From assembly GCF_001408515.1 (NCBI RefSeq), contig NZ_CYPR01000157.1, positions 1 to 64,000 of the forward strand: DNA of 64,000 nt, in the 5' to 3' direction. Source of the stretch: Jannaschia seosinensis (GTDB lineage: Bacteria > Pseudomonadota > Alphaproteobacteria > Rhodobacterales > Rhodobacteraceae). The position numbers and the translations under genes were made by a program. Below the pieces are notes generated by a model. It was not told where the DNA came from, searched no databases, and saw only the letters and a program-made list of their open reading frames with translations. Within the stretch, counting starts at the first letter, position 1, and every line of letters begins with the position of its first letter. Below, in pieces: positions 1-64,000 of this stretch.

Positions 1-603
1 CAGCCGCACCGAATGCGTCACCATCAGAAGGCCCGCCCCCGCCGCGCGCACGGCATCGGCCATCAGCGCGAGCATCGCATCGCCCGTCGCCTCGTCGAGG
101 TTGCCCGTCGGCTCATCCGCCAGAACGAGGCGTGGCCCCGCGGCAAGCGTGCGGCCAATGGCGACACGCTGCTGCTGCCCGCCGGAGAGCTGCTCGGGGT
201 AGAGGCGCAGATGATCCGACAGCCCCAGACGCGCGGCCAGCGCGTCGGTGTCGCCCGGATCGCGCCCGGCAAGACGGGCATGGAAGGTCAGGTTGTCGGC
301 CACGTTCAGCGACGGGATCAGGTTGAACTGCTGGAAGATCAGCCCGACGCGGTCGCGCCGCATCGCCGCCCGCCCCCGGTCGTCGAGCGTGCCGATGTCG
401 CGCCCGTCGATCGCGATCGTGCCGTCATCGGCCGCATCGAGCCCCGCGACCAGATGCAGCAGGGTGGATTTGCCCGACCCGCTCTCGCCCGTCAGCGCCA
501 GCGTCCGCCCCGCCGCCAGATCGAAGGAGACGCCGCGCAACACCGATTGCGGGCCGTCACTCGTGTCGTAGCTCTTGCGCAGGTCGCGGACGGTCAGAAG
601 CAT
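1..603 (-). CDS. ABC transporter ATP-binding protein, LolD/MacB type (3' end beyond window)
   Basis: The minus-strand reading begins with ATG at 603 and stays open to the window edge, so the C-terminus is missing. About 200 residues are visible. They contain a Walker A motif GESGSGKST, a Q-loop in LIFQQFNLIPSLNVADN, the signature LSGGQQQR, a Walker B LVLADEPTGNLD and the start of the H-loop (VTHSVRL). The compact layout with NLDEATG after Walker B is typical of the LolD/MacB/FtsE class, which drives lipoprotein release or efflux with a separate FtsX/MacB-like permease. The permease would have to lie beyond position 1. Substrate cannot be told from the ATPase alone. Confidence 0.93.
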   Translation of the reverse strand, partial: MLLTVRDLRKSYDTSDGPQSVLRGVSFDLAAGRTLALTGESGSGKSTLLHLVAGLDAADDGTIAIDGRDIGTLDDRGRAAMRRDRVGLIFQQFNLIPSLNVADNLTFHARLAGRDPGDTDALAARLGLSDHLRLYPEQLSGGQQQRVAIGRTLAAGPRLVLADEPTGNLDEATGDAMLALMADAVRAAGAGLLMVTHSVRL

Positions 604-651
604 CGGGCAAGGGTAGCGGCCCGGCGCGGCGGATCAATGCGGCCCGAAGCG

Positions 652-1383
652 TCAGAGCTCCACATCCGGCAGACTGTCGAAGGCGCTGCGCAGGGCATCC
701 GACCAGCCATCCGAGATCGCCCGCCAATCCGGGTCGCCGTCGAGGATACGGCGGCTGTAGCCCAGTTGCATCGAATCCGCCTCGTAGACCTGCAGATCGA
801 GCGGCGTGCTCACCGACAGGTTCGCCCGGATCGTCGAGTCGAAGCTCACCATCAGGAGCTTGACGGCGCGCGCGAAGTCCATCTCCCGGTCATAGGCACG
901 CACGAGGATGGGACGGCCGTATTTCGTTTCGCCGATCTGGAAGAACGGCGTGTCCGTCTCCGCCTCGATGAAGTTGCCTTCGGGATAGATCATGTAAAGC
1001 CGCGGCGGCGTGCCTGCGATCTGACCGCCCAGGATGATCGTCGCGTTGAAGGTCGTCACCGATTTCGGCTTGCCGTTGGTCTGCGCCGAGATCACGTCGC
1101 GCAGCGTGTCGCCCACGAGGCTTGCCGCCTGGAACATCGACGGCGCCGTCAGCAGCGTCGGGTTGCGCTCCGACGGAGCGAGGTTGCGCTCGTCCAGAAG
1201 GCTCACCACCGCCTGCGTCGTGGCGAGGTTGCCGGCCGTCATCAGGACGAAGGACCGCTCGCCCGGGATCTCCCAGCTATGCATCTTGCGGTAGGTGGAG
1301 ACGTTGTCGACGCCCGCATTGGTGCGCGTGTCCGACATGAAGACGAGGCCGCGATCGAGTTGCAGGCCGACGCAATAAGTCAT
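652..1383 (-). CDS. anbu: Anbu, ancestral proteasome/HslV-like Ntn-hydrolase
   Basis: 243 residues starting MTYCVGLQLDRG. Removal of Met would expose the catalytic Thr1. Asp17 (in FMSDTRTNAG) falls exactly where proteasome beta subunits place it, and a Lys is at mature position 32, next to the canonical Lys33. Length matches Anbu (about 240), larger than HslV. Longer upstream-extended starts would bury the Thr, so ATG at 1383 is chosen. Anbu is an assembled proteasome relative found almost only beside alpha-E, transglutaminase and circularly permuted ATP-grasp genes, as here. Its substrate is unknown. A plus-strand gene separates it from the other members, so it probably has its own promoter in 1384-1482. 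Confidence 0.93.
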   Translation of the reverse strand: MTYCVGLQLDRGLVFMSDTRTNAGVDNVSTYRKMHSWEIPGERSFVLMTAGNLATTQAVVSLLDERNLAPSERNPTLLTAPSMFQAASLVGDTLRDVISAQTNGKPKSVTTFNATIILGGQIAGTPPRLYMIYPEGNFIEAETDTPFFQIGETKYGRPILVRAYDREMDFARAVKLLMVSFDSTIRANLSVSTPLDLQVYEADSMQLGYSRRILDGDPDWRAISDGWSDALRSAFDSLPDVEL

Positions 1384-1482
1384 GAATGTTCTCGTATCCG
1401 TTTCGCGGTCGGGTCTTGCATGCGCCACGCGCGGCGGCAATCGGCAACGGAACGGCAAGCCGGATAAGCGGGTTGGCGTGAC

Positions 1483-2016
1483 ATGACCGACCCGCTGATC
1501 GTCACGCTGGAGGCGGATGCCCTCTCGCAGGCCCGTTTCGACGCGGCACGGGAGCGGTGGTTTCCCGCCGCGCGCAACTTTGTGCCCGCGCATGTGACGC
1601 TGTTCCACCAATTGCCCGGCGATCGGGTGGGCGCGGTGGCGGAACGGCTGGCCCATGTCACCGCCGCCACGCCGGCCCCGCCCTTTCGCGTGGTGTCGGT
1701 GATGCCGCTGGGGCGTGGGGCGGCCTACAGGCTGGAGATGCCGGCGCTCGGCCCGCTGCGGTCGCGTATCTCGGACGGGTTCGAGATCGTGCCGCAGGAT
1801 CGCGGCGCCCAGCGACCGCATGTCACGGTGCAGAACAAGGTCTCCCCCGAGGAGGCCAAGGCGACGATGCGGACGCTACAGGCCGGCTTCGTGCCTTGGG
1901 ACGGGCACGGCACGGCGCTCCGGCTATGGTGGTATCGCGGCGGCCCGTGGGAGGCGGCGGGACGTCATGCCTTCGCGGAGCGGGAAACGCCTACTGCTGC
2001 TGCTGCGACTCGCTGA
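1483..2016 (+). CDS. 2H phosphoesterase / 2'-5' RNA ligase-like protein
   Basis: 177 residues with two H-x-T motifs, HVT at 37-39 (PAHVTLFH) and HVT at 113-115 (RPHVTVQNK), about 75 residues apart, the hallmark of the LigT/2H fold that handles 2'-5' or cyclic phosphodiester bonds in RNA or nucleotides. Spacing and length fit the bacterial 2'-5' RNA ligase-like family. It is divergent from anbu (99 nt between starts) and its last 26 nt overlap the 3' end of the transglutaminase gene tail-to-tail. Substrate is not predictable. A poly-Ala/Thr tail arises where the gene runs into the convergent neighbour. Confidence 0.85.
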   Translation: MTDPLIVTLEADALSQARFDAARERWFPAARNFVPAHVTLFHQLPGDRVGAVAERLAHVTAATPAPPFRVVSVMPLGRGAAYRLEMPALGPLRSRISDGFEIVPQDRGAQRPHVTVQNKVSPEEAKATMRTLQAGFVPWDGHGTALRLWWYRGGPWEAAGRHAFAERETPTAAAATR

Positions 2017-2815
2017 CATTCACGCGGACATGCATGCTCTCGTCGCCCGCGCCCTGACGGATGCCGGAGATGGGCGAGGCGTCGCTGTAATCCATGCCGG
2101 TGGCCACGCGGATATAGCGGTGATCGGGCGAGATCCCGTTGGAGATGTCGAAGCCGACCCAGCCCAGCCCGTCCACATGCGCCTCGGCCCAGGCGTGGGT
2201 GGCGTCCTGTTCGTCGCGGTCGTCCATCTTGAGATACCCCGAGACGTAGCGCGCGGGCCGGTCGAGAAGCCGCGCGCAGGTCACGAAGATATGGGCATGG
2301 TCCTGACAGACGCCGGTGCCCTCGACCGCAACCTCCTCGGCGGTCATCGTGACCTGGGTCGAACCCGTCAGATAGGCGACGCGTTCGCGGATCACGCCGG
2401 ACAGGCGGTGCAGCTGATCGAGCTGATCGTCGATGTCGCGGACCTCGCGCGCGATGGCCATGGTCGCGGGACCGCGCCGGGTGCGATCGGTCGGACGCAG
2501 GAACATCCATTTGGGCATGTAGCCCACCTGCTCGCCGATCACGCCGCCATGGTCCTCCGTCTCGACCTGCCCCTCGGCGGTGATCGTCACCGAACTCCGC
2601 CCCGGCTCGACGGAGACCAGCTGGACGCGGTTGGCATGGGCGTCGTCGAACGTGACCTCGACGCGGCCGCCGTCGATCGCGGTGTTCCAGGACACGATCT
2701 TCTGGCCGGGCCGGTCCTTGGGCACGACGCGCAGCCGCTGAAGCGCGTAGGAGACGGGTTTCGACCATTCGTAGGTCGTCTCGTGGCGGATGGTCAGGCG
2801 ATGCGTCTGGGTCAT
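1991..2815 (-). CDS. Transglutaminase-like cysteine protease/amidase of the Anbu locus
   Basis: 274 residues. The N-terminal beta domain (about 1-110, MTQTHRLTIRHETTYEW) is followed by a transglutaminase core with the triad Cys170 (EGTGVCQDHAH), His207 (DATHAWAEA) and Asp223 (VGFDISNG). The start at 2815 overlaps the alpha-E stop as ATGA, indicating coupled translation, whereas the longer open frame upstream is only alpha-E in another frame. Family knowledge: such proteins accompany alpha-E and ATP-grasp proteins and are predicted to cleave or transfer at amide bonds, perhaps removing or adding a peptide tag. The C-terminus ends in four Gln and overlaps the convergent 2H gene. Confidence 0.92.
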   Translation of the reverse strand: MTQTHRLTIRHETTYEWSKPVSYALQRLRVVPKDRPGQKIVSWNTAIDGGRVEVTFDDAHANRVQLVSVEPGRSSVTITAEGQVETEDHGGVIGEQVGYMPKWMFLRPTDRTRRGPATMAIAREVRDIDDQLDQLHRLSGVIRERVAYLTGSTQVTMTAEEVAVEGTGVCQDHAHIFVTCARLLDRPARYVSGYLKMDDRDEQDATHAWAEAHVDGLGWVGFDISNGISPDHRYIRVATGMDYSDASPISGIRQGAGDESMHVRVNVSESQQQQ

Positions 2816-3753
2816 TTGGCGAACCTGTAATCGGTTTCCATCTGCGCGCCGAGTTCGGCATTGCGGCGCAGGAAATCCTGAAGAAACTGGTGCAGTCCCC
2901 GCTCGAACACCGCATCGACGGTCAACCGCTCGAAGTCGCGGCAGATCGCGTCGGCCATGTCGTGACAGGGCAGGCGCGTCCCGTAATCGCGGTAGAGATG
3001 CTCCAGATGGCCGCCGATCTTGTTGTAGCAGAAGGCGAGACTGCGCGGCTGACGGCCGTCGAAGATCAGGAACGACGCGATGTCGCGCGCCCGGCGCGTC
3101 CGCCCGTGGACGAAGCGGAAGGACGCCTCGGCCGAGACGGAGCGCAGGATCATCTCCCACTGGGTGTTGTCGAGCGTCGAGCCCACGCCCGCCGCTGTGG
3201 GCAACAGGACGTAGTATTTCACGTCCAGCAGCCGCGCGGTCGCGTCGGCCCGCTCGACGAAGGTGCCGAGCCGGGTGAAATCGAAAGCATCGTCGCGCAG
3301 CATCGTGCCGTGAAGCGAGCCGCGCACGAAGGCCGAGCGCTGCTTGATGAGTCCGAGGACGCGCGGCACGTCCTTGGGCGTCACACGGCGCGACAGGGCC
3401 TCGTTCAGCGTCATCCAGCATTCGTTGACCGCCTCCCAGACCTCGCGGGTGAGGCCGGTGCGCACGAGCTTGGCGTTCATCCGGGCGTTCTCGATGCAGT
3501 TGAGGACGCAGGCCGGATTGTTGCGGTCGCGCAGCAGCCAGTCGGTGACGGCCTCGGCGCTGATCTGGTCGTGATGCGCCTCGAAGCCGCGCCGCGCCCA
3601 TGCCGTCTCCAGCACGGAGGTCCATTCGCTTTCGGCCCGGTCCGGCCGGGTCAGCGCGATGCGGTGCCCCGTCTCGACCAGACGGGCGAGGTTCTCGGAC
3701 CGCTCCATGTAGCGGAAAAGCCAGGTCAGGCCGCCTGCGGTTTTGCCCAGCAT
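2812..3753 (-). CDS. Alpha-E domain protein (DUF403)
   Basis: 313 residues, nearly all helical, beginning MLGKTAGGLTWLFRYMERSEN, the conserved opening of alpha-E proteins. Later conserved-looking blocks are VNECWMTLNEAL, DFTRLGTFVERADATARLL and RARDIASFLIFD. The ATG at 3753 is preferred because the family starts almost exactly there; an in-frame ATG 54 nt upstream would run through the palindrome at 3784-3799. Alpha-E proteins have no proven activity; comparative genomics ties them to circularly permuted ATP-grasp enzymes, transglutaminases and Anbu. The gene overlaps the transglutaminase by 4 nt and follows the ATP-grasp gene by 90 nt. Confidence 0.92.
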   Translation of the reverse strand: MLGKTAGGLTWLFRYMERSENLARLVETGHRIALTRPDRAESEWTSVLETAWARRGFEAHHDQISAEAVTDWLLRDRNNPACVLNCIENARMNAKLVRTGLTREVWEAVNECWMTLNEALSRRVTPKDVPRVLGLIKQRSAFVRGSLHGTMLRDDAFDFTRLGTFVERADATARLLDVKYYVLLPTAAGVGSTLDNTQWEMILRSVSAEASFRFVHGRTRRARDIASFLIFDGRQPRSLAFCYNKIGGHLEHLYRDYGTRLPCHDMADAICRDFERLTVDAVFERGLHQFLQDFLRRNAELGAQMETDYRFAK

Positions 3754-3783
3754 CAGCGCGCACCTCCGGGACCGACGACAGCG

Positions 3784-3799
3784 ATTACCCATGGGTAAT
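3784..3799. promoter_or_regulatory. Perfect 16-bp palindrome ATTACCCATGGGTAAT, copy 1
   Basis: A complete inverted repeat in the 90-nt gap between the ATP-grasp stop and the alpha-E start, 30 nt upstream of the latter. The identical 16-mer recurs at 54353-54368 in another minus-strand intergenic gap. The zero-spacer dyad suits a homodimeric DNA-binding protein. The regulator is unknown. Confidence 0.5.
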
Positions 3800-3843
3800 T
3801 CGCGCAAGACGTTGAACTGGTTGAGGGAAATTTCCAGGTCATC

Positions 3844-5271
<1,428 letters not shown>

Positions 5272-5464
5272 TTCAGGACATTGCGGTGCACGCGCGGGAC
5301 TTGCAACCCGGTCGCACACCTCCCGCGCCTGCCTGCGGCGTCTTGGCCCCGAACGCGGCGCTTTTGCCCGGAGCGCAGGCTTGATAGGATCGCCTTCTGG
5401 AACCGTCGTGTTCGTCATCCGGCGGGGATCGCGCGCCAGGGCGACTTGAAGTGAGGGCCGCAGC

Positions 5465-7237
5465 TTGAGATCCATCATCGCCGCCGCGGCCCTCATGTGG
5501 GCCGGAACCGCCACGGGCCAGCAGGTGCAGCTGGCGATCGCCGCCGACGAGGACCTGACCGAGGCGCTGCGCGCCGCGTCGCTGACCGTCGAGGCGGCGA
5601 ACGATCCAGACGCCGCGCGGCGCGACATCGTGGCCGCCGCGCAGGCCGACTACCAGCGCCTGCTGGCCACCCTGTACGAGGCGGGGCATTTCGGCCCGAC
5701 CATTTCCATCGAACTCGATGGCGTCGAGGCCGCCGCCCTGCCCGTGGTCGGCCGCGACGAGGGTCTGGATGTCGTGCGGATCGAGGTGGTAGCGGGGCCG
5801 CAATTCCTGTTCGGCGCGACCGAGATCGCGCCGGTCCCGCGCGGCACCGAATTGCCGGAGAGGTTCGCGTCGGGCGCGCCGGCGGGCACGGAGCCGATCC
5901 GCCAAGCCGCCGTGACCGCCATCGAGGCCTGGCGCGCGCGCGGTCATGCCAAGGCCGAGATCGCCGCCGAGCAGATTACAGCCCGGCATCCGGCGGAGCG
6001 GCTCGATGCGCGTCTCTCCGTCGCACCCGGCCCGCGCCTGCGATACGGCCCCGTTTTCGTGGACGGGGCGGACGACGTGCGCGAGGGGCGGATTTCCCGC
6101 ATCGCCGACCTGCGCCAGGGGCGGATCTTCGACCCCGACGAGGTGCGCGAGGCGGCACGGCGCCTGCAGCGGACCGGCGCGTTTTCCTCCGTCGCCATCA
6201 CCGAGGCCGAGGAAATCGGGCCGTCCGAGACCCTGCCGATGACGATCCGCGTGGCCGAGCGCCTGCCCCGCCGCTTCGGCGTCGGCGCCGAGATCGCCTC
6301 GGAGGAGGGGCTGGGCCTCACCGCGTTCTGGCTGCATCGCAACCTGACCGGCTTCGCCGACAGTTTCCGCGTCGATGGCGAGATCGAGGGCATCGGCGGC
6401 CGCACGAGCGGCGAGGATTACTCCCTGTCCTTCGCCTATAACCGGCCCGCGACCTTCAACCCGGAGACCGACCTGTTCGTGAATGGCGGGGTCGAAAGCC
6501 TCGACCAGCCGAACTTCTCGTCGGACCGCGCCTATATCGAGACCGGCGCGCGGCGGATCGTGTCCGACGAGTTCCGCTATTCCTACGGCATCGGCTACGA
6601 TTACAGCGAGACGACCGACGCGCTCGGCACGCGCGAATTCTCGAACCTGTCCTTCCCGCTCGCGGCGACCTACGACCGGCGCGACGACCCGCTGAACCCG
6701 CGCGACGGCTATTACGTCGAGGCGGGGCTGGAGCCGTTTTACGGCTTTCGCACCTCGGGGACGGGAACGATCTTCGAGGCCGACCTGCGCGGCTATCAGG
6801 GCTTCGGCGAGGGTCGGCGGACGGTGGTCGCGGCGCGGCTGCAACTTGGCTCCGTCATCGGTCCCGACATCGACGAGGTGCCGGGCGAGACGCTCTATTT
6901 CTCCGGCGGCGGCGGCACGGTCCGCGGCCAGGAGTTCCAGTCGCTCGGCGTGGAGACTGCCGGGGGCGACACGATCGGCGGCCGCTCCTTCCTCGGGCTC
7001 TCGACGGAGTTGCGGCGCGATGTGACCGGCAATATCGGCGTGGTGGGCTTTTTCGATTACGGCCGCATATCCGAAGACAGCGGCTTCTCGGACGGGCGGG
7101 ACCATACCGGCGCGGGTCTGGGCCTGCGCTACGATACCGGCATCGGACCGATCCGCCTCGACGTGGGCTTTCCCGTCTCCGGGCCGGAGGATGACGGCGG
7201 GGCCGCGGTCTATATCGGCATAGGACAGGCGTTTTGA
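5465..7237 (+). CDS. tamA: TamA, Omp85-family outer-membrane translocation/assembly factor
   Basis: 590 residues. The start is an unusual TTG: no in-frame ATG gives a signal peptide, GAGGG at 5453-5457 sits 7 nt upstream, and the GTG at 5451 hits a stop after five codons. An N-terminal signal (MRSIIAAAALMWAGTATG) is followed by POTRA-like repeats (about 30-270) and a C-terminal Omp85 barrel with YDRRDDPLNPRDGYYVEAG, GGGGTVRGQEFQSLG and a terminal aromatic residue (GIGQAF). TamA inserts outer-membrane proteins together with TamB. The stop overlaps tamB as ATGA. A rare start codon may keep output low relative to the downstream genes. Confidence 0.94.
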   Translation: MRSIIAAAALMWAGTATGQQVQLAIAADEDLTEALRAASLTVEAANDPDAARRDIVAAAQADYQRLLATLYEAGHFGPTISIELDGVEAAALPVVGRDEGLDVVRIEVVAGPQFLFGATEIAPVPRGTELPERFASGAPAGTEPIRQAAVTAIEAWRARGHAKAEIAAEQITARHPAERLDARLSVAPGPRLRYGPVFVDGADDVREGRISRIADLRQGRIFDPDEVREAARRLQRTGAFSSVAITEAEEIGPSETLPMTIRVAERLPRRFGVGAEIASEEGLGLTAFWLHRNLTGFADSFRVDGEIEGIGGRTSGEDYSLSFAYNRPATFNPETDLFVNGGVESLDQPNFSSDRAYIETGARRIVSDEFRYSYGIGYDYSETTDALGTREFSNLSFPLAATYDRRDDPLNPRDGYYVEAGLEPFYGFRTSGTGTIFEADLRGYQGFGEGRRTVVAARLQLGSVIGPDIDEVPGETLYFSGGGGTVRGQEFQSLGVETAGGDTIGGRSFLGLSTELRRDVTGNIGVVGFFDYGRISEDSGFSDGRDHTGAGLGLRYDTGIGPIRLDVGFPVSGPEDDGGAAVYIGIGQAF

Positions 7238-10200
7238 TGAAACAGTTCCTCGCCCCTCTCGCCGTGGCGCTCGCCGTCGCGTCACCTGCTTCCGCACAGG
7301 ATGCCGAGGCGGCGCGCGACCGCGGCTTCATCGTCGGCCTGATCGAGGACAACCTGTCGGCGCCCGGCCTGCAGGTGCGGCTGGAGGGGTTCGAGGGGGC
7401 GCTGTCGTCGCAGGCATCGCTCGACCTGCTGCAGGTCTCCGACGACGAGGGGGTCTGGCTGCGGCTGGAGGATGTCGTCCTCGACTGGAGCCGCTCGGCG
7501 CTGCTGCGCGGGCGGCTGGAGGTCGAGGAGCTTTCGGCCGGCCTGATCCGGGTGGAGCGTGCGCCGCTGCCGCCCGAAGGGGTCGAGGCGCTGCCAGATG
7601 CGGGGGCCTCGGGGGGCTTTTCGCTGCCGAACCTGCCGGTCTCGGTCGATATCGACCGGCTGAACGCCGAGCGGATCGAACTGGGTGCGCCGCTCGTGGG
7701 GCAGGAACTGGCGCTGACGCTGGAAGCGTCGGCGGAGCTGGACGAAGGGTCGGGAAGCGTGACGCTCGAGGCACGCAGGCTCGACGACGTCGAAGGCAGC
7801 TTCTCGATCGAGGCCGCCTACCGGGCGGAGACGGAGGAACTCTCGGTCGATCTCGACATCGCCGAGGGCGAAGGCGGCATCGCGGCGACGCTGCTGCAAC
7901 TGCCTGGCGCGCCGGCGATCCGGCTGACGGTGGACGGGTCCGGCCCGCTCGACGATTTCGAGGCCGACGTGGCGATCGCGTCCGACGGGGTGGAGCGGAT
8001 TGGCGGAGACGTCACCCTCTCGGGGATCGAGGACGGCCGGCGCTTCGCGGTGGATCTCGACGGCGACGTCACCTCCCTCTTCGCGCCGCGCTACCGGGCG
8101 TTCTTCGGCGACGAGGTCGGCCTGCTGGCCCGTGGGGCGATCTACGACGACGGGCGCATCGCGCTCGACACGCTCGAGGTGAATACGCAGGCGCTGACGC
8201 TCTCGGGCGAGGCGGTGATCGGGGCGGATGGCTGGCCCACGCTGCTGGACATCACGGGCGAGATTTCGGCCGATGACGGAACGCCTGTCCTGCTGCCGGT
8301 GGGCGAGGCCACGACGTTGGGGCGCGCCGCGTTCCTGCTGCGCCACGACGCGTCGGTCTCCGAGGATTGGCGGCTTGTCCTGACGGCGAACGACTACGAC
8401 GCGCCGACGCTTGCCTTCGCCCGTGCCGCCCTCCGCGCGACCGGCACGCTGGCGCGCGAGGACGGCATCGTCGCGGCGGCGACGGGCGCGGTCGAGACGC
8501 GGCTGATCGGGCTGGACCTTGCCGACGACGCGCTTGCCCGCGCGGTGGGCTCCGACGTGGCGCTGACGGGCGATGTCGCGTGGGAAGCCGGGGCGCCGGT
8601 GCGCATCGCCGATCTGGTTCTCGACGGGTCGGGTTACGGGCTGCGGGGCGGGGTCGTGATCGACGCGACCGACCCGGAGGCGCCGCTGACCGTGTCGCCC
8701 GACCTCGTGGCGCAGATCGCGGCGTTTTCGCAATTCTCGGAACTGGCCGGGCTGGAGGATCTCGCGGGCTCAGGCGAGGTGACGCTGTCAGGCGATATCG
8801 CGCCGATCGCGGGAAGCTTCGATCTGTCGGTCGAGGCGCTGGCGCGCGATCTGGCGTTCGGGATCGAGCGGGTCGATGGCCTGCTGGCGGGCGAGACGAC
8901 GCTCGATCTCGCGGCGCGGCGCACGGTCGAGGGGACGTTCCTCGAGGCGCTGTCCCTCAAGAACCCGCAGCTGACGGTCTCGGGCGAGGCCCGTCTGATC
9001 GCCGAGGACGCGGAGACCGGAGAGACCAGCGCCGCGGAACTGACCGCGCGGATCGCCGACGGCACGGTGATCGATCCGCGGCTCGACGGGCCGGTGACGC
9101 TGCAGGCCGATCTTGCGCAGAATGCGGCGGGCATCTGGCAGGGCGACGTGGCCGCCACCGCGCCCGAAGGCGTGACCGTGTCCGCAAGCGGCGCGCTGAC
9201 CGGCGACAGCCCCGACATCACCTTCGCCGCCGAGGTGCCGAACCTGTCGGCCTATGCCGAAGGCGTGCCGGGCGCGCTGTCGCTTGACGGCCGGGCCTTT
9301 GCGCGCGGCGGCGTGTGGTCGGTGGAGGCCGATGCGGCGGGCCCCTACGGCGCCACGGCCGAAATTTCCGGCCCGGTCACCGGCGACGCGGTGGAGATCG
9401 CGTTCGAGGCGCGCCTGCCCGATCTCTCCGACCCGGTCCCGGCGGTCGCGGATCTCGATGCGTTGCAGGGTCCGGTCACGCTGTCGGGTGTGGTGACGCA
9501 GCCGGGCGGGCAATGGGCCGTCGACGTCGCGGCGGACGCGCCGTCCGGCATCACTGCGCGCGCCGAGGGTGTCGTGACCGGCCCGGCGGCGCGGCTGGAA
9601 TATGTCGCCACCGTGCCGGAAGTGCAGGATTTCGTGCCCGCCATCGAGGGGCGGCTGGACCTCGACGGTGCGCTGGCGCGCAGGGGCGAGGATTGGGCGC
9701 TGGAGGTTGAGGCGCGCGGACCCTACGACGCGGTCGTGACCGCCGAGACGGTCCTGACGGAGCAGCCGCTGCGCGTGGATTTCACGGCCGACATCGACGA
9801 TCTGTCGCCGCTCGCCCCCGTGCCCGGCGGCCTGTCGGTCACGGGCGAGGCGGTGCAGACCGAGGACGGCTTCGTGATCGACCTCAACGGGACCGGCCCC
9901 TACGATGCGACGCTCGACGTGAGCGTTGACCTGACCGGGCCCGGCCCGCGGATCACCGCGGAGGGGCGCATCCCCGATTCGAGCGCGCTTGTGCCGCAGC
10001 TTGCGGGGCCGCTGACCTACGATGTCGTGGCCGAGCAGGTCGACGGGCAATGGCGCGTCGCGGCGGATGTCGATGGCGCACAGGGCATCTCGGCCAGCGT
10101 CGACGGCATCGCGACGGGGCCGGAGGCCGATCTGGATTTTGACCTGTCGGTGGCGAATGTGGCGCCCTTCGCGCCCGGTCTCGACGGTGCGCTCGACGCG

Positions 10201-11787
10201 TCGGGCCGCCTGTTCCAGCAGGGCGGCAACTGGAACGTCGATCTGGACGCGTCCGGCCCGCTGAACGCGTCGCTCGACGCGCAGGGCGTTCTGACCGGCG
10301 GGGCGCCCTCGGCGGAGTTCACGCTGTCGGTGCCCGATATCGGCCGGATCGTGCCGGAGATTTCCGGCCCGCTCAGCGCGTCGGGGACGGCCACGCAGCA
10401 GGGCGACGCCTGGGCGCTCGATGTCGATCTCGACGGCCCGGCGGGGACGAATGCCGCGGTGGACGGCACCATCGGCACGGATGGCACGCTCGACCTGTCG
10501 GTTGAGGGGGCCGCGCCGCTGGGTCTCGCCAATGGCATCCTCGCGCCGCAGCGGCTGACGGGCGTGGCGCAGTTCGACCTCGACGTGACGGGGCCGGCGG
10601 GCCTCGACGCGGTATCGGGCACGATCCGCACGTCGGACGCCGCTCTGGTTCTTCCGACGGCGCGCAACAGGCTGGAGAATATCGAGGCCACGGTCACGCT
10701 TTCGGGCGGGCGGGCGCAGATCGCGCTGACCGGATCGCCGGAAGCTGGCGGCACCCTGTCGATCGATGGGCCGATCACGCTGAGCGCGCCGTTCAACGCC
10801 GATCTCTCGGCGGAATTCGACATCACGCTCGACGACCCGGCGCTCTATACCGCCGATCTGGAGGGGCGGATCGCGGTAACGGGCCCGCTGACCGGCGGCG
10901 CGACCATCTCCGGCGACATTCTGGTGGACGAGGCGGAGATCGTCGTGCCGGCCTCGGGGCTGACCGCGATCGGGGAATTGCCCGAGATCGAGCATCTGGG
11001 CATCCCCCGGCCGGTGCAGCGGACGCTGGCGCGCGCCGACCAGCTGAACCGCGGGTCCGACGCGGAAGACGCGCGCGGCGGTGGCGGGCCGGCTTACCCG
11101 CTCGACCTGACCATCCGTGCGCCCGGCGAGATCTTCGTGCGGGGGCGCGGCCTCAACGCCGAACTCGGCGGGGATCTGCGTCTGACGGGGACGACGGCAA
11201 ACCCGATCGCGGCGGGAGGATTCCGGCTTATCCGCGGACGTCTCGACCTGCTCGGCCAGCGCTTCGCCCTGGATGAGGGGTCGATTTCTTTCGCCGGTAG
11301 TTTCGTGCCGATCGTCCGGCTGGTCGCGACGACGGTGACCGATACGGTCACCGCGTCCATCGTGATCGAAGGCCCGCCCAGCGAGATCGATGTCAGCTTC
11401 GAAAGCGTGCCCGAACTGCCCGAGGAGGAGGTCGTCGCGCAGATCTTCTTCGGCCGCGACCTCAGCCAGCTTTCGCCGGTACAGGCGCTGCAACTGGCGA
11501 ATTCCATCGCCACCCTGGCCGGCCGCGGCCAAGCCGGGCTTCTGAACGACTTGCGCAGCAGCACGGGGCTCGACGACCTCGACGTGACCACCGATGCGGA
11601 GGGAAATGTCGGCCTGCGGGCGGGCAAGTACCTGTCCGACAACGTCTACACGGATGTGCAGGTCGATCAGGACGGCGCGGCGTCGATTTCGCTCAACCTC
11701 GACGTGACGCCGAATCTCACGGTGCGCGGCGCGACGGGCGCGGCCGGGGACACGTCGCTCGGCGTGTTCTTCGAGCGGGATTACTGA
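7234..11787 (+). CDS. tamB: TamB, AsmA-like translocation/assembly and lipid-transfer protein
   Basis: 1517 residues: an N-terminal signal anchor (MKQFLAPLAVALAVASPASA), a long beta-rich periplasmic body and a C-terminal DUF490/TamB domain ending VFFERDY, preceded by LDLLGQRFALDEGSISFAG and EEEVVAQIFFGRDLSQLSP, the conserved TamB end. TamB spans the periplasm, works with TamA, and as an AsmA-type bridge protein probably carries phospholipids. It overlaps tamA by 4 nt and shares one base with the next gene (TGATG). Residues about 668-1093 form seven tandem repeats (separate entry). Long frames on the opposite strand are shadows. Confidence 0.95.
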   Translation: MMKQFLAPLAVALAVASPASAQDAEAARDRGFIVGLIEDNLSAPGLQVRLEGFEGALSSQASLDLLQVSDDEGVWLRLEDVVLDWSRSALLRGRLEVEELSAGLIRVERAPLPPEGVEALPDAGASGGFSLPNLPVSVDIDRLNAERIELGAPLVGQELALTLEASAELDEGSGSVTLEARRLDDVEGSFSIEAAYRAETEELSVDLDIAEGEGGIAATLLQLPGAPAIRLTVDGSGPLDDFEADVAIASDGVERIGGDVTLSGIEDGRRFAVDLDGDVTSLFAPRYRAFFGDEVGLLARGAIYDDGRIALDTLEVNTQALTLSGEAVIGADGWPTLLDITGEISADDGTPVLLPVGEATTLGRAAFLLRHDASVSEDWRLVLTANDYDAPTLAFARAALRATGTLAREDGIVAAATGAVETRLIGLDLADDALARAVGSDVALTGDVAWEAGAPVRIADLVLDGSGYGLRGGVVIDATDPEAPLTVSPDLVAQIAAFSQFSELAGLEDLAGSGEVTLSGDIAPIAGSFDLSVEALARDLAFGIERVDGLLAGETTLDLAARRTVEGTFLEALSLKNPQLTVSGEARLIAEDAETGETSAAELTARIADGTVIDPRLDGPVTLQADLAQNAAGIWQGDVAATAPEGVTVSASGALTGDSPDITFAAEVPNLSAYAEGVPGALSLDGRAFARGGVWSVEADAAGPYGATAEISGPVTGDAVEIAFEARLPDLSDPVPAVADLDALQGPVTLSGVVTQPGGQWAVDVAADAPSGITARAEGVVTGPAARLEYVATVPEVQDFVPAIEGRLDLDGALARRGEDWALEVEARGPYDAVVTAETVLTEQPLRVDFTADIDDLSPLAPVPGGLSVTGEAVQTEDGFVIDLNGTGPYDATLDVSVDLTGPGPRITAEGRIPDSSALVPQLAGPLTYDVVAEQVDGQWRVAADVDGAQGISASVDGIATGPEADLDFDLSVANVAPFAPGLDGALDASGRLFQQGGNWNVDLDASGPLNASLDAQGVLTGGAPSAEFTLSVPDIGRIVPEISGPLSASGTATQQGDAWALDVDLDGPAGTNAAVDGTIGTDGTLDLSVEGAAPLGLANGILAPQRLTGVAQFDLDVTGPAGLDAVSGTIRTSDAALVLPTARNRLENIEATVTLSGGRAQIALTGSPEAGGTLSIDGPITLSAPFNADLSAEFDITLDDPALYTADLEGRIAVTGPLTGGATISGDILVDEAEIVVPASGLTAIGELPEIEHLGIPRPVQRTLARADQLNRGSDAEDARGGGGPAYPLDLTIRAPGEIFVRGRGLNAELGGDLRLTGTTANPIAAGGFRLIRGRLDLLGQRFALDEGSISFAGSFVPIVRLVATTVTDTVTASIVIEGPPSEIDVSFESVPELPEEEVVAQIFFGRDLSQLSPVQALQLANSIATLAGRGQAGLLNDLRSSTGLDDLDVTTDAEGNVGLRAGKYLSDNVYTDVQVDQDGAASISLNLDVTPNLTVRGATGAAGDTSLGVFFERDY
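9235..10512 (+). repeat. Seven tandem repeats of about 60 codons inside tamB
   Basis: The translation repeats a pattern of about 60 residues: (V/I/L)P-(D/N)-(L/I)S...P...G-x-L-x-x-x-G, then a GGxWxVDxDAxGP-type segment, then (A/V)xGxxTGP. Units begin at VPNLSAYAEG, LPDLSDPVPA, VPEVQDFVPA, IDDLSPLAPV, IPDSSALVPQ, VANVAPFAPG and VPDIGRIVPE. Seven units of 60-61 residues account for the interval. They are diverged in sequence, so the expansion is old; they presumably add rungs to the beta-taco groove and lengthen the protein. Confidence 0.75.
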
Positions 11788-12434
11788 TGGCGGCGCGCGA
11801 CGATCTTGTCTGCTGTCCGGTCTGCGACGCCTTGCACGAGGTGGGCGAGATCGAGCCGGGCACGCGGCTGCGCTGCATCCGCTGCCGCACGATCATCGCC
11901 GTGGACCGGCCCGAGGCGATCGTCCGGATCGTGGTCCTGGCCACGACGTCGCTCATCCTGATGGGCGTTGTCGTGTTCTATCCGTTCCTCGAACTTCGCA
12001 ATGGCGTCTTCACCAGCCGCGCGTCGGTGTTCCAGACGGTGATGAGCTTCAGCGGCGGCGTCATGGCGCCGCTCTCCATCGCCGTGGCGTTCTTCGTCAT
12101 CGTCCTGCCGGTCGCGCGGCTGGCCACGCTCATCTGGGCGCTGGGGCCGCTGAGCTTCGACCGCGATCCGCTTCCGGGCGCGCGGACGGCCCTGCGCTGG
12201 GCCGAGGCGCTGAAGCCTTGGGCGATGGCGGAAATCTTCATGGTCGGCGTGGCGGTCGCGCTGGTGAAGCTGGCCGATCTGGCGACCCTGTCGATGGGGC
12301 CGGCCTTCTGGTCCTTCGCCGCGGTGGTCTTCGTCAACGCGGTCAAGGACACGCAATTCACCAAGCACGCGGTTTGGTCCGCGCTCGACGATGCGCGCCA
12401 GGTCAAGCGGGCCCGGCGTGAGGACACGGCATGA
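11787..12434 (+). CDS. pqiA: PqiA N-terminal half: zinc-ribbon inner-membrane protein
   Basis: 215 residues: a rubredoxin-like zinc ribbon (CPVC at about 10-13, CIRC at 32-35) and four hydrophobic segments, the first near 48-70 (VVLATTSLILMGVVVFYPF). This equals one half of E. coli PqiA (about 417 residues, two ribbon-plus-membrane halves). The second half is the next gene, overlapping by 4 nt (ATGA). PqiA-type proteins sit in the inner membrane and hand lipids to the MCE tunnel PqiB. The start shares its A with the tamB stop (TGATG). Confidence 0.88.
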   Translation: MAARDDLVCCPVCDALHEVGEIEPGTRLRCIRCRTIIAVDRPEAIVRIVVLATTSLILMGVVVFYPFLELRNGVFTSRASVFQTVMSFSGGVMAPLSIAVAFFVIVLPVARLATLIWALGPLSFDRDPLPGARTALRWAEALKPWAMAEIFMVGVAVALVKLADLATLSMGPAFWSFAAVVFVNAVKDTQFTKHAVWSALDDARQVKRARREDTA

Positions 12435-13075
12435 GCGGACCGTCGCATGGCGGGGCCTTCGACGCCCATACCGCCCGCGATGCGGGAATGGTCGGCTGCC
12501 GCCAATGCACGGCGGTCTCGCCCATCGATGCCGAGATCTGCGAGCGCTGCGGGGCCCTTCTGGAGAGCCGGGACCGCACGTCGCTGCAGCGCGTCTGGGC
12601 GTGGTGGCTCGTGGGTCTGCTGTTCTACATTCCGGCGAACCTCTACCCGATGCTCATCACCCGAACGCTCGGCCGTGCAAGCGCGGACACGATCGTCGGC
12701 GGCGTGATCGAGCTGGCCCATCACGGGGCCTATTTCGTCGCGGGGATCGTGTTCTTTGCCTCGGTCATCATCCCGGTGGGCAAGTTCGTCGCGATCGCCT
12801 ATCTCGCGCTGGTCGTGCGCCGGGCGCACGGGATCAAGCCGAAGACGCTGCTGCATCTGTACGAGTTCGTCGAATGGATCGGGCGATGGTCGATGATCGA
12901 TGTCTTCGTCGTCGCGATCCTCGTGGCGCTGGTGCAATTCAACCTTCTCGCGACGATCAATCCGGGTATCGCCGCCGTGTCCTTCGCGTTATCGGTCGTT
13001 TTCACCATGTTGTCGGCCATGAGTTTCGACAGCCGCCGCATCTGGGACGAGATCGAGACCGCCAGCCATGAGTGA
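12431..13075 (+). CDS. pqiA: PqiA C-terminal half: zinc-ribbon inner-membrane protein
   Basis: 214 residues with a second zinc ribbon (CRQC at about 23-26, CERC at 41-44) followed by four membrane segments (WWLVGLLFYIPANLYPMLI and IVFFASVIIPVGKFVAIAYL are two). YPMLI and the HLYEFVEWIGRWSMIDVFV block are conserved in PqiA/LetA. It overlaps the first half by 4 nt and pqiB by 8 nt (ATGAGTGA). The two halves presumably form a heterodimer equal to single-chain PqiA. Confidence 0.88.
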   Translation: MSGPSHGGAFDAHTARDAGMVGCRQCTAVSPIDAEICERCGALLESRDRTSLQRVWAWWLVGLLFYIPANLYPMLITRTLGRASADTIVGGVIELAHHGAYFVAGIVFFASVIIPVGKFVAIAYLALVVRRAHGIKPKTLLHLYEFVEWIGRWSMIDVFVVAILVALVQFNLLATINPGIAAVSFALSVVFTMLSAMSFDSRRIWDEIETASHE

Positions 13076-15521
13076 AGATCCCGACCGCAGCGCCCGCCCT
13101 GCCGCGCCCGATGTCGAACGCCGCGGGCGGCGACGGGGCGTCGTATCGGCCGTCTGGCTGGTCCCGTTCGTCGCGATCATCATCGCGGTCGCCATCGCCT
13201 GGCAGTCCTGGCAGGATCGCGGCGTCCTGATCGAGATCGTCTTTCCCGATGCCTCCGGCGTCACGGCCGGCCAGACGACGCTGCGCTACCGGGAAGTGAG
13301 CGTCGGCGTGGTCGAGGATATCGGCTTTACCGCCGACCTCCGCGAGGTGATCGCCTATGTCCGGGTCAACGCGGAGATCGCGCCCTATCTCGACGAGAGC
13401 GCCTCCTTCTGGATCGTTCAGCCCGAGGTCACGGCCCGCGGGGTCGAGGGCCTGAACACCATCCTGTCGGGCACCTATATCCAGGGCACCTGGGACAACG
13501 AGGTCGGCGATCCGCAAACCACCTTCATCGGGGCCGACCGGGCGCCCATCGTGCCGCCGGGGGTCGAGGGCACGGCGATCGTGCTTCGTGCGCAGGACAG
13601 CTCGCGCCTCGGGCCCGGCGCACCGATCCTCTATCGCGGGATCGAAGTGGGCGAGGTCGCGGATCCGCGCCTGACCGTGGATGGCACCGAGGTGCGGGTC
13701 GATGCCTTCGTACGTGCGCCCTATGACCGGCAACTCTCGACCTCGACCCGGTTCTGGGACGCTTCGGGCGTGTCCGCGTCGCTCGGGGCGAGCGGGGTCG
13801 ATCTGCGGATCGGATCGGTCGCCTCGATCCTCGAGGGGGGCGTCAATTTCGACACGCTGATTTCGGGCGGCGCACCGGTTCAGGCGGGTTACATCTACAA
13901 CATCTACGACGATCTGGAATCGGCCCGCGCCTCGGTTTTCGCCGCGCCCGACGGGCGGTCCATCACGATGGGCGCGCTGTTTCCCGCGGCCATTTCCGGC
14001 CTGACGGAAGGGGCCCCCGTCCGGTTCCAGGGCGTGCGCGTCGGCACCGTCACGGCCGTGACCGGCTTCATCCGCCCCGACGAGCCCACCGGCGAGGTGC
14101 AGCTTCTGGCGGTCATGTCGCTGCTTCCGGCAAAGATGGGCCTGCCGAACATGGGCAACAATCTCGAAGGGATTGACTTCATCGACGATCTGGTCGCGGA
14201 GGGCCTGCGCGCGCGGCTGGTTTCCACGTCGATCCTGGGCGGCGATCTCGCCATCGACCTGATCGATGTGCCGGAGGCCGCTCCGGGGCAGGCGCTGGAG
14301 ATCGGGATCGCCGCGAACCCGATCATCCCCAGCATCGAGACCGACGTGGAAGGCCTTGCCGCCAGCGCCGAGAACGTCCTGACGCGGATCAACGACCTGC
14401 CTATCGAGGAGCTTCTGGCTTCGGCGACGGATCTGCTCGACAACGTCAACCGGATTGCCGCCGACGACGCGACGCGGGCGATCCCGTCGGAGGTGATGGC
14501 CTTGCTGTCGGACGGTCAGGGCCTGGTCCGCGACGGGCGCAACATCCTGTCCTCGCCGCAGGTGGCGGGCGTGCTGACCGATATCGAGGCAGCTACGGGC
14601 GATCTGCGCGCGATCACGGCCGACGTCGCGGGGCGGCAATTGGCGGCGACGCTGGACAGCGCGCTGAATGCCGCGACCGCAGCGGCGGAAAACATTGCCG
14701 CCGGGACCGAAGGGCTCGACGCGCTTGCCGCCTCGACGCAACGGGTGCTCGACGGGGTGGAGGGCGTCGTCGCCTCCGAAGACACGCAGGCCCTCCCCGG
14801 TGAGGCGGTCGAGCTGATCCGCGAGGGCCGCGCCTTGGTCGCGGATCCGGCGATCGAGACGATCCTCGCGGACCTCGCCGCGGTCAGCACCGACATCCGC
14901 GCGATCACGCGTCAACTGACGGAGGCGGATGCCGCCGCCCGCCTCACCGCCGCGCTCGACGCCGCAGCCGAGGCCGCGACCAGCGTGGCCGGGGCGACCG
15001 AGGAGCTGCCCGCCCTGACGGATAGCGCCGAACGCGTGCTGGCCGAGGCGGAGGTTCTGGCGCAGCGGCTCAGCGCGCTGGCGGCGACGGCCAATGACCT
15101 GCCGCTCAACGATCTGGTGACCTCGACGACCGACCTGATGCGCACGGCGGATCTGTTCCTCTCCTCCGACGAGGCCGGCGACGTGCCGGTCGTCCTGTCG
15201 GAGACCCTGCAGGAACTGCGCCTGACCATCGAGACGATCCGCACCGGCGGGACGCTGGAGAACCTCAACACCACGCTGAGTTCCGCCGCCGAGGCCGCCG
15301 ACAGCATCCGCACGGCCGCGACGGACCTGCCCGAACTCGTCGAGCGGCTTCAGACGGTGGCGGGGAATGCGGGAACGCTGCTCGACACCTATTCGGCCGG
15401 CAGCCGCGTGAACACCGAACTCTATTCCGCGCTGCGCGCCGCCGTGCGTGCCGCCGAGGATGTCAGTTCGCTGGCCCGGACGATCGAACGCAACCCGAAT
15501 TCCCTTCTGCTCGGACGGTGA
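13068..15521 (+). CDS. pqiB: PqiB-type MCE intermembrane transport protein with extended C-terminus
   Basis: 817 residues: one N-terminal membrane helix (VVSAVWLVPFVAIIIAVAIA), three MCE domains opening with DASGVTAGQTTLRYREV, DSSRLGPGAPILYRGIEVG and AISGLTEGAPVRFQGVRVG, then about 400 residues of Ala/Leu-rich helix. E. coli PqiB also has three MCE domains and a helical needle but is only about 546 residues long, so this needle is roughly twice as long. The tail contains an internal repeat of about 130 residues (LPSE/LPGE-type segments followed by DIRAIT). It forms the periplasmic lipid channel with PqiA and PqiC. Stop and next start overlap (TGATG). Confidence 0.92.
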   Translation: MSEDPDRSARPAAPDVERRGRRRGVVSAVWLVPFVAIIIAVAIAWQSWQDRGVLIEIVFPDASGVTAGQTTLRYREVSVGVVEDIGFTADLREVIAYVRVNAEIAPYLDESASFWIVQPEVTARGVEGLNTILSGTYIQGTWDNEVGDPQTTFIGADRAPIVPPGVEGTAIVLRAQDSSRLGPGAPILYRGIEVGEVADPRLTVDGTEVRVDAFVRAPYDRQLSTSTRFWDASGVSASLGASGVDLRIGSVASILEGGVNFDTLISGGAPVQAGYIYNIYDDLESARASVFAAPDGRSITMGALFPAAISGLTEGAPVRFQGVRVGTVTAVTGFIRPDEPTGEVQLLAVMSLLPAKMGLPNMGNNLEGIDFIDDLVAEGLRARLVSTSILGGDLAIDLIDVPEAAPGQALEIGIAANPIIPSIETDVEGLAASAENVLTRINDLPIEELLASATDLLDNVNRIAADDATRAIPSEVMALLSDGQGLVRDGRNILSSPQVAGVLTDIEAATGDLRAITADVAGRQLAATLDSALNAATAAAENIAAGTEGLDALAASTQRVLDGVEGVVASEDTQALPGEAVELIREGRALVADPAIETILADLAAVSTDIRAITRQLTEADAAARLTAALDAAAEAATSVAGATEELPALTDSAERVLAEAEVLAQRLSALAATANDLPLNDLVTSTTDLMRTADLFLSSDEAGDVPVVLSETLQELRLTIETIRTGGTLENLNTTLSSAAEAADSIRTAATDLPELVERLQTVAGNAGTLLDTYSAGSRVNTELYSALRAAVRAAEDVSSLARTIERNPNSLLLGR

Positions 15522-16075
15522 TGGCCATGACCAGATCTCTTCTCCTCGCGCTGCCCCTCGCGCTGCTCGCCGGCTGCGGACAGACGCTCTACTTCGCGCC
15601 GCCGCCCGCGCAGTCGGACTTGCGCGTCGCCGTCGGGGCCGAGAGCGTGCAGATCAACAGGATCTCGATCCCCGAATACGCGATCAATCAGGAAATCCCG
15701 ATCCAGCAGCCTGATGGCAGCCTCTCGACGGATACCGATCGGCTCTGGGCCGATCTGCCCGACCGGGCGATGCTGGCCTCGATGGTGCGCAATCTCAACG
15801 TCATCACCGACGCGCAGGTGGCCGCCGAGCCTTGGCCGTTATCGGGGTTTCCAGAGATCGAGCTTTCGATCTTCGTGGACGACATGATCGTTCAGGCGAA
15901 CGGCGTGCTGCGGATGACGGGCACCTACGCATTCAAGTCCGAGACCGGGCGCGACCGGATCGAGCCGTTCCTGATCACCGCCCCGGTTGCGGAGGTGACG
16001 AGTTACACCGCCATCATCGCCGCGCATGAGGCCGCCTGGATCAAGCTCTCCGAGCAGATCGCCCGCGTGCTCTGA
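15521..16075 (+). CDS. pqiC: PqiC/ABC-type transport auxiliary outer-membrane lipoprotein
   Basis: About 184 residues. A lipoprotein signal ends in the lipobox LLAGC, Cys near 19. It is followed by a DUF330/ABC_trans_aux domain: TLYFAPPPAQSDLRVAVG, then a conserved segment around LWADLPDRAMLASMVRNL. PqiC caps the PqiB tunnel at the outer membrane. The start can be GTG 15518, ATG 15521 or ATG 15527; 15521 is taken because it shares its first base with the pqiB stop, like the other overlaps in this cluster. Last gene of the run. Confidence 0.88.
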   Translation: MAMTRSLLLALPLALLAGCGQTLYFAPPPAQSDLRVAVGAESVQINRISIPEYAINQEIPIQQPDGSLSTDTDRLWADLPDRAMLASMVRNLNVITDAQVAAEPWPLSGFPEIELSIFVDDMIVQANGVLRMTGTYAFKSETGRDRIEPFLITAPVAEVTSYTAIIAAHEAAWIKLSEQIARVL

Positions 16076-16080
16076 CCGGT

Positions 16081-16107
16081 AGCCCCGGCACGCCATCGGC
16101 CGGGGCT
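16081..16107. terminator. Hairpin between convergent pqiC and response regulator genes
   Basis: Perfect 9-bp stem AGCCCCGGC / GCCGGGGCT with a 9-nt loop in the 54-nt convergent gap. No T-run follows on either strand, so it may be a weak terminator or only a barrier. Confidence 0.45.
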
Positions 16108-16129
16108 GCCGATCCGGCCCCGGCCGCGA

Positions 16130-16492
16130 TCAGCTCGGAACGACCTCGGACAGCGCGGCCAGCAAATCGCGGTCGGCGAATGGCTTGGAGAGCCGGCGCG
16201 CATCGTCGAGTTCCGCGGGAAGCTGAACCGTCGATGCGGTATAGCCGGACATGAACAGAAGCGGGCAGCCGCGCGCATGCAACTCCCGCGCGATATCGAA
16301 GCTGGTCTCGCCGCGGCCCAGATTGACGTCGAGCACCGCCACCACCGGCGTATGTTCGTCCAGATAGGCACGCGCATCCGATGCGCTGGAGCAAACGCGC
16401 AGATTCTCATAGCCGGCATCGCGAAGCGTCGCCTCTATATCCATCGCGATCAGCATCTCGTCCTCGAGGACGAGAATTTCGCCTTCCGTCAT
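16130..16492 (-). CDS. Single-domain response regulator (REC)
   Basis: 120 residues, receiver domain only. Acidic pair Glu10/Asp11 (VLEDEML), phospho-acceptor Asp55 (VAVLDVNLG), Ser82 (FMSGY) and Lys103 (LSKPF) are all present, so it should be phosphorylatable. There is no output domain. It lies 24 nt after the HWE sensor kinase on the same strand. Receivers of this type paired with HWE kinases often act as phosphate sinks or diffusible signals; the target is unknown. Confidence 0.9.
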   Translation of the reverse strand: MTEGEILVLEDEMLIAMDIEATLRDAGYENLRVCSSASDARAYLDEHTPVVAVLDVNLGRGETSFDIARELHARGCPLLFMSGYTASTVQLPAELDDARRLSKPFADRDLLAALSEVVPS

Positions 16493-16516
16493 AAGGCCCC
16501 CCTGCAGGTCGAAGGT

Positions 16517-19471
16517 TTAGAACGTGGCATCAAGTTCGAGCCCGGCGGGCGCGTAATTCATGGTTATCTCGGCTTTTACGTCGGAAACCAGCACTTTCTC
16601 GATGACGATCGACCCAAAACCGCGACGATCGCCCGGGTCGGTGACGGGCGGGCCACCCACCTCGCGCCAGATCAGCCGCCGGGTGCCGGGTTCGCCGCCA
16701 TCCGTCGTCTCGACCTCGACATGTCCGTCCGCATTCGACAGCGCGCCATATTTGGCCGCATTCGTCATCATCTCGTGCAGCGCCATGCCGAAGGCCGAGG
16801 CCTCGCGGCTGTCGAGCTTGATCGGGTCGCCCGCGATGCGCACCCGCCGGCCGGGCGCCCGCTCGTAGGGGGTGGCCTCGGCCACGACGAGGGCATGCAA
16901 GTCGGTCAGGACCCAATCCGCCTCGGTCAGCAGGTCATGCGTGCGCGCCATCGCCGAGAGGCGCATGCCAAGGCGGTCGTGGAAGCTCCGGGCGTCCTCC
17001 GCCCCCGGAAGAAGAAGACGCGACACCGCCCGCACCGTGGCGAGGCTGTTCTTCACGCGGTGCTGCAACTCGGCCAGGAGCAGCGTCTTGTCGCGCTCGC
17101 TGGCTTCGGCGCGGCGGCGGGCCTCGATCTGCTCGGTCAGCTCATAGCCAAAACTGATGACGCCGGTGACGTTGCCGCTTCCGTCGAGGACGGGATCCAG
17201 CGAATGGCCGATCCAGAGGTCTTCGACCTGACCGTCGCCGTTTCGGTCGAAGGACACACAGACTTCACTCGCGGCCTGACGTTCTCCGGTGTGATAGACC
17301 CGGTCGAAATACTCGATGACCTGCTGGCCCTCAAGCTCCGGCATCGCTTCGAGAAGGGGGAGGCCGATCAGGTTCCGGCCGCCCACGATCCGGTCGTTGA
17401 GCGGGTTTGAATAGACGTAGCGATGCTCCGGCCCCTCGAAGATCGCGATGAAGACCGGCGAGGCGTCGAACATGCGCTTCATCCGCGCCTCGCTCTCGGC
17501 GACCTCGTTCAACAGGCGCGTTTCGTCGGTCACTTCCCGCATGCAGGTGCCGACGGCATGCACCTCGTGATCGACGAAGACCGGGTAGAAATCCGCGAGG
17601 AAGCTGCGAACCATGTTCGGATTGCCCGGCACGGTCGTCTCGATGAGGTTGTTCAGGCTCGGCTCGCCGGTCTCGAAGATGTGGCGGTGCGTCGCCTCCA
17701 GATCCTCGGCCAGATCGGGCATCAGGTCGGAGAACGTCGCCCCGATATGCTCCTCGATCGAGAAGCCGTTGATGTCGGCAAGCATCTGGTTGATGCGCAC
17801 ATGCTTCATGCCCCGGTCGACCAGCGCCAGACCAACCGGCGTCGTGTCGTAGAGGTTCTCCAGCTCGGCATATCTCTCCGTGAGGTCGCGGCGCTTGCGC
17901 TCCAGCCGCTGCTCGTAGCGCTGGCGGATCGTGATGTCGGCGAAGGACAGGATGTAGCCGTCGATCCGGTCGTCGATCGTCCGGTAGGGCTTTATCCGCA
18001 GCAGGAAGGTCTCGCTGGTCTGCGGAATTCGCACCTCGCGGTCCAGCGGCCGAAGCGTGGCGAGGACCGTCTCCGCATCGTCGTGGAGTTCCCGGTAATC
18101 GATCCGCGAGGGCAGGTCTGAGATCGGGCGGCCGATGTCGCGCGGCGCGACTGTATAGAGCGCGGCGGTCGCGGGCGTGAAATTGCGCACGCGCAGATCG
18201 CGGTCTAGGAACAGAATGGCAAGGTCGGTCGCCTCGAACAGGTTCTTTAGGTCCGAATTTGCACGCTGAAGCTGTTGGTTGTTTTCGCGCAGTTCGGAAT
18301 TGACCGCCTCGAATTCCCGGTTGGCGCGCCTGAGATCCTGCCCCGAGGCCCTCGATGCCGCAAGCGTCGCCGCCAGCTCCCGGCGCAGGCGGGCGTTCTC
18401 AAGCTCGAGCGGGTCGCGGTCGGCCGTCTCGCCCGCCAGCGCCGTCTCAAGGTGCGGCACTTCTGTCAGGACCAGAAGATACTCGTCGGCGTCCGGCCGC
18501 ATCGGGCTGACGGTGATGTCGAAAGTTTGGGCGCCCCCCGCCTCTCCACGCAGGCGGATGTCCTCGACGGTCCGCTCCTCGCCCGAACGTGCGGCGGCGG
18601 ACAGCGCGTCGCGGACAGGGTCGTGCAGGTCGTCGATCAGAACTGCATCCATAGGCTTCGACGGCGCAGGTTGCGCGAAGTGGCGCATCTCGGGCGACAG
18701 AAAGCGGACTTCTCCCGCGCCGGAAAGGACGGCGAAGGGAGACGCGGACCCACGTGGAAAAGGTCCGGCGGCTGGCCTTGTCGCAACCCGTGGCAGATTG
18801 GCGGGATCGCGCAAGGGTTCCGTCACGCCGGTCATCGGACCCGGCCCGAGCGGGAACTCCTCACGCTCATCATGCAGGGCGGCGAAGAACATCTCGACTT
18901 CGTCGATCTGCATCTGCGAGCCCTCCTGCCCTTCGCGCTTCTGTGTGATGACGCGGCCGCCGGATTCCTTGATCGCGCGCAGTCCCGCCGCCCCTTCCGG
19001 TCCCGCCCCGGGCAGGATCACCGCATGACCGTCGCGCCCCCGCGCCCGGGCGAGGCTTTCGAGGAAGTGGTCGAACGGATCGGCTGTCGTTTCCGGCCCC
19101 GCCCGGTCGAGGAGATGCAGCACATCCCCCTCGAGTTCCGCAATCCTGCCCGGCGGCAGCACATGGATATGGCCCGGGCGAAGGAGCTCGTCGTGCAGGA
19201 TTTGCAGGACGGGAACGGCACATTCCGCCTGCAGCAAGTCGTGGAGCGCCGGCTTCCGATCCAACTCCCGATGCTGGATCACGATACAGGCGGCACGGTC
19301 CGAAGGCCGGAACCGGGACAGGATCCCGATCACGGCGTCGATGCCATCCGCCGACCCGCCCACTGCGACGACTGGGACCGAACGTACGGTGTCAGTCTTT
19401 CCGTCGCGCATGTGGTCCCGCTGTCTGGTTGAAGCCTGAATTGGTCTGACAGATTTATGCGGCATTGTCAC
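16517..19471 (-). CDS. Hybrid CheB-like / PAS / HWE sensor histidine kinase
   Basis: 984 residues. About 30-210 is a CheB methylesterase-like domain: Ser40 (AVGGSADG), His67 (VIQHRE), and Glu159 (GAGPEGAAG) where active CheB has Asp, so activity is doubtful. A CheR domain, usual between CheB and the PAS part in these fusions, is missing. A coiled coil (about 355-405) precedes several PAS domains (about 405-780), then an HWE/HisKA_2 kinase with phospho-acceptor His804 (ELQHRVKNSLATV), Trp853 and an ATPase lobe (LHEMMTNAAKYGALS, RRGFGSIVIE). The start is uncertain: 19471, 19465 or 19411. The response regulator follows by 24 nt. Confidence 0.88.
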   Translation of the reverse strand: MTMPHKSVRPIQASTRQRDHMRDGKTDTVRSVPVVAVGGSADGIDAVIGILSRFRPSDRAACIVIQHRELDRKPALHDLLQAECAVPVLQILHDELLRPGHIHVLPPGRIAELEGDVLHLLDRAGPETTADPFDHFLESLARARGRDGHAVILPGAGPEGAAGLRAIKESGGRVITQKREGQEGSQMQIDEVEMFFAALHDEREEFPLGPGPMTGVTEPLRDPANLPRVATRPAAGPFPRGSASPFAVLSGAGEVRFLSPEMRHFAQPAPSKPMDAVLIDDLHDPVRDALSAAARSGEERTVEDIRLRGEAGGAQTFDITVSPMRPDADEYLLVLTEVPHLETALAGETADRDPLELENARLRRELAATLAASRASGQDLRRANREFEAVNSELRENNQQLQRANSDLKNLFEATDLAILFLDRDLRVRNFTPATAALYTVAPRDIGRPISDLPSRIDYRELHDDAETVLATLRPLDREVRIPQTSETFLLRIKPYRTIDDRIDGYILSFADITIRQRYEQRLERKRRDLTERYAELENLYDTTPVGLALVDRGMKHVRINQMLADINGFSIEEHIGATFSDLMPDLAEDLEATHRHIFETGEPSLNNLIETTVPGNPNMVRSFLADFYPVFVDHEVHAVGTCMREVTDETRLLNEVAESEARMKRMFDASPVFIAIFEGPEHRYVYSNPLNDRIVGGRNLIGLPLLEAMPELEGQQVIEYFDRVYHTGERQAASEVCVSFDRNGDGQVEDLWIGHSLDPVLDGSGNVTGVISFGYELTEQIEARRRAEASERDKTLLLAELQHRVKNSLATVRAVSRLLLPGAEDARSFHDRLGMRLSAMARTHDLLTEADWVLTDLHALVVAEATPYERAPGRRVRIAGDPIKLDSREASAFGMALHEMMTNAAKYGALSNADGHVEVETTDGGEPGTRRLIWREVGGPPVTDPGDRRGFGSIVIEKVLVSDVKAEITMNYAPAGLELDATF

Positions 19472-19596
19472 GAGCCGGACGCGGCATGTTTCGGGCCCGA
19501 CGTCACATCCCGAGGGACGGCACCGTAAACGGCAGCCTCAAAATCGTCATCGCCGCGACTGACCGCTTCTTTTCGGTCTTCCGGCGGGGCGGCCAT

Positions 19597-19623
19597 CGCG
19601 CGGGAGCCGGAAGCCCCCGCGCG
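19597..19623 (-). terminator. GC-rich hairpin after the symporter gene
   Basis: Eight-bp stem CGCGCGGG / CCCGCGCG with an 11-nt loop, starting about 10 nt beyond the symporter stop. No T-run; plausible but weak terminator in the 161-nt gap before the kinase gene. Confidence 0.35.
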
Positions 19624-19632
19624 ACACGCAGC

Positions 19633-21165
19633 TTACACGAACTTGCGGATTTCGCCCGTGCTCAACCGCTTCTGGTAGCTCCGCAACTCCCGCTTCACGA
19701 CCGGCATCAGGACGTAAAGCCCGATGATGTTCACCACCGCCATCGCGAAGATCGCCGCATCCGAGAAGTCGATCACCGGGCCGAGACCCGCCGCGGCACC
19801 GATCACGGTGAAGATGCAGAAGATCACCTTGAAGACGATCTCCTTCGTCTGCCCCTCGCCGAAGAGGTAGGTCCAGGCCTTCAGCCCGTAGTAGGACCAC
19901 GAGATCATCGTCGAGAAGGCGAACAGGACCACGGCCACGACCAGAACGTACTGGAACCCGTCGAAGGCCGATGCGAACGCCGCCGAGGTCAGCGCCACGC
20001 CCGTATTGCCGCCCATCGTCATGATTCCCGTCCCCGCCTCGTCGAGGATGAACAGCCCCGTCGCCGGATCGATCATGAGCTGGCCCGTGATCGTGATGAC
20101 GAGCGCGGTCATCGTGCAGACGACCACCGTGTCGATGAACGGCTCGAGAAGCGAGACGAAGCCTTCGGTGATCGGCTCGTTCGTGCGGACCGCCGAGTGG
20201 GCGATGGCCGCCGATCCCACGCCCGCCTCGTTGGAGAAGGCCGCGCGCCGGAACCCCTGGATCAGCGCCCCGACAAAGCCGCCCGCCACGCCGAGCCCCG
20301 TGAACGCGCCGGCGAAGATCATGCCGAAGGCCGCACCGACCTGATCGAAGTTGATCAGGATGATCAGCAGCGCCGCGCCGACATAGAGCACGCCCATCAA
20401 GGGCACGACCTTCTCGGTCACCCGCGCGATGGACTTGATGCCGCCCACGATCACGAGGAACACGATCGTCGCAAAGACCACGCCGGTGATCCAGCCCGGG
20501 TAGTCGCCCACGACGCCGGCGATCTGGGCATGGGCCTGGTTGGCCTGGAACATGTTCCCGCCGCCGAGCGCGCCGAGGATGCAGAAGATCGAGAACATCA
20601 CCGCGAGAAATCCGCCGCCCGGCACGCCACGCTCCGCAAACCCCTTCTTGAGGTAGTACATCGGCCCGCCCGACACCTTGCCGTTGGGATATTCGTTGCG
20701 GTATTTCACACCGAGCGTGCATTCCGTGAACTTCGTCGCCATCCCGAGAAGACCCGCAAGGATCATCCAGAACGTGGCTCCCGGCCCGCCGATGCCCACC
20801 GCGACCGCCACGCCGGCGATGTTGCCGAGGCCCACGGTTCCCGAAAGCGCCGTCGCCAGCGCCTGGAAGTGGCTGACCTCGCCGGCATCGTTGGGGTCGG
20901 AATAATCCCCCTTCACCAGCGCGATCGCATGCCCGAAGGCGCGGAACTGGATGAAGGCGAAGTAGATCGTGAAGACGAGGGCCGCGACCACCAGCCAGCC
21001 GACGATCCACGGGAAGTTGGTTCCCGGGAAGGACGAGAAGATCAGGCTCACGAACCAGCCCGTGGACGCGGCGAAGATGGAGTTGATCTGATCGTCGAGG
21101 GTTTGCGCCATCGCCGGCTGCGCCAGAAGCGCGACCGCGGCGGCCATTGTCGTTGTCTTGTGCAT
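19633..21165 (-). CDS. Alanine/glycine:cation symporter family protein (AGCS)
   Basis: 510 residues from ATG 21165, preceded by an AAAGGAGA ribosome site. The N-terminus resembles a cleavable signal ([21 protein letters not shown]), seen in marine members of the family. About ten membrane segments follow, with family blocks [51 protein letters not shown] and [18 protein letters not shown] carriers import alanine, glycine or related amino acids with sodium or protons. It lies 26 nt downstream of uspA on the same strand. Substrate cannot be fixed from sequence. Confidence 0.92.
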
Positions 21166-21191
21166 CGAAGGTCTCCTTTCCGGAGCGGAAA

Positions 21192-21629
21192 TCATGGAAC
21201 GATCGTCACCGGCACCGGCGCCGCCTGCGCGAGCGCCCCCGCCACCGACCCGAAGAGCCGCGAGGCCAGCGACGAGTGGCCCGTCCGTCCGATGACGATC
21301 TGGCTGGCCTTGGTTTCGCTCGCGATGCGGGCGAGCATCTCGGCGATGTTGCCGAAGCGGGACACGGTCGTGATATCCCCGCCCCCCCGGCTCTCCAGTT
21401 CCATGATCAAGGGCCTGAGGATGGCGTGATCGGCGCGCTTGAGCTCCTCCTCGCGGCGCATGTGCCGTTCCTCCAGCTCCTGAGGCGACAGGAAGGTGTA
21501 GGGCGACCATTCGAGAACATGCGCCACGATCAGCCCCACCTCCCGGGCCAGTGCGGCGTCCTGTGCGAATTGCACGGCACGCCGTGCGCTTGGGCTGCCG
21601 TCGTATCCCACGACGATCTGTTCCGTCAT
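21192..21629 (-). CDS. Universal stress protein UspA family
   Basis: 145 residues, one USP domain: starts [18 protein letters not shown] and carries the nucleotide-binding G-2x-G-9x-G(S/T) motif near the end ([21 protein letters not shown]). That motif marks the ATP-binding subclass. It is placed just upstream of the amino acid symporter gene and probably cotranscribed; a transporter-coupled USP role is possible. Confidence 0.92.
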
Positions 21630-21729
21630 CTTGCCATCCCTTCAAGATCGTTTCCCCCGGCCCGCGGCGCCTCTCCGCCTCGGGCCATTCCGCCAGCCTT
21701 GAGCAGAAAGACCCATTGAGCAAGGAATT

Positions 21730-22656
21730 TCAGCCCCGCGCTCCGGCGGCCGACACCTCCCGCAGCAGCATCACCAGCGCCAGAACCGTCAGCGCCACAC
21801 CCACCAGGATCCCGGCGGCCGGAGCGGGTTGGCCCAGCGCGATCTGCCACAGCGCGACCCAGGCGGGCACGAGGTAGGTATAGGCCATCACCTTCGCCGC
21901 CGGCAGCCGGAGCGCCGCATATTGCAGCAGCGTGAAGGTTCCCGCCGTGGCGAAGATCGCCGTGTAGCCGATGGCGATCCAGACCGCGCGCGGAAGCGCC
22001 GTCCAGTCCGTCGCCGCGATGGCCGGCGCGCCGACCGCCATAAGCAGGCCCGTCGCCGCCACCAGCGTCCAGAAGGTGAAGATCAGCGCCCGCTCGCCGC
22101 GGTTGAGCCGCCGTACCAGCGGCGTATAGGCGGCATGCGCCACGCATCCGGCGAAGTAGACCGCCTCGCCGCGCCCCACGTCGAAGGCGCGCAAGGCCGC
22201 CGGATCCGCGTCGAAGATGACCCACAGCGCCCCCGCCGCCCCGATCGCCAGCGCCGCCGCGACCCATGGCCCCGTCACCTGCCGCAGGAGCAGCCATGCG
22301 AAGCCCGCCGTCAGGATCGGGGTCAGCGTGAACACCGCCGCCGCCGAGACCGGCGCGGCGGTCTTGAGCCCCTCGAACATCAGCACGAAGTAGATTGCGA
22401 AGACGCCGCCCAGCACCCCGTAGCGCCACGGCGCCGCAAGCGCCGCGCGCCCGCCCCCGCCCCGCACAAGAACCGCCGCCCCGATGATCGCGGTGGCCAG
22501 CGCGAACCGCACCGCGTTCAGGGCCACCGGCGCGATGGCATTCGCCGCCGCCGCGCCCAGGGGAAACGACCCGGCGACCAGTGCGGAGAATAGGAGCATC
22601 GCGAGGTGCCCCCGCGCCGCCGGTCCCATTTCAGGCCGCCGTGCCGGGCCCGTCAT
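21730..22656 (-). CDS. EamA-family drug/metabolite transporter
   Basis: 308 residues with about ten membrane helices in two EamA halves (LAMLLFSALVAGSFPLG opening the first; FAGCVAHAAYTPLVRRL opening the second). The ATG at 22656 is preferred over 22629 because GGAGGG lies directly upstream; it overlaps the end of the LysR gene by 26 nt. EamA carriers export amino acids, metabolites or drugs. Coupling to the LysR gene suggests shared control. Confidence 0.88.
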   Translation of the reverse strand: MTGPARRPEMGPAARGHLAMLLFSALVAGSFPLGAAAANAIAPVALNAVRFALATAIIGAAVLVRGGGGRAALAAPWRYGVLGGVFAIYFVLMFEGLKTAAPVSAAAVFTLTPILTAGFAWLLLRQVTGPWVAAALAIGAAGALWVIFDADPAALRAFDVGRGEAVYFAGCVAHAAYTPLVRRLNRGERALIFTFWTLVAATGLLMAVGAPAIAATDWTALPRAVWIAIGYTAIFATAGTFTLLQYAALRLPAAKVMAYTYLVPAWVALWQIALGQPAPAAGILVGVALTVLALVMLLREVSAAGARG

Positions 22657-23548
22657 CGCCCTCCATCACCGGCCAGCGCGTCGCCCAGTCCTTCAGGAAG
22701 GAGAGGAAGGTCTGCACCTTCGCCGTGCGGTGCAGGTCCACATGCGTCACGAGCCAGAGCTGGCTGTTCCATTCCGGCCGCGGCGGGAAGACCTGGACGA
22801 TGTCCTCGCGCTGCTGCTCGGACCACGTGGTCGAGAACCCGATGCCGAGCCCGGCCTCCATCGCCGGTCGCGCCGCGGTGATCTGGTTGACCTGGAACCC
22901 GATGTTGCGCGCGGGGATGTGCTTTTTCATCCAGGCGAAGAACGGCGCACGCGGCGTCTCCTCCGCCGAGCCGATGAAGACGTGATCGCCGACGTCGTCG
23001 AGGCTGTCGGGCAGGCCGTGGCGGTCGATATAGGCCTGCGAGGCGTAGAGCGCGAAGCCCTGCATGTAGAACTTCTGCACCACGTTGTCGGGCTGGTCCG
23101 GCGGGCTGCCGGCGCGGATCGCCACATGCGCCTCGCCATATTCGAGGCGGAACACACGCTCGTCGGTGAGGAACTTGATCGTAACCTCCGGATGCTCCTC
23201 CCGGAAGGCGGCCAGCACGGGCGAAAGCAGCGGCGCCAGCACGGCGAGCGACGTGATGATCAACTCGCCCGTCACCTCGTTGCCACGGCCCTTGATGCGG
23301 TTGGCGAGCTGGCCAAGTTGGTCGTCGGTCGATTGCGCGACCTTGAGCAGATCCTGCCCTGCTTCGGTCGGAGTGTAGCCGCGGGCATGCCGCTGGAACA
23401 GCTTGGTGCCCAGCTTCGCCTCCAGCGAGTCGACATGCCGGATCACCGTCGCGTGGTGCACCCCCAGCGCCTGTGCCGCGCCCGATACGGTGCCCAGACG
23501 GGCCACCTGATAGGCGGTGCGAACCTCGTCCCAATCGTTGAATGCCAT
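22631..23548 (-). CDS. LysR-family transcriptional regulator
   Basis: 305 residues: N-terminal winged helix (about 1-60; VSGAAQALGVHHATVIRHV as recognition region, LGTKLFQR) and a LysR substrate-binding domain (about 90-290). Start at ATG 23548 (MAFNDWDEVRTAYQVAR). It is divergent from azoR with 151 nt between starts, the classic arrangement for a LysR regulator and its target, and overlaps the EamA exporter downstream, so both may belong to its regulon. Ligand unknown. Confidence 0.92.
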   Translation of the reverse strand: MAFNDWDEVRTAYQVARLGTVSGAAQALGVHHATVIRHVDSLEAKLGTKLFQRHARGYTPTEAGQDLLKVAQSTDDQLGQLANRIKGRGNEVTGELIITSLAVLAPLLSPVLAAFREEHPEVTIKFLTDERVFRLEYGEAHVAIRAGSPPDQPDNVVQKFYMQGFALYASQAYIDRHGLPDSLDDVGDHVFIGSAEETPRAPFFAWMKKHIPARNIGFQVNQITAARPAMEAGLGIGFSTTWSEQQREDIVQVFPPRPEWNSQLWLVTHVDLHRTAKVQTFLSFLKDWATRWPVMEGDDGPGTAA

Positions 23549-23699
23549 CGGCCCCTCCTGTGCGTGCATACTCGCGCCGCCCGCGCGTCAAGACAAGATC
23601 CCCCGCATGGGCGCACAGCGATTGTTGGCCGCCCTCCAGTTGCGCGTCGCCCGAAAGTCGCCAATTAGCCCCGAGACTTGCAAACCCGAGGATATTTCC

Positions 23700-24275
23700 A
23701 TGACCATCCTGCGCATCGACAGCTCGGCCAAGACCGAAGGCTCCACCACCAGCGCGCTTCTCGACCGGATCGAGGAGCAGGTCGGCCGCGCCGACATCCG
23801 CCGCGACATCGGCGGCACCGCCTTGCCGCATCTCAGCGGCACCTGGCTGGCCGCGAATTTCACCCCCGAGGATCAGCGCACGGACGAGGCGCGCGCCGCG
23901 CTCGCGCTGTCGGACACGCTGATCGACGAATTGCGGGCCGCCGATACGATCTTGATCGGCGTGCCGATCTACAACTTCTCGATCCCCTCCAGCCTCAAGT
24001 CCTGGATCGACCTCGTCTGCCGGGCGGGGGTGACCTTCCGCTATACCGAGGATGGGCCGATCGGCCTGCTCGAGGGCAAGCGCGCGATCTTGGCCGTGGC
24101 GTCCGGCGGCACGCCTGTCGGGTCCGACATCGACTGGGCGTCGGGCTACATGCGCCATATCATGGGCTTCATCGGCATCACCGATGTCACCGTCATCTCG
24201 GCCGACCAGCTGATGGCGCGCGGCGACGAGGCCGTGGCGCAGGCGGACGCGCAGATCGCGGCCATCGCCGCCTGA
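23700..24275 (+). CDS. azoR: FMN-dependent NADH-azoreductase
   Basis: 191 residues with a flavodoxin-like fold. Visible are ILRIDSSAK at the N-terminus, the FMN loop VPIYNFSIPSSLKSWID and the AzoR signature RAGVTFRYTEDGPIGL; the match to E. coli AzoR in this central region is close. It reduces quinones and azo bonds with NADH by a two-electron mechanism, usually as quinone or thiol-stress defence. ATG 23700 fits the family length; the longer open frame upstream runs through the regulatory gap. Divergent LysR gene is the likely regulator. Confidence 0.93.
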   Translation: MTILRIDSSAKTEGSTTSALLDRIEEQVGRADIRRDIGGTALPHLSGTWLAANFTPEDQRTDEARAALALSDTLIDELRAADTILIGVPIYNFSIPSSLKSWIDLVCRAGVTFRYTEDGPIGLLEGKRAILAVASGGTPVGSDIDWASGYMRHIMGFIGITDVTVISADQLMARGDEAVAQADAQIAAIAA

Positions 24276-24285
24276 GCTGCCTTCG

Positions 24286-24316
24286 GGAGGCGGCACGACA
24301 AAGCCCCGCCGCCTCC
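24286..24316 (+). terminator. Hairpin after azoR
   Basis: Nine-bp stem GGAGGCGGC / GCCGCCTCC with a 13-nt loop, about 10 nt after the azoR stop, followed by TCATTT only. Confidence 0.55.
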
Positions 24317-24378
24317 TCATTTCCGCCATATCGGGTATCCTACCTGCTCCAGCAGACGAAAATATCCGGAGCGCGCAC

Positions 24379-24540
24379 ATGCAGACCTTCTCTCAGAAGC
24401 GCGAGTGGCACTCGCTCAATCGAATGGCGGCCCTTTCGGGGATCGTGCTCATCGGCATCGTCGTCTTCGATCTCGTGGGCTACAAGTATTACGGCGGCTT
24501 CGACGAATTCGGCGTCACGACCGCGACGGCGGCCGATTGA
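24379..24540 (+). CDS. Small single-pass membrane protein, 53 residues
   Basis: ATG 24379 to TGA 24540, too short for most gene finders. MQTFSQKREWHSLNRMA is basic and soluble, then one strongly hydrophobic helix (about 18-35, ALSGIVLIGIVVFDLVG) and a short acidic tail ending TATAAD. A CCGGAG ribosome site at 24366-24371 is 7 nt before the ATG. Positive-inside rule puts the N-terminus in the cytoplasm. I do not recognise a family. It stands alone between the azoR terminator and a 12-bp hairpin, so it is likely a separate transcript. Confidence 0.62.
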   Translation: MQTFSQKREWHSLNRMAALSGIVLIGIVVFDLVGYKYYGGFDEFGVTTATAAD

Positions 24541-24618
24541 AAGCGGGCGCTGCCACCCGGAACCGGACCATGACCGGCATACCGTCGCGGCCCCCACCGA
24601 CGCTTTGCCTTGACGCGG

Positions 24619-24656
24619 GCTTCCGGATCGCGTAGCCGCCCCACCGATCCGGAAGC
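24619..24656. terminator. 12-bp perfect hairpin downstream of the small membrane gene
   Basis: GCTTCCGGATCG at 24619-24630 pairs fully with CGATCCGGAAGC at 24645-24656, loop 14 nt. It lies 79 nt past the small gene stop and 125 nt before ffh. There is no T-run; it could end the small transcript or be part of a structured ffh leader. Confidence 0.5.
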
Positions 24657-24735
24657 ATCGGCCTTCCGGTCCCCGAATACGGGGATCGCCCTCCGCCAGC
24701 GCGTTGCGCCCGCGGGGGCGTTTGCGCATTACGCC

Positions 24736-24780
24736 GGGCGATCCCATCTGGGGGGCTGTCCAATCCGAGGAGGATCGCCC
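24736..24780 (+). promoter_or_regulatory. Stem-loop abutting the ffh start codon
   Basis: GGGCGATCC (24736-24744) pairs with GGATCGCCC (24772-24780), whose last base touches the ATG at 24781. The GAGGAGG ribosome site (24767-24773) is at the loop/stem border. Folding would limit ribosome access. A third GGATCGCCC at 24683-24691 could compete for the left arm. Confidence 0.5.
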
Positions 24781-26274
24781 ATGTTCGAGAGCCTGTCAGA
24801 CCGCCTGAGCGGCGTCTTCGACCGCCTGACCAAGCAGGGTGCGCTTACCGAGGACGATGTCCGCACCGCCATGCGCGAAGTCCGCGTGGCCCTTTTGGAG
24901 GCTGACGTCTCGCTTCCGGTGGCGCGCGATTTCGTCAAGCGGGTGACCGCAAAGGCGACCGGCGCCGCGGTGACGAAGTCGATCACCCCGGGCCAGCAGG
25001 TCGTCAAGATCGTCCATGACGAACTCAAGCAGATCCTCGCCGGCGAGGAGGGCATCCCCCCGCTCAAGATCGACAACCCGCCCGCGCCGATCCTGATGGT
25101 CGGCCTGCAGGGCGGCGGCAAGACGACCACGACCGGCAAGATCGCCAAGCGCCTCAAGGACCGCGAGGGCAAGCGCGTCCTGATGGCGTCGCTCGACGTG
25201 AACCGCCCCGCGGCGATGGAGCAGCTGGCAATTCTCGGCGGCCAGATCGGCGTCGACACCCTGCCCATCGTTCCGGGCCAGTCCCCCGTCGACATCGCCA
25301 AGCGCGCCAAGCAGCAGGCGTCGCTGGGCGGCTACGACGTCTACATGCTCGACACGGCCGGACGGCTGCAGATCGACCAGGTCCTGATGGACGAGGTCGC
25401 GCAGGTTCATGCCGCCGTGCAGCCGCGCGAGACGCTTCTGGTGGTGGACGGCCTGACCGGTCAGGTCGCCGTCGAGGTGGCCGAGGAATTCGACGCCAAG
25501 GTCGGCGTCACCGGCGTCGTCCTGACGCGCATGGACGGCGACGGCCGCGGCGGTGCGGCCCTGTCGATGCGCGCCGTCACCGGCAAGCCGATCCGCTTCG
25601 TCGGCACGGGCGAGAAGCCCGACGCGCTTGAAACCTTCGATCCCGACCGCATCGCCGGCCGCATTCTCGGCATGGGCGACATCGTGGCCTTGGTCGAGAA
25701 GGCGCAGGAGACCGCCGATCTCGAGGCCCAGGAACGCATGATGAAGCGGTTCCAGAAGGGGCTGTTCAACATGAACGACCTCAAGGGCCAGCTCGTCCAG
25801 ATGCAGAAGATGGGCGGCATGGAGGGCGTGATTGGCATGATGCCCGGCATGGGCAAGATGGCCAAGCAGATGGACAAGGCGGGCTTCGACGACCGCGTTC
25901 TCGTCCGCCAGATCGCCCTCGTGGATTCCATGACCAAGAAGGAGCGCGCCAATCCCGCGATCCTCCAGGCCAGCCGCAAGAAGCGCATCGCACGGGGCGC
26001 CGGGCTTGAAGTGTCCGAACTCAACCAGCTTCTCAAGATGCACCGTCAGATGGCGGACATGATGAAGAAGATGGGCAAGGGCGGCATGCTCAAGAAAGCC
26101 ATGGCCATGATGGGCGGCAAGGGCGGCATGCCCGATCCCAGCCAGATGGATCCCGCCCAGCTGGAGGCCGCGGCCAAGCAGATGGGTTCGATGAAGGGGA
26201 TGCCCGGCGGCATGCCCGGTCTCGGCGGCGGTGGCCTGACCCCTGGCCTGTCGGGTTTCGGGAAGAAGAAGTGA
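24781..26274 (+). CDS. ffh: Signal recognition particle protein Ffh (SRP54)
   Basis: 497 residues: N domain (about 1-90), GTPase G domain with G1 GLQGGGKTTTTGK near 108, DTAGRLQID, and TRMDGDGRGGAALS, and a methionine-rich M domain (about 300-497; MKRFQKGLFNMNDLKGQL, MQKMGGMEGVIGMMPGMG) that binds SRP RNA and signal sequences. It targets nascent inner-membrane proteins with FtsY. The tail is Gly/Met-rich ending GFGKKK. The start is clear from family and GAGGAGG. No SRP RNA gene is visible nearby. Confidence 0.97.
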   Translation: MFESLSDRLSGVFDRLTKQGALTEDDVRTAMREVRVALLEADVSLPVARDFVKRVTAKATGAAVTKSITPGQQVVKIVHDELKQILAGEEGIPPLKIDNPPAPILMVGLQGGGKTTTTGKIAKRLKDREGKRVLMASLDVNRPAAMEQLAILGGQIGVDTLPIVPGQSPVDIAKRAKQQASLGGYDVYMLDTAGRLQIDQVLMDEVAQVHAAVQPRETLLVVDGLTGQVAVEVAEEFDAKVGVTGVVLTRMDGDGRGGAALSMRAVTGKPIRFVGTGEKPDALETFDPDRIAGRILGMGDIVALVEKAQETADLEAQERMMKRFQKGLFNMNDLKGQLVQMQKMGGMEGVIGMMPGMGKMAKQMDKAGFDDRVLVRQIALVDSMTKKERANPAILQASRKKRIARGAGLEVSELNQLLKMHRQMADMMKKMGKGGMLKKAMAMMGGKGGMPDPSQMDPAQLEAAAKQMGSMKGMPGGMPGLGGGGLTPGLSGFGKKK

Positions 26275-26724
26275 TCATCGGCGCCGTGCAAAATACGGGC
26301 GGGCTCAAGACCCGCGCCCGCTCCGATCTGCCTCAGGTCCCGGACCTGAGCGGATTCCGTCATGACGGTGATCGGCCGCATGAGGGGCCGAACGGCGTCG
26401 CTTGTTGCCGCGTGTCGCTTACCAGCCTCACCTCCGCAGGGACCCGTCCTGAGCGGATGGACGAGGATTGTGGCGGCACACACGAGCCCGCAGCGCGCTT
26501 GGGACGCACACGGGTCGACACACGCGGTTTCATGCGCCTGTCGAGGAATGGGCGCACATCGCTAGGGCAGACATACCCGCTGACCGATCCTGATCGGCCA
26601 AGTGTTGAACTGTTCCGGCACATTATCGGCGGGACCCATGGGCAAAACCGCACGATCGCGCCGTCGCAAGCCACGGACAGACGGCAAGGTGCGCAGATCG
26701 GGGAGCATCCCTGACATGGGCGCG
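26275..26724. other. Gap between ffh and the GNAT gene, with a palindrome
   Basis: About 450 nt without a convincing gene. A 19-nt palindrome CTCAGGTCC-C-GGACCTGAG at 26332-26350 and a weaker GC-rich hairpin near 26297-26319 follow ffh and may end its transcript. From ATG 26638 an Arg/Lys-rich frame (MGKTARSRRRKPRTDGK) runs into the GNAT gene; it could be an N-terminal extension but is unlike the family. Confidence 0.45.
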
Positions 26725-27324
26725 ATGTCCGACATTCCCGTCCTCACCACGGACCGTCTGGTCCTGCGCGCCCCCGAGCCGCAGGATTACCCGGATTTCA
26801 AGGCGACCTTCTCGTCCTACCGCTCGCGCTTCATGGGCGGGCCGCTCAACGCCTACGAGGCGTGGATGCTCTATGCAGCCGAGATCGGGCATTGGGACAT
26901 CCGGGGCTTCGGTATGTGGATGATCCACGCCAGGGACGACGACCGCACGCTCGGCATGGCCGGCGGCTGGCAGCCCGCGGGCTGGCCCGAGCGGGAGATC
27001 GCCTGGATCATCTGGCCCAAGGCCGCCGGTCAGGGCTATGCGCTCGAGGCGACGGATGCCGCCCGGCGGTTCTTCTACCGCCAGCACGGCTGGGACGGCG
27101 CGGTCAGCTACGTCGATCCCAAGCATCTCGATTCGATCCGGCTGTGCGAACGCCTCGGCGCGCGCCGAGACCCGGATGCGGCCAGCGTCGATGGCAACGA
27201 CGTGGTCTATCGCCATCCCGCGCCCGCGGATCTGCGCGACACCCGCCTCGCTTGGGCCATCGCCCGCGAGATCGCGCATTACGCCGACCCGAAGCTAAAA
27301 CCGGAAGGAGCGCCCGTTGACTGA
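26725..27324 (+). CDS. GNAT-family N-acetyltransferase
   Basis: About 199 residues of the RimJ/RimL-like group: [17 protein letters not shown] at the start, then the acetyl-CoA region [21 protein letters not shown] and [17 protein letters not shown], typical of ribosomal-protein-type acetyltransferases. Start ATG 26725 ([15 protein letters not shown]) or 26716; the frame is open further upstream with a very basic stretch. Its position in the ffh-rpsP cluster and 8-nt overlap with chorismate mutase suggest cotranscription. Substrate unknown. Confidence 0.88.
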
Positions 27325-27613
27325 CGCAGCCTCTCGCGCGGCGGAACTCCTGGCCGGGCACCGCGCCTCGATCGACCGTCTCGATGCGATCCTCGTCTAT
27401 ACCCTGGCCGAGCGGTTCACCCGCACGCAGGCCGTGGGACAACTCAAGGCCGAACACGACCTTCCGCCCTCCGATCCGGAGCGGGAGGCCATCCAGATCG
27501 CGCGCCTCGAAGGGCTCGCGCAGGAGGCCGGGCTCGACCCGGCCTTCGCCAAGAAATTCCTCGCCTTCATTATCGAGGAAGTCATCCGTCACCATCGGAC
27601 CCATCAAGCGTAA
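27317..27613 (+). CDS. Chorismate mutase, AroQ type
   Basis: 98 residues, all helical: [18 protein letters not shown], then [17 protein letters not shown] and [17 protein letters not shown] match the AroQ fold. It converts chorismate to prephenate for Phe/Tyr synthesis. The start is TTG 27317 inside the GNAT stop region, backed by GGAAGGAG at 27303-27310; there is no usable ATG, so low translation or coupling is likely. A shikimate partner, class II DAHP synthase, is at 48.7 kb. Confidence 0.92.
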
Positions 27614-27638
27614 CGAACGAAAATCACGGAGAGATACC

Positions 27639-28037
27639 ATGGCTATGAAAATCCGGCTCGCCCGCGGCGGCTCCAAGAAGCGCCCGCATTATTCCATCGT
27701 CGCCGCCGACAGCCGCATGGCCCGCGACGGCCGCTTCATCGAGAAGGTGGGCACCTATAGTCCGCTGCTTCCCAAGGATTCGGAAGATCGCGTGAAGCTG
27801 GACATGGAGCGCGTGCAGCACTGGCTGAACCAAGGCGCGCAGCCCACCGATCGCGTCGCCCGTTTCCTCGAGGCGGCGGACGTCCTGCCCAAGCGTGAGC
27901 GCGCGAATCTCAAGAAGGCCGAGCCCGGCAAGAAGGCGCAGGAACGCGTGAAGCAGCGTGCCGACAAGGCCGCCGCCGCCAAGGCCGCCGAGGAAGAGGC
28001 CAAGGCCGCTCCGGCCGAAGCGAACGCGTCGGAGTAA
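27639..28037 (+). CDS. rpsP: 30S ribosomal protein S16
   Basis: 132 residues. Starts [18 protein letters not shown], with [12 protein letters not shown] and [18 protein letters not shown] of S16. The C-terminus (about 85-132) is a Lys/Ala/Glu-rich tail ([15 protein letters not shown]) that is long compared with E. coli S16 (82 residues) but common in alphaproteobacteria. It is 25 nt after chorismate mutase, with GGAGAG as ribosome site. Confidence 0.97.
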
Positions 28038-28193
28038 TCCCCGCATCCGGGGCGGCGCACCGGTCGCCCCGGGCATCATCCGCGCACCTTTTGAGGTCGC
28101 GCTGGGCCTATCCGCCTGTCGGGGACGCCCACTCCCCCAACCCTGATCTCAATTGCGGCGCGTAAGGCGTCTTTCGAACCCGGAGCCCGAGAC

Positions 28194-28715
28194 ATGAAGG
28201 ATCACGTCTGCCTCGGCGCCGTCATGGGGTCCTACGGGGTTCGCGGCGAGGCGCGGGTCAAAAGCTTCTGCGCCGAGCCGTCCGCGCTTGGCGATTACGG
28301 GCCGCTTCTCGACGATACCGGCCGTACGCTCAGCCTGACCGTGTTGCGCCCGATCAAGGGCGGCTATGCCGTCCGCCTGTCAGGCGTTAGCAACAAGGAG
28401 GCCGCCGACGCTCTGCGCGGACAGCGGCTCTGGGCACCCCGCGCCGCCCTACCTGCCCTGCCCGACGACGAATTCTACCACTCCGACCTGATCGGCCTTT
28501 CCTGCGTCGATACGGGCGGCGCCGAGCTGGGCCGCGTGCATGCGGTTCTCGACCACGGCGCGGGAGATTTGCTGGAGTTGCGATCGAAGGGCGGCTCGCC
28601 CGTCCTCGTGCCGTTCACGCAGGCCATCGTGCCGACGGTCGACCTCGCCGCGCGCCGCATCGTCATTGATCCGCCGCCGGGCCTTCTGGACGATGACGAG
28701 ACGGCAGCCGACTAG
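28194..28715 (+). CDS. rimM: Ribosome maturation factor RimM
   Basis: 173 residues: N-terminal RimM barrel (VCLGAVMGSYGVRGEARVKS) and a C-terminal PRC domain (FYHSDLIGLSCVDTGGAELG, VPFTQAIVPTVDLAARRIV). It binds S19 and helps mature the 30S head. It lies 156 nt after rpsP; the gap holds only weak GC-rich inverted repeats. Downstream the usual trmD is separated by the DUF1328 gene. Confidence 0.95.
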   Translation: MKDHVCLGAVMGSYGVRGEARVKSFCAEPSALGDYGPLLDDTGRTLSLTVLRPIKGGYAVRLSGVSNKEAADALRGQRLWAPRAALPALPDDEFYHSDLIGLSCVDTGGAELGRVHAVLDHGAGDLLELRSKGGSPVLVPFTQAIVPTVDLAARRIVIDPPPGLLDDDETAAD

Positions 28716-28815
28716 CTTCACGCGCGCCCTGCGCCGCGACCGCCTCGATCCCCGGCGTAAGATGGCGGTCCGAGCGGGAAAAGACCCGCGCGATACATGG
28801 TGTGGGCGGGGACAA

Positions 28816-28840
28816 GGAACCGCCTCCTCACGAGAACGTT
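28816..28840 (+). promoter_or_regulatory. GGAAC-N16-CGTT promoter, EcfG/sigma-factor type
   Basis: GGAAC at 28816-28820 and CGTT at 28837-28840 with exactly 16 nt between, the consensus for alphaproteobacterial EcfG (ECF15) general-stress promoters. It ends 30 nt before the DUF1328 start. Whether this organism has EcfG cannot be seen here; related ECF factors read similar boxes. Confidence 0.6.
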
Positions 28841-28870
28841 ATGCCGGCGAAACCGCCAACGGAGATCATC

Positions 28871-29032
28871 ATGATCGAATGGATTCTCATACTTCTCGTC
28901 ATCGCGGCAATCGCCGCCTTCTTCGGCATGGGCCGCGTATCGGGGGCCGCATTGACCGGGGCGAAGATTCTCATCGTCATCGCACTGGTGCTGTTCCTTC
29001 TCGTGCTATTCGGCATAATCGCCATCGCCTGA
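28871..29032 (+). CDS. DUF1328 (UPF0391) small membrane protein
   Basis: 53 residues starting MIEWILILLVIAAIAAFFG, with two hydrophobic helices split by the conserved G(M/F)GxxxGAA turn (GMGRVSGAALTGAKIL). Length and pattern match DUF1328, a family often induced by general stress. Ribosome site GGAG lies 9 nt upstream. A longer in-frame start at 28802 would include the promoter. Its position between rimM and trmD is unusual and the EcfG-type box upstream gives it separate control. Confidence 0.88.
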   Translation: MIEWILILLVIAAIAAFFGMGRVSGAALTGAKILIVIALVLFLLVLFGIIAIA

Positions 29033-29041
29033 CGCTTTTCC

Positions 29042-29069
29042 CGCCCCGCCTGGCACGCTAGGCGGGGCG
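29042..29069 (+). terminator. 10-bp hairpin between DUF1328 and the trmD start
   Basis: CGCCCCGCCT (29042-29051) pairs with AGGCGGGGCG (29060-29069), loop 8 nt, only 2 nt before the trmD ATG at 29072. The right arm contains the only ribosome-site-like bases (GGCGGGG). It may terminate the stress transcript and/or restrain trmD translation. Confidence 0.55.
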
Positions 29070-29071
29070 AC

Positions 29072-29845
29072 ATGTCCGACACATCCAGATCCCACGGCAC
29101 GAAATCCGTACGCCTTTCGCTGCGCCCGCGCGACCTCATGGCAGAGGCCGCACGGCCGGGATCCTGGGATGCGCGCGTCGTGACGCTGTTTCCCGATGCA
29201 TTTCCCGGCATTCTCGGCCTCAGCCTCACGGGCAAAGCGCTCGAACAGGGCCTCTGGTCCCTGACCACGACCGACCTCCGCCGATTCGGTCTCACCCGCC
29301 ACCGCAATGTCGACGCACCGCCCGCCGGCGGCGGTCCGGGCCTCGTGCTGCGTGCGGACGTGGTCGGCCCGGCGTTGGAGGCCGCGCGTGGCCCCGGCCC
29401 GTCGATCTACCTCTCCCCGCGCGGGCGTCCCTTCGATCAGGCGATGGCGCGTGAGTTTGCGGCCGGTCCGGGCGTGACCCTGCTTTGCGGCCGGTTCGAG
29501 GGCGTGGATCAACGGGTTCTCGACCATCACGACATACGCGAAGTGTCGCTCGGCGATTTCGTCCTGACCGGGGGCGAGATCGCGGCCCAGGCGCTTCTGG
29601 ATGCGTGCGTGCGGCTCCTGCCGGGGGTTCTGGGCAATGCCGCCTCCACCGAGGAGGAAAGCCATTCCAACGGCCTTCTCGAACATCCGCAGTATACGAA
29701 GCCCGCCGAATGGGAGGGCCGCCGCATTCCCGATGTCCTGACCTCGGGCGATCACGGCCGTGTCGCGACGTGGCGGCGCGAACAGGCGGAGGCGATCACG
29801 CGCCAGCGGCGCCCCGACCTCTGGGCCAGGTACGAAGGCGACTGA
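29072..29845 (+). CDS. trmD: tRNA (guanine-N1-)-methyltransferase TrmD
   Basis: 257 residues of the SPOUT fold with the trefoil knot: VVTLFPDAFPG, GGGPGLVLRADVV, YLSPRGRPFDQ, LLCGRFEGVDQRV, IREVSLGDFVLTGGE and EHPQYTKPAEWEGR are all TrmD blocks. It forms m1G37 in tRNA, preventing frameshifts. The N-terminus carries about 35 extra residues (SDTSRSHGTKSVRLSLRPRD) before the usual VVTLFP start, a common alphaproteobacterial extension; a later start is possible. Confidence 0.96.
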   Translation: MSDTSRSHGTKSVRLSLRPRDLMAEAARPGSWDARVVTLFPDAFPGILGLSLTGKALEQGLWSLTTTDLRRFGLTRHRNVDAPPAGGGPGLVLRADVVGPALEAARGPGPSIYLSPRGRPFDQAMAREFAAGPGVTLLCGRFEGVDQRVLDHHDIREVSLGDFVLTGGEIAAQALLDACVRLLPGVLGNAASTEEESHSNGLLEHPQYTKPAEWEGRRIPDVLTSGDHGRVATWRREQAEAITRQRRPDLWARYEGD

Positions 29846-29989
29846 TCCCCGGCGCGCACGCCCCTTGCCATGTGGCGCGCCCTCCGCTAACGGGGCGCAT
29901 CCCGGCGACGGGCGACAAAGAAAAGCCGTGCCGCAAAGGCACAGGACATCATCCGCGGGAAAACCGTGCGTAAGCCATAGGAGGGTCCG

Positions 29990-30376
29990 ATGGACCTTAT
30001 CGCTCAGCTCGAGGCGGAACAGGTTTCCGCGCTCGCCAAGAACATTCCCGACTTCAAGGCAGGCGATACCCTGCGGGTCGGCTTCAAGGTGACCGAAGGC
30101 ACGCGCACCCGCGTGCAGAACTACGAAGGCGTCTGCATCAGCCGCAAGAATGGCGCGGGCATCGCCGGTTCGTTCACCGTCCGCAAGATCAGCTTCGGCG
30201 AGGGCGTCGAGCGCGTCTTCCCGCTGCATTCGACGAATATCGACACGATCGAGGTGATCCGCCGCGGCCGTGTGCGCCGCTCCAAGCTCTACTACCTGCG
30301 CGCCCGTCGCGGGAAGTCGGCGCGCATCGCCGAGCAGACTAATTACCGCGCCCCGAAGGCCCAGGAGAACGCGTGA
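29990..30376 (+). CDS. rplS: 50S ribosomal protein L19
   Basis: 128 residues: [12 protein letters not shown], then [22 protein letters not shown] cut to core [13 protein letters not shown]-type [27 protein letters not shown] and [18 protein letters not shown] of L19. It sits at the 30S-50S interface. GGAGG at 29980-29984 precedes the ATG. A 144-nt gap follows trmD with no terminator-like hairpin, so cotranscription is likely; rpmE overlaps the stop. Confidence 0.97.
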
Positions 30377-30597
30377 TGAAAAAGGATATCCACCCGAACT
30401 ACCACATGGTCGACGTCAAGCTCGTCGACGGCACCGTGGTCCAGATGCGCTCCACCTGGGGATCGGAAGGCCAGCAGATCTCGCTCGACATCGATCCTTC
30501 GGTTCACCCGGCCTGGACCGGCGGATCGAGCCGTCTGATGGATACCGGCGGCCGCGTGTCGAAGTTCAAGAACAAGTATGCGGGCCTCGGCTTCTGA
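30376..30597 (+). CDS. rpmE: 50S ribosomal protein L31, zinc-free type
   Basis: 73 residues, [19 protein letters not shown] with [18 protein letters not shown]. None of the CxxC cysteines of the zinc-binding L31 form is present, so this is the C-minus type usual in this lineage. ATG 30376 shares its first base with the rplS stop (TGATG). Last gene before a strong terminator. Confidence 0.96.
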
Positions 30598-30623
30598 TAC
30601 CACCCGCACCGCATGACGACCGG

Positions 30624-30652
30624 CGCCGCCCCCCCTCGGGGGCGGCGTTTTT
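30624..30652 (+). terminator. Rho-independent terminator after rpmE
   Basis: CGCCGCCCCC / GGGGGCGGCG, 10-bp perfect stem with a 4-nt loop, followed directly by TTTTT. The clearest intrinsic terminator in the window; it ends the rpsP-to-rpmE transcript. Confidence 0.92.
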
Positions 30653-30771
30653 CGTTGCGGCGCCGCGCGGGAAACCACACATAGGCGCGAGAATTTCGCC
30701 TCCACCGATGCGACCCGATGGGAAAGCCGGGACGGAGACCGTAAGACGGCACCCAGCGGAGGGACGGCACC

Positions 30772-31581
30772 ATGGCGCACATCATCGTATTCGGGAACGA
30801 GAAGGGCGGCTCGGGCAAGTCGACCTCCTGCATGCATACCGCGACCGCGCTGGTGCGATCGGGAGCGAGCGTGGGGGCGCTCGATCTCGACCTGCGGCAA
30901 AAGACCTTCACGCGCTACCTCGAGAACCGGGACGATTACGGCAAGCGGCACGGCGTGACGCTGCCCACGCCCCAGATGCAGGGCCTGCCGAAGGTCGACC
31001 GCGCCAATCTGGCCGAGGGCGAGAACCCGTTCGACAAGTCCCTCGGCCTCGCCGTCAAGGCGCTGGAGGCTCAGTGCGACTACATCATCATCGACTGCCC
31101 CGGCAGCCACACACGCCTGAGCCAGGTGGCGCATTCCCTCGCCGACACGCTGGTCACGCCGCTCAATGACAGCTTCGTCGATTTCGACCTTCTGGCGAAG
31201 ATCGACCCCGATACCGGCCAGATCCTCGGCCCCTCGGTCTATTCCGAGATGGTCTGGCACGCCCGGCAATTGCGCGCGAAGGCGGGGCTCAAGCCGATCG
31301 ACTGGCTGGTGCTGCGCAACCGGCTCGGCACGCAGGAGATGCACAACAAGCGCCGCATGGGTCAGGCGCTCGAGGATCTCGCCAAGCGGATCGGCTTCCG
31401 CGTGGCGCCGGGCTTCTCGGAGCGGGTGATCTTCCGGGAGCTGTTTCCGCGCGGCATGACGCTTCTGGACCTGCGCGATATCGGGGTGGCGAACCTCAAC
31501 CTGTCGAACGTCGCCGCCCGCCAAGAGGTGCGCGACATGATTCGCGCTCTCGATCTCAAGGGCGTCGAAGCGGCATTCTGA
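30772..31581 (+). CDS. mipZ: MipZ, ParA-like division-site positioning ATPase
   Basis: 269 residues. Deviant Walker A GNEKGGSGKSTS (about 8-19), DLDLRQKTFTRYLENR as the switch I region, Walker B IIIDCPGSHT, and the MipZ-specific C-terminal half (DWLVLRNRLGTQEMHNKRR, GFSERVIFRELFPRGMT). MipZ forms a pole-to-midcell gradient with ParB and blocks FtsZ away from midcell in alphaproteobacteria. It is not a plasmid ParA: no ParB gene or parS-like array is adjacent. Its last 70 nt are duplicated in decayed form at 32918-32984. Confidence 0.94.
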   Translation: MAHIIVFGNEKGGSGKSTSCMHTATALVRSGASVGALDLDLRQKTFTRYLENRDDYGKRHGVTLPTPQMQGLPKVDRANLAEGENPFDKSLGLAVKALEAQCDYIIIDCPGSHTRLSQVAHSLADTLVTPLNDSFVDFDLLAKIDPDTGQILGPSVYSEMVWHARQLRAKAGLKPIDWLVLRNRLGTQEMHNKRRMGQALEDLAKRIGFRVAPGFSERVIFRELFPRGMTLLDLRDIGVANLNLSNVAARQEVRDMIRALDLKGVEAAF

Positions 31582-31787
31582 CGCGGCTTGGCATTTTCCG
31601 GCTTTACCGGCGCTCCGGGCGCAATCACCAGTGCATCATGGCGACCGGCGGCGCCGACTGGCCGCACATGTATTCCGGTCCAACTGCTTTGAATTCGCGC
31701 GAGTCGTCAGTTGGCACTCCGTAAACCGCCATCTTCGTCGGCCTTTGGTCGACGGTGCGACAATTCCCCTTGAGGAGACATAAGCCC

Positions 31788-32771
31788 GTGAAGAAGCTTT
31801 TGGCGACCGCAGCATTCGCCGTCACCGCCGCGACGGGGTTGGTCGCTCCCGCGATGGCGCAGGAGCCCGCCGCATGCGGCGACATCACGATCACCGAGAT
31901 GGACTGGGCCTCGGCCGCCATCGTGACGAATGTCGCCAAGTTCCTCATGGAACAGGGATATGGCTGCTCCGTGACAGCGATTCCGTCCGCGACGACGCCG
32001 GCGATGGTTTCGGTCGCGGAAACCGGAAAGCCGGATATCGTCACCGAAGTCTGGACGAACGGAAATCCCGGCTACGATGAGCTTTCCGCGGCAGGCAAGG
32101 TCGTGACGCTGGCCGACGTGCTGTCGGATGGCGGCGTGCAGGGCTTCTACGTGCCGACCTTCCTCGTCGAGGAACACCCCCAGTTGGCGACGATCGAAGG
32201 TATTCTCGACAATCCGGACCTGGTCGAAAATCGGCTTCACAGTTGTCCGGTAGGCTGGGCCTGCCAAGACACGGCGACCGCCTATGCCCGCGCGGCTGGC
32301 TTTGAGGAAGCCGACATCGAAATCTTCCAGCACGGCTCGGGTGAGACGCTCGCGGGTTCAATGGCATCGGCCGTCGAAAGCCGTGAGCCATGGTTCGGAT
32401 ATTACTGGGAACCGACCAGCATCATGGGCAAGTACGACATGACGAAAGTCGATCTCGGCCCGTTCGATCAAGCCATCTTCGAATGCAATTCGGATCCCGA
32501 TTGTGAAGAGGTCGGCATGACGTCCTATCCTGTCGTACCGGTCAAGACGGTTGTGACGACGACGTTCGCCGAGGATCACCCCGTTCTTACAGGGCTTCTC
32601 GACAACGTGCGCTTCACCAACGCCCAGATGAGCGAAGTCTTGGCTTGGCAGGAAGAGAACAGCGCCTCAGTCGAGGAGGCCGCAGTCTACTTCCTGAGCA
32701 ACTACTCCGACGCTTGGCAGAGCTGGATCAGCGATGAGGCCCGTGCAAAGCTTGCTGGTCTTCTGCAATAA
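31788..32771 (+). CDS. Glycine betaine/proline-type ABC substrate-binding protein, copy 1
   Basis: 327 residues with a signal peptide ending APAMAQ. GTG start at 31788 is backed by TGAGGAGA. ProX/OpuAC fold: ITEMDWASAAIVTNVAKF, IFQHGSGETLAGSM and PWFGYYWEPTSIMGKYDM, with the aromatic residues that cage quaternary amines. It is close to copy 2 throughout but differs at many positions and has a more relaxed codon choice. It stands upstream of copy 2-proW-proV and is separated from them by a decayed mipZ tail. Confidence 0.9.
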   Translation: MKKLLATAAFAVTAATGLVAPAMAQEPAACGDITITEMDWASAAIVTNVAKFLMEQGYGCSVTAIPSATTPAMVSVAETGKPDIVTEVWTNGNPGYDELSAAGKVVTLADVLSDGGVQGFYVPTFLVEEHPQLATIEGILDNPDLVENRLHSCPVGWACQDTATAYARAAGFEEADIEIFQHGSGETLAGSMASAVESREPWFGYYWEPTSIMGKYDMTKVDLGPFDQAIFECNSDPDCEEVGMTSYPVVPVKTVVTTTFAEDHPVLTGLLDNVRFTNAQMSEVLAWQEENSASVEEAAVYFLSNYSDAWQSWISDEARAKLAGLLQ

Positions 32772-32917
32772 GCTTCGATCCCGAAGCTGGACCCTTTGGC
32801 CCCGCTTCTGCCGAACAAGGTGCGGCACGGGAGGCGCGTTCGGGAACGGGGCGGGCTCCTTCGCGAAGGACGGGCGGCGCGCATCACCTCCGCAGCGGGC
32901 GGGCATTGCGCAATCAG

Positions 32918-32984
32918 GCCGCCCGCCAGGAGGTGCAACAAGATCCGCACCCTCGACCCCAAAGGCGTTGAAGCGGCGTTCTGA
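32918..32984 (+). pseudogene. Decayed duplicate of the mipZ 3' end
   Basis: GCCGCCCGCCAGGAGGTG... through ...GGCGTTGAAGCGGCGTTCTGA aligns with the last 69 nt of mipZ (31513-31581) with about 13 substitutions and a 2-nt deletion that shifts the frame; the end still reads IRTLDPKGVEAAF against IRALDLKGVEAAF. It lies between the two binding-protein genes, marking a duplication or recombination joint. Confidence 0.85.
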
Positions 32985-32990
32985 CACAGG

Positions 32991-33019
32991 TGACGCGGGG
33001 CAGAATGTCCCCTGCGTCA
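32991..33019 (+). terminator. Hairpin directly after the mipZ remnant
   Basis: TGACGC-GGGG-CA pairs with TG-CCCC-GCGTCA across two single-base bulges, small loop, then TAAAG. It begins 7 nt past the remnant stop, where a mipZ terminator would be. The intact mipZ lacks this hairpin after its stop. Confidence 0.5.
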
Positions 33020-33173
33020 TAAAGTCGGTTGACCTTGGCCCTCCTGCTTGCAACCTTCAGAACCTGCTCGCGCCCTACAAAAGCGGGATTGCAGCAAGAA
33101 TCGCCTCGCACAGGGCGGGACCGGATTCCGTTCGGGAACCTGGCAAAAGATGTATTCCGGAGACTTGTACCAC

Positions 33174-34154
33174 ATGAAGAATTTCTTGATCACCACGGCC
33201 TTCGCCGCCGCATCCGCGACCGCGATGTTTACCGGTGCCGCACAGGCACAGGAAGAGTGCGGTCAGGTCACGATCACCGAAATGAACTGGGCCTCCGCGG
33301 CCGTCGTCACCGGCGTCGCCTCCTTCCTGATGGAGCAGGGCTATGGCTGCAACGTCATCAAGGTGCCGTCCTCGACCACGCCGGCGCTCGCCTCCGTATC
33401 CGAGACCGGGACGCCCGAGATCGTCACCGAACTCTGGATCAACGGCACCCCCGCCTATGAGCGGCTGTCGGAGGCCGGCACGATCACCACGCTGACCGAC
33501 GTGCTGCTTCCGGGCGGCGTCGAGGGCTGGTGGATCCCGACCTACCTCGCCGAGGAGCATCCCGAGCTTCTGACCATCGAAGGTCTGCTCGCCAACCCGG
33601 AGCTTCTGGACAACCGCTTCCATCAATGCCCCGAAGGCTGGGGCTGCAAGAACACCAATGCCGGCATCATCGAGGCCCTGGAGCTCGAGGAAGCTGGCTA
33701 CGAGATCTTCCAGCACGGCTCCGGCGAGACGATGGCGACTTCGATCGCCGCCGCCGTCCAGAACAAGGAGCCGTGGCTCGGCTATTACTGGGGCCCGACA
33801 TCGGTTCTCGGCAAGTACGACATGAGCAAGGTCGATCTGGGCGAGTACAACGAGGAAGCCCATATGTGTAACGCCGATCCCGATTGCGAGGACGTCGGCA
33901 TGTCCTCCTACCCGGTCGGCCCGGTCAAGACGGTCGTGACCACCGACTTCGAGGAAAACCACCCGGCCCTGACCGAACTGTTGACCAACCTGACCTTCAC
34001 GAACGACCAGATGAACGAGGTTCTGGCCTGGCAGGAGGACAACAACGCCTCCGCCGAAGAGACCGCGGTCTACTTCCTGACGAACTATTCGGATGTCTGG
34101 CAGGACTGGGTGAACGACGCGGCGCGCGAGAAGCTCTCGATATTCATCCAGTAA
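33174..34154 (+). CDS. Glycine betaine/proline-type ABC substrate-binding protein, copy 2
   Basis: 326 residues, signal peptide ending GAAQAQ, mature ProX/OpuAC-type domain: ITEMNWASAAVVTGVASF, IVTELWINGTPAYERL, IFQHGSGETMATS and PWLGYYWGPTSVLGKYDM. ATG 33174, ribosome site GGAG 33158-33161. Paralog of copy 1. It precedes proW by 122 nt with a hairpin between, an arrangement that gives excess binding protein over membrane components. Quaternary amines such as betaine or dimethylsulfoniopropionate are likely ligands, not proven. Confidence 0.92.
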   Translation: MKNFLITTAFAAASATAMFTGAAQAQEECGQVTITEMNWASAAVVTGVASFLMEQGYGCNVIKVPSSTTPALASVSETGTPEIVTELWINGTPAYERLSEAGTITTLTDVLLPGGVEGWWIPTYLAEEHPELLTIEGLLANPELLDNRFHQCPEGWGCKNTNAGIIEALELEEAGYEIFQHGSGETMATSIAAAVQNKEPWLGYYWGPTSVLGKYDMSKVDLGEYNEEAHMCNADPDCEDVGMSSYPVGPVKTVVTTDFEENHPALTELLTNLTFTNDQMNEVLAWQEDNNASAEETAVYFLTNYSDVWQDWVNDAAREKLSIFIQ

Positions 34155-34168
34155 ATTTCGACGACGGC

Positions 34169-34188
34169 GCGGGCCCTGCGGGGCCCGC
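34169..34188 (+). terminator. Attenuating hairpin between binding protein and permease
   Basis: GCGGGCCC / GGGCCCGC, 8-bp perfect stem, 4-nt loop, 14 nt after the binding-protein stop, followed by TTCGCATT. It fits a partial terminator or RNA-end stabiliser for higher binding-protein expression. Confidence 0.55.
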
Positions 34189-34276
34189 TTCGCATTCCGG
34201 GAGCCGGCACGAACGACCGGCGCATCCCGCAAAAACGAACGAACCCGTACGACGAAAAAGACGGATCTGGGACATA

Positions 34277-35329
34277 ATGGCCACTTATGATGGATTGTTC
34301 GAGGCGCTCGGCCTCGGGGACTGGTGCGGGGGCGGCGCGACGGGCGGCCCTATGACGATGGCGGAGCTTCTGGCCCGGGCGCAGGGCGGCGGGACGCCGG
34401 ATGGCGCCGCCGAGCCGGCCGTACCGCTGCTGGAGACGCCCTTCCCCTCGCTCGATGCCCTCAACCAGGCCTGCGGCGCCATCCCGCGTTCGCGCGACAT
34501 GACCCGCGGGGTCGAACAGGGCTTCCTCGCCATCAAGGATCCGCTCAAGGTCGTGCTCGACCCGATCACGCAGCCGCTGTCGTGGATGCTCGACCTCTCG
34601 CTGGAGGCGTTTCAGGCCATTCCGTGGTTCATCATGATCCCGCTGCTGATCGCCATCGCCTGGTTCTCGACCAAGAAGGCCGGCGTGACGCTGCTGGTGG
34701 CGTTCTCGTTCCTGTTCATGGCGTTCATCAATTACTACGACGACGCGATCCAGACGCTGTCGATCATCTTCGTCTGCACGATCATCGCGGTGCTTCTGGG
34801 CGTACCGGTGGGGATCGCGATGTCGCGCTCGAACGCGCTGCAACGCTCGGTGATCCCCGTTCTGGACATGCTCCAGACGCTGCCGACCTTCGTCTATCTC
34901 GTGCCGCTGATCTTCCTGTTCTCGGTCACCGAATCCAAGCTCTACGGGATCGCGATCATCCTCTACGCCATCGTGCCGGTGATCCGCCTGACGGATCTGG
35001 GCATCCGGCTCGTGGACAAGGACGTGATCGAAGCGGCCGACGCCTTCGGCATGTCCTCCCGCCAGAAATTGTGGGGTGTGCAAATCCCGCTGGCGCTGCC
35101 CAACATCATGGCCGGCGTGAACCAGACCATCATGATGAGCCTCGCGATGGTCGTGATCGCCTCGCTGGTCTCGGCGCCGGGGCTGGGCGTGAAGGTCCTG
35201 GCGGGGATCCGGAACCTTGAACTGGGCGTGGGCCTCGTCGCGGGCTTCTGCATCGTCCTCCTCGCGGTCCTACTCGACCGCTCCACCAAGGCCGCGCTTG
35301 GCCGCATCGACGCGAGTGACCGGGGATGA
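34277..35329 (+). CDS. proW: ProW-type glycine betaine ABC permease
   Basis: 350 residues. A long soluble N-terminus (about 1-105) precedes six or more membrane helices (WFIMIPLLIAIAWF, SIIFVCTIIAVLLGVPVGI, FVYLVPLIFLFSV). The EAA loop AADAFGMSSRQKLWGVQIP contacts the ATPase. The ATG at 34277 fits the family; the open frame extends far upstream through the binding-protein gene. The stop overlaps proV (ATGA). Confidence 0.93.
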   Translation: MATYDGLFEALGLGDWCGGGATGGPMTMAELLARAQGGGTPDGAAEPAVPLLETPFPSLDALNQACGAIPRSRDMTRGVEQGFLAIKDPLKVVLDPITQPLSWMLDLSLEAFQAIPWFIMIPLLIAIAWFSTKKAGVTLLVAFSFLFMAFINYYDDAIQTLSIIFVCTIIAVLLGVPVGIAMSRSNALQRSVIPVLDMLQTLPTFVYLVPLIFLFSVTESKLYGIAIILYAIVPVIRLTDLGIRLVDKDVIEAADAFGMSSRQKLWGVQIPLALPNIMAGVNQTIMMSLAMVVIASLVSAPGLGVKVLAGIRNLELGVGLVAGFCIVLLAVLLDRSTKAALGRIDASDRG

Positions 35330-36396
35330 GAGACGACATGAACGAAGGCGAGGTGAAGATCTCGATCCGCAACCTTTACAAGATTTTCGGCAACGACCCG
35401 AAGGCGGCGCTGCAACACGTGCGCGACGGCGTCGCCAAGCCCGAGCTTCTGGATCAGTACGGCCACGTGCTCGGCCTGCAGGACATCAATGTCGACATCC
35501 GCGCGGGTCAGATCACCGTCATCATGGGCCTGTCCGGATCGGGCAAGTCCACGCTGATCCGGCATCTCAACCGGCTGATCGATCCGACGGCGGGCGAGGT
35601 CATCGTCAACGGCGAGGACGTGCTGGCTTATGGCGAGCGGCGGCTGGCAGAGTTGCGGCAGAACACCATGTCGATGGTGTTCCAGAAGTTCGCCCTCCTG
35701 CCGCACAAGACCGTCCTGCAAAATGCGGGCATGGCGCGGCGCGTGAAGGGCGAGGCGGGATCCGCGATCGACGAGGATGCGCGCAAATGGCTCGGGCGCG
35801 TTGGCCTCGACGGCTACGAGGGACACTACCCTGCGCAGCTTTCGGGTGGCATGCAGCAGCGGGTCGGCATCGCCCGGGCGCTGGCCTCGGATTCCGAGAT
35901 CATGCTCATGGACGAGGCGTTCTCGGCGCTCGACCCGCTGATCCGCACCGACATGCAGGACCTGCTCCTCGAGCTTCAGCGCGAGTTGCACAAGACGATC
36001 GTCTTCATCACCCACGATCTCGACGAGGCGCTGAAACTGGCCGACCATCTCGTCATCCTCAAGGACGGCGCCGTGGTTCAGCAGGGCGAGCCGCAGGATA
36101 TCCTGCTGCATCCGAACGATCCCTACATCATCGACTTCATCTCCGACATCAATCGCGCCCGCGTCCTGCGCGTGCGCTCGGTCATGGAGACGACGACGCG
36201 CGAGGGCAGCGGGCTGGCCGGGGAGGTGGATGCGCACCAGAACCTGGAATCCGTCATCGCCATCTCGGAAGGCGACACGAACCTGCATTACCGGGTGATG
36301 GAAGACGGCAAGCAGGTCGGGCTTCTGCACATGCGCGATCTGGTCAAGGCGCTGGTCCCGGTCGAGGCGGCCGATCCCGCGCGGCGCGTGGCCTGA
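35326..36396 (+). CDS. proV: ProV-type glycine betaine ABC ATPase
   Basis: 356 residues: IRNLYKIFGNDPKAAL of the ProV class, Walker A GLSGSGKST (about 69-77), Q-loop MVFQKFALLPH, signature LSGGMQQR, Walker B IMLMDEAFSALDP and H-loop FITHDLDEA. After about 260 comes a shortened regulatory C-terminus (FISDINRARVL, HYRVMEDGKQVGLLHMRDL), resembling one CBS unit rather than the paired CBS of E. coli ProV. ATG 35326 overlaps proW; ATG 35338 is an alternative. Confidence 0.93.
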   Translation: MRDDMNEGEVKISIRNLYKIFGNDPKAALQHVRDGVAKPELLDQYGHVLGLQDINVDIRAGQITVIMGLSGSGKSTLIRHLNRLIDPTAGEVIVNGEDVLAYGERRLAELRQNTMSMVFQKFALLPHKTVLQNAGMARRVKGEAGSAIDEDARKWLGRVGLDGYEGHYPAQLSGGMQQRVGIARALASDSEIMLMDEAFSALDPLIRTDMQDLLLELQRELHKTIVFITHDLDEALKLADHLVILKDGAVVQQGEPQDILLHPNDPYIIDFISDINRARVLRVRSVMETTTREGSGLAGEVDAHQNLESVIAISEGDTNLHYRVMEDGKQVGLLHMRDLVKALVPVEAADPARRVA

Positions 36397-36416
36397 CCCG
36401 CACCGCCACGCATCGC

Positions 36417-36446
36417 AAAGGGCGGGCCATCGCGGTCCGCCCTTTT
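36417..36446. terminator. Bidirectional terminator between proV and cydB
   Basis: AAAGGGCGGGCC / GGTCCGCCCTTT, 12 bp with one G-U pair, 5-nt loop, ending in TTTT on the plus strand and TTT on the minus strand. It serves both convergent operons. Confidence 0.88.
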
Positions 36447-36451
36447 CCGTG

Positions 36452-37477
36452 TCAGTCGTAGCGCAGACCCTGCGCCTTGCCCCGGAACACCCAATAGGCC
36501 AGCGCCGTATAGCCGAGGATCGACGGCACCACGAAGCAGGCGCCGACAAGGATGATGATCAGGCTCTCCGGCGCGCTCGCCGCCTCCCAGATGGTCAGCC
36601 GCTCGGGCACGACGTAGGGATAGAAGCTGTATCCCAGCCCCAGGAAGGCCAGCACGAAGAGCCCCAGCGCCGCGGTGAACGGCGCCCAGGCCCACCGGTC
36701 CCCCTGCGCCGGCAGATGCGCCAGCGACCGCCACAAGAGCGCCAGCAAGGCCAGCGACAGGATCGGCAGGGGCGACAGCCAGATGAAGGTCGGGAACTCG
36801 AACCACCGCTCCCAGATGCGCGGAGAGACGAGCGGCGTGGCCAGCGAGATCGCCCCGATCCCCACGACGAGGCCCCAGATGCATTCCTTTGCCCACGCCA
36901 CCGCCCGGCGCTGCAGGTCGGTCTCGCCCTTGAGGATCAGCCAGGTCGCGCCGATGAACGCGTAGCCCATCGTCAGCGACAGCGCGCAGACCACCGCGAA
37001 GAGGAGCGTCACCGCGTTCATCTCCAGCCCCATCACGTAAAGGCCCAGCATGAAGCCCTGCGAGAACGTCGCCATCAGGGAGCCCGCGAAGAACAGCCTG
37101 TCCCAAAGCCGCTTGTATCGCGCCCGCGCCTTGACCCGGAACTCGAACGAGACCCCCCGCAGGATCAGCCCGAGCAACAGGAAGAACACCGGCAGATAGA
37201 GCGTCGACAGGATCATCCCGTGCGCCGTCGGAAAGGCCACCAGAAGCAGGCCGATCGCGAGGACGAGCCATGTCTCGTTGGCATCCCAGAACGGGCCGAT
37301 CGAGGCGACCATCATGTCCCGCTCCGCCTCGCTGCGCGCCAGCGGGGTCAGGATGCCGACCCCCAGATCGTAGCCGTCGAGGATGACGTAGAGCAGGATC
37401 GACACGCCCATCAGGCTGGCAAAGACGAAGGGCAGCCAGATGTCGGGCTGGTATCCGAGAAGGTCCATAGGGGTCAC
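36452..37477 (-). CDS. cydB: Cytochrome bd-type quinol oxidase subunit II
   Basis: 341 residues, about eight or nine membrane helices. VILDGYDLGVGILTPL, IGPFWDANETWLVL, FPTAHGMILSTLYLPVF and GYSFYPYVVPERLTIWEAA match CydB/CioB. It pairs with CydA to oxidise quinol and reduce oxygen. The length and sequence suit the cyanide-insensitive (CIO-like) branch but this is not certain. Start 37477 overlaps the cydA stop (ATGA); 37468 is an alternative. Confidence 0.95.
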   Translation of the reverse strand: MTPMDLLGYQPDIWLPFVFASLMGVSILLYVILDGYDLGVGILTPLARSEAERDMMVASIGPFWDANETWLVLAIGLLLVAFPTAHGMILSTLYLPVFFLLLGLILRGVSFEFRVKARARYKRLWDRLFFAGSLMATFSQGFMLGLYVMGLEMNAVTLLFAVVCALSLTMGYAFIGATWLILKGETDLQRRAVAWAKECIWGLVVGIGAISLATPLVSPRIWERWFEFPTFIWLSPLPILSLALLALLWRSLAHLPAQGDRWAWAPFTAALGLFVLAFLGLGYSFYPYVVPERLTIWEAASAPESLIIILVGACFVVPSILGYTALAYWVFRGKAQGLRYD

Positions 37478-38907
37478 TCCGCAGGTTGCAGGCCGCGATC
37501 CTCGCGGGCGATGGCATCGACCATCGCCGCACCCGAGGCCGGGGTCAGGGAGGTGAGCGGCGCGTCATGGCGCGCCTTGACGGCGAGGTAGACGATCACG
37601 CTGACATAGGCGAAGAGCAGCGCCGCGTAGAGCGCGAGGTAGCCCAGGAGCGTCGACAGGACCATCGGCGCGGGCACGTCCGCCACCGCCGACGACACGT
37701 CGAGCACGCCCTGCACGAGCCATGGCTGGCGCCCGATCTCGGTCGTGTACCACCCCGCCAGCGTCGCCACCCAGCCCGAAAAGGCCATCGGCACGAGCGC
37801 GAAGAGAAGCGGCCGCGGAAGCCGGTCGATATGGAACCGCCGCCCATCCGGCGCCCGCCGCATCATCAGCACGACCGAAGCCCAAGACACCAAGAGCATC
37901 GCCATGCCCGTGCCGACCATGATGCGGAACGACCAGAACACCTTGTCCACCGGCGGATGCAGGACCGTCCCGTCCTCGGCCACGAATTCGTCGAGCGCCG
38001 GGATCGCGCCATCGGCATGGTGGGTCAGGATGAGGGACGCGAGGCTCGGGATCGCGATCTCGAACCGGTTCTCGCGCGCGTTCTCATCGGGCAGGGCGAA
38101 GAGGACGAGCGGCGTGTGCCCGTTCGTATCCGACCAGTTCGCTTCCATCGCCGCGACCTTCTGAGGCTGATGCTCCAGCGTGTTGAGGCCGTGCACGTCG
38201 CCGGCGAAGATCTGAAGCGGGATCAGAAGCGCGGCAAAGCCCAGACCCGCCCGCATCGAGGCGCGCACGCTCTCCTTGCGGTCGCCGCGAAGCCAGCGGA
38301 ACGCGCTGACGCCCGCGATGAGGAACGCCACGGTCAAACCGCTCGCCAGCAGCATGTGCCCGAGGCGGTAGGGCATCGACGGGTTGAAGACGATCGCCCA
38401 CCAATCCGTCGCATGCGCCGCGCCGTCGATCATCTCGAAGCCCTGCGGCGTGTGCATCCACGAGTTCAGCACGATGATCCAGAAGGTCGACAGCGTCGTC
38501 CCGAAGGCCACGAGGAAGGTCGCCAGCGTGTGCAACCAGCCCGGAACGCGGCTGAAACCGAAGAGCATGATCCCGATGAACACCGCCTCGAGGAAGAACG
38601 CCGTCATCACCTCGTAGGCCAGAAGCGGGCCGGCGATATTGCCCACGGTCTCCATGAAGCCCGGCCAGTTGGTGCCGAACTGGAACGACATGGTGATGCC
38701 CGAGACGACGCCCATGGCGAAGCTCAGCGCGAAGACCTTCACCCAGAAGCGGTAGGCCTCCATCCACTTGAAATCGCCCGTCCACTGGAACCGCAGCTTG
38801 AAGAACAGAAGGAACCAGCCCAGCGCGATGGTGATCGTCGGGAACAGGATGTGGAACGAGATGTTGGCCGCGAACTGGATGCGGCTGAGGATCAGGGTGT
38901 CCATCAT
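37474..38907 (-). CDS. cydA: Cytochrome bd-type quinol oxidase subunit I
   Basis: 477 residues. ILSRIQFAANISFHILFPTI carries His of the first helix; GTNWPGFMETVGNIAGPLL and FFLEAVFIGIMLFGF contain the haem b595/d Glu residues; the short Q-loop (about 250-330) lacks the insert of E. coli CydA, as in CIO-type enzymes. WYTTEIGRQPWLVQG is conserved. Start is MM at 38907/38904 and overlaps the regulator stop. Confidence 0.95.
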   Translation of the reverse strand: MMDTLILSRIQFAANISFHILFPTITIALGWFLLFFKLRFQWTGDFKWMEAYRFWVKVFALSFAMGVVSGITMSFQFGTNWPGFMETVGNIAGPLLAYEVMTAFFLEAVFIGIMLFGFSRVPGWLHTLATFLVAFGTTLSTFWIIVLNSWMHTPQGFEMIDGAAHATDWWAIVFNPSMPYRLGHMLLASGLTVAFLIAGVSAFRWLRGDRKESVRASMRAGLGFAALLIPLQIFAGDVHGLNTLEHQPQKVAAMEANWSDTNGHTPLVLFALPDENARENRFEIAIPSLASLILTHHADGAIPALDEFVAEDGTVLHPPVDKVFWSFRIMVGTGMAMLLVSWASVVLMMRRAPDGRRFHIDRLPRPLLFALVPMAFSGWVATLAGWYTTEIGRQPWLVQGVLDVSSAVADVPAPMVLSTLLGYLALYAALLFAYVSVIVYLAVKARHDAPLTSLTPASGAAMVDAIAREDRGLQPAE

Positions 38908-39455
38908 TGCGTCTTCCTCCGGAACGGGTTCAGGCGCGGCGTCCGGTCGAGCAGACCGCCGAGTTTGCGCCCCATCGTCATCAACTGGACGAGGCGCTCG
39001 GTCTCCAGCCGGCTCATCTCGTCGTGGAACTGGGTCATCATCTCGATCATCTCGCGCAACTCGGCGATCCGCGCCTCGGCATAGGGATCGTCCTGTGGGC
39101 CCGACATCTCCAACTCGCGCAGCTTGGTCAGGGTCGGATCGATCTCGCGCTTGCGCCGCTCTGCGACGAGGGTGCGGACGATCTCCCAAAGGTCGTCGGG
39201 CGTGGTGAAGTAGTCCCGCCGGTCACCCGGCACATGGCGCAGCCGCACGAGGTTCCAGGACTGAAGCTCCTTGAGACCCATCGACGTGTTCGACCGGCTG
39301 ATGCCCAGCGCGCCGGTGATCTGCTCGGCGTTGAGCGGCGTCTCGTTGAGAAACAGCAGGGCGTAGATCTGGCCGACGGTGCGGTTGATCCCCCACCGGC
39401 TGCCCATCTCGCCGAAGTGGAGAACGAACTCTTGCTGAAGGGGGGAGAGCGTCAT
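38904..39455 (-). CDS. GbsR/MarR-type winged-helix regulator of cydAB
   Basis: 183 residues from ATG 39455 (MTLSPLQQEFVLHFGEMG). The GbsR signature is present: GSRWGINRTVGQIYALLFL, then the winged helix with ALGISRSNTSMGLKELQSW and VPGDRRDYFT, and a helical dimer tail (about 110-160). Its stop overlaps the cydA start (TGATG), so regulator and oxidase form one operon. A 26-bp palindrome begins 5 nt upstream of the start codon, pointing to autoregulation. The longer frame upstream would run through the palindrome into the IS end. Confidence 0.92.
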   Translation of the reverse strand: MTLSPLQQEFVLHFGEMGSRWGINRTVGQIYALLFLNETPLNAEQITGALGISRSNTSMGLKELQSWNLVRLRHVPGDRRDYFTTPDDLWEIVRTLVAERRKREIDPTLTKLRELEMSGPQDDPYAEARIAELREMIEMMTQFHDEMSRLETERLVQLMTMGRKLGGLLDRTPRLNPFRRKTQ

Positions 39456-39460
39456 TTTCG

Positions 39461-39486
39461 TCCGTTTCAGAAATTTCTGAAACGGA
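39461..39486. promoter_or_regulatory. 26-bp perfect palindrome, putative operator of the regulator-cydAB operon
   Basis: The half-site TCCGTTTCAGAAA at 39461-39473 is followed at once by its exact complement (39474-39486). It lies 5 nt before the regulator ATG and must overlap the transcript 5' end. A perfect dyad of this size suits a MarR/GbsR dimer acting as autorepressor. Confidence 0.75.
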
Positions 39487-39551
39487 TGTAAGGAGCGGTC
39501 ACTTCGGGGTAAAGGGGTGCGACACCTGAGCTCGACTTTGTACGTTTTCAC

Positions 39552-39851
39552 TCACGTCCAGGTCCAGAAAACGGCCTCGTTCGCTATGAACTCGAGCGCG
39601 TCGTCGAGAGGCATGACGACGCCACCCATGTCATCGATATCCTCCCATTTGCGCCGGTGTGACCAGTATCCGAGCCGGACCTCGTCTCCGTTGCCGGTCG
39701 GCTTCAGGCGGGCAATCGGCGCCTCCGTCTCCAGCAGGTAGAGATGGCAAGAGCCCTTGTTCTTGTAGGAGCCGACACCACCACCATTGGCGTCGTCGAA
39801 AGCTTCGATGCGGGCGACCATTTCATCGTACAGCATGCGCAGATCATACAT
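39552..39851 (-). CDS. Hypothetical protein inside the IS (possible passenger)
   Basis: 99 residues from ATG 39851 (GTG 39857 also possible): MYDLRMLYDEMVARIEAFDD start cut here, a beta-rich middle (CHLYLLETEAPIARLKP, VRLGYWSHRRKWEDID) and an end VMPLDDALEFIANEAVFW. The stop lies 5 nt inside the left inverted repeat, so it is carried by the element. The hydrophilic strand-rich layout with a final aromatic block recalls small DUF3024-type proteins, but that is a loose likeness. It faces away from the transposase. Confidence 0.65.
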   Translation of the reverse strand: MYDLRMLYDEMVARIEAFDDANGGGVGSYKNKGSCHLYLLETEAPIARLKPTGNGDEVRLGYWSHRRKWEDIDDMGGVVMPLDDALEFIANEAVFWTWT

Positions 39852-39932
39852 GAGCACACCTCAAGATGCGTCATTCACTTTGCCGCGGGCCCCTGACTTG
39901 CATGGTGATCGGCGAGGGATTCGAAGCATGGG

Positions 39933-41315
39933 ATGCAGCAACATTCCACCTCCCCGCCGCCGACAGGCGTTCCGGTTCCCCAGATCCTGCGCGATTGGCT
40001 GCAGGAGCTGCGAATGTGCTTTACAGCTCCCAGCTGGGAACACGTGCTTGTTCTGGTCATGGGTGCAGTGCTGGCACCGGGCAAGCGCACCGTCAGCGCC
40101 TGCCTGCGGATGACCGGGCGTGCCGAGGCGCAGAATTTCTCAAGCTGTCATCAGCTCCTCAACCGTGCCCGGTGGAACACCCACGCCATGGCGCGGCACC
40201 TGCTGAGCATGGTCGTCAACCGCCTCGTGCCGGAGGGCCCGGTAGTCATCGGGATGGACGACACCATTGAACGCCGGTGGGGGCGCAGGATCACAGCACG
40301 CGGCATCTATCGCGATCCCGTCCGCTCCAGCCACGGCCATTTCGTCAAGGCCAGCGGACTGCGCTGGTTGAGCTTCATGGTGCTGACGCCGGTCCCGTGG
40401 GCGGGTGCCGTAAAGGCCCTGCCGGTCTTCACCCTGCTCGCCCCGTCACAACGCTCCAACCTTCACCGGGGACGCAGACACAAGCTGCTGACCGACTGGG
40501 CCCGCCAAGGGGCGCTCCAGCTCTGCCGCTGGTTGCCCGACCGCGACATCGTCTTCGTCGGCGACAGCAGTTTCGCCGTCCACGAACTGGCCCACGCTAT
40601 CACAGGCCGGGCAACGCTGATCAGCCGGCTCCGGCTCGATGCCAATCTCTTCGCGCCCCCTCCCGAGCGCAATGCGCGCTCCGTCGGCCGTCCGGCACAG
40701 AAGGGCCCGCCGTTGCCCAAGTTGAAGACCTTGCTTTCAGATCCCGCTACGCCATGGCACAGAATGACCGTCTCCTCATGGTATGGCCGCAAGCAAGGGA
40801 AAACGCTCGAGATCGCCTCGGACACCGCACTCTGGTATCGCCCCGGCACGCCGCCCAAACCAATCCGCTGGGTGCTTGTCAGAGACCCTGAAGGCAAGCG
40901 GGCCCCGCAGGCCTTCTTCAGCACCGACACCGCCCGCGAGCCAGCCGACATCATCGCACTCTTCGTCCGCCGTTGGCAGGTCGAGGTCACCTTTGCAGAA
41001 ACCCGCGCGCATCTCGGCGTCGAAACCCAAAGGCAGTGGTCCGACAAGGCAATCGCGCGAACAACACCTGCCTTGCTCGGTCTCTACAGCCTCATCTCGC
41101 TGTGGGCCTGCGATCTGCTGAGCACGACCAGCACGCCCTATGCCGCAGCATGGTATCGCAAGACCAATCTCACCTTCACCGACGCCACCGGTTCGGTGCG
41201 TCTGGCCCTCTGGGCAGGAGAGGTTTTCCAACACCCTCCGCCGGACCGGGAACCGCAAGAAATCCCGCCCGACCGCCTCGTGCGCATGGCCGAAGCACTT
41301 TGCTTCGCCGCATAA
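39933..41315 (+). CDS. DDE transposase, IS4/IS701-like
   Basis: 460 residues. Catalytic acidic residues are likely in VIGMDDTIERRWGR (about 110), IVFVGDSSFAVHEL (about 212) and RRWQVEVTFAETRAHLG (about 356; the YREK-like C-terminal Glu). FVKASGLRWLSFMVL and WYGRKQGKTLEI lie between them. It looks intact. The TAA stop (41313-41315) runs into the right inverted repeat. Family placement between IS701 and IS4 is not settled by eye. Confidence 0.9.
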   Translation: MQQHSTSPPPTGVPVPQILRDWLQELRMCFTAPSWEHVLVLVMGAVLAPGKRTVSACLRMTGRAEAQNFSSCHQLLNRARWNTHAMARHLLSMVVNRLVPEGPVVIGMDDTIERRWGRRITARGIYRDPVRSSHGHFVKASGLRWLSFMVLTPVPWAGAVKALPVFTLLAPSQRSNLHRGRRHKLLTDWARQGALQLCRWLPDRDIVFVGDSSFAVHELAHAITGRATLISRLRLDANLFAPPPERNARSVGRPAQKGPPLPKLKTLLSDPATPWHRMTVSSWYGRKQGKTLEIASDTALWYRPGTPPKPIRWVLVRDPEGKRAPQAFFSTDTAREPADIIALFVRRWQVEVTFAETRAHLGVETQRQWSDKAIARTTPALLGLYSLISLWACDLLSTTSTPYAAAWYRKTNLTFTDATGSVRLALWAGEVFQHPPPDREPQEIPPDRLVRMAEALCFAA

Positions 41316-41580
41316 TGTATAAAGTCGAGCTTAGATCAAATAGCCTGAACGGCCTCTTCAGCTTCCGCTGACGTCACCTTGTTTCAGTGAAGCGCCTCAA
41401 GGCCTCGCTCGACATTAATCCACCCTCCGATCCGCCGCTTGGTTCTGCGGGATAAGTCCGCGCGCTAGCAGCGGCCGCTCAGTCCGAAGCTCGGGCCCCG
41501 CCGCCGCTGTCATTTTAGCGTTCAAACGCCTGTTTATACGTAATTTCGCATCAAAAAATGGCTTCGGAGGTGACCCAGCC

Positions 41581-42786
41581 CTACGTGCCTTCGAACGGGT
41601 CGTCGCGATCCAGCCGCGCCGTATCCGCTCCGAAGCGTGGCGGCGGATGGCGGTAAGTCACGGGCGTCGAACTGAACTTCAGAGGATTACCGATCAGCGG
41701 CAGGGTTAGACCGTCGGCATTCATGTCGAGCGCCATCTCCCGCGCCCGCACCTGCTCGCTCGCGAAGACCTGCGGAAGCGTCTGCACCGGGCCAACCGGT
41801 ACGCGCGCCGCCTCGAGATCCGCGATCACCTCGGCCATGGTCCGCGCCCGGAGAGCGGGCTCGAGGAACCCGGCCAAGTCCTCACGATGGACCAGACGGG
41901 CCGGGTTGGTCGCAAAACGCCGGTCGTCCGGCAAATCACCCAAGCCAAGAACGGCGCAGAACCTACGGAACTGACTGTCATTTCCCACCGCAACGATCAC
42001 GTGTCCGTCCGCCGTCTCATAGACGCCGTAGGGCACGATGTTCGGGTGCCCATTGCCACGCCGGGCCGGCACCTCGCCGGTCAGGCGCGTGTTGACGCCT
42101 TCGTTGATCATCCAGGCGATCTGAGAGTCGACCAGCGCGACTTCGACCCATTGTCCCTCACCCGTCCGCTCGGCATGGCGCAATGCGGCGAGTAACCCCA
42201 CGCAAGCATACATTCCGCACATGACATCGGCGATCCCCACGCCGACCTTCATCGGCTGGCCCTCGGGTTCGCCGGTAAGGGACATGATCCCGCCCCAGCC
42301 CTGCGCCATCAGGTCGTAGCCCGGCTTTTCCCGGTTGGGACCGGTCTGACCATATCCCGAGATCGAGCCATAAACGAGGCGCGGGTTCAGCGATTTGATG
42401 CTGTCGTAATCCAAGCCATAGCGTGCGAGGCCGCCGGGCTTGAAATTCTCGATCACAACGTCCGCCATCTCCGCAAGGCGCCGCACCTCCGACTGCCCCT
42501 CGGGCGTGGAAATATCGATGGCCACCGACAGCTTGTTGCGGTTGGCGGACATGAAATATCCTGACAGGCCCGTGTCTTCCGCCCCGTCCTTCACGTAAGG
42601 AGGCCCCCATTGGCGCGTGTCGTCGCCCGCCGTGGCCGGGTTCTCCACCTTCAGGACCGTCGCGCCGAGATCTCCCAGAAGCTGCGTGCAGGTCGGTCCG
42701 GCGAGAATACGGCTGAGATCGAGAACCCGCACCCCGTCCAGCGGCCCGGCCGCGGCGCCACTCGGCCCGCCAAGTTTGTCCGTCAT
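41581..42786 (-). CDS. CaiB/BaiF (class III) CoA-transferase
   Basis: 401 residues. GVRVLDLSRILAGPTCTQ, LGDLGATVLKVENP, YFMSANRNKLSVAID, ENFKPGGLARYGLDYD and the catalytic-Asp region GVGIADVMCGMYA match the formyl-CoA:oxalate/crotonobetaine transferase family. It moves CoA between carboxylic acids; the acids are unknown and no oxalate or carnitine genes are adjacent. Start ATG 42786 (MTDKLGGPSG). It stands alone between the IS and olsA. Confidence 0.92.
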   Translation of the reverse strand: MTDKLGGPSGAAAGPLDGVRVLDLSRILAGPTCTQLLGDLGATVLKVENPATAGDDTRQWGPPYVKDGAEDTGLSGYFMSANRNKLSVAIDISTPEGQSEVRRLAEMADVVIENFKPGGLARYGLDYDSIKSLNPRLVYGSISGYGQTGPNREKPGYDLMAQGWGGIMSLTGEPEGQPMKVGVGIADVMCGMYACVGLLAALRHAERTGEGQWVEVALVDSQIAWMINEGVNTRLTGEVPARRGNGHPNIVPYGVYETADGHVIVAVGNDSQFRRFCAVLGLGDLPDDRRFATNPARLVHREDLAGFLEPALRARTMAEVIADLEAARVPVGPVQTLPQVFASEQVRAREMALDMNADGLTLPLIGNPLKFSSTPVTYRHPPPRFGADTARLDRDDPFEGT

Positions 42787-43105
42787 GATTTCTCCTGTCA
42801 CTTTCGCGCACGATAAAGACGAAAGCGTCGGTCGCCAATGCACCGCCGTGAGGGTGCAGATCGACATGCTTCGTGACCGCGCTTTTGGCTCCACCAGACT
42901 TAGACGTGAAGGCGGCAGAGGATCCCACGGCACCTACACCGCACCATCGAATGCACTACGAGATCCGTCACAGGCCGCAAATCCCTCCGAATGCGTAGTC
43001 GTCATACTCTCGATCCTATGCTCAATAGAAGAAGTCCCGCAGCGAGCCTCCGGTACCTTCGGCTCGTCCTTCATGTCTCGCCTGTAGCCAAGACAACCGA
43101 AGCCT
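42787..43105. other. Gene-free stretch between CoA-transferase and olsA
   Basis: 319 nt with no credible gene on either strand; the frames here have no family-like features. It should hold the CoA-transferase promoter and the olsBA 3' end. I see no clear terminator or repeat. Confidence 0.5.
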
Positions 43106-43993
43106 TCACGAATGCGGGCCGGCGGAGCCCTCCTGAAGCGCCGACTCCAGAGATGCGCCGATCTCCGGCGGCCTGCGCCCATCCCCGGTAAACGCGCTGC
43201 GCACCGCGGTCTCGGCGGCACGGGCCAAGGCCTTGCGATCGGCGAAGTCCGCCACACGAAGCGGCGGATGATAGACGACCTCAACCCACCCGTGACGCCT
43301 GGCGGCAAGCATACGCAGCAGATGCTCGCCGAAATCCTGATTTCCCCACCAGCCGTAGAAATCCGGACGCTCGCCCTCGGGGGAATGGTAGTTCACCGTG
43401 ACCGGCTGAAGCTGCAGCGTATCGCGCAGGGCGGGGCTCAGGAACGCCTGAAACAGGGTCGTCTTGAACGGCAGCACGCGCAGCCCGTCGGTCGAGGTCC
43501 CTTCCGGGAAGAAGAGCAACCTGTGCCCGACGCCAAGCCGGTCCTCGAATATCGCCTGCTGACGGCGGGCCTCGCGCGCATCGCGGCGGATGAAGACGGT
43601 TCCGGTCGCGCGGGCCAGAAGGCCGATGCCGGGCCATTCCGCCACCTCATCCTTGGCGACGAAGTAGATCCGCTTGCGCGCGTTGAGGACATAGATGTCG
43701 AGCCAGGACGTGTGATTGGCAACGACCGCCCCCCTGCCCGCCATGACCGTCCCGCGAACCTTCAGCCGCAGGCCGAGGATCCGCAATGCCGCCCGGCAGA
43801 CCGCCTGCGCGAGATAGGGCGTCCACGGCCGGTGGAGGCCGTGAACCGGTCGCTCGATCAGGCGCGTCACGGCAAGGAGCGCGAGCCCCCCGAACGTCAC
43901 GCATGCGATCGCGGCGCCCCGCCCAATGGCGCGCATCCACCCTGCACCGCCGAGGCCGCGCCGCGGCGGCGATACCGCGCCGTTCCATGTCAT
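43106..43993 (-). CDS. olsA: OlsA-like 1-acylglycerol/lyso-ornithine-lipid O-acyltransferase
   Basis: 295 residues: an N-terminal membrane helix (about 25-45), then PlsC motifs NHTSWLD with His94 and Asp99, GTVFIRRDAREARRQ and FFPEGTSTDG at 161-170. The upstream gene is OlsB and the two overlap by 4 nt (ATGA), so the acceptor is most likely lyso-ornithine lipid rather than, or besides, lysophosphatidate. Ornithine lipids are phosphorus-free membrane lipids useful under phosphate limitation. ATG 43993 chosen for the overlap; ATG 43936 is an alternative. Confidence 0.88.
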   Translation of the reverse strand: MTWNGAVSPPRRGLGGAGWMRAIGRGAAIACVTFGGLALLAVTRLIERPVHGLHRPWTPYLAQAVCRAALRILGLRLKVRGTVMAGRGAVVANHTSWLDIYVLNARKRIYFVAKDEVAEWPGIGLLARATGTVFIRRDAREARRQQAIFEDRLGVGHRLLFFPEGTSTDGLRVLPFKTTLFQAFLSPALRDTLQLQPVTVNYHSPEGERPDFYGWWGNQDFGEHLLRMLAARRHGWVEVVYHPPLRVADFADRKALARAAETAVRSAFTGDGRRPPEIGASLESALQEGSAGPHS

Positions 43994-44721
43994 CCGACCA
44001 CCCGATTCTGCGTGTCCTGAAGGCCGGACAAGCGGGCCAGCGCCGGCAGACGCACGCGCTCCATGTCGAGCACCATGCAGATGTCGGTCGTATTGAAGTC
44101 GCGGTCCTGGAATGCCCCGTCCCCGATCCGCGCGCCCGCCCGCAGATAGGTCTTGATGAGCGCCGGGACGCCGCGCATCGCCGAACGCGGCGCGAACCCC
44201 GCGACCTCCACCGCATCCACCCCCCGTGCAACGGGGCGGATCCGTTCAGGAGCCAGCGCCTCGATCCGCAGCCGGCAAAGAGCAGCCGCATGGCGGGCGG
44301 CATCCGCGCCCGGAAAGGATGCGGTGCCCACCAAGATCTGGATCCGGCGCGACCGCGCGAGATCCAGCGCGCCCCGGAACAGGTACAGACCCGCCGCACC
44401 GCCACGATAAGCCTTATGGATACAGGCGCGCCCGATCTCGGCGAGCGGCCAGCCCGTCGCGCGCAAGGCGCTCAGATCGAATTCACGGTCGGTATAGCGC
44501 GCGCCGGCGCCGAGACGCATCGTCCCCACGACGCCCCGCTCCGGATGGGCGAGGTCGCGCAGGATCAGGTGGTCGCGGTCGCCATCGAAGGCATCTCCCT
44601 CAAGCCCGTCGGGACGGGGCGTCGCGCCCATTTCACCGACGAATACAGCATGACGCAGGGCGCGGGCCGCGCGAATATCGCCGGGGTCGCGGGTGACGGT
44701 CAGGGAGAGGCGCGGCGGCAT
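43990..44721 (-). CDS. olsB: OlsB-like ornithine N-acyltransferase
   Basis: 243 residues. The conserved opening ARALRHAVFVGEMG, the block VVGTMRLGAGARYTDREFD and EIGRACIHKAYRGGAAGLYL, and the C-terminal NTTDICMVLDMERV match the OlsB/hemolysin-like GNAT relatives that N-acylate ornithine with 3-hydroxyacyl-ACP. It is the first gene of the olsBA pair. A CtrA-like sequence lies about 63-81 nt upstream of the start. Confidence 0.9.
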   Translation of the reverse strand: MPPRLSLTVTRDPGDIRAARALRHAVFVGEMGATPRPDGLEGDAFDGDRDHLILRDLAHPERGVVGTMRLGAGARYTDREFDLSALRATGWPLAEIGRACIHKAYRGGAAGLYLFRGALDLARSRRIQILVGTASFPGADAARHAAALCRLRIEALAPERIRPVARGVDAVEVAGFAPRSAMRGVPALIKTYLRAGARIGDGAFQDRDFNTTDICMVLDMERVRLPALARLSGLQDTQNRVVG

Positions 44722-44783
44722 GGCTCCGAAGGGTTACGTCAGGCCGGCGCCCCCATGCAAGCCGGGCTCCGCTTCCAATTGCG

Positions 44784-44802
44784 TCAATATTCCGTTAACC
44801 AT
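44784..44802. promoter_or_regulatory. CtrA-type site upstream of olsB
   Basis: TCAA-N7-TTAACCAT at 44784-44802: one mismatch to TTAA-N7-TTAA and a perfect TTAACCAT half-site (44795-44802). It sits in the 112-nt gap between the olsB start and the DUF3553 stop. The ChpT gene of the same phosphorelay is 230 bp away. Confidence 0.55.
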
Positions 44803-44833
44803 TTCGCGTCACATCTGCGCTGCCATCCGCGGC

Positions 44834-45013
44834 TCATTCGAATACCGGGAGGAGCGCGATGCGTTCGCCGTCGATCACCTGCTTTCCCGCATTCTCGAAG
44901 TTGACGGTCACGCGCCCGTCGATCACCGACTGGACCTGTCCAAGGCCCCAATCCGGCACATCCGGGTGGCGCACGAGCATTCCGGGCTCAAGAAACGAAG
45001 TGAGATCATGCAT
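44834..45013 (-). CDS. DUF3553 small protein
   Basis: 59 residues, MHDLTSFLEPGMLVRHPDVP start cut here, then DWGLGQVQSVIDGRVTVNF and GERIALLPVF. The pattern VRHPxxPDWGxGQVQS, resembling the SH3-like barrel of transcription-repair or RNA-polymerase-binding domains, defines DUF3553. Function unknown. Its start is only 15 nt from the divergent chpT start, so the promoters must overlap the neighbouring coding regions. Confidence 0.85.
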   Translation of the reverse strand: MHDLTSFLEPGMLVRHPDVPDWGLGQVQSVIDGRVTVNFENAGKQVIDGERIALLPVFE

Positions 45014-45028
45014 GACGGGAGGTCTCCG

Positions 45029-45670
45029 ATGAGTAATGCCAACGCAGCCGCGCGCAGGAAAGGTCCGGCGGACAACCCGGTCGAACCCGATCTCGTCGCG
45101 CTTCTGGGCTCGCGCATCTGCCACGACCTGGTCTCACCGATCGGCGCGATCAACAACGGGCTGGAGCTTCTGGAACTGTCGGGCGGCGCAGGCGGCGACG
45201 AGATGGCGCTGATCCGCAGTTCGGTCGACGCGGCCATGGCGCGGCTGCGCTTCTTCCGCGTGGCGTTCGGTGCGGGCGGTGGCGCGGCGGAGATCTCGGC
45301 CCGCGAAATGCGCGAGATGCTCGAAGCGATGTATCGCGACACCCGGACCAAGATCCTGTGGCGGGACGACACGGCGCGTCCGCGTCTCGAAATGCGGCTG
45401 GCCTGTCTGGCGCTGAATTGCATCGAGGCGGCGACCCCCTGGGGGGCCAAGGTCGAGGTGATCCGCAACGAGGCGGCCTGGGTGATGCACGTGGACGCAA
45501 AGCGGCTCAAGATCGACGCGCTGCTGTGGCAGAGCCTCGGGCGCGGCGATCTGCCGGCGGACCTGCAGGGCGCGGAGGTCCAGTTCGGGATCCTCGCCCG
45601 CGAAAGCCGCCAACTGCGCCGTCCCGTCTCCGTCAGCGCCGACGAGACCCATCTCAGCCTGATCGTCTAG
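45029..45670 (+). CDS. chpT: ChpT histidine phosphotransferase
   Basis: 213 residues. The phospho-accepting His32 lies in RICHDLVSPIGAINNGLELL (shown here at its limit), followed by a degenerate ATPase-like domain (LACLALNCIEAATPWGAKVEV). ChpT passes phosphate from CckA to CtrA and CpdR, governing motility and gene-transfer functions in Rhodobacterales. ATG 45029 has GGGAGG 7 nt upstream; ATG 45008 is a possible earlier start. The stop overlaps the convergent carbonic anhydrase stop (CTAG). Confidence 0.92.
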   Translation: MSNANAAARRKGPADNPVEPDLVALLGSRICHDLVSPIGAINNGLELLELSGGAGGDEMALIRSSVDAAMARLRFFRVAFGAGGGAAEISAREMREMLEAMYRDTRTKILWRDDTARPRLEMRLACLALNCIEAATPWGAKVEVIRNEAAWVMHVDAKRLKIDALLWQSLGRGDLPADLQGAEVQFGILARESRQLRRPVSVSADETHLSLIV

Positions 45671-46185
45671 ACCGGCGCGAGCCCGTCCCTGAAGCGGGCC
45701 GCATTGGCGCGGTAATGCGCGGCGGAGGCCAACAGCCCCTGCCGCGCGGCCTCGTCGAGGTCCCGCACCGCCTTGCCCGGCGCACCGAGAACGAGACTGC
45801 CATCGGGGATCTCCTTCCCCTCGGTGACAAGGGCGCCCGCCCCGATCAGACAGCCGCGCCCAATCCGCGCGCCGTTGAGAACCGTGGCTCCCATCCCGAT
45901 CAACGTGCCGTCGCCGATCGTGCAACCGTGCAGGATCGCCTTGTGCCCGATCGTGCAATCCGCGCCGATCGTCAGCGGGTAGCCCGGATCGGTATGCAGC
46001 ACGCTGAGTTCCTGCACGTTCGACCCGCGCCCCACGGTGATCCGCTCCTGATCGCCGCGCAAGGTCGCGCCGAACCAGACGCTCGCCTCCGCCTCCAACG
46101 TGCAGGCCCCGATCACGTTCGCATCCGGCGCAACCCAGGCGTCGGCGGCGATTTCGGGCGCCAGATCGTCCAACTTGTAGATCAT
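45667..46185 (-). CDS. Gamma-carbonic-anhydrase family protein
   Basis: 172 residues of left-handed beta-helix hexapeptide repeats ([36 protein letters not shown] cut to [30 protein letters not shown]). Zinc ligands are His68 (SVLHTD), His85 (IGHKAILHG) and His90. It may hydrate carbon dioxide or act as a PaaY/CaiE-like thioesterase. It overlaps gmk by 4 nt (ATGA), so the two are cotranscribed. Confidence 0.9.
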
Positions 46186-46847
46186 GCTTCTCTCTCCCTG
46201 AACTCTCCCGACAGGCCGCGCGTGAACTCCGTCAGCCAAGGCTGCCGGTCACGGCGCAACCGTTCCCCCGTGAGGATCGTGCGCAGCCGCAGCTCGCAAG
46301 CATCGGCATCGTCGTTGACGAGGACGTAGTCGTATTCCGCCCAATGGCTGATCTCGGCCTCCGACTTGGCCATGCGTCCGTCGATCACGGCATCGGAATC
46401 CTGTCCCCGCTCCCGCAGGCGCCGCTCAAGCTCCTTGATTGAAGGCGGAAGGATGAAGATCGAGATGACGTCACGCCCGAGCGACGAATTCCGGATCTGC
46501 TGCCCGCCCTGCCAGTCAATGTCGAAGATCACGTCGCGCCCTGCCACGAGGGCGGCCTCGACCGGCGCGCGCGGGCTGCCGTAGCTGTGGCCGAACACCT
46601 CGGCATGTTCCAGCATCTCGCCGCCCGCCACCATCTGCGCGAAGGCATCGGCGTCGCGAAAATAGTAATCCACCCCCTCCACCTCGGCCGCGCGCGGCGC
46701 CCGCGTGGTGGCCGACACCGAAAAGCTCAGCGTCGCGTCCCAGGACATCAGGCGGCGCGCCATGGTGGATTTGCCCGCGCCCGACGGCGACGAAAGGATG
46801 ATGGCGAGCCCCCGGCGTTGGCCCTGCTCCATGTCGATGCGCTTCAT
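46182..46847 (-). CDS. gmk: Guanylate kinase
   Basis: 221 residues. P-loop [10 protein letters not shown] (about 19-28), GMP-binding [17 protein letters not shown] and YGSPRAPVE, and [14 protein letters not shown] are all diagnostic. It phosphorylates GMP to GDP. ATG 46847 or 46832; the first is used. It follows yicC by 4 nt, the yicC-gmk order found in many proteobacteria. Confidence 0.95.
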
Positions 46848-46851
46848 GTCC

Positions 46852-47709
46852 TCATTCCACGTTCTGAACCTGCTCGCGCAGCCGGTCGATCACCGCCTTG
46901 AGCGCGAGACCGATCGTCGTCATCTTCGCCATGCCGGCCTTGGCGCAGAGCGTGTTGGCTTCACGGATGAGCTCCTGCGACAGAAAGTCGAGCCGCCGGC
47001 CGACCGGCGCATCCTCGCCCAAGAGCTTCCGCGCCGCGTCCACATGCAGGCGCAGGCGGTCGATCTCTTCGGTCACGTCGGCCTTCACGGCCAGCGCGGC
47101 AATCTCCTGCGCCACCCGCGCCTCGTCCATCCCCGCGTCCCGCACCCGCGCAATCGCATCGCGGAAGCCCGCCGCGATGTGCTCGGCACGGGCCGGCGCC
47201 AATTCTGCCGCACGTTCGGCCAAGGCTCCGATCTCGTCGATCTGCACCGTCAGCACGTCGCGCAGCCCCGCCCCCTCGCGTACGCGGTCGGCATCCCACG
47301 CGGCGATCAGTTCGGCCATTTCGCCCTCGAGCACCGTCAACGGCGCCGCCTCACCCGCACGCGCCTCCCACACGCCGCGAAGCGACAGAAGATCGGTCGC
47401 CCGGTCTTCGGCCAGCATCACGTCGGCATTGCGCGCCGCGGCGCGAATCCGGGCCAACGCCTCAAGCGCACGCGACAGCGCCGCCTCGTCGAGCGCGGGC
47501 CCCTCACCCCCGCCCGCATCGTCCATCCGCAGGCTGAGCGTCAGGCTCCCCCGCGCCGCGACAACACTCAAAGCGGTACGCGCCCGCGGCTCCAGTCCCG
47601 AAACATCGGGCAGCCGCACCCGCAGGTCCAGCCCGCGCGCGTTGACCGACCGAAGCTCCCACCGGCGTCCGTGGGCATCGAGGGCGGCATATCCAGTCAT
47701 CGATCTCAT
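46852..47709 (-). CDS. yicC: YicC-family endoribonuclease
   Basis: 285 residues. The start [20 protein letters not shown] matches the E. coli YicC opening (RSMTxYAR), which supports ATG 47709 over 47700. The DUF1732 C-terminus is [35 protein letters not shown] and a final [15 protein letters not shown]. YicC proteins are recently recognised endoribonucleases linked to stationary phase and small-RNA decay. A perfect CtrA site is 51 nt upstream. Confidence 0.92.
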
Positions 47710-47759
47710 ACGCCTGCGCCTATCCCGCGCGACGGTGCCGGAGCAAGCGCGGCGACGCA

Positions 47760-47774
47760 TTAACCGCACCTTAA
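47760..47774. promoter_or_regulatory. Perfect CtrA box TTAA-N7-TTAA
   Basis: TTAACCGCACCTTAA at 47760-47774, exact match to the full CtrA consensus, in the 176-nt divergent gap between yicC and the PAS gene. It may control either or both. Confidence 0.72.
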
Positions 47775-47885
47775 GGAAATGCGAGCATTTTGTGGCGCCT
47801 TGCCTTATTCCTGCCACTGGGGGCTCGAAACGGTCGCATTTCCGTCACCTGTATGACGGTGCTGCGGCAAACAGGGGATTGAGCA

Positions 47886-48572
47886 ATGGCAGGACATGAC
47901 AGCGAGACCGGCGGCGCGGACCGCGTGCGCAACTTCACAGGACTTCGGATGATGCGGAATTCTCCCATTCTTGAAGAGACTTGGCGCTACTGGACGTCCC
48001 TGCGGCGTGGCACCGCGATCCCGCAGCGCAGCACGCTCGACCCGAGCGCCATGCGCCTGATTCTCGGCCACGCCATGATCCTCGACCGGACACGTCACGG
48101 CACGACCCGCGTGCGGCTGGGCGGTCACGTCATGCAGGACCTGATGGGTATGGAGGTGCGCGGCCTGCCGATCCGGGCCTTTTTCGACCTCGCCGACCGC
48201 ACACGCGTCTGCGAGCAGATCGAGCAGGTCTTCGAGCAACCCGCCAAGCTGGAACTCGACCTCATCTCCGAGGGAAGCGAGGGGATCGTGACCGCGCGGA
48301 TGCTGGTCCTGCCGCTGACCGACGCGACGGGCGCGGTGAGCAAGGCCCTGACGGTGATGGTCTGCGACCGGATCACCCGCGACGCGCCGCGGCGCTTCTC
48401 CCTGACCAAGGCGCAACTCACGCCTCTGTGTGAGGTGGCCGAAGCCGATCACCCGCGCCGCCGTCACACCGACCGCGCGCTTCCCCATGAACTCACCGCC
48501 GGGATGGCCGAGTCCGCCGCGCCGTTCGAGGGTCGCCCGTCGCAGGTTCCGTGGCTCCGCATCGTCAAGTGA
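47886..48572 (+). CDS. PAS_5-domain protein
   Basis: 228 residues. A PAS-like domain covers about 25-165 (LEETWRYWTSLRRG, IPQRSTLDPSAMRLILGHAM cut to LDPSAMRLILGHAM, VRLGGHVMQDLMGMEVRG), the alphaproteobacterial PAS_5/DUF1457 pattern; no output domain is attached. Such proteins have been found under CtrA control; the perfect CtrA box upstream fits. Ligand and partner unknown. The C-terminal 50 residues look disordered. Confidence 0.85.
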   Translation: MAGHDSETGGADRVRNFTGLRMMRNSPILEETWRYWTSLRRGTAIPQRSTLDPSAMRLILGHAMILDRTRHGTTRVRLGGHVMQDLMGMEVRGLPIRAFFDLADRTRVCEQIEQVFEQPAKLELDLISEGSEGIVTARMLVLPLTDATGAVSKALTVMVCDRITRDAPRRFSLTKAQLTPLCEVAEADHPRRRHTDRALPHELTAGMAESAAPFEGRPSQVPWLRIVK

Positions 48573-48659
48573 CCGTGCAGAGCCCCGTGGGCAGGAACGC
48601 GGAACACCCGACCGACCGAACGCAGCGACGTTCAAGCGAACCCGAGCGTGAAACCTTTT

Positions 48660-48689
48660 GGTCTCACCCGCGCACCGGCGGGTGAGACC
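48660..48689. terminator. 12-bp perfect hairpin between convergent PAS and DAHP synthase genes
   Basis: GGTCTCACCCGC / GCGGGTGAGACC with a 6-nt loop, 87 nt after the PAS stop and 14 nt after the DAHP synthase stop. No T-run, yet position and strength suggest a shared terminator. Confidence 0.65.
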
Positions 48690-48703
48690 CTAGCCCCGCA
48701 GAA

Positions 48704-50068
48704 TCAGGAAGCCGCGCGCGCCCGCTCCGCCCGGAGACCCGAAAGCTCCTCGGCCACGAGGAATGCAAGTTCCAGCGCTTGCGACGCATTGAGACGCGGA
48801 TCGCACGCGGTGTGATATCGGTCCGAAAGATCCTCGTCCGTCACCGCGCGCACGCCTCCCGTACATTCGGTCACGTCCTGCCCCGTCATCTCGAAGTGGA
48901 CGCCGCCGGGCACCGTCCCCTCGGCACGGTGGATGGCGAAGAACTCCTGCACCTCGCGCAGAACCGAATCGAATGGCCGGGTCTTGTAGCCCGAGGAGGA
49001 CTTGATCGTGTTGCCGTGCATCGGGTCGCAGGACCACACGACGTTGGCGCCAATCTTCTCGACCGTCCGGATCAGACGCGGCAGGTGATCGCCCACCTTG
49101 CCCGCTCCGAACCGCGCGATCAGCGTCAGGCGCCCCATATCGTTGTCGGGGTTCAGCTTCTCGATCAGAACCTTCAGATCGTCCTCACTCGTCGTCGGCC
49201 CGCATTTCAGGCCGATCGGGTTCGACACCCCACGGCAGAACTCCACATGCGCGCCATCGGGCTGACGCGTGCGGTCGCCGATCCAGATCATGTGCCCGGA
49301 TCCCGCAACCCACTGCCCGGTCAGAGAATCCTGACGGCACAGCGCCTCTTCGTATTCCAGAAGCAGCGCCTCGTGCGAGGTGTAGAAGTCGACCGTGGCA
49401 AGCTCGGAATTGTTCGCGCTGGTCAGGCCGGCCGCCGTCATGAAGTCGAGCGTGTCCTGAATGCGGCTCGCCATGTCGCGGTACTGCGCCGCCCGCTCAC
49501 CCTGCGCGAAGCCCAGCGTCCACTGATGCACCTGATGCACATCCGCGAACCCACCCTTGGAGAAGGCCCGCAGCAAGTTCAGCGTCGCCGCGGCCTGGGT
49601 ATACGCCTCCAGCATCTTCGCCGGGTCAGGCATGCGCGCGGCCTCGGTGAAGGCCAGCTCGTTGACAATGTCGCCGCGATAGGACGGCAGCTCCACCCCG
49701 TCCTTCACCTCCATGGGCGCCGAGCGCGGCTTGGCGAACTGCCCCGCCATGCGGCCGACCTTCACCACCGGCACCTTGGCCCCATAGGTCAGCACCATGG
49801 CCATCTGCAGCATGACCTTGAACGTGTCGCGGATATTGTCCGACGAAAACTCCGCAAAGCTCTCGGCGCAATCGCCCCCCTGCAGCAGGAACGCCTCGCC
49901 ACGACCGGCGGCGGCCAGTTCGGCGCGCAGCGTCCGCGCCTCGCCCGCAAAGACCAGCAGCGGATAGCGCGCCAGCTTCGCCTCGACGGCGGCCAGCGCG
50001 TCGGCATCCGGATAATCGGGCATCTGCACCCGCGGCTTCGCTCTCCAATCGGCTTTCGACCACGCCAT
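48704..50068 (-). CDS. Class II 3-deoxy-7-phosphoheptulonate (DAHP) synthase
   Basis: 454 residues. [73 protein letters not shown] and [11 protein letters not shown] are the plant-like (type II) family blocks, including the metal-binding Cys, His and Glu. It makes DAHP from PEP and erythrose 4-phosphate, the first shikimate step. Monocistronic. ATG 50068 agrees with the usual N-terminus ([10 protein letters not shown]). Confidence 0.95.
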
Positions 50069-50234
50069 GTCGCTGTCCCTCCGGCGGTGCTATCAGGCTT
50101 TGGTCCCTAGCTTATCGGCCGCGCCGCCGCAAATGCCGGATGACCTTGCGTCGGGCGCAAAATCGCGTTTCCTGATGGTTCGACCAACTGAGGCGTCGGC
50201 CCGATTGCCGCCGCACCCCGGCAGGATTGAAGCG

Positions 50235-51233
50235 ATGGCCGTGAACACCCCGTCCGAGTCCCCGACACTGCGCATCCCCGCGCCCGAAAAACCGCATCTT
50301 TACACCTTTGTCCTGCTCGACCGATTTACGCTGATGTGCTTCGCCTCGGCTGTGGATGCGCTGCGGCTGGCCAACCGCGTCTCGGGGCGGGAGCTGTATC
50401 GCTGGCGCGTCCTGTCGGAGGACGGCACGGCGATAACCTGCTCCGCCGGCATCACCGTCGCGCCCGACGGCCCGCTCGACGAGGCGGGGCGCGAAGAGAC
50501 CGTGCTGGTCGTCGGCGGCACCGATGTCGCGCGCGCGACGACGCCGCGGATCAAGACCTGGCTGCGCCGGGAGGCCCGCCGCGGCATCGTAATGGGCGGC
50601 CTTTGCACGGCGGCCTGGACCCTCGCGGCCTCGGGCCTGCTCGATGACCGCAAGGCCACGATCCACTGGGACAACCAGGATGCCTTTGCCGAGGCGTTTC
50701 CGGAGATCCCGCTCGCGCGCGGCGTCTACACCATCGACGGCAAGCGGATCACGACCGCCGGCGGGACCGCCTCCATCGACCTCATCCTGCACATCATCGC
50801 GCGCGATTTCGGTGAGGATCTGGCCGCGATTGTCGCCGATCAGCTCATCTACTCCGCGATCCGCACCGATCAGGACGCGCAGCGCCTGTCGATCCCGACC
50901 CGCATCGGCGTGCGCCATCCCCGCCTCGCCCAAGTCATCCGCGCAATGGAACAGGCGATCGAGGAGCCGGTCAGCCCCGCAACCCTCGCCGATCAGGTCG
51001 GCATGTCCACCCGTCAACTCGAGCGTCTGTTCCGCCGTTACCTCGACCGCTCGCCCAAGCGCTACTACATGGAACTGCGACTGGGGCGCGCGCGCAACCT
51101 GCTGATGCAAACGGATATGTCGATCATCGAGGTCGCGCTCGCCTGCGGGTTCACCTCACCTTCGCACTTCTCGAAATGCTACCGCGGGCATTATGGCAAG
51201 ACGCCATACCGGGAGCGTGGCACGCACGGCTAG
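50235..51233 (+). CDS. GlxA-family AraC-type transcriptional regulator
   Basis: 332 residues. An N-terminal DJ-1/PfpI-like domain (about 20-200; YTFVLLDRFTLMCFASAVD, with GGLCTAAWTLA at the Cys elbow) is joined to two AraC helix-turn-helix motifs (about 230-325; TLADQVGMSTRQLERLFRRY and IIEVALACGFTSPSHFSKCYR, both at their visible cores). Homologues control glycine betaine/carnitine catabolism (GbdR, CdhR) or arginine use. The betaine transporter at 31.8-36.4 kb is a possible but distant link. Start ATG 50235. Confidence 0.9.
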   Translation: MAVNTPSESPTLRIPAPEKPHLYTFVLLDRFTLMCFASAVDALRLANRVSGRELYRWRVLSEDGTAITCSAGITVAPDGPLDEAGREETVLVVGGTDVARATTPRIKTWLRREARRGIVMGGLCTAAWTLAASGLLDDRKATIHWDNQDAFAEAFPEIPLARGVYTIDGKRITTAGGTASIDLILHIIARDFGEDLAAIVADQLIYSAIRTDQDAQRLSIPTRIGVRHPRLAQVIRAMEQAIEEPVSPATLADQVGMSTRQLERLFRRYLDRSPKRYYMELRLGRARNLLMQTDMSIIEVALACGFTSPSHFSKCYRGHYGKTPYRERGTHG

Positions 51234-51490
51234 CTCCGGCGCCGGCCCTGCCATCCTCCGCGCCGTCCGCGCCGGGCGGGCTCTCCCATCCCCTCGCGCA
51301 GCACGCGACTCATCGGATGATCAGGCGGGCGGTGCTCCAGAAGCTTCGGGATCACCTCCGATGCATCCGATGGAAGGCTCAGCGCCCAGTCGAGGAAGAT
51401 CGACCGGCACTCCGCTTCGCTGATCCCCTCGATCCGGTAAGCTTCCGCGATCAGGCCCTTGGGGTCATCTGCGCCGCGCGCCTCACTCAT
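51230..51490 (-). CDS. Conserved hypothetical protein coupled to glnE
   Basis: 86 residues: ADDPKGLIAEAYRIEGISEAE start region, CRSIFLDWALSLP, then HRPPDHPMSRVLREGMGEP and a basic tail. Mostly helical, no signal or membrane segment. Start ATG 51490 overlaps the glnE stop as ATGA; its own stop overlaps the convergent regulator by 4 nt. I recall similar short frames after glnE in roseobacters, but no function. Confidence 0.75.
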   Translation of the reverse strand: MSEARGADDPKGLIAEAYRIEGISEAECRSIFLDWALSLPSDASEVIPKLLEHRPPDHPMSRVLREGMGEPARRGRRGGWQGRRRS

Positions 51491-54207
51491 GATGCCGCCT
51501 CCAAAGCCGCGTCAATAATTTCGGCCGCCCGCGCCGCCCGCGCATCGCATTCCGCCGCGACCGCCGCGGCATCGTCGCGCTGCAATGTCCGGGCCAAGAA
51601 GGCCGCCCCTCCGGCGCCAAGCGCCTCCACATCCGGATCTCCGTCGGTGATAAGGCGCAGAACCTGCTGCACCGCCGACAAAAACTCGTGCGTCTCGGCC
51701 AATTCGCGGCGGTCGCCCTCCGACAGCCAACCCGCGACGGCAAGCTGCGCCGCGATGCTCTGCTCCGCACCCCCGGCGATCAGCGCATGCGCCTGCGCGG
51801 CCAATTCGATATCCTGCATCCGGCCCGGCCCCGACTTCACCGCGATCCCGCCGCCCTTTCGGCCGGCATTGCGCAACCGCTCCCGCATGTCGACAAGAGC
51901 CGCACGCACCTCGTCCGCGCTGAACCTGCTATGCGCCAGGATCTCGATCCGGGCCGCCGCCGCATCGGCGCGCAGATCCGCGTCGCCCACCAGCGCGCGC
52001 GCCCGCGTCAGGGCCATTTGCTCCCAAACCCACGCATCCTGCTTCTGATAGGTGTGGAAGGCGGCCAGCGACGTCGCCACGGGCCCCTGCCGCCCGGAGG
52101 GCCGCAGGCGCATATCCACCTCGTAGAGCCGCCCTGCGCCCGTCGGTGCCGACAGCGCCGTCACCAGAACCTGCGCGAATTTCGCGGCCCACTGCTTGGC
52201 GTCGAGCGGGCGGCGCCCGTCCGACTGCCCCTCGCCCGCATAGACCACCACGAGGTCGAGATCGGAGCGCGCCGCCAGCCGGCCAGCCCCCAGCGACCCC
52301 ATGCCCAGCCCCGCCAATCGCATTCCCGCAACGCGCCCGTAACGCCGGGCCGTCTCCGCCTCCGCCAACGCCCATGCGGAGGCGAGCGTCGCCTCGGCCA
52401 GATGCGCATAGGCGGCGCCGACCGCCGCAGGTTCCGCGATTCCACGCAGAAGATGCACGCCGATGCGGAAATGTGCCTCTCTCACCCAGTGGCGAAGTGC
52501 GTCGAGCCCTTCCTCAAACCCCTCGTCCGGATCATGGCTTGGCACCTCCCATCGTTGCGGCAGGGGCTCGAGGAATTCACCCCCGATGACCGCGTCCAAA
52601 ATACCCGAATTGGACGCCAGATGCCGCGCGAGGTCCGGCGCCGTGGCGCAGATATCGGCGATCAGCGCGACGAGCGCCGGGCTCGCCTCGAACAGCGAGA
52701 AGATCTGCACCCCCGCCGGAAGCCCGCGCAGGAAGCCGTCGAACGCCGCCAACGCCTCCTCCGGGCGCGACGCGCCGGCCAAGGCGGTGAGGATCTGCGG
52801 CTCAAGGCGGGCGAAGATCGTCCGCGCCCGCGCCGACCGCAACGCCGGATAGGTCGGCCACCGTTCCATCAGCGCCGTCGAGCCCGCGATTTCCGGCACC
52901 TCCGCAGGCTCGCTGCGGCGCGGCTTGAAGGACGGCTCGCAAATCGCCTCGACCGCGCGAAGCCTGTCACGCAGATCTGTGGTGAAATGCGCGACATCGT
53001 CGGTGCCCATGAAGCAGGCGATCCGGCGCAAGCCGTCCGCATCCTTCGGCATCCGGTGGGTCTGGGCATCCTGCACCATCTGCAGCCGATGCTCGACCGC
53101 GCGCAGGTGCCCGTAGGCTTCGGCGAGCGTGTCCCGCTCCTGCCCCTTCATCCAGCCCGCCGCGACCAGCCGGTCCATCCCCTCGAGCGTTCCGCGCACG
53201 CGCAGGCTCTCATCCCGGCCGCCCGCGATGATCTGCTGCGTCTGGGTCAGGAACTCGATCTCCCGGATGCCGCCGGGGCCGAGTTTGAGGTCGTGGCCGG
53301 GCACGTCCCAAGCGGAATACAGGCCCTTGTGGTCTCGGATCCGGCGACGCATGTCATGCGCCTCCTCGACGACCTGAAATTCGAGATGCCGCCGCCAGAC
53401 GAAGGGCGTCAGCCGGTCGAGAAACGCCTCGCCCGCCTCAGAAGCGCCCGCGCAGGGCCGCGCCTTGATCCAGGCCACCCGCTCCCACGTCCGGCCCATC
53501 GCCTCGTAATAGCGCTCCGCCGCCTCGGTCGACAAAACGATGGGCGTGGCCCCCGGATCGGGCCGCAGGCGAAGATCGGTGCGGAACACGTAGCCCTCGG
53601 GCGTGATATCCGACAGCGCCCCCATCGCCAGACGCGCCGCCTTGAGCAGGAACGACCGCGCCTCGCCGTAATCCCCGGGATCGTACCGCGTCTCGTCGAA
53701 CAGCAGGATCATGTCGATGTCGCTGGAGTAGTTCAGCTCATGCGCGCCCATCTTCCCCATGGCGATTGCGAAGAGGCCGCCGTCGCCCGTGACCGGCCCC
53801 CGGGCGTATCGCGCCACGCCCCAAGCCAACGCGCGCGCGACGGTGGCGTCGGCGAAGCGGGTCCATTGCGCCGCCGCCTTCATCACGGGCCAGATGCCGC
53901 CGATTTCGGCCAGCCCGACAAGGAGCGCCGCCCGCCGTTTGGCCACGCGCAGCGCGGTCCGCGGATCGCCCTCGACCGCATCCATTTCGGAAATGAGAAC
54001 GTCGAGCGCGGCTTCCGGCTCCGCATCCCACAGAGTCTCAAGCCAGTCCCTCTCCCGCTGCATTGCACCGGCGAGAAACGGGCTGCACCCCGCGACGCCT
54101 TCGATCAGCGGGGCCACCTCCGGCGGCGGAGCAACGGCTTCCACGGCGGAGGCGCCGGCGTCGCGGTCGAAGGGGATCGGATGGCGGGTCAGGCGTGCGC
54201 GGAACAT
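51487..54207 (-). CDS. glnE: Bifunctional glutamine synthetase adenylyltransferase/adenylyl-removing enzyme
   Basis: 906 residues from ATG 54207 (MFRARLTRHPIPFD). The N-terminal (adenylyl-removing) nucleotidyltransferase has MGKMGAHELNYSSDIDMIL; the C-terminal (adenylylating) one has GMGSLGAGRLAARSDLDLV; the link includes FRTDLRLRPDPGATP and GPGGIREIEFLTQ. GlnE adjusts glutamine synthetase with PII. An ATG at 54291 in frame would add 28 unlike residues. The 16-bp palindrome lies 146 nt upstream. Confidence 0.94.
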   Translation of the reverse strand: MFRARLTRHPIPFDRDAGASAVEAVAPPPEVAPLIEGVAGCSPFLAGAMQRERDWLETLWDAEPEAALDVLISEMDAVEGDPRTALRVAKRRAALLVGLAEIGGIWPVMKAAAQWTRFADATVARALAWGVARYARGPVTGDGGLFAIAMGKMGAHELNYSSDIDMILLFDETRYDPGDYGEARSFLLKAARLAMGALSDITPEGYVFRTDLRLRPDPGATPIVLSTEAAERYYEAMGRTWERVAWIKARPCAGASEAGEAFLDRLTPFVWRRHLEFQVVEEAHDMRRRIRDHKGLYSAWDVPGHDLKLGPGGIREIEFLTQTQQIIAGGRDESLRVRGTLEGMDRLVAAGWMKGQERDTLAEAYGHLRAVEHRLQMVQDAQTHRMPKDADGLRRIACFMGTDDVAHFTTDLRDRLRAVEAICEPSFKPRRSEPAEVPEIAGSTALMERWPTYPALRSARARTIFARLEPQILTALAGASRPEEALAAFDGFLRGLPAGVQIFSLFEASPALVALIADICATAPDLARHLASNSGILDAVIGGEFLEPLPQRWEVPSHDPDEGFEEGLDALRHWVREAHFRIGVHLLRGIAEPAAVGAAYAHLAEATLASAWALAEAETARRYGRVAGMRLAGLGMGSLGAGRLAARSDLDLVVVYAGEGQSDGRRPLDAKQWAAKFAQVLVTALSAPTGAGRLYEVDMRLRPSGRQGPVATSLAAFHTYQKQDAWVWEQMALTRARALVGDADLRADAAAARIEILAHSRFSADEVRAALVDMRERLRNAGRKGGGIAVKSGPGRMQDIELAAQAHALIAGGAEQSIAAQLAVAGWLSEGDRRELAETHEFLSAVQQVLRLITDGDPDVEALGAGGAAFLARTLQRDDAAAVAAECDARAARAAEIIDAALEAAS

Positions 54208-54352
54208 CGGTCGATCTGGCGCATCGCCCCGGCTTTCGTCAACGGTCCGCGTTGCCGTCGAAGGCGAAACTCGGTGAGGCGCCGACCGCATGCACCGATC
54301 ACCCGCCCGCCTACCCCGATATGAAGATTTGCGTTTTCAATGCGTTGCAGCA

Positions 54353-54368
54353 ATTACCCATGGGTAAT
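54353..54368. promoter_or_regulatory. Perfect 16-bp palindrome ATTACCCATGGGTAAT, copy 2
   Basis: Identical to 3784-3799. It starts 3 nt after the sufS stop and is 146 nt upstream of glnE. In both copies the palindrome lies in a short gap ahead of a minus-strand gene. Confidence 0.5.
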
Positions 54369-54371
54369 CGC

Positions 54372-55584
<1,213 letters not shown>

Positions 55585-55592
<8 letters not shown>

Positions 55593-56082
55593 TGGTTATC
55601 TCCCGTTCCCATTCCGCCACGTAGAGCGAATTGACCCAGATCCATATGAACCCGCCGAGCGCGAACAGTCCCACCAGATCGAGCGCCGACCCCGCGCCGA
55701 TGAAGCCCTCGGTCAAACCGTTGAGCAGCATCGCAGGCGACGCGGCAAGAAGTGCCCAAGAGGTTGCGACCCGCGCGCCCTCGGCCCGCCCCGGCGCGCG
55801 CAAGGCCTTGGCCACCAAATGCGCGAGATAGGCCACCGCGAGCATCACCAGCGGCAGCAGAAAGACCAGCGCCATCAACGCACCGCCCATGGCGACCATA
55901 AAATCGGCTCCGGTCAGGAACGCGTCTCGCGACAAGGCCGGCAGGCGCGAGACGAAGACCATGAGACAACCGGCCATCAGGAAGATGAACGCCTCGCTGT
56001 CGCCGGTGCCGCGCGCGATATGCTCCGCCATCACCCGCCGCGGACGGATCCACGCCCGCGGAATGTCACGCGACACCGACAT
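55585..56082 (-). CDS. YIP1-family membrane protein within the suf operon
   Basis: 165 residues, four membrane segments (AFIFLMAGCLMVFVSRLPAL cut to FIFLMAGCLMVFVS, FMVAMGGALMALVFLLPL, ALLAASPAMLLNGL, LVGLFALGGFIWIWVNSLYV as the last). The N-terminus MSVSRDIPRAWIRPRRVM and general layout match the YIP1-type proteins encoded next to sufD in Rhodobacterales. Function unknown. It begins 1 nt after sufD and ends inside sufS. Confidence 0.8.
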
Positions 56083-56083
56083 C

Positions 56084-57336
56084 TCAGCCGCGCGCCAGCC
56101 AGTCGGCCATGCGCCCGCCGACATGTTCGCGCAGCGTCTCGTCCTCAATCTCCTCGATCGCCTCGGCGAGAAAGCTCAGCACCAGAAGGTCCGTCGCGTC
56201 CCGCTTGGACACCCCGCGCGAGCGCAGGTAGAACAAGGCCGTCTCGTCGATGGCGCCCGTCGTGGAGCCATGCGAGCAGGCCACATCGTCGGCGTAGATC
56301 TCGAGCTCGGGCTTGGCGAGGAACTGGCTGTCCTCGTCGAGCAGGAGCGCTTGGCTGATCTGATAGCCGTCGGTCTTCTGCGCGCCCTCCTTGACGAGGA
56401 TCTTGCCTTGGAACACGCCGGTCGCACCGTCGCGAAGCACCTTCTTGAAGACCTGACGACTTTCGCAATTCACGGCGTCATGCGTCACAAAGACGGTGTC
56501 GTCGTGGTGGAAATCGCCGCGTCCGAAGGCCGCCCCCGCGATATGCGCAGTCGCGTCGTCGCCGGTCAGCTCGATTACGGCCTCGTTACGCGCAAGCAAT
56601 CCGTTCGCCGACAGCGTGAACGACTTGAACACGCTCTCCTGCCGCAAGCGGGCGAACAGGTGCGTGTTCGGGTGGCGCACATGATCGGGGCCCTGGATGC
56701 GGATGTGATGGAACGCACCCGTATCGGCCAGATCGATCTCGGTCGCGACATTGCTGCGTGCCCCGGCCGTGCCGGATTCGAGCAGGGTCAGCGACGCATC
56801 CGCATCGACACGCACGACGTGATGCAGGATCGGATCACCCGTCCCGGTCGTGCGGATATGGACCGGCTTGGCAACAGGCCCGGTGGCGCGGATCACGACG
56901 CCGTCGGTGGCATATGCGCTGTTGAGCGTGGCCAGAGGGCGAAGGACGGGACGGGAGCCCATCGCCTCCAAGGTGCCGTAGATGTCCTTGGCCCAATGGA
57001 TGTCCGCCTCGCCGGCCTCGCGGAGGGTGCCGATCTGCAGGTTCTCGGGCAGGGTGTCGGGCAGCGTGACGACACCGTCCTCGATCGTGATCACGACGCT
57101 TTCGTAGCCATCGAACGGGTCGGGCGATTGCGAAACATCCGACACCTCGGGATCGCGCGCCACGAGCGGCGCGGGATTGGTGAAGCGCCAGTATTCGTCA
57201 CGACGTCCGGGCAAGCCTACCGCATCGAGGCGGTCGCGCGCATCGCGACGCGCCGCCGCCAGCCAGCCACCGCCCTCCGGAAGGGTCAGCCCGTCGAGCC
57301 GCTCCTCAAGCGCCGCCTTCTTTGCTTCGGCCACCA

Positions 57337-57337
<1 letters not shown>
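56084..57337 (-). CDS. sufD: SufD, scaffold subunit of SufBCD
   Basis: 417 residues. C-terminal beta-helix with CSHGSTTGAIDETALFYLRS and GVSKRDATDLLVLSFLAEAI (each trimmed) holds the conserved His-Gly-Ser of SufD. The N-terminus has RRDEYWRFTNPAPLVAR, the typical WRYT-like block. Together with SufB and SufC it builds [4Fe-4S] clusters. Start ATG 57337 shares one base with the sufC stop. Confidence 0.94.
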
Positions 57338-58092
<755 letters not shown>

Positions 58093-58126
58093 ATCCGTTT
58101 CCTCTCAGCGCCTTGCGGCGCGACCT

Positions 58127-58473
58127 TCATTCGACGGTGACGGCGGTGCCGGATGCGGACACCATCAGCATTCCGCTATCCTTGCCGATCACCTCATAAT
58201 CCAGATCGACGCCGACCACGGCATTGCCGCCCATACCGGCCCCCTTCTGCTCCATCTCGCGGATCGCGATCCCGCGGGCTTCCTGAAGCGATTTCTCGTA
58301 GGCTCCGGAACGCCCGCCGATGATGTCGGTGATCCCCGCGAACAGATCGCGAAAGACGTTCGCCCCGAGGATCGCCTCGCCCACCACGATGCCGTGATAG
58401 GCGGTGATGCGGCGCCCCTCGAGGGTGGGCGTGGTGGTCGACACCATGTCCGCCCCCGGCTTGCCCCAGATGC

Positions 58474-58477
<4 letters not shown>
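58127..58477 (-). CDS. YbjQ/UPF0145-family protein within the suf operon
   Basis: 116 residues from GTG 58477, which overlaps the sufB stop (GTGA); ATG 58447 ([19 protein letters not shown]) is the usual family start and an alternative. The pattern [34 protein letters not shown] and [15 protein letters not shown] defines UPF0145, a pentameric fold once called heavy-metal-binding. A role in cluster assembly or metal handling is only suggested by location. Confidence 0.88.
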
Positions 58478-59984
<1,507 letters not shown>

Positions 59985-59988
<4 letters not shown>

Positions 59989-61019
59989 GCCCGTCTCCTG
60001 TCTCTAAGCCTGAGGTACGCCTCGACGAACCTCTCGACCTGTTCCCGTGTCGTGTCCGGGCCAAGACTCACGCGGATCGCGCAATCGGCCTCGCCCGGCC
60101 CATATCCCATCGCGCGCAACACCGCGCTCTCGCGCACCTTGCCGGAGGAGCAGGCCGATCCCGCGCTGACCGCAAAACCGGCGAGATCCAACGCCATGAC
60201 CTGTGTTTCGCCCTTCCACCCCGGCGAGATCACGCAGGAGGTGTTCGGCAAGCGCCGCGATTCCTTACCAACCAAAATAGTCGGGTGTGCGCTGCCCTCA
60301 AGACTTGTTTCTAGAAAAGTTCTAAGTTGTGCAACCCGGTCCCACACCCCATCGCCCAGATCGCGCATCGCCGCCTCGGCCGCGGCGCCGAAACCGGCGA
60401 TACCGGGGATGTTCTCGGTGCCCGACCGGCGCCCCATCTCCTGCCCGCCGCCACGGATCTGCGCGGCGAGATCCAACCCGCGCCGGATGACGAGCGCACC
60501 AACCCCCTTGGGCCCGCCCAGCTTGTGTGCGGAGATCAGCGCCATATCGACGCCGGACCAATCGAAGGCGACAGGGAGCTTCCCGAAGGCCTGCGTCATG
60601 TCGCTGACTGCCAAGCCCGTCGGAAGGTTCTGCAGGATGCCCGTCTCGGAATTCGCCGCCTGCAAGGCACTCCCCGCCGGGTCGGAAACCGAAACGGTAC
60701 CGTCGCGCCCAACCGGCAGCGTTCCGTTCCCCCAGGCGGCGACCGCTTCGTGCTCCACCGCCGCCGTCGCCAGGCCACGGCCCGCCATGGCCAGCGCCGC
60801 CGCCTCGGTCGCGCCCGACAGGAACACCACGTCCGCACCCGATGCCCCCATCGCCTCGGCCACCTGCGCCCGCGCCCGCTCCACGACGGCTTTGGCGGCG
60901 CGCCCTTCGCGGTGGACCGAGGACGCGTTTCCGGTCACGTCGAGCGCCGCGACCACCGCCGCCCGCGCCTCGGGACGCAGCGGCGCCGTCGCGTTCCAAT
61001 CAAGATAGACGCGTTCCAT
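59985..61019 (-). CDS. IscS/NifS-like cysteine desulfurase (group I)
   Basis: 344 residues, shorter than IscS (about 404). [21 protein letters not shown]-Lys in [16 protein letters not shown] and the group I Cys loop [15 protein letters not shown] are present. It is a second desulfurase in the same operon as SufS, between iscR and sufB, as in other Rhodobacterales. It may serve sulfur needs outside SufBCD such as tRNA thiolation. Confidence 0.93.
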
Positions 61020-61083
61020 CAGGTCTCTTCCTCTGGCCGTAAATACCTCGGGGAGCGCGAGGGGCTGGCCCCTCGCCCGCCGC

Positions 61084-61536
61084 CTACTCGTCCACGATCT
61101 GGAAGAGGGACGGCACTGCCGGGCATGGCGTCAACTCGTTGGACACCACGTCCGAAAGCCGCGTCTGGTGCAGGAACACGTAGACATGCGCCGAAAGCGA
61201 TTCCCACAAGCGGTTCGTCATCGATTGCGCTCGGCTGCCGGAGGAGCCGCCAGACGCGGCCGCCCCGGTATGCAGCGCGCTCACCGTCTCGTCGACCGCC
61301 TCGAGCACGTCCGACACGCGGATCTCGGCGGCCGGACGCGCCAGCCGGTAGCCGCCGCCGGGGCCGCGCAGGCTCTCCACAAGACCGGCCCGGCGGAGCT
61401 TGACGAAGAGTTGCTCCAGATAAGGCAGCGAAATGTCCTGACGCCGCGAAATTTCCGCCAGCGAGGTCGTCCCCTCCCGACCCGCCAGATCGGCCAGCGC
61501 GACCATCGCATAGCGGCCCTTGGTGCTCAGCTTCAT
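61084..61536 (-). CDS. iscR: IscR-like Rrf2 regulator with a single cysteine
   Basis: 150 residues from ATG 61536 (MKLSTKGRYAMVALADLA). The winged helix is normal: SLAEISRRQDISLPYLEQL and SLRGPGGGYRLARP. E. coli IscR binds [2Fe-2S] with Cys92, 98, 104 and His107; here that stretch is Gly/Ala/Ser (ALHTGAAASGGSSGS) with Asn at 108 and the only Cys is 138. Rhodobacter sphaeroides IscR is known to have the same one-cysteine form. It heads the isc-suf operon and is divergent from the hydrolase gene. Confidence 0.92.
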   Translation of the reverse strand: MKLSTKGRYAMVALADLAGREGTTSLAEISRRQDISLPYLEQLFVKLRRAGLVESLRGPGGGYRLARPAAEIRVSDVLEAVDETVSALHTGAAASGGSSGSRAQSMTNRLWESLSAHVYVFLHQTRLSDVVSNELTPCPAVPSLFQIVDE

Positions 61537-61657
61537 CTGCGCCCTCCGATTGACGAGGCCCCGTGCATCCCATACTTCGCGGGAGCATGCGCGGCGCACG
61601 GCTCAGCGGAACTACGCTCCGGCCCGCCCCGCCGTCAACAAGCCCGAAGGAGCGACG

Positions 61658-62311
61658 ATGCCTGAAGTGATCTTCCCCGGCCCCGAGGGCCGTCTCGAGG
61701 GACGCTACCATCCCCAGAAGGTCAAGGACGCGCCAATCGCCATCATCCTGCACCCGCATCCGCAATTCGGCGGCACGATGAACAACCGGGTGGTCTACAA
61801 CCTCCATTACGCCTTCCTGAACCTCGGCTTCACCGTCCTGCGCTTCAACTTCCGCGGCGTCGGACGGTCGCAGGGGGAGTATGACCAGGGGATCGGCGAA
61901 TTGTCGGATGCGGCCTCCGCGCTCGATTACCTCCAGGCGATGAATCCGAACGCGAAGCATTGCTGGGTCGCGGGTTTTTCGTTCGGCGCGTGGATCGGGA
62001 TGCAGCTTCTGATGCGACGCCCCGAGATCACGGGGTTCATCTCCGTGTCGCCTCCGGCGGACCGTTACGATTTCAGCTTTCTTGCGCCCTGCCCCTCGTC
62101 GGGCCTCGTCATCAACGGCTCGGCCGACCGTGTCGCGCCGCCCGCCGACACGCGCGCGCTCGTCTCCAAGCTGCACGAGCAGAAGGGCATCACCATCACC
62201 CACGAGGAGATGGAGGGCGCCGGGCACTTCTTCGAGGATCCCTTCATGGATCCGATGATCAGCTCCGTATCGGATTACGTCTCCCGGCGCATGACCGAGA
62301 CGACGCGGTGA
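61658..62311 (+). CDS. Alpha/beta hydrolase
   Basis: 217 residues. ILHPHPQFGGTMNN, the oxyanion region FNFRGVGRSQGEYDQG, nucleophile Ser in VAGFSFGAWIGMQ (about Ser107), Asp in NGSADRVAPP and His in EGAGHFFED complete a triad. It belongs to the short CocE/DLH-like group of putative acyl hydrolases. Start ATG 61658 with GAAGGAG upstream. Divergent from iscR with 121 nt between; shared control is possible. Substrate unknown. Confidence 0.9.
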   Translation: MPEVIFPGPEGRLEGRYHPQKVKDAPIAIILHPHPQFGGTMNNRVVYNLHYAFLNLGFTVLRFNFRGVGRSQGEYDQGIGELSDAASALDYLQAMNPNAKHCWVAGFSFGAWIGMQLLMRRPEITGFISVSPPADRYDFSFLAPCPSSGLVINGSADRVAPPADTRALVSKLHEQKGITITHEEMEGAGHFFEDPFMDPMISSVSDYVSRRMTETTR

Positions 62312-62319
62312 CAGTGCCG

Positions 62320-62356
62320 GCAGGGCGTCGGGGACGTTTGCGTCCCGTCGCCCTGC
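62320..62356 (+). terminator. Long hairpin after the alpha/beta hydrolase
   Basis: GCAGGGCG...GGGACG-TTTG-CGTCCC...CGCCCTGC: 14 pairs with a small internal loop, 9 nt beyond the stop. No T-run follows. Confidence 0.6.
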
Positions 62357-62814
62357 GCGGATGTGCCGAGGACTTTTCTACCCATCCGCACCGGTGCGCG
62401 AGCCAGTTCCGGGCGTGGCCCAGCGGCCAGATCAATCGGCGCGCAACGTGCGTGATGCGGACGCCGCTTCCCCGAAAAGCTGCCCGACAGCATCACTGCG
62501 CCAGTCCTCACGATATAAATCGGTTTCAGCTCTTCCTGATGTGCTGAACCGTCGGTGGCCAATCGGTCATGTCCGCACCAAATCTCTCCTTGGCTGCCCT
62601 CGACTGCGTCGGTTGGCGGAACCCACGCCGCTCCGATCAAACGCCCCTGACGTTGCGAGCATCGTGTGACTGCAACCGGTCTACCAGCTCCGGGAATATG
62701 CGGCGCCGTACGAAGCCGGGTTAATGCATTCGCCCATCCTTTGCCCGGAATCGGGCGGTCGGAGAACGGCCCCGTATCCGCCGATGTGCAGACAAGGCTG
62801 CGGCTGCCGGGTGT
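62357..62814. other. Gene-free stretch next to the IS4-type element
   Basis: About 460 nt. Frames exist on both strands (for example 62361-62669) but show no family features and change codon pattern. The composition is less regular than in neighbouring genes and may be decayed mobile-element DNA; I cannot name it. Confidence 0.4.
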
Positions 62815-63990
62815 CACACTACACGACTCCGCAGGGCTTTCGTGCTTCTGGGTTGATCCTCTGCCACGACGCGATGGCGTCGAGGGGATCGGATCTGAGG
62901 CGGCTTCGGATGTGGTCGAAGCCGGTTCGAAACCAGGATCTGGCGTAGTGGCCGTGGCTTTTGCGCGGCGGCGCGCGCTTGCCGAGAAGGTCTGCGGCGG
63001 CGCGACCGGCCCAGGCAAGGGCAAGCGCGACAAGGGACATGAGCAGAGCGAGTTTGCGTGGATCGGTGAGACGTGTGTCCTCGAGGTTGAGGCCACGCGT
63101 CTTGGCATCGCCGAACAGACATTCGATTGCCCAACGTTTGCGGTAGGTTTCGAGCGCGGTGCGCGGCGCGACGTTGGTAACCACGATCAACCACTCTCCC
63201 TTGAGCGGCTTGGCCGCGACGTTCAGGAGCGGCGTATTGCTGGCGGCTGCGTCCTCGCGTGTGCCGAGGCGGGCGCGAAAAGCCCGGCCACGGCGGGCCA
63301 GGCGCAGCCTTGCGCGCAAGGTAAGGTCGTGACCGTCCTCGGTCGTAATGCGAAGATTTCCCCTTACGCGGATAGCAAAGGGGATATTGTTTTTACTAAG
63401 AAATTCCATCCATCCTGCGCCGACAAACTCGCGATCGGCAAGCAGCAGACGGATGGTCGTCGCGGGAAAATTCGCGAGATATCGCTCCATCAGGGCGATG
63501 CGCATGTCGGTGTCGGAACACCCGCGGCCTTCGATCAGGCTCCAGACCAGGGGGACGCGGAAACGACGGGTGACGACTGCGAGCACGAGAAAGTTCACCT
63601 CGGTCTTGCCGATCTGCCAGTTGGTGCGGTCGAGCGCGAGCAGCCACGATTTGTTCAGGCCCAACAGCCGGACCAGAAGCGGGAGCGACCAGTCCTCGTC
63701 GAGATGGACGTGCTGGAAGAAGCGTTGCAACCGACGGTATGTTGACGAGGTCAGGGCCGATCCCGGTCGTTCGCAGGCAAGATGGCCGAGGTTCACGCTG
63801 CGCGCGCTGACCATGCCGATGACGATCATGCAAAGCGTCTCCAGACGGCTCTTGCTCAAGTCGAGATCTGGACGCAGGATATTCGTGAGGGCGGAGATGG
63901 CGTGGTGAAGCATCGGACGTTTCCTTGGTCGGAGTCGTCCAGTTGAATCCATCCAGCCGCCCTCAGCCAGCACTGTGTCGTGTAGTGTGG
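62815..63990 (-). mobile_element. IS4-type insertion sequence, about 1.2 kb
   Basis: Ends are CACACTACACGACTCCG at 62815-62831 and, inverted, CCACACTACACGACACAG at 63973-63990. A full-length transposase fills the interval. No convincing target duplication is seen in the 10 nt left before the window edge. Confidence 0.85.
62819..63913 (-). CDS. IS4-family transposase
   Basis: 364 residues from ATG 63913, with AAGGAAA 6-7 nt upstream; upstream in-frame ATGs at 63973 and 63952 lie close to or inside the terminal repeat. DDE residues: Asp in LLALDRTNWQIGK (about 95), Asp in RLLLADREFVGAGWM (about 158) and Glu in the YREK-type motif TYRKRWAIECLFGDAKTRG (about 268). The TAG stop lies within the left terminal repeat, as the element has no spare sequence. 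It appears functional. Confidence 0.93.
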   Translation of the reverse strand: MLHHAISALTNILRPDLDLSKSRLETLCMIVIGMVSARSVNLGHLACERPGSALTSSTYRRLQRFFQHVHLDEDWSLPLLVRLLGLNKSWLLALDRTNWQIGKTEVNFLVLAVVTRRFRVPLVWSLIEGRGCSDTDMRIALMERYLANFPATTIRLLLADREFVGAGWMEFLSKNNIPFAIRVRGNLRITTEDGHDLTLRARLRLARRGRAFRARLGTREDAAASNTPLLNVAAKPLKGEWLIVVTNVAPRTALETYRKRWAIECLFGDAKTRGLNLEDTRLTDPRKLALLMSLVALALAWAGRAAADLLGKRAPPRKSHGHYARSWFRTGFDHIRSRLRSDPLDAIASWQRINPEARKPCGVV

Positions 63991-64000
63991 AATCTTTGGC

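Follow-up and report, generated by a model that had tools for sequence, protein, structure and literature searches.

How is cytochrome bd synthesis controlled in Jannaschia seosinensis, where a regulator gene of the GbsR/MarR type heads the oxidase operon and a long palindrome lies directly before it? Cytochrome bd aids bacterial respiration at low oxygen and in the presence of cyanide, sulfide or nitric oxide. In the window, by which we mean the whole stretch of 64,000 nucleotides that was analysed, three genes follow one another on the minus strand: a cydE/cioR-type gene (38904–39455), the first of the operon, which encodes a GbsR/MarR-family repressor of 183 amino acids, cydA (37474–38907), encoding cytochrome bd subunit I (Cyt_bd_oxida_I, E = 3.9e-153), and cydB (36452–37477), encoding subunit II (Cyt_bd_oxida_II, E = 1.9e-86). 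The stop codon of the regulator gene and the start codon of cydA share four nucleotides (ATGA, 38904–38907), and cydA and cydB overlap by four nucleotides as well. The initial annotation of this DNA had recognised a GbsR/MarR-type gene overlapping cydA, in agreement with this overlap and with a match of the protein to Pfam MarR_2 above the cut-off. It had also called the regulator gene cotranscribed with cydAB; the overlaps between regulator gene and cydA and between cydA and cydB were found as four nucleotides each, and cotranscription of the three genes is what these overlaps suggest. Genes for an ABC transporter of the glycine-betaine type (33048–36396, plus strand; substrate type read by eye) converge on cydB. 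The neighbour of cydB is this transporter in Jannaschia faecimaris (L036) and the genes found at 30.0–31.6 kb of the window in L037; in L038 none matched.

The palindrome is perfect over 26 bp (TCCGTTTCAGAAATTTCTGAAACGGA, 39461–39486, to which no strand is assigned) and contains an 18-bp core, TTTCAGAAATTTCTGAAA, at 39465–39482. Five nucleotides (39456–39460) separate it from the ATG of the regulator gene (39455, minus strand), exactly as had been described, and the half-site given for it was found unchanged. By composition, about 0.004 perfect 26-bp palindromes would be expected in the window, and one is present. The 26-mer occurs a single time in the 3.83-Mb genome, also with up to three mismatches allowed, and the exact 18-bp core likewise occurs once. 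With up to three mismatches, the core was found at three other genomic places, two of them overlapping and all within coding frames. These were considered as further targets of the regulator and rejected, the two overlapping near-matches being located in the coding sequence of a sulfotransferase-like frame (C173) and the third in that of a hisS/hisZ-like overlap (C55; both named by eye); no regulon member besides the cyd operon is claimed. A second perfect palindrome, of 20 bp, is present at 16456–16475 near the start of a response-regulator-like frame (16130–16492, minus strand; named by eye); lying within coding sequence, it is probably due to chance.

Two regulators of known function offer a comparison. 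In Alishewanella sp. WH16-1, the GbsR-type protein CydE is reported to be cotranscribed with cydAB and to repress its own cydEAB operon, repression being relieved by sulfate, and footprint site 1 of CydE is given as TATTTCAGAAATTTCTGAAAGTTCA (Xia et al. 2018, PMC6096048). This site contains the core TTTCAGAAATTTCTGAAA of the window with 18 of 18 bases identical, and in both organisms a GbsR-type gene heads an operon with cydA and cydB, although the organism studied here, unlike Alishewanella, is an alphaproteobacterium. A further difference is a second CydE site in Alishewanella, GGGATGCGCATATGCAAAT, for which no counterpart was found at 39401–39900, the best match in the window having 8 mismatches of 19; this second site is known from one organism only and was, therefore, not treated as family-defining. 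In Chromobacterium violaceum, CioR is reported to repress cioRAB directly and to bind its own promoter; Fe or Zn at 100 µM disrupts CioR binding, cyanide induces cioRAB in a CioR-dependent manner without acting on CioR in vitro, and activation by quorum sensing is reported as well (2025, PMC11837568). CioR, a GbsR-type autorepressor whose gene stands beside those of both cytochrome bd subunits, resembles the putative repressor of the window in these respects. It has a Cys52, whereas the window protein contains no cysteine at all, which excludes sensing via thiols of its own. The published effectors (sulfate; Fe or Zn in vitro; cyanide in vivo, judged to be indirect) disagree.

More generally, gbsR-type genes are reported beside cyd genes in 34 of 179 cases, and GbsR, OpuAR and OpcR are described to serve osmoprotectant genes via a proposed aromatic cage, which is stated to be absent from CydE of Alishewanella (Ronzheimer et al. 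2018, PMC6207618). These regulators belong to the same MarR subfamily as the window regulator and their modelling template, Mj223 (1KU9), is also its nearest structure, but they serve osmoprotectant genes whereas the window regulator heads a cyd operon. Literature searches joining the MarR family, cyanide-insensitive oxidase and palindrome, or gbsR, cytochrome bd and palindrome, found nothing. Taken together, the identical footprinted 18-mer, the CioR precedent and the gbsR/cyd neighbourhoods identify the operon in the window as a further CydE operon. The dedicated autoregulatory circuit proposed in the initial annotation is strongly supported by these comparisons as to a repressor heading cydAB and a conserved operator, but its kind had already been described with CydE and CioR; the circuit is known in kind and of low novelty.

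Whether the palindrome also precedes regulator–cydAB genes in relatives, a question raised when it was first described, was addressed by scanning species genomes with two peptide patterns. The best 80 of at least 582 confirmed relatives were analysed, a choice which favours close relatives, and near-duplicates were kept (apart from the handling of L005 and L045 described below), so that counts refer to loci and not to independent events. Indeed, 68 of these best 80 of at least 582 loci have TTTCAG-N6-CTGAAA where their cyd operon begins, and the motif was not found once elsewhere in the 710,798 bases of the 80 loci. In 59 of the 80 it is located within 100 bp before the regulator gene; nine further loci, all from Methylobacterium, have the order cydA-cydB-regulator with the motif before cydA. 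Since it precedes cydA in these nine, the motif goes with the operon promoter rather than with the regulator gene. In the same set of 80, cydA was directly downstream of the regulator gene in 55 loci (exact motif in 44), about 4 kb downstream in 15 (motif in all 15) and upstream in nine (motif before cydA in all nine); in one locus, L059, the fetched DNA contained no cydA and no motif. The other 11 of the 12 loci without the exact motif, all with cydA directly downstream, differ from the 18-mer of the window by one to five mismatches. The motif starts at −22 to −78 from the start codon in cyd-linked loci.

Samples drawn at two wider levels gave the same association. In the own family, 47 of 198 genomes had a match, and cydA was directly downstream in seven of 30 loci fetched (window included), all seven with TTTCAGAAATT(T/A)CTGAAA. 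In a phylum sample, 65 of 398 genomes matched at E 1e-25, from which all 35 matches outside the class and five within it were fetched. A same-strand downstream cydA was present in 18 of the 35 outside-class loci, and all 18 have the motif (12 of 12 outer positions in 13 loci, 11 of 12 in five); one of them, L135, has a cydA only 32% identical to that of the window. Among the other 17, two loci have a cydA-like gene, in the opposite orientation, and the remaining 15 have none in the fetched DNA. Outside the class, L130, L131 and L140 have the residue type of the cyd-linked regulators (see below) and lack the motif, and L133 has the motif and no same-strand downstream cydA. Within the class, cydA is accompanied by the exact motif in L167; the other four loci have neither cydA nor TTTCAG-N6-CTGAAA and carry TTTCTG-N6-CAGAAA instead. 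From these comparisons, the palindrome is strongly supported as a conserved operator of the cyd operon. Its length was taken to be 18 and not 26 bp, because the outer four base pairs of each arm are mostly not shared by relatives: flanking pairs 1–4 are complementary in only 42, 25, 31 and 29 of 68 relatives' sites, which is more than the approximately one in four that unrelated bases would give, yet far from strict, and 26 bp as operator length was rejected.

The regulator itself was compared by sequence and by model. Its best NCBIfam match was CudC, with 46 bits versus a cut-off of 218; we place CudC in the GbsR group. An alignment with six cyd-linked relatives gave identities of 57–81%, and the nearest rows in a quick tree are Jannaschia proteins with up to 89% identity. 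The smallest starred sets of the tree that include the window protein comprise 4 rows (4 with a TTTCAG/CTGAAA operator) and 21 rows (21), the next one 32 rows (30 with this operator, 2 without operator). As judged from these sequences, the window regulator, which has F14, S53 and M59, groups with cyd-linked regulators; kinship to the named CydE and CioR, both outside the tree, was judged by operator, gene order and published family. An AlphaFold model (mean pLDDT 77.8, pTM 0.64) contained a winged helix with the recognition helix at residues 54–66 and a long C-terminal helix. The best PDB match of the model was 1KU9 (Mj223; E = 3.9e-9, TM 0.58/0.68), and the same entry was the nearest solved structure by sequence in phmmer (E = 2.3e-14). 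The protein is thus predicted to be an Mj223-related MarR protein of the GbsR subfamily with a winged helix and a C-terminal dimerisation helix.

Upstream of the operator, a promoter is proposed that was read from the sequence on the minus strand (39485–39513): TTTACC (39513–39508), a spacing of 17 nucleotides and TACATC (39490–39485), the end of which is two nucleotides from the 18-bp operator core. In the relatives, the positions 8, 7 and 6 nucleotides before the core are T in 50, A in 42 and C in 39 or T in 26 (n = 68). We infer this placement, since a consensus promoter and terminator scan of 39440–39640 found nothing, and the −35/−10 assignment is weak. Further upstream, a possible remnant of a RegA/PrrA-like box (39519–39533, minus strand) has kept its GTCGC half, and its outer ~8 bases are formed by the end of an insertion sequence (IS); GTCGCA is 41 nucleotides before the operator core in the window. 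In a set of 28 Roseobacter-group and related loci (the window, L003, L004, L006, L007 and L036–L058) that was chosen after the motif was noticed, 15 loci have GTCGCA no more than 65 bp upstream of the operator, against 0.5 loci on average and never more than 4 in 1000 single-base shuffles; GNCGCA was found before the operator in 19 and is absent from nine. L005 was left out of these counts as an apparent duplicate of L045, both being kept in the 145-protein set and tree described below. The 15 commonest hexamers of the remaining 46 loci do not include GTCGCA. The RegA consensus SSGNVRDNHYSNCSS was matched in at least 13 of 15 positions by the 15-mer with GNCGCA at its end in 16 of 18 relatives with GNCGCA in place, but the motif is very degenerate and, given a GTCGC end, 28% would be expected to score that high with random bases. 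The box of the window, the first eight bases of which are IS end, has 11 of 15 and is the lowest of 19. RegA consensus strings are quoted in PMC5506826, and in Rhodobacter capsulatus RegA is reported to activate cydAB and to give a ChIP peak at cydA (PMC5359404).

A different box was seen in lineages other than the RegA-box group: 12 of the best 80 of at least 582 loci have an FNR/FixK-like TTGAY-N4-RTCAA before the regulator gene, and these 12 boxes are 12 of 15 in all DNA searched; the TTGAC half also resembles a −35 element. In 11 loci (L073, L075, L076, L079, L085, L098, L100, L103, L109, L110 and L114) the box occupies a nearly fixed place immediately before the CydE operator, at −57 to −61 relative to the start of the regulator. 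The view that a dedicated circuit takes the place of the usual regulators, as proposed for this operon, does not seem to hold, since predicted RegA-like or FNR/FixK-like boxes lie immediately before the operator in a considerable share of related operons. Judged from the position of these predicted sites upstream of the operator, CydE seems to work beside the global regulators and not to replace them.

The IS at the remnant box is a multicopy element of the IS701 family (39526–41334, plus strand), located directly upstream of the operon promoter, and the RegA-like box has its outer half within this element. Its transposase (39933–41315) scored above the NCBIfam cut-off, and at least 13 further partial matches were found in the genome (40 of 63 candidates scored), several of them at contig ends; several copies have edges at 39523–39526 or 41334–41336. 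A frame of 101 amino acids on the other strand of the IS (39552–39857) had no Pfam or NCBIfam match. No target duplication was seen at the IS ends (ACAC / ATCA, read by eye). What originally lay upstream of the operon was looked for in three Jannaschia loci: their homology to the window stops at 39482–39490, and nothing right of the IS was matched in them; an empty site is, therefore, not demonstrable, and a join at the IS by recombination or assembly is possible.

Taking the evidence together, we are highly confident that the gene is cydE (cioR) and that its product, as a dimer on the 18-bp operator, represses its own cydEAB until it is released by an effector. Comparison provides the gene order, the operator, the place at the operon head, the uniqueness in the genome and the co-conservation with the regulator clade, and direct operator binding and repression by the window CydE would carry over by analogy from Alishewanella and Chromobacterium. 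On the 18-bp operator, which is flanked by the proposed −10 region on one side and the start codon on the other, the CydE dimer would, with transcription probably starting at the upstream edge of the operator, cover the start site, so that regulator and oxidase would be blocked together and a negative feedback would result. Arrival of the effector would release CydE, and cytochrome bd would be made. In close relatives, RegA/PrrA may provide a second, activating input, which the IS may have weakened here.

The palindrome could instead act in the RNA, as a 5′-leader hairpin masking the ribosome-binding site, and a self-folding sequence five nucleotides before the ATG would permit this if it is transcribed. 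It is not pairing, however, that is conserved in the 68 sites but sequence, since the inner bases are preferred as such (A at positions 7–9 in 50, 63 and 65 sites; T at 10–12 in 51, 62 and 36) and 31, 11 and 18 of them lack complementarity at the inner pairs 7-12, 8-11 and 9-10, respectively. The distance from motif to start codon varies over the range given above, and the same 18-mer is reported as a footprinted protein site (PMC6096048), which makes a hairpin highly improbable. Equally little weight is given to an osmolyte-sensing role like that of GbsR or OpuAR, in which the GbsR-type protein would chiefly control the glycine-betaine-type transporter next to cydB. The transporter genes do converge on cydB, the ATPase (35326–36396) matches ABC_tran, and betaine/choline sensing is described as the classical role of GbsR (PMC6207618); yet the window contains the motif at a single position, in front of the regulator gene, the transporter is kept in L036 but replaced in L037 and without a match in L038, and the aromatic cage is reported to be missing from Alishewanella CydE (PMC6207618).

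A stronger case, although still an unlikely one, can be made for regulators of the RegA/FNR type mainly running the operon, with CydE as a minor or decayed brake. It draws on the RegA-like boxes (at least 13 of 15) of the 16 of 18 relatives with GNCGCA, the FNR/FixK-like boxes of the 12 loci among the best 80 of at least 582, and the reported activation of cydAB by RegA in Rhodobacter capsulatus (PMC5359404). The CydE operator is far more widely kept (68 of the same 80), and the RegA-like box of the window is the poorest of 19 and overlaps the IS end. Repression by CydE from the 18-bp operator remains the preferred reading.

Not all relatives of the regulator are linked to cyd genes. A sister GbsR clade (L010–L027; L150–L153, L163–L166) has no cyd genes nearby and mostly TTTCTG-N6-CAGAAA upstream; in the own-family loci L010–L027, cydA was present in the short flanks in 0 of 18. 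Genes for DUF4166, epimerase-DoxX_3 or fatty-acid desaturase proteins are among the neighbours in five sister-clade loci scanned (L012, L151, L161, L163 and L166), and a literature search for DUF4166 with MarR found nothing. Operator type and protein sequence were compared for 145 regulators (window included), L009 (a contig-end fragment) and the distant L028–L031 being left out. The upstream operator was TTTCAG/CTGAAA in 96 (at least 11 of 12 positions), TTTCTG/CAGAAA in 28, mixed in six and neither in 15, nine of the latter being those from Methylobacterium, where the operator precedes cydA. At residues 14/53/59, 90 of the 96 proteins of the TTTCAG/CTGAAA type have F/S/M, all 28 of the TTTCTG/CAGAAA type W/A/T or W/A/N and all six rows with mixed half-sites W/A/T. 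L161 has a sister-clade protein with W14, A53 and T59, yet the cyd-type operator TTTCAGAAATTTCTGAAA. Operator type thus appears to track the recognition-helix residues 53 and 59 for the most part, with L161 and the six mixed rows as exceptions. On the quick tree, the operator label changes twice if only the two main types are considered and 13 times with all four labels, and descent and recognition are not separable from the correlation of residues and operator alone.

A joint reading of these data is possible, but we put it forward tentatively and consider it rather doubtful as a whole: the cyd clade (F14, S53, M59) would read TTTCAG-N6-CTGAAA and the DUF4166/epimerase-DoxX_3/desaturase clade (W14, A53, T/N59) its mirror TTTCTG-N6-CAGAAA, positions 53 and 59 would set the middle base of the half-site, the clades would sense different signals, and in the window the IS would have removed the RegA input from a promoter with two inputs, so that CydE would be the sole control of the oxidase. 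What the comparison seems to add to the known circuit is the retention of global-regulator boxes, an IS over the RegA-like box and the operator type of the sister clade. The paired operator classes offer a testable recognition code for GbsR-type regulators. The widely kept operator can serve as a simple genome marker for CydE circuits and as a common probe for ligand tests. Among the cyd-linked loci, one strain of Microvirga arabica has two regulator–cydAB operons (L066 and L073), both with the operator, the cydA genes of which are of different types with 65% and 46% identity to cydA of the window.
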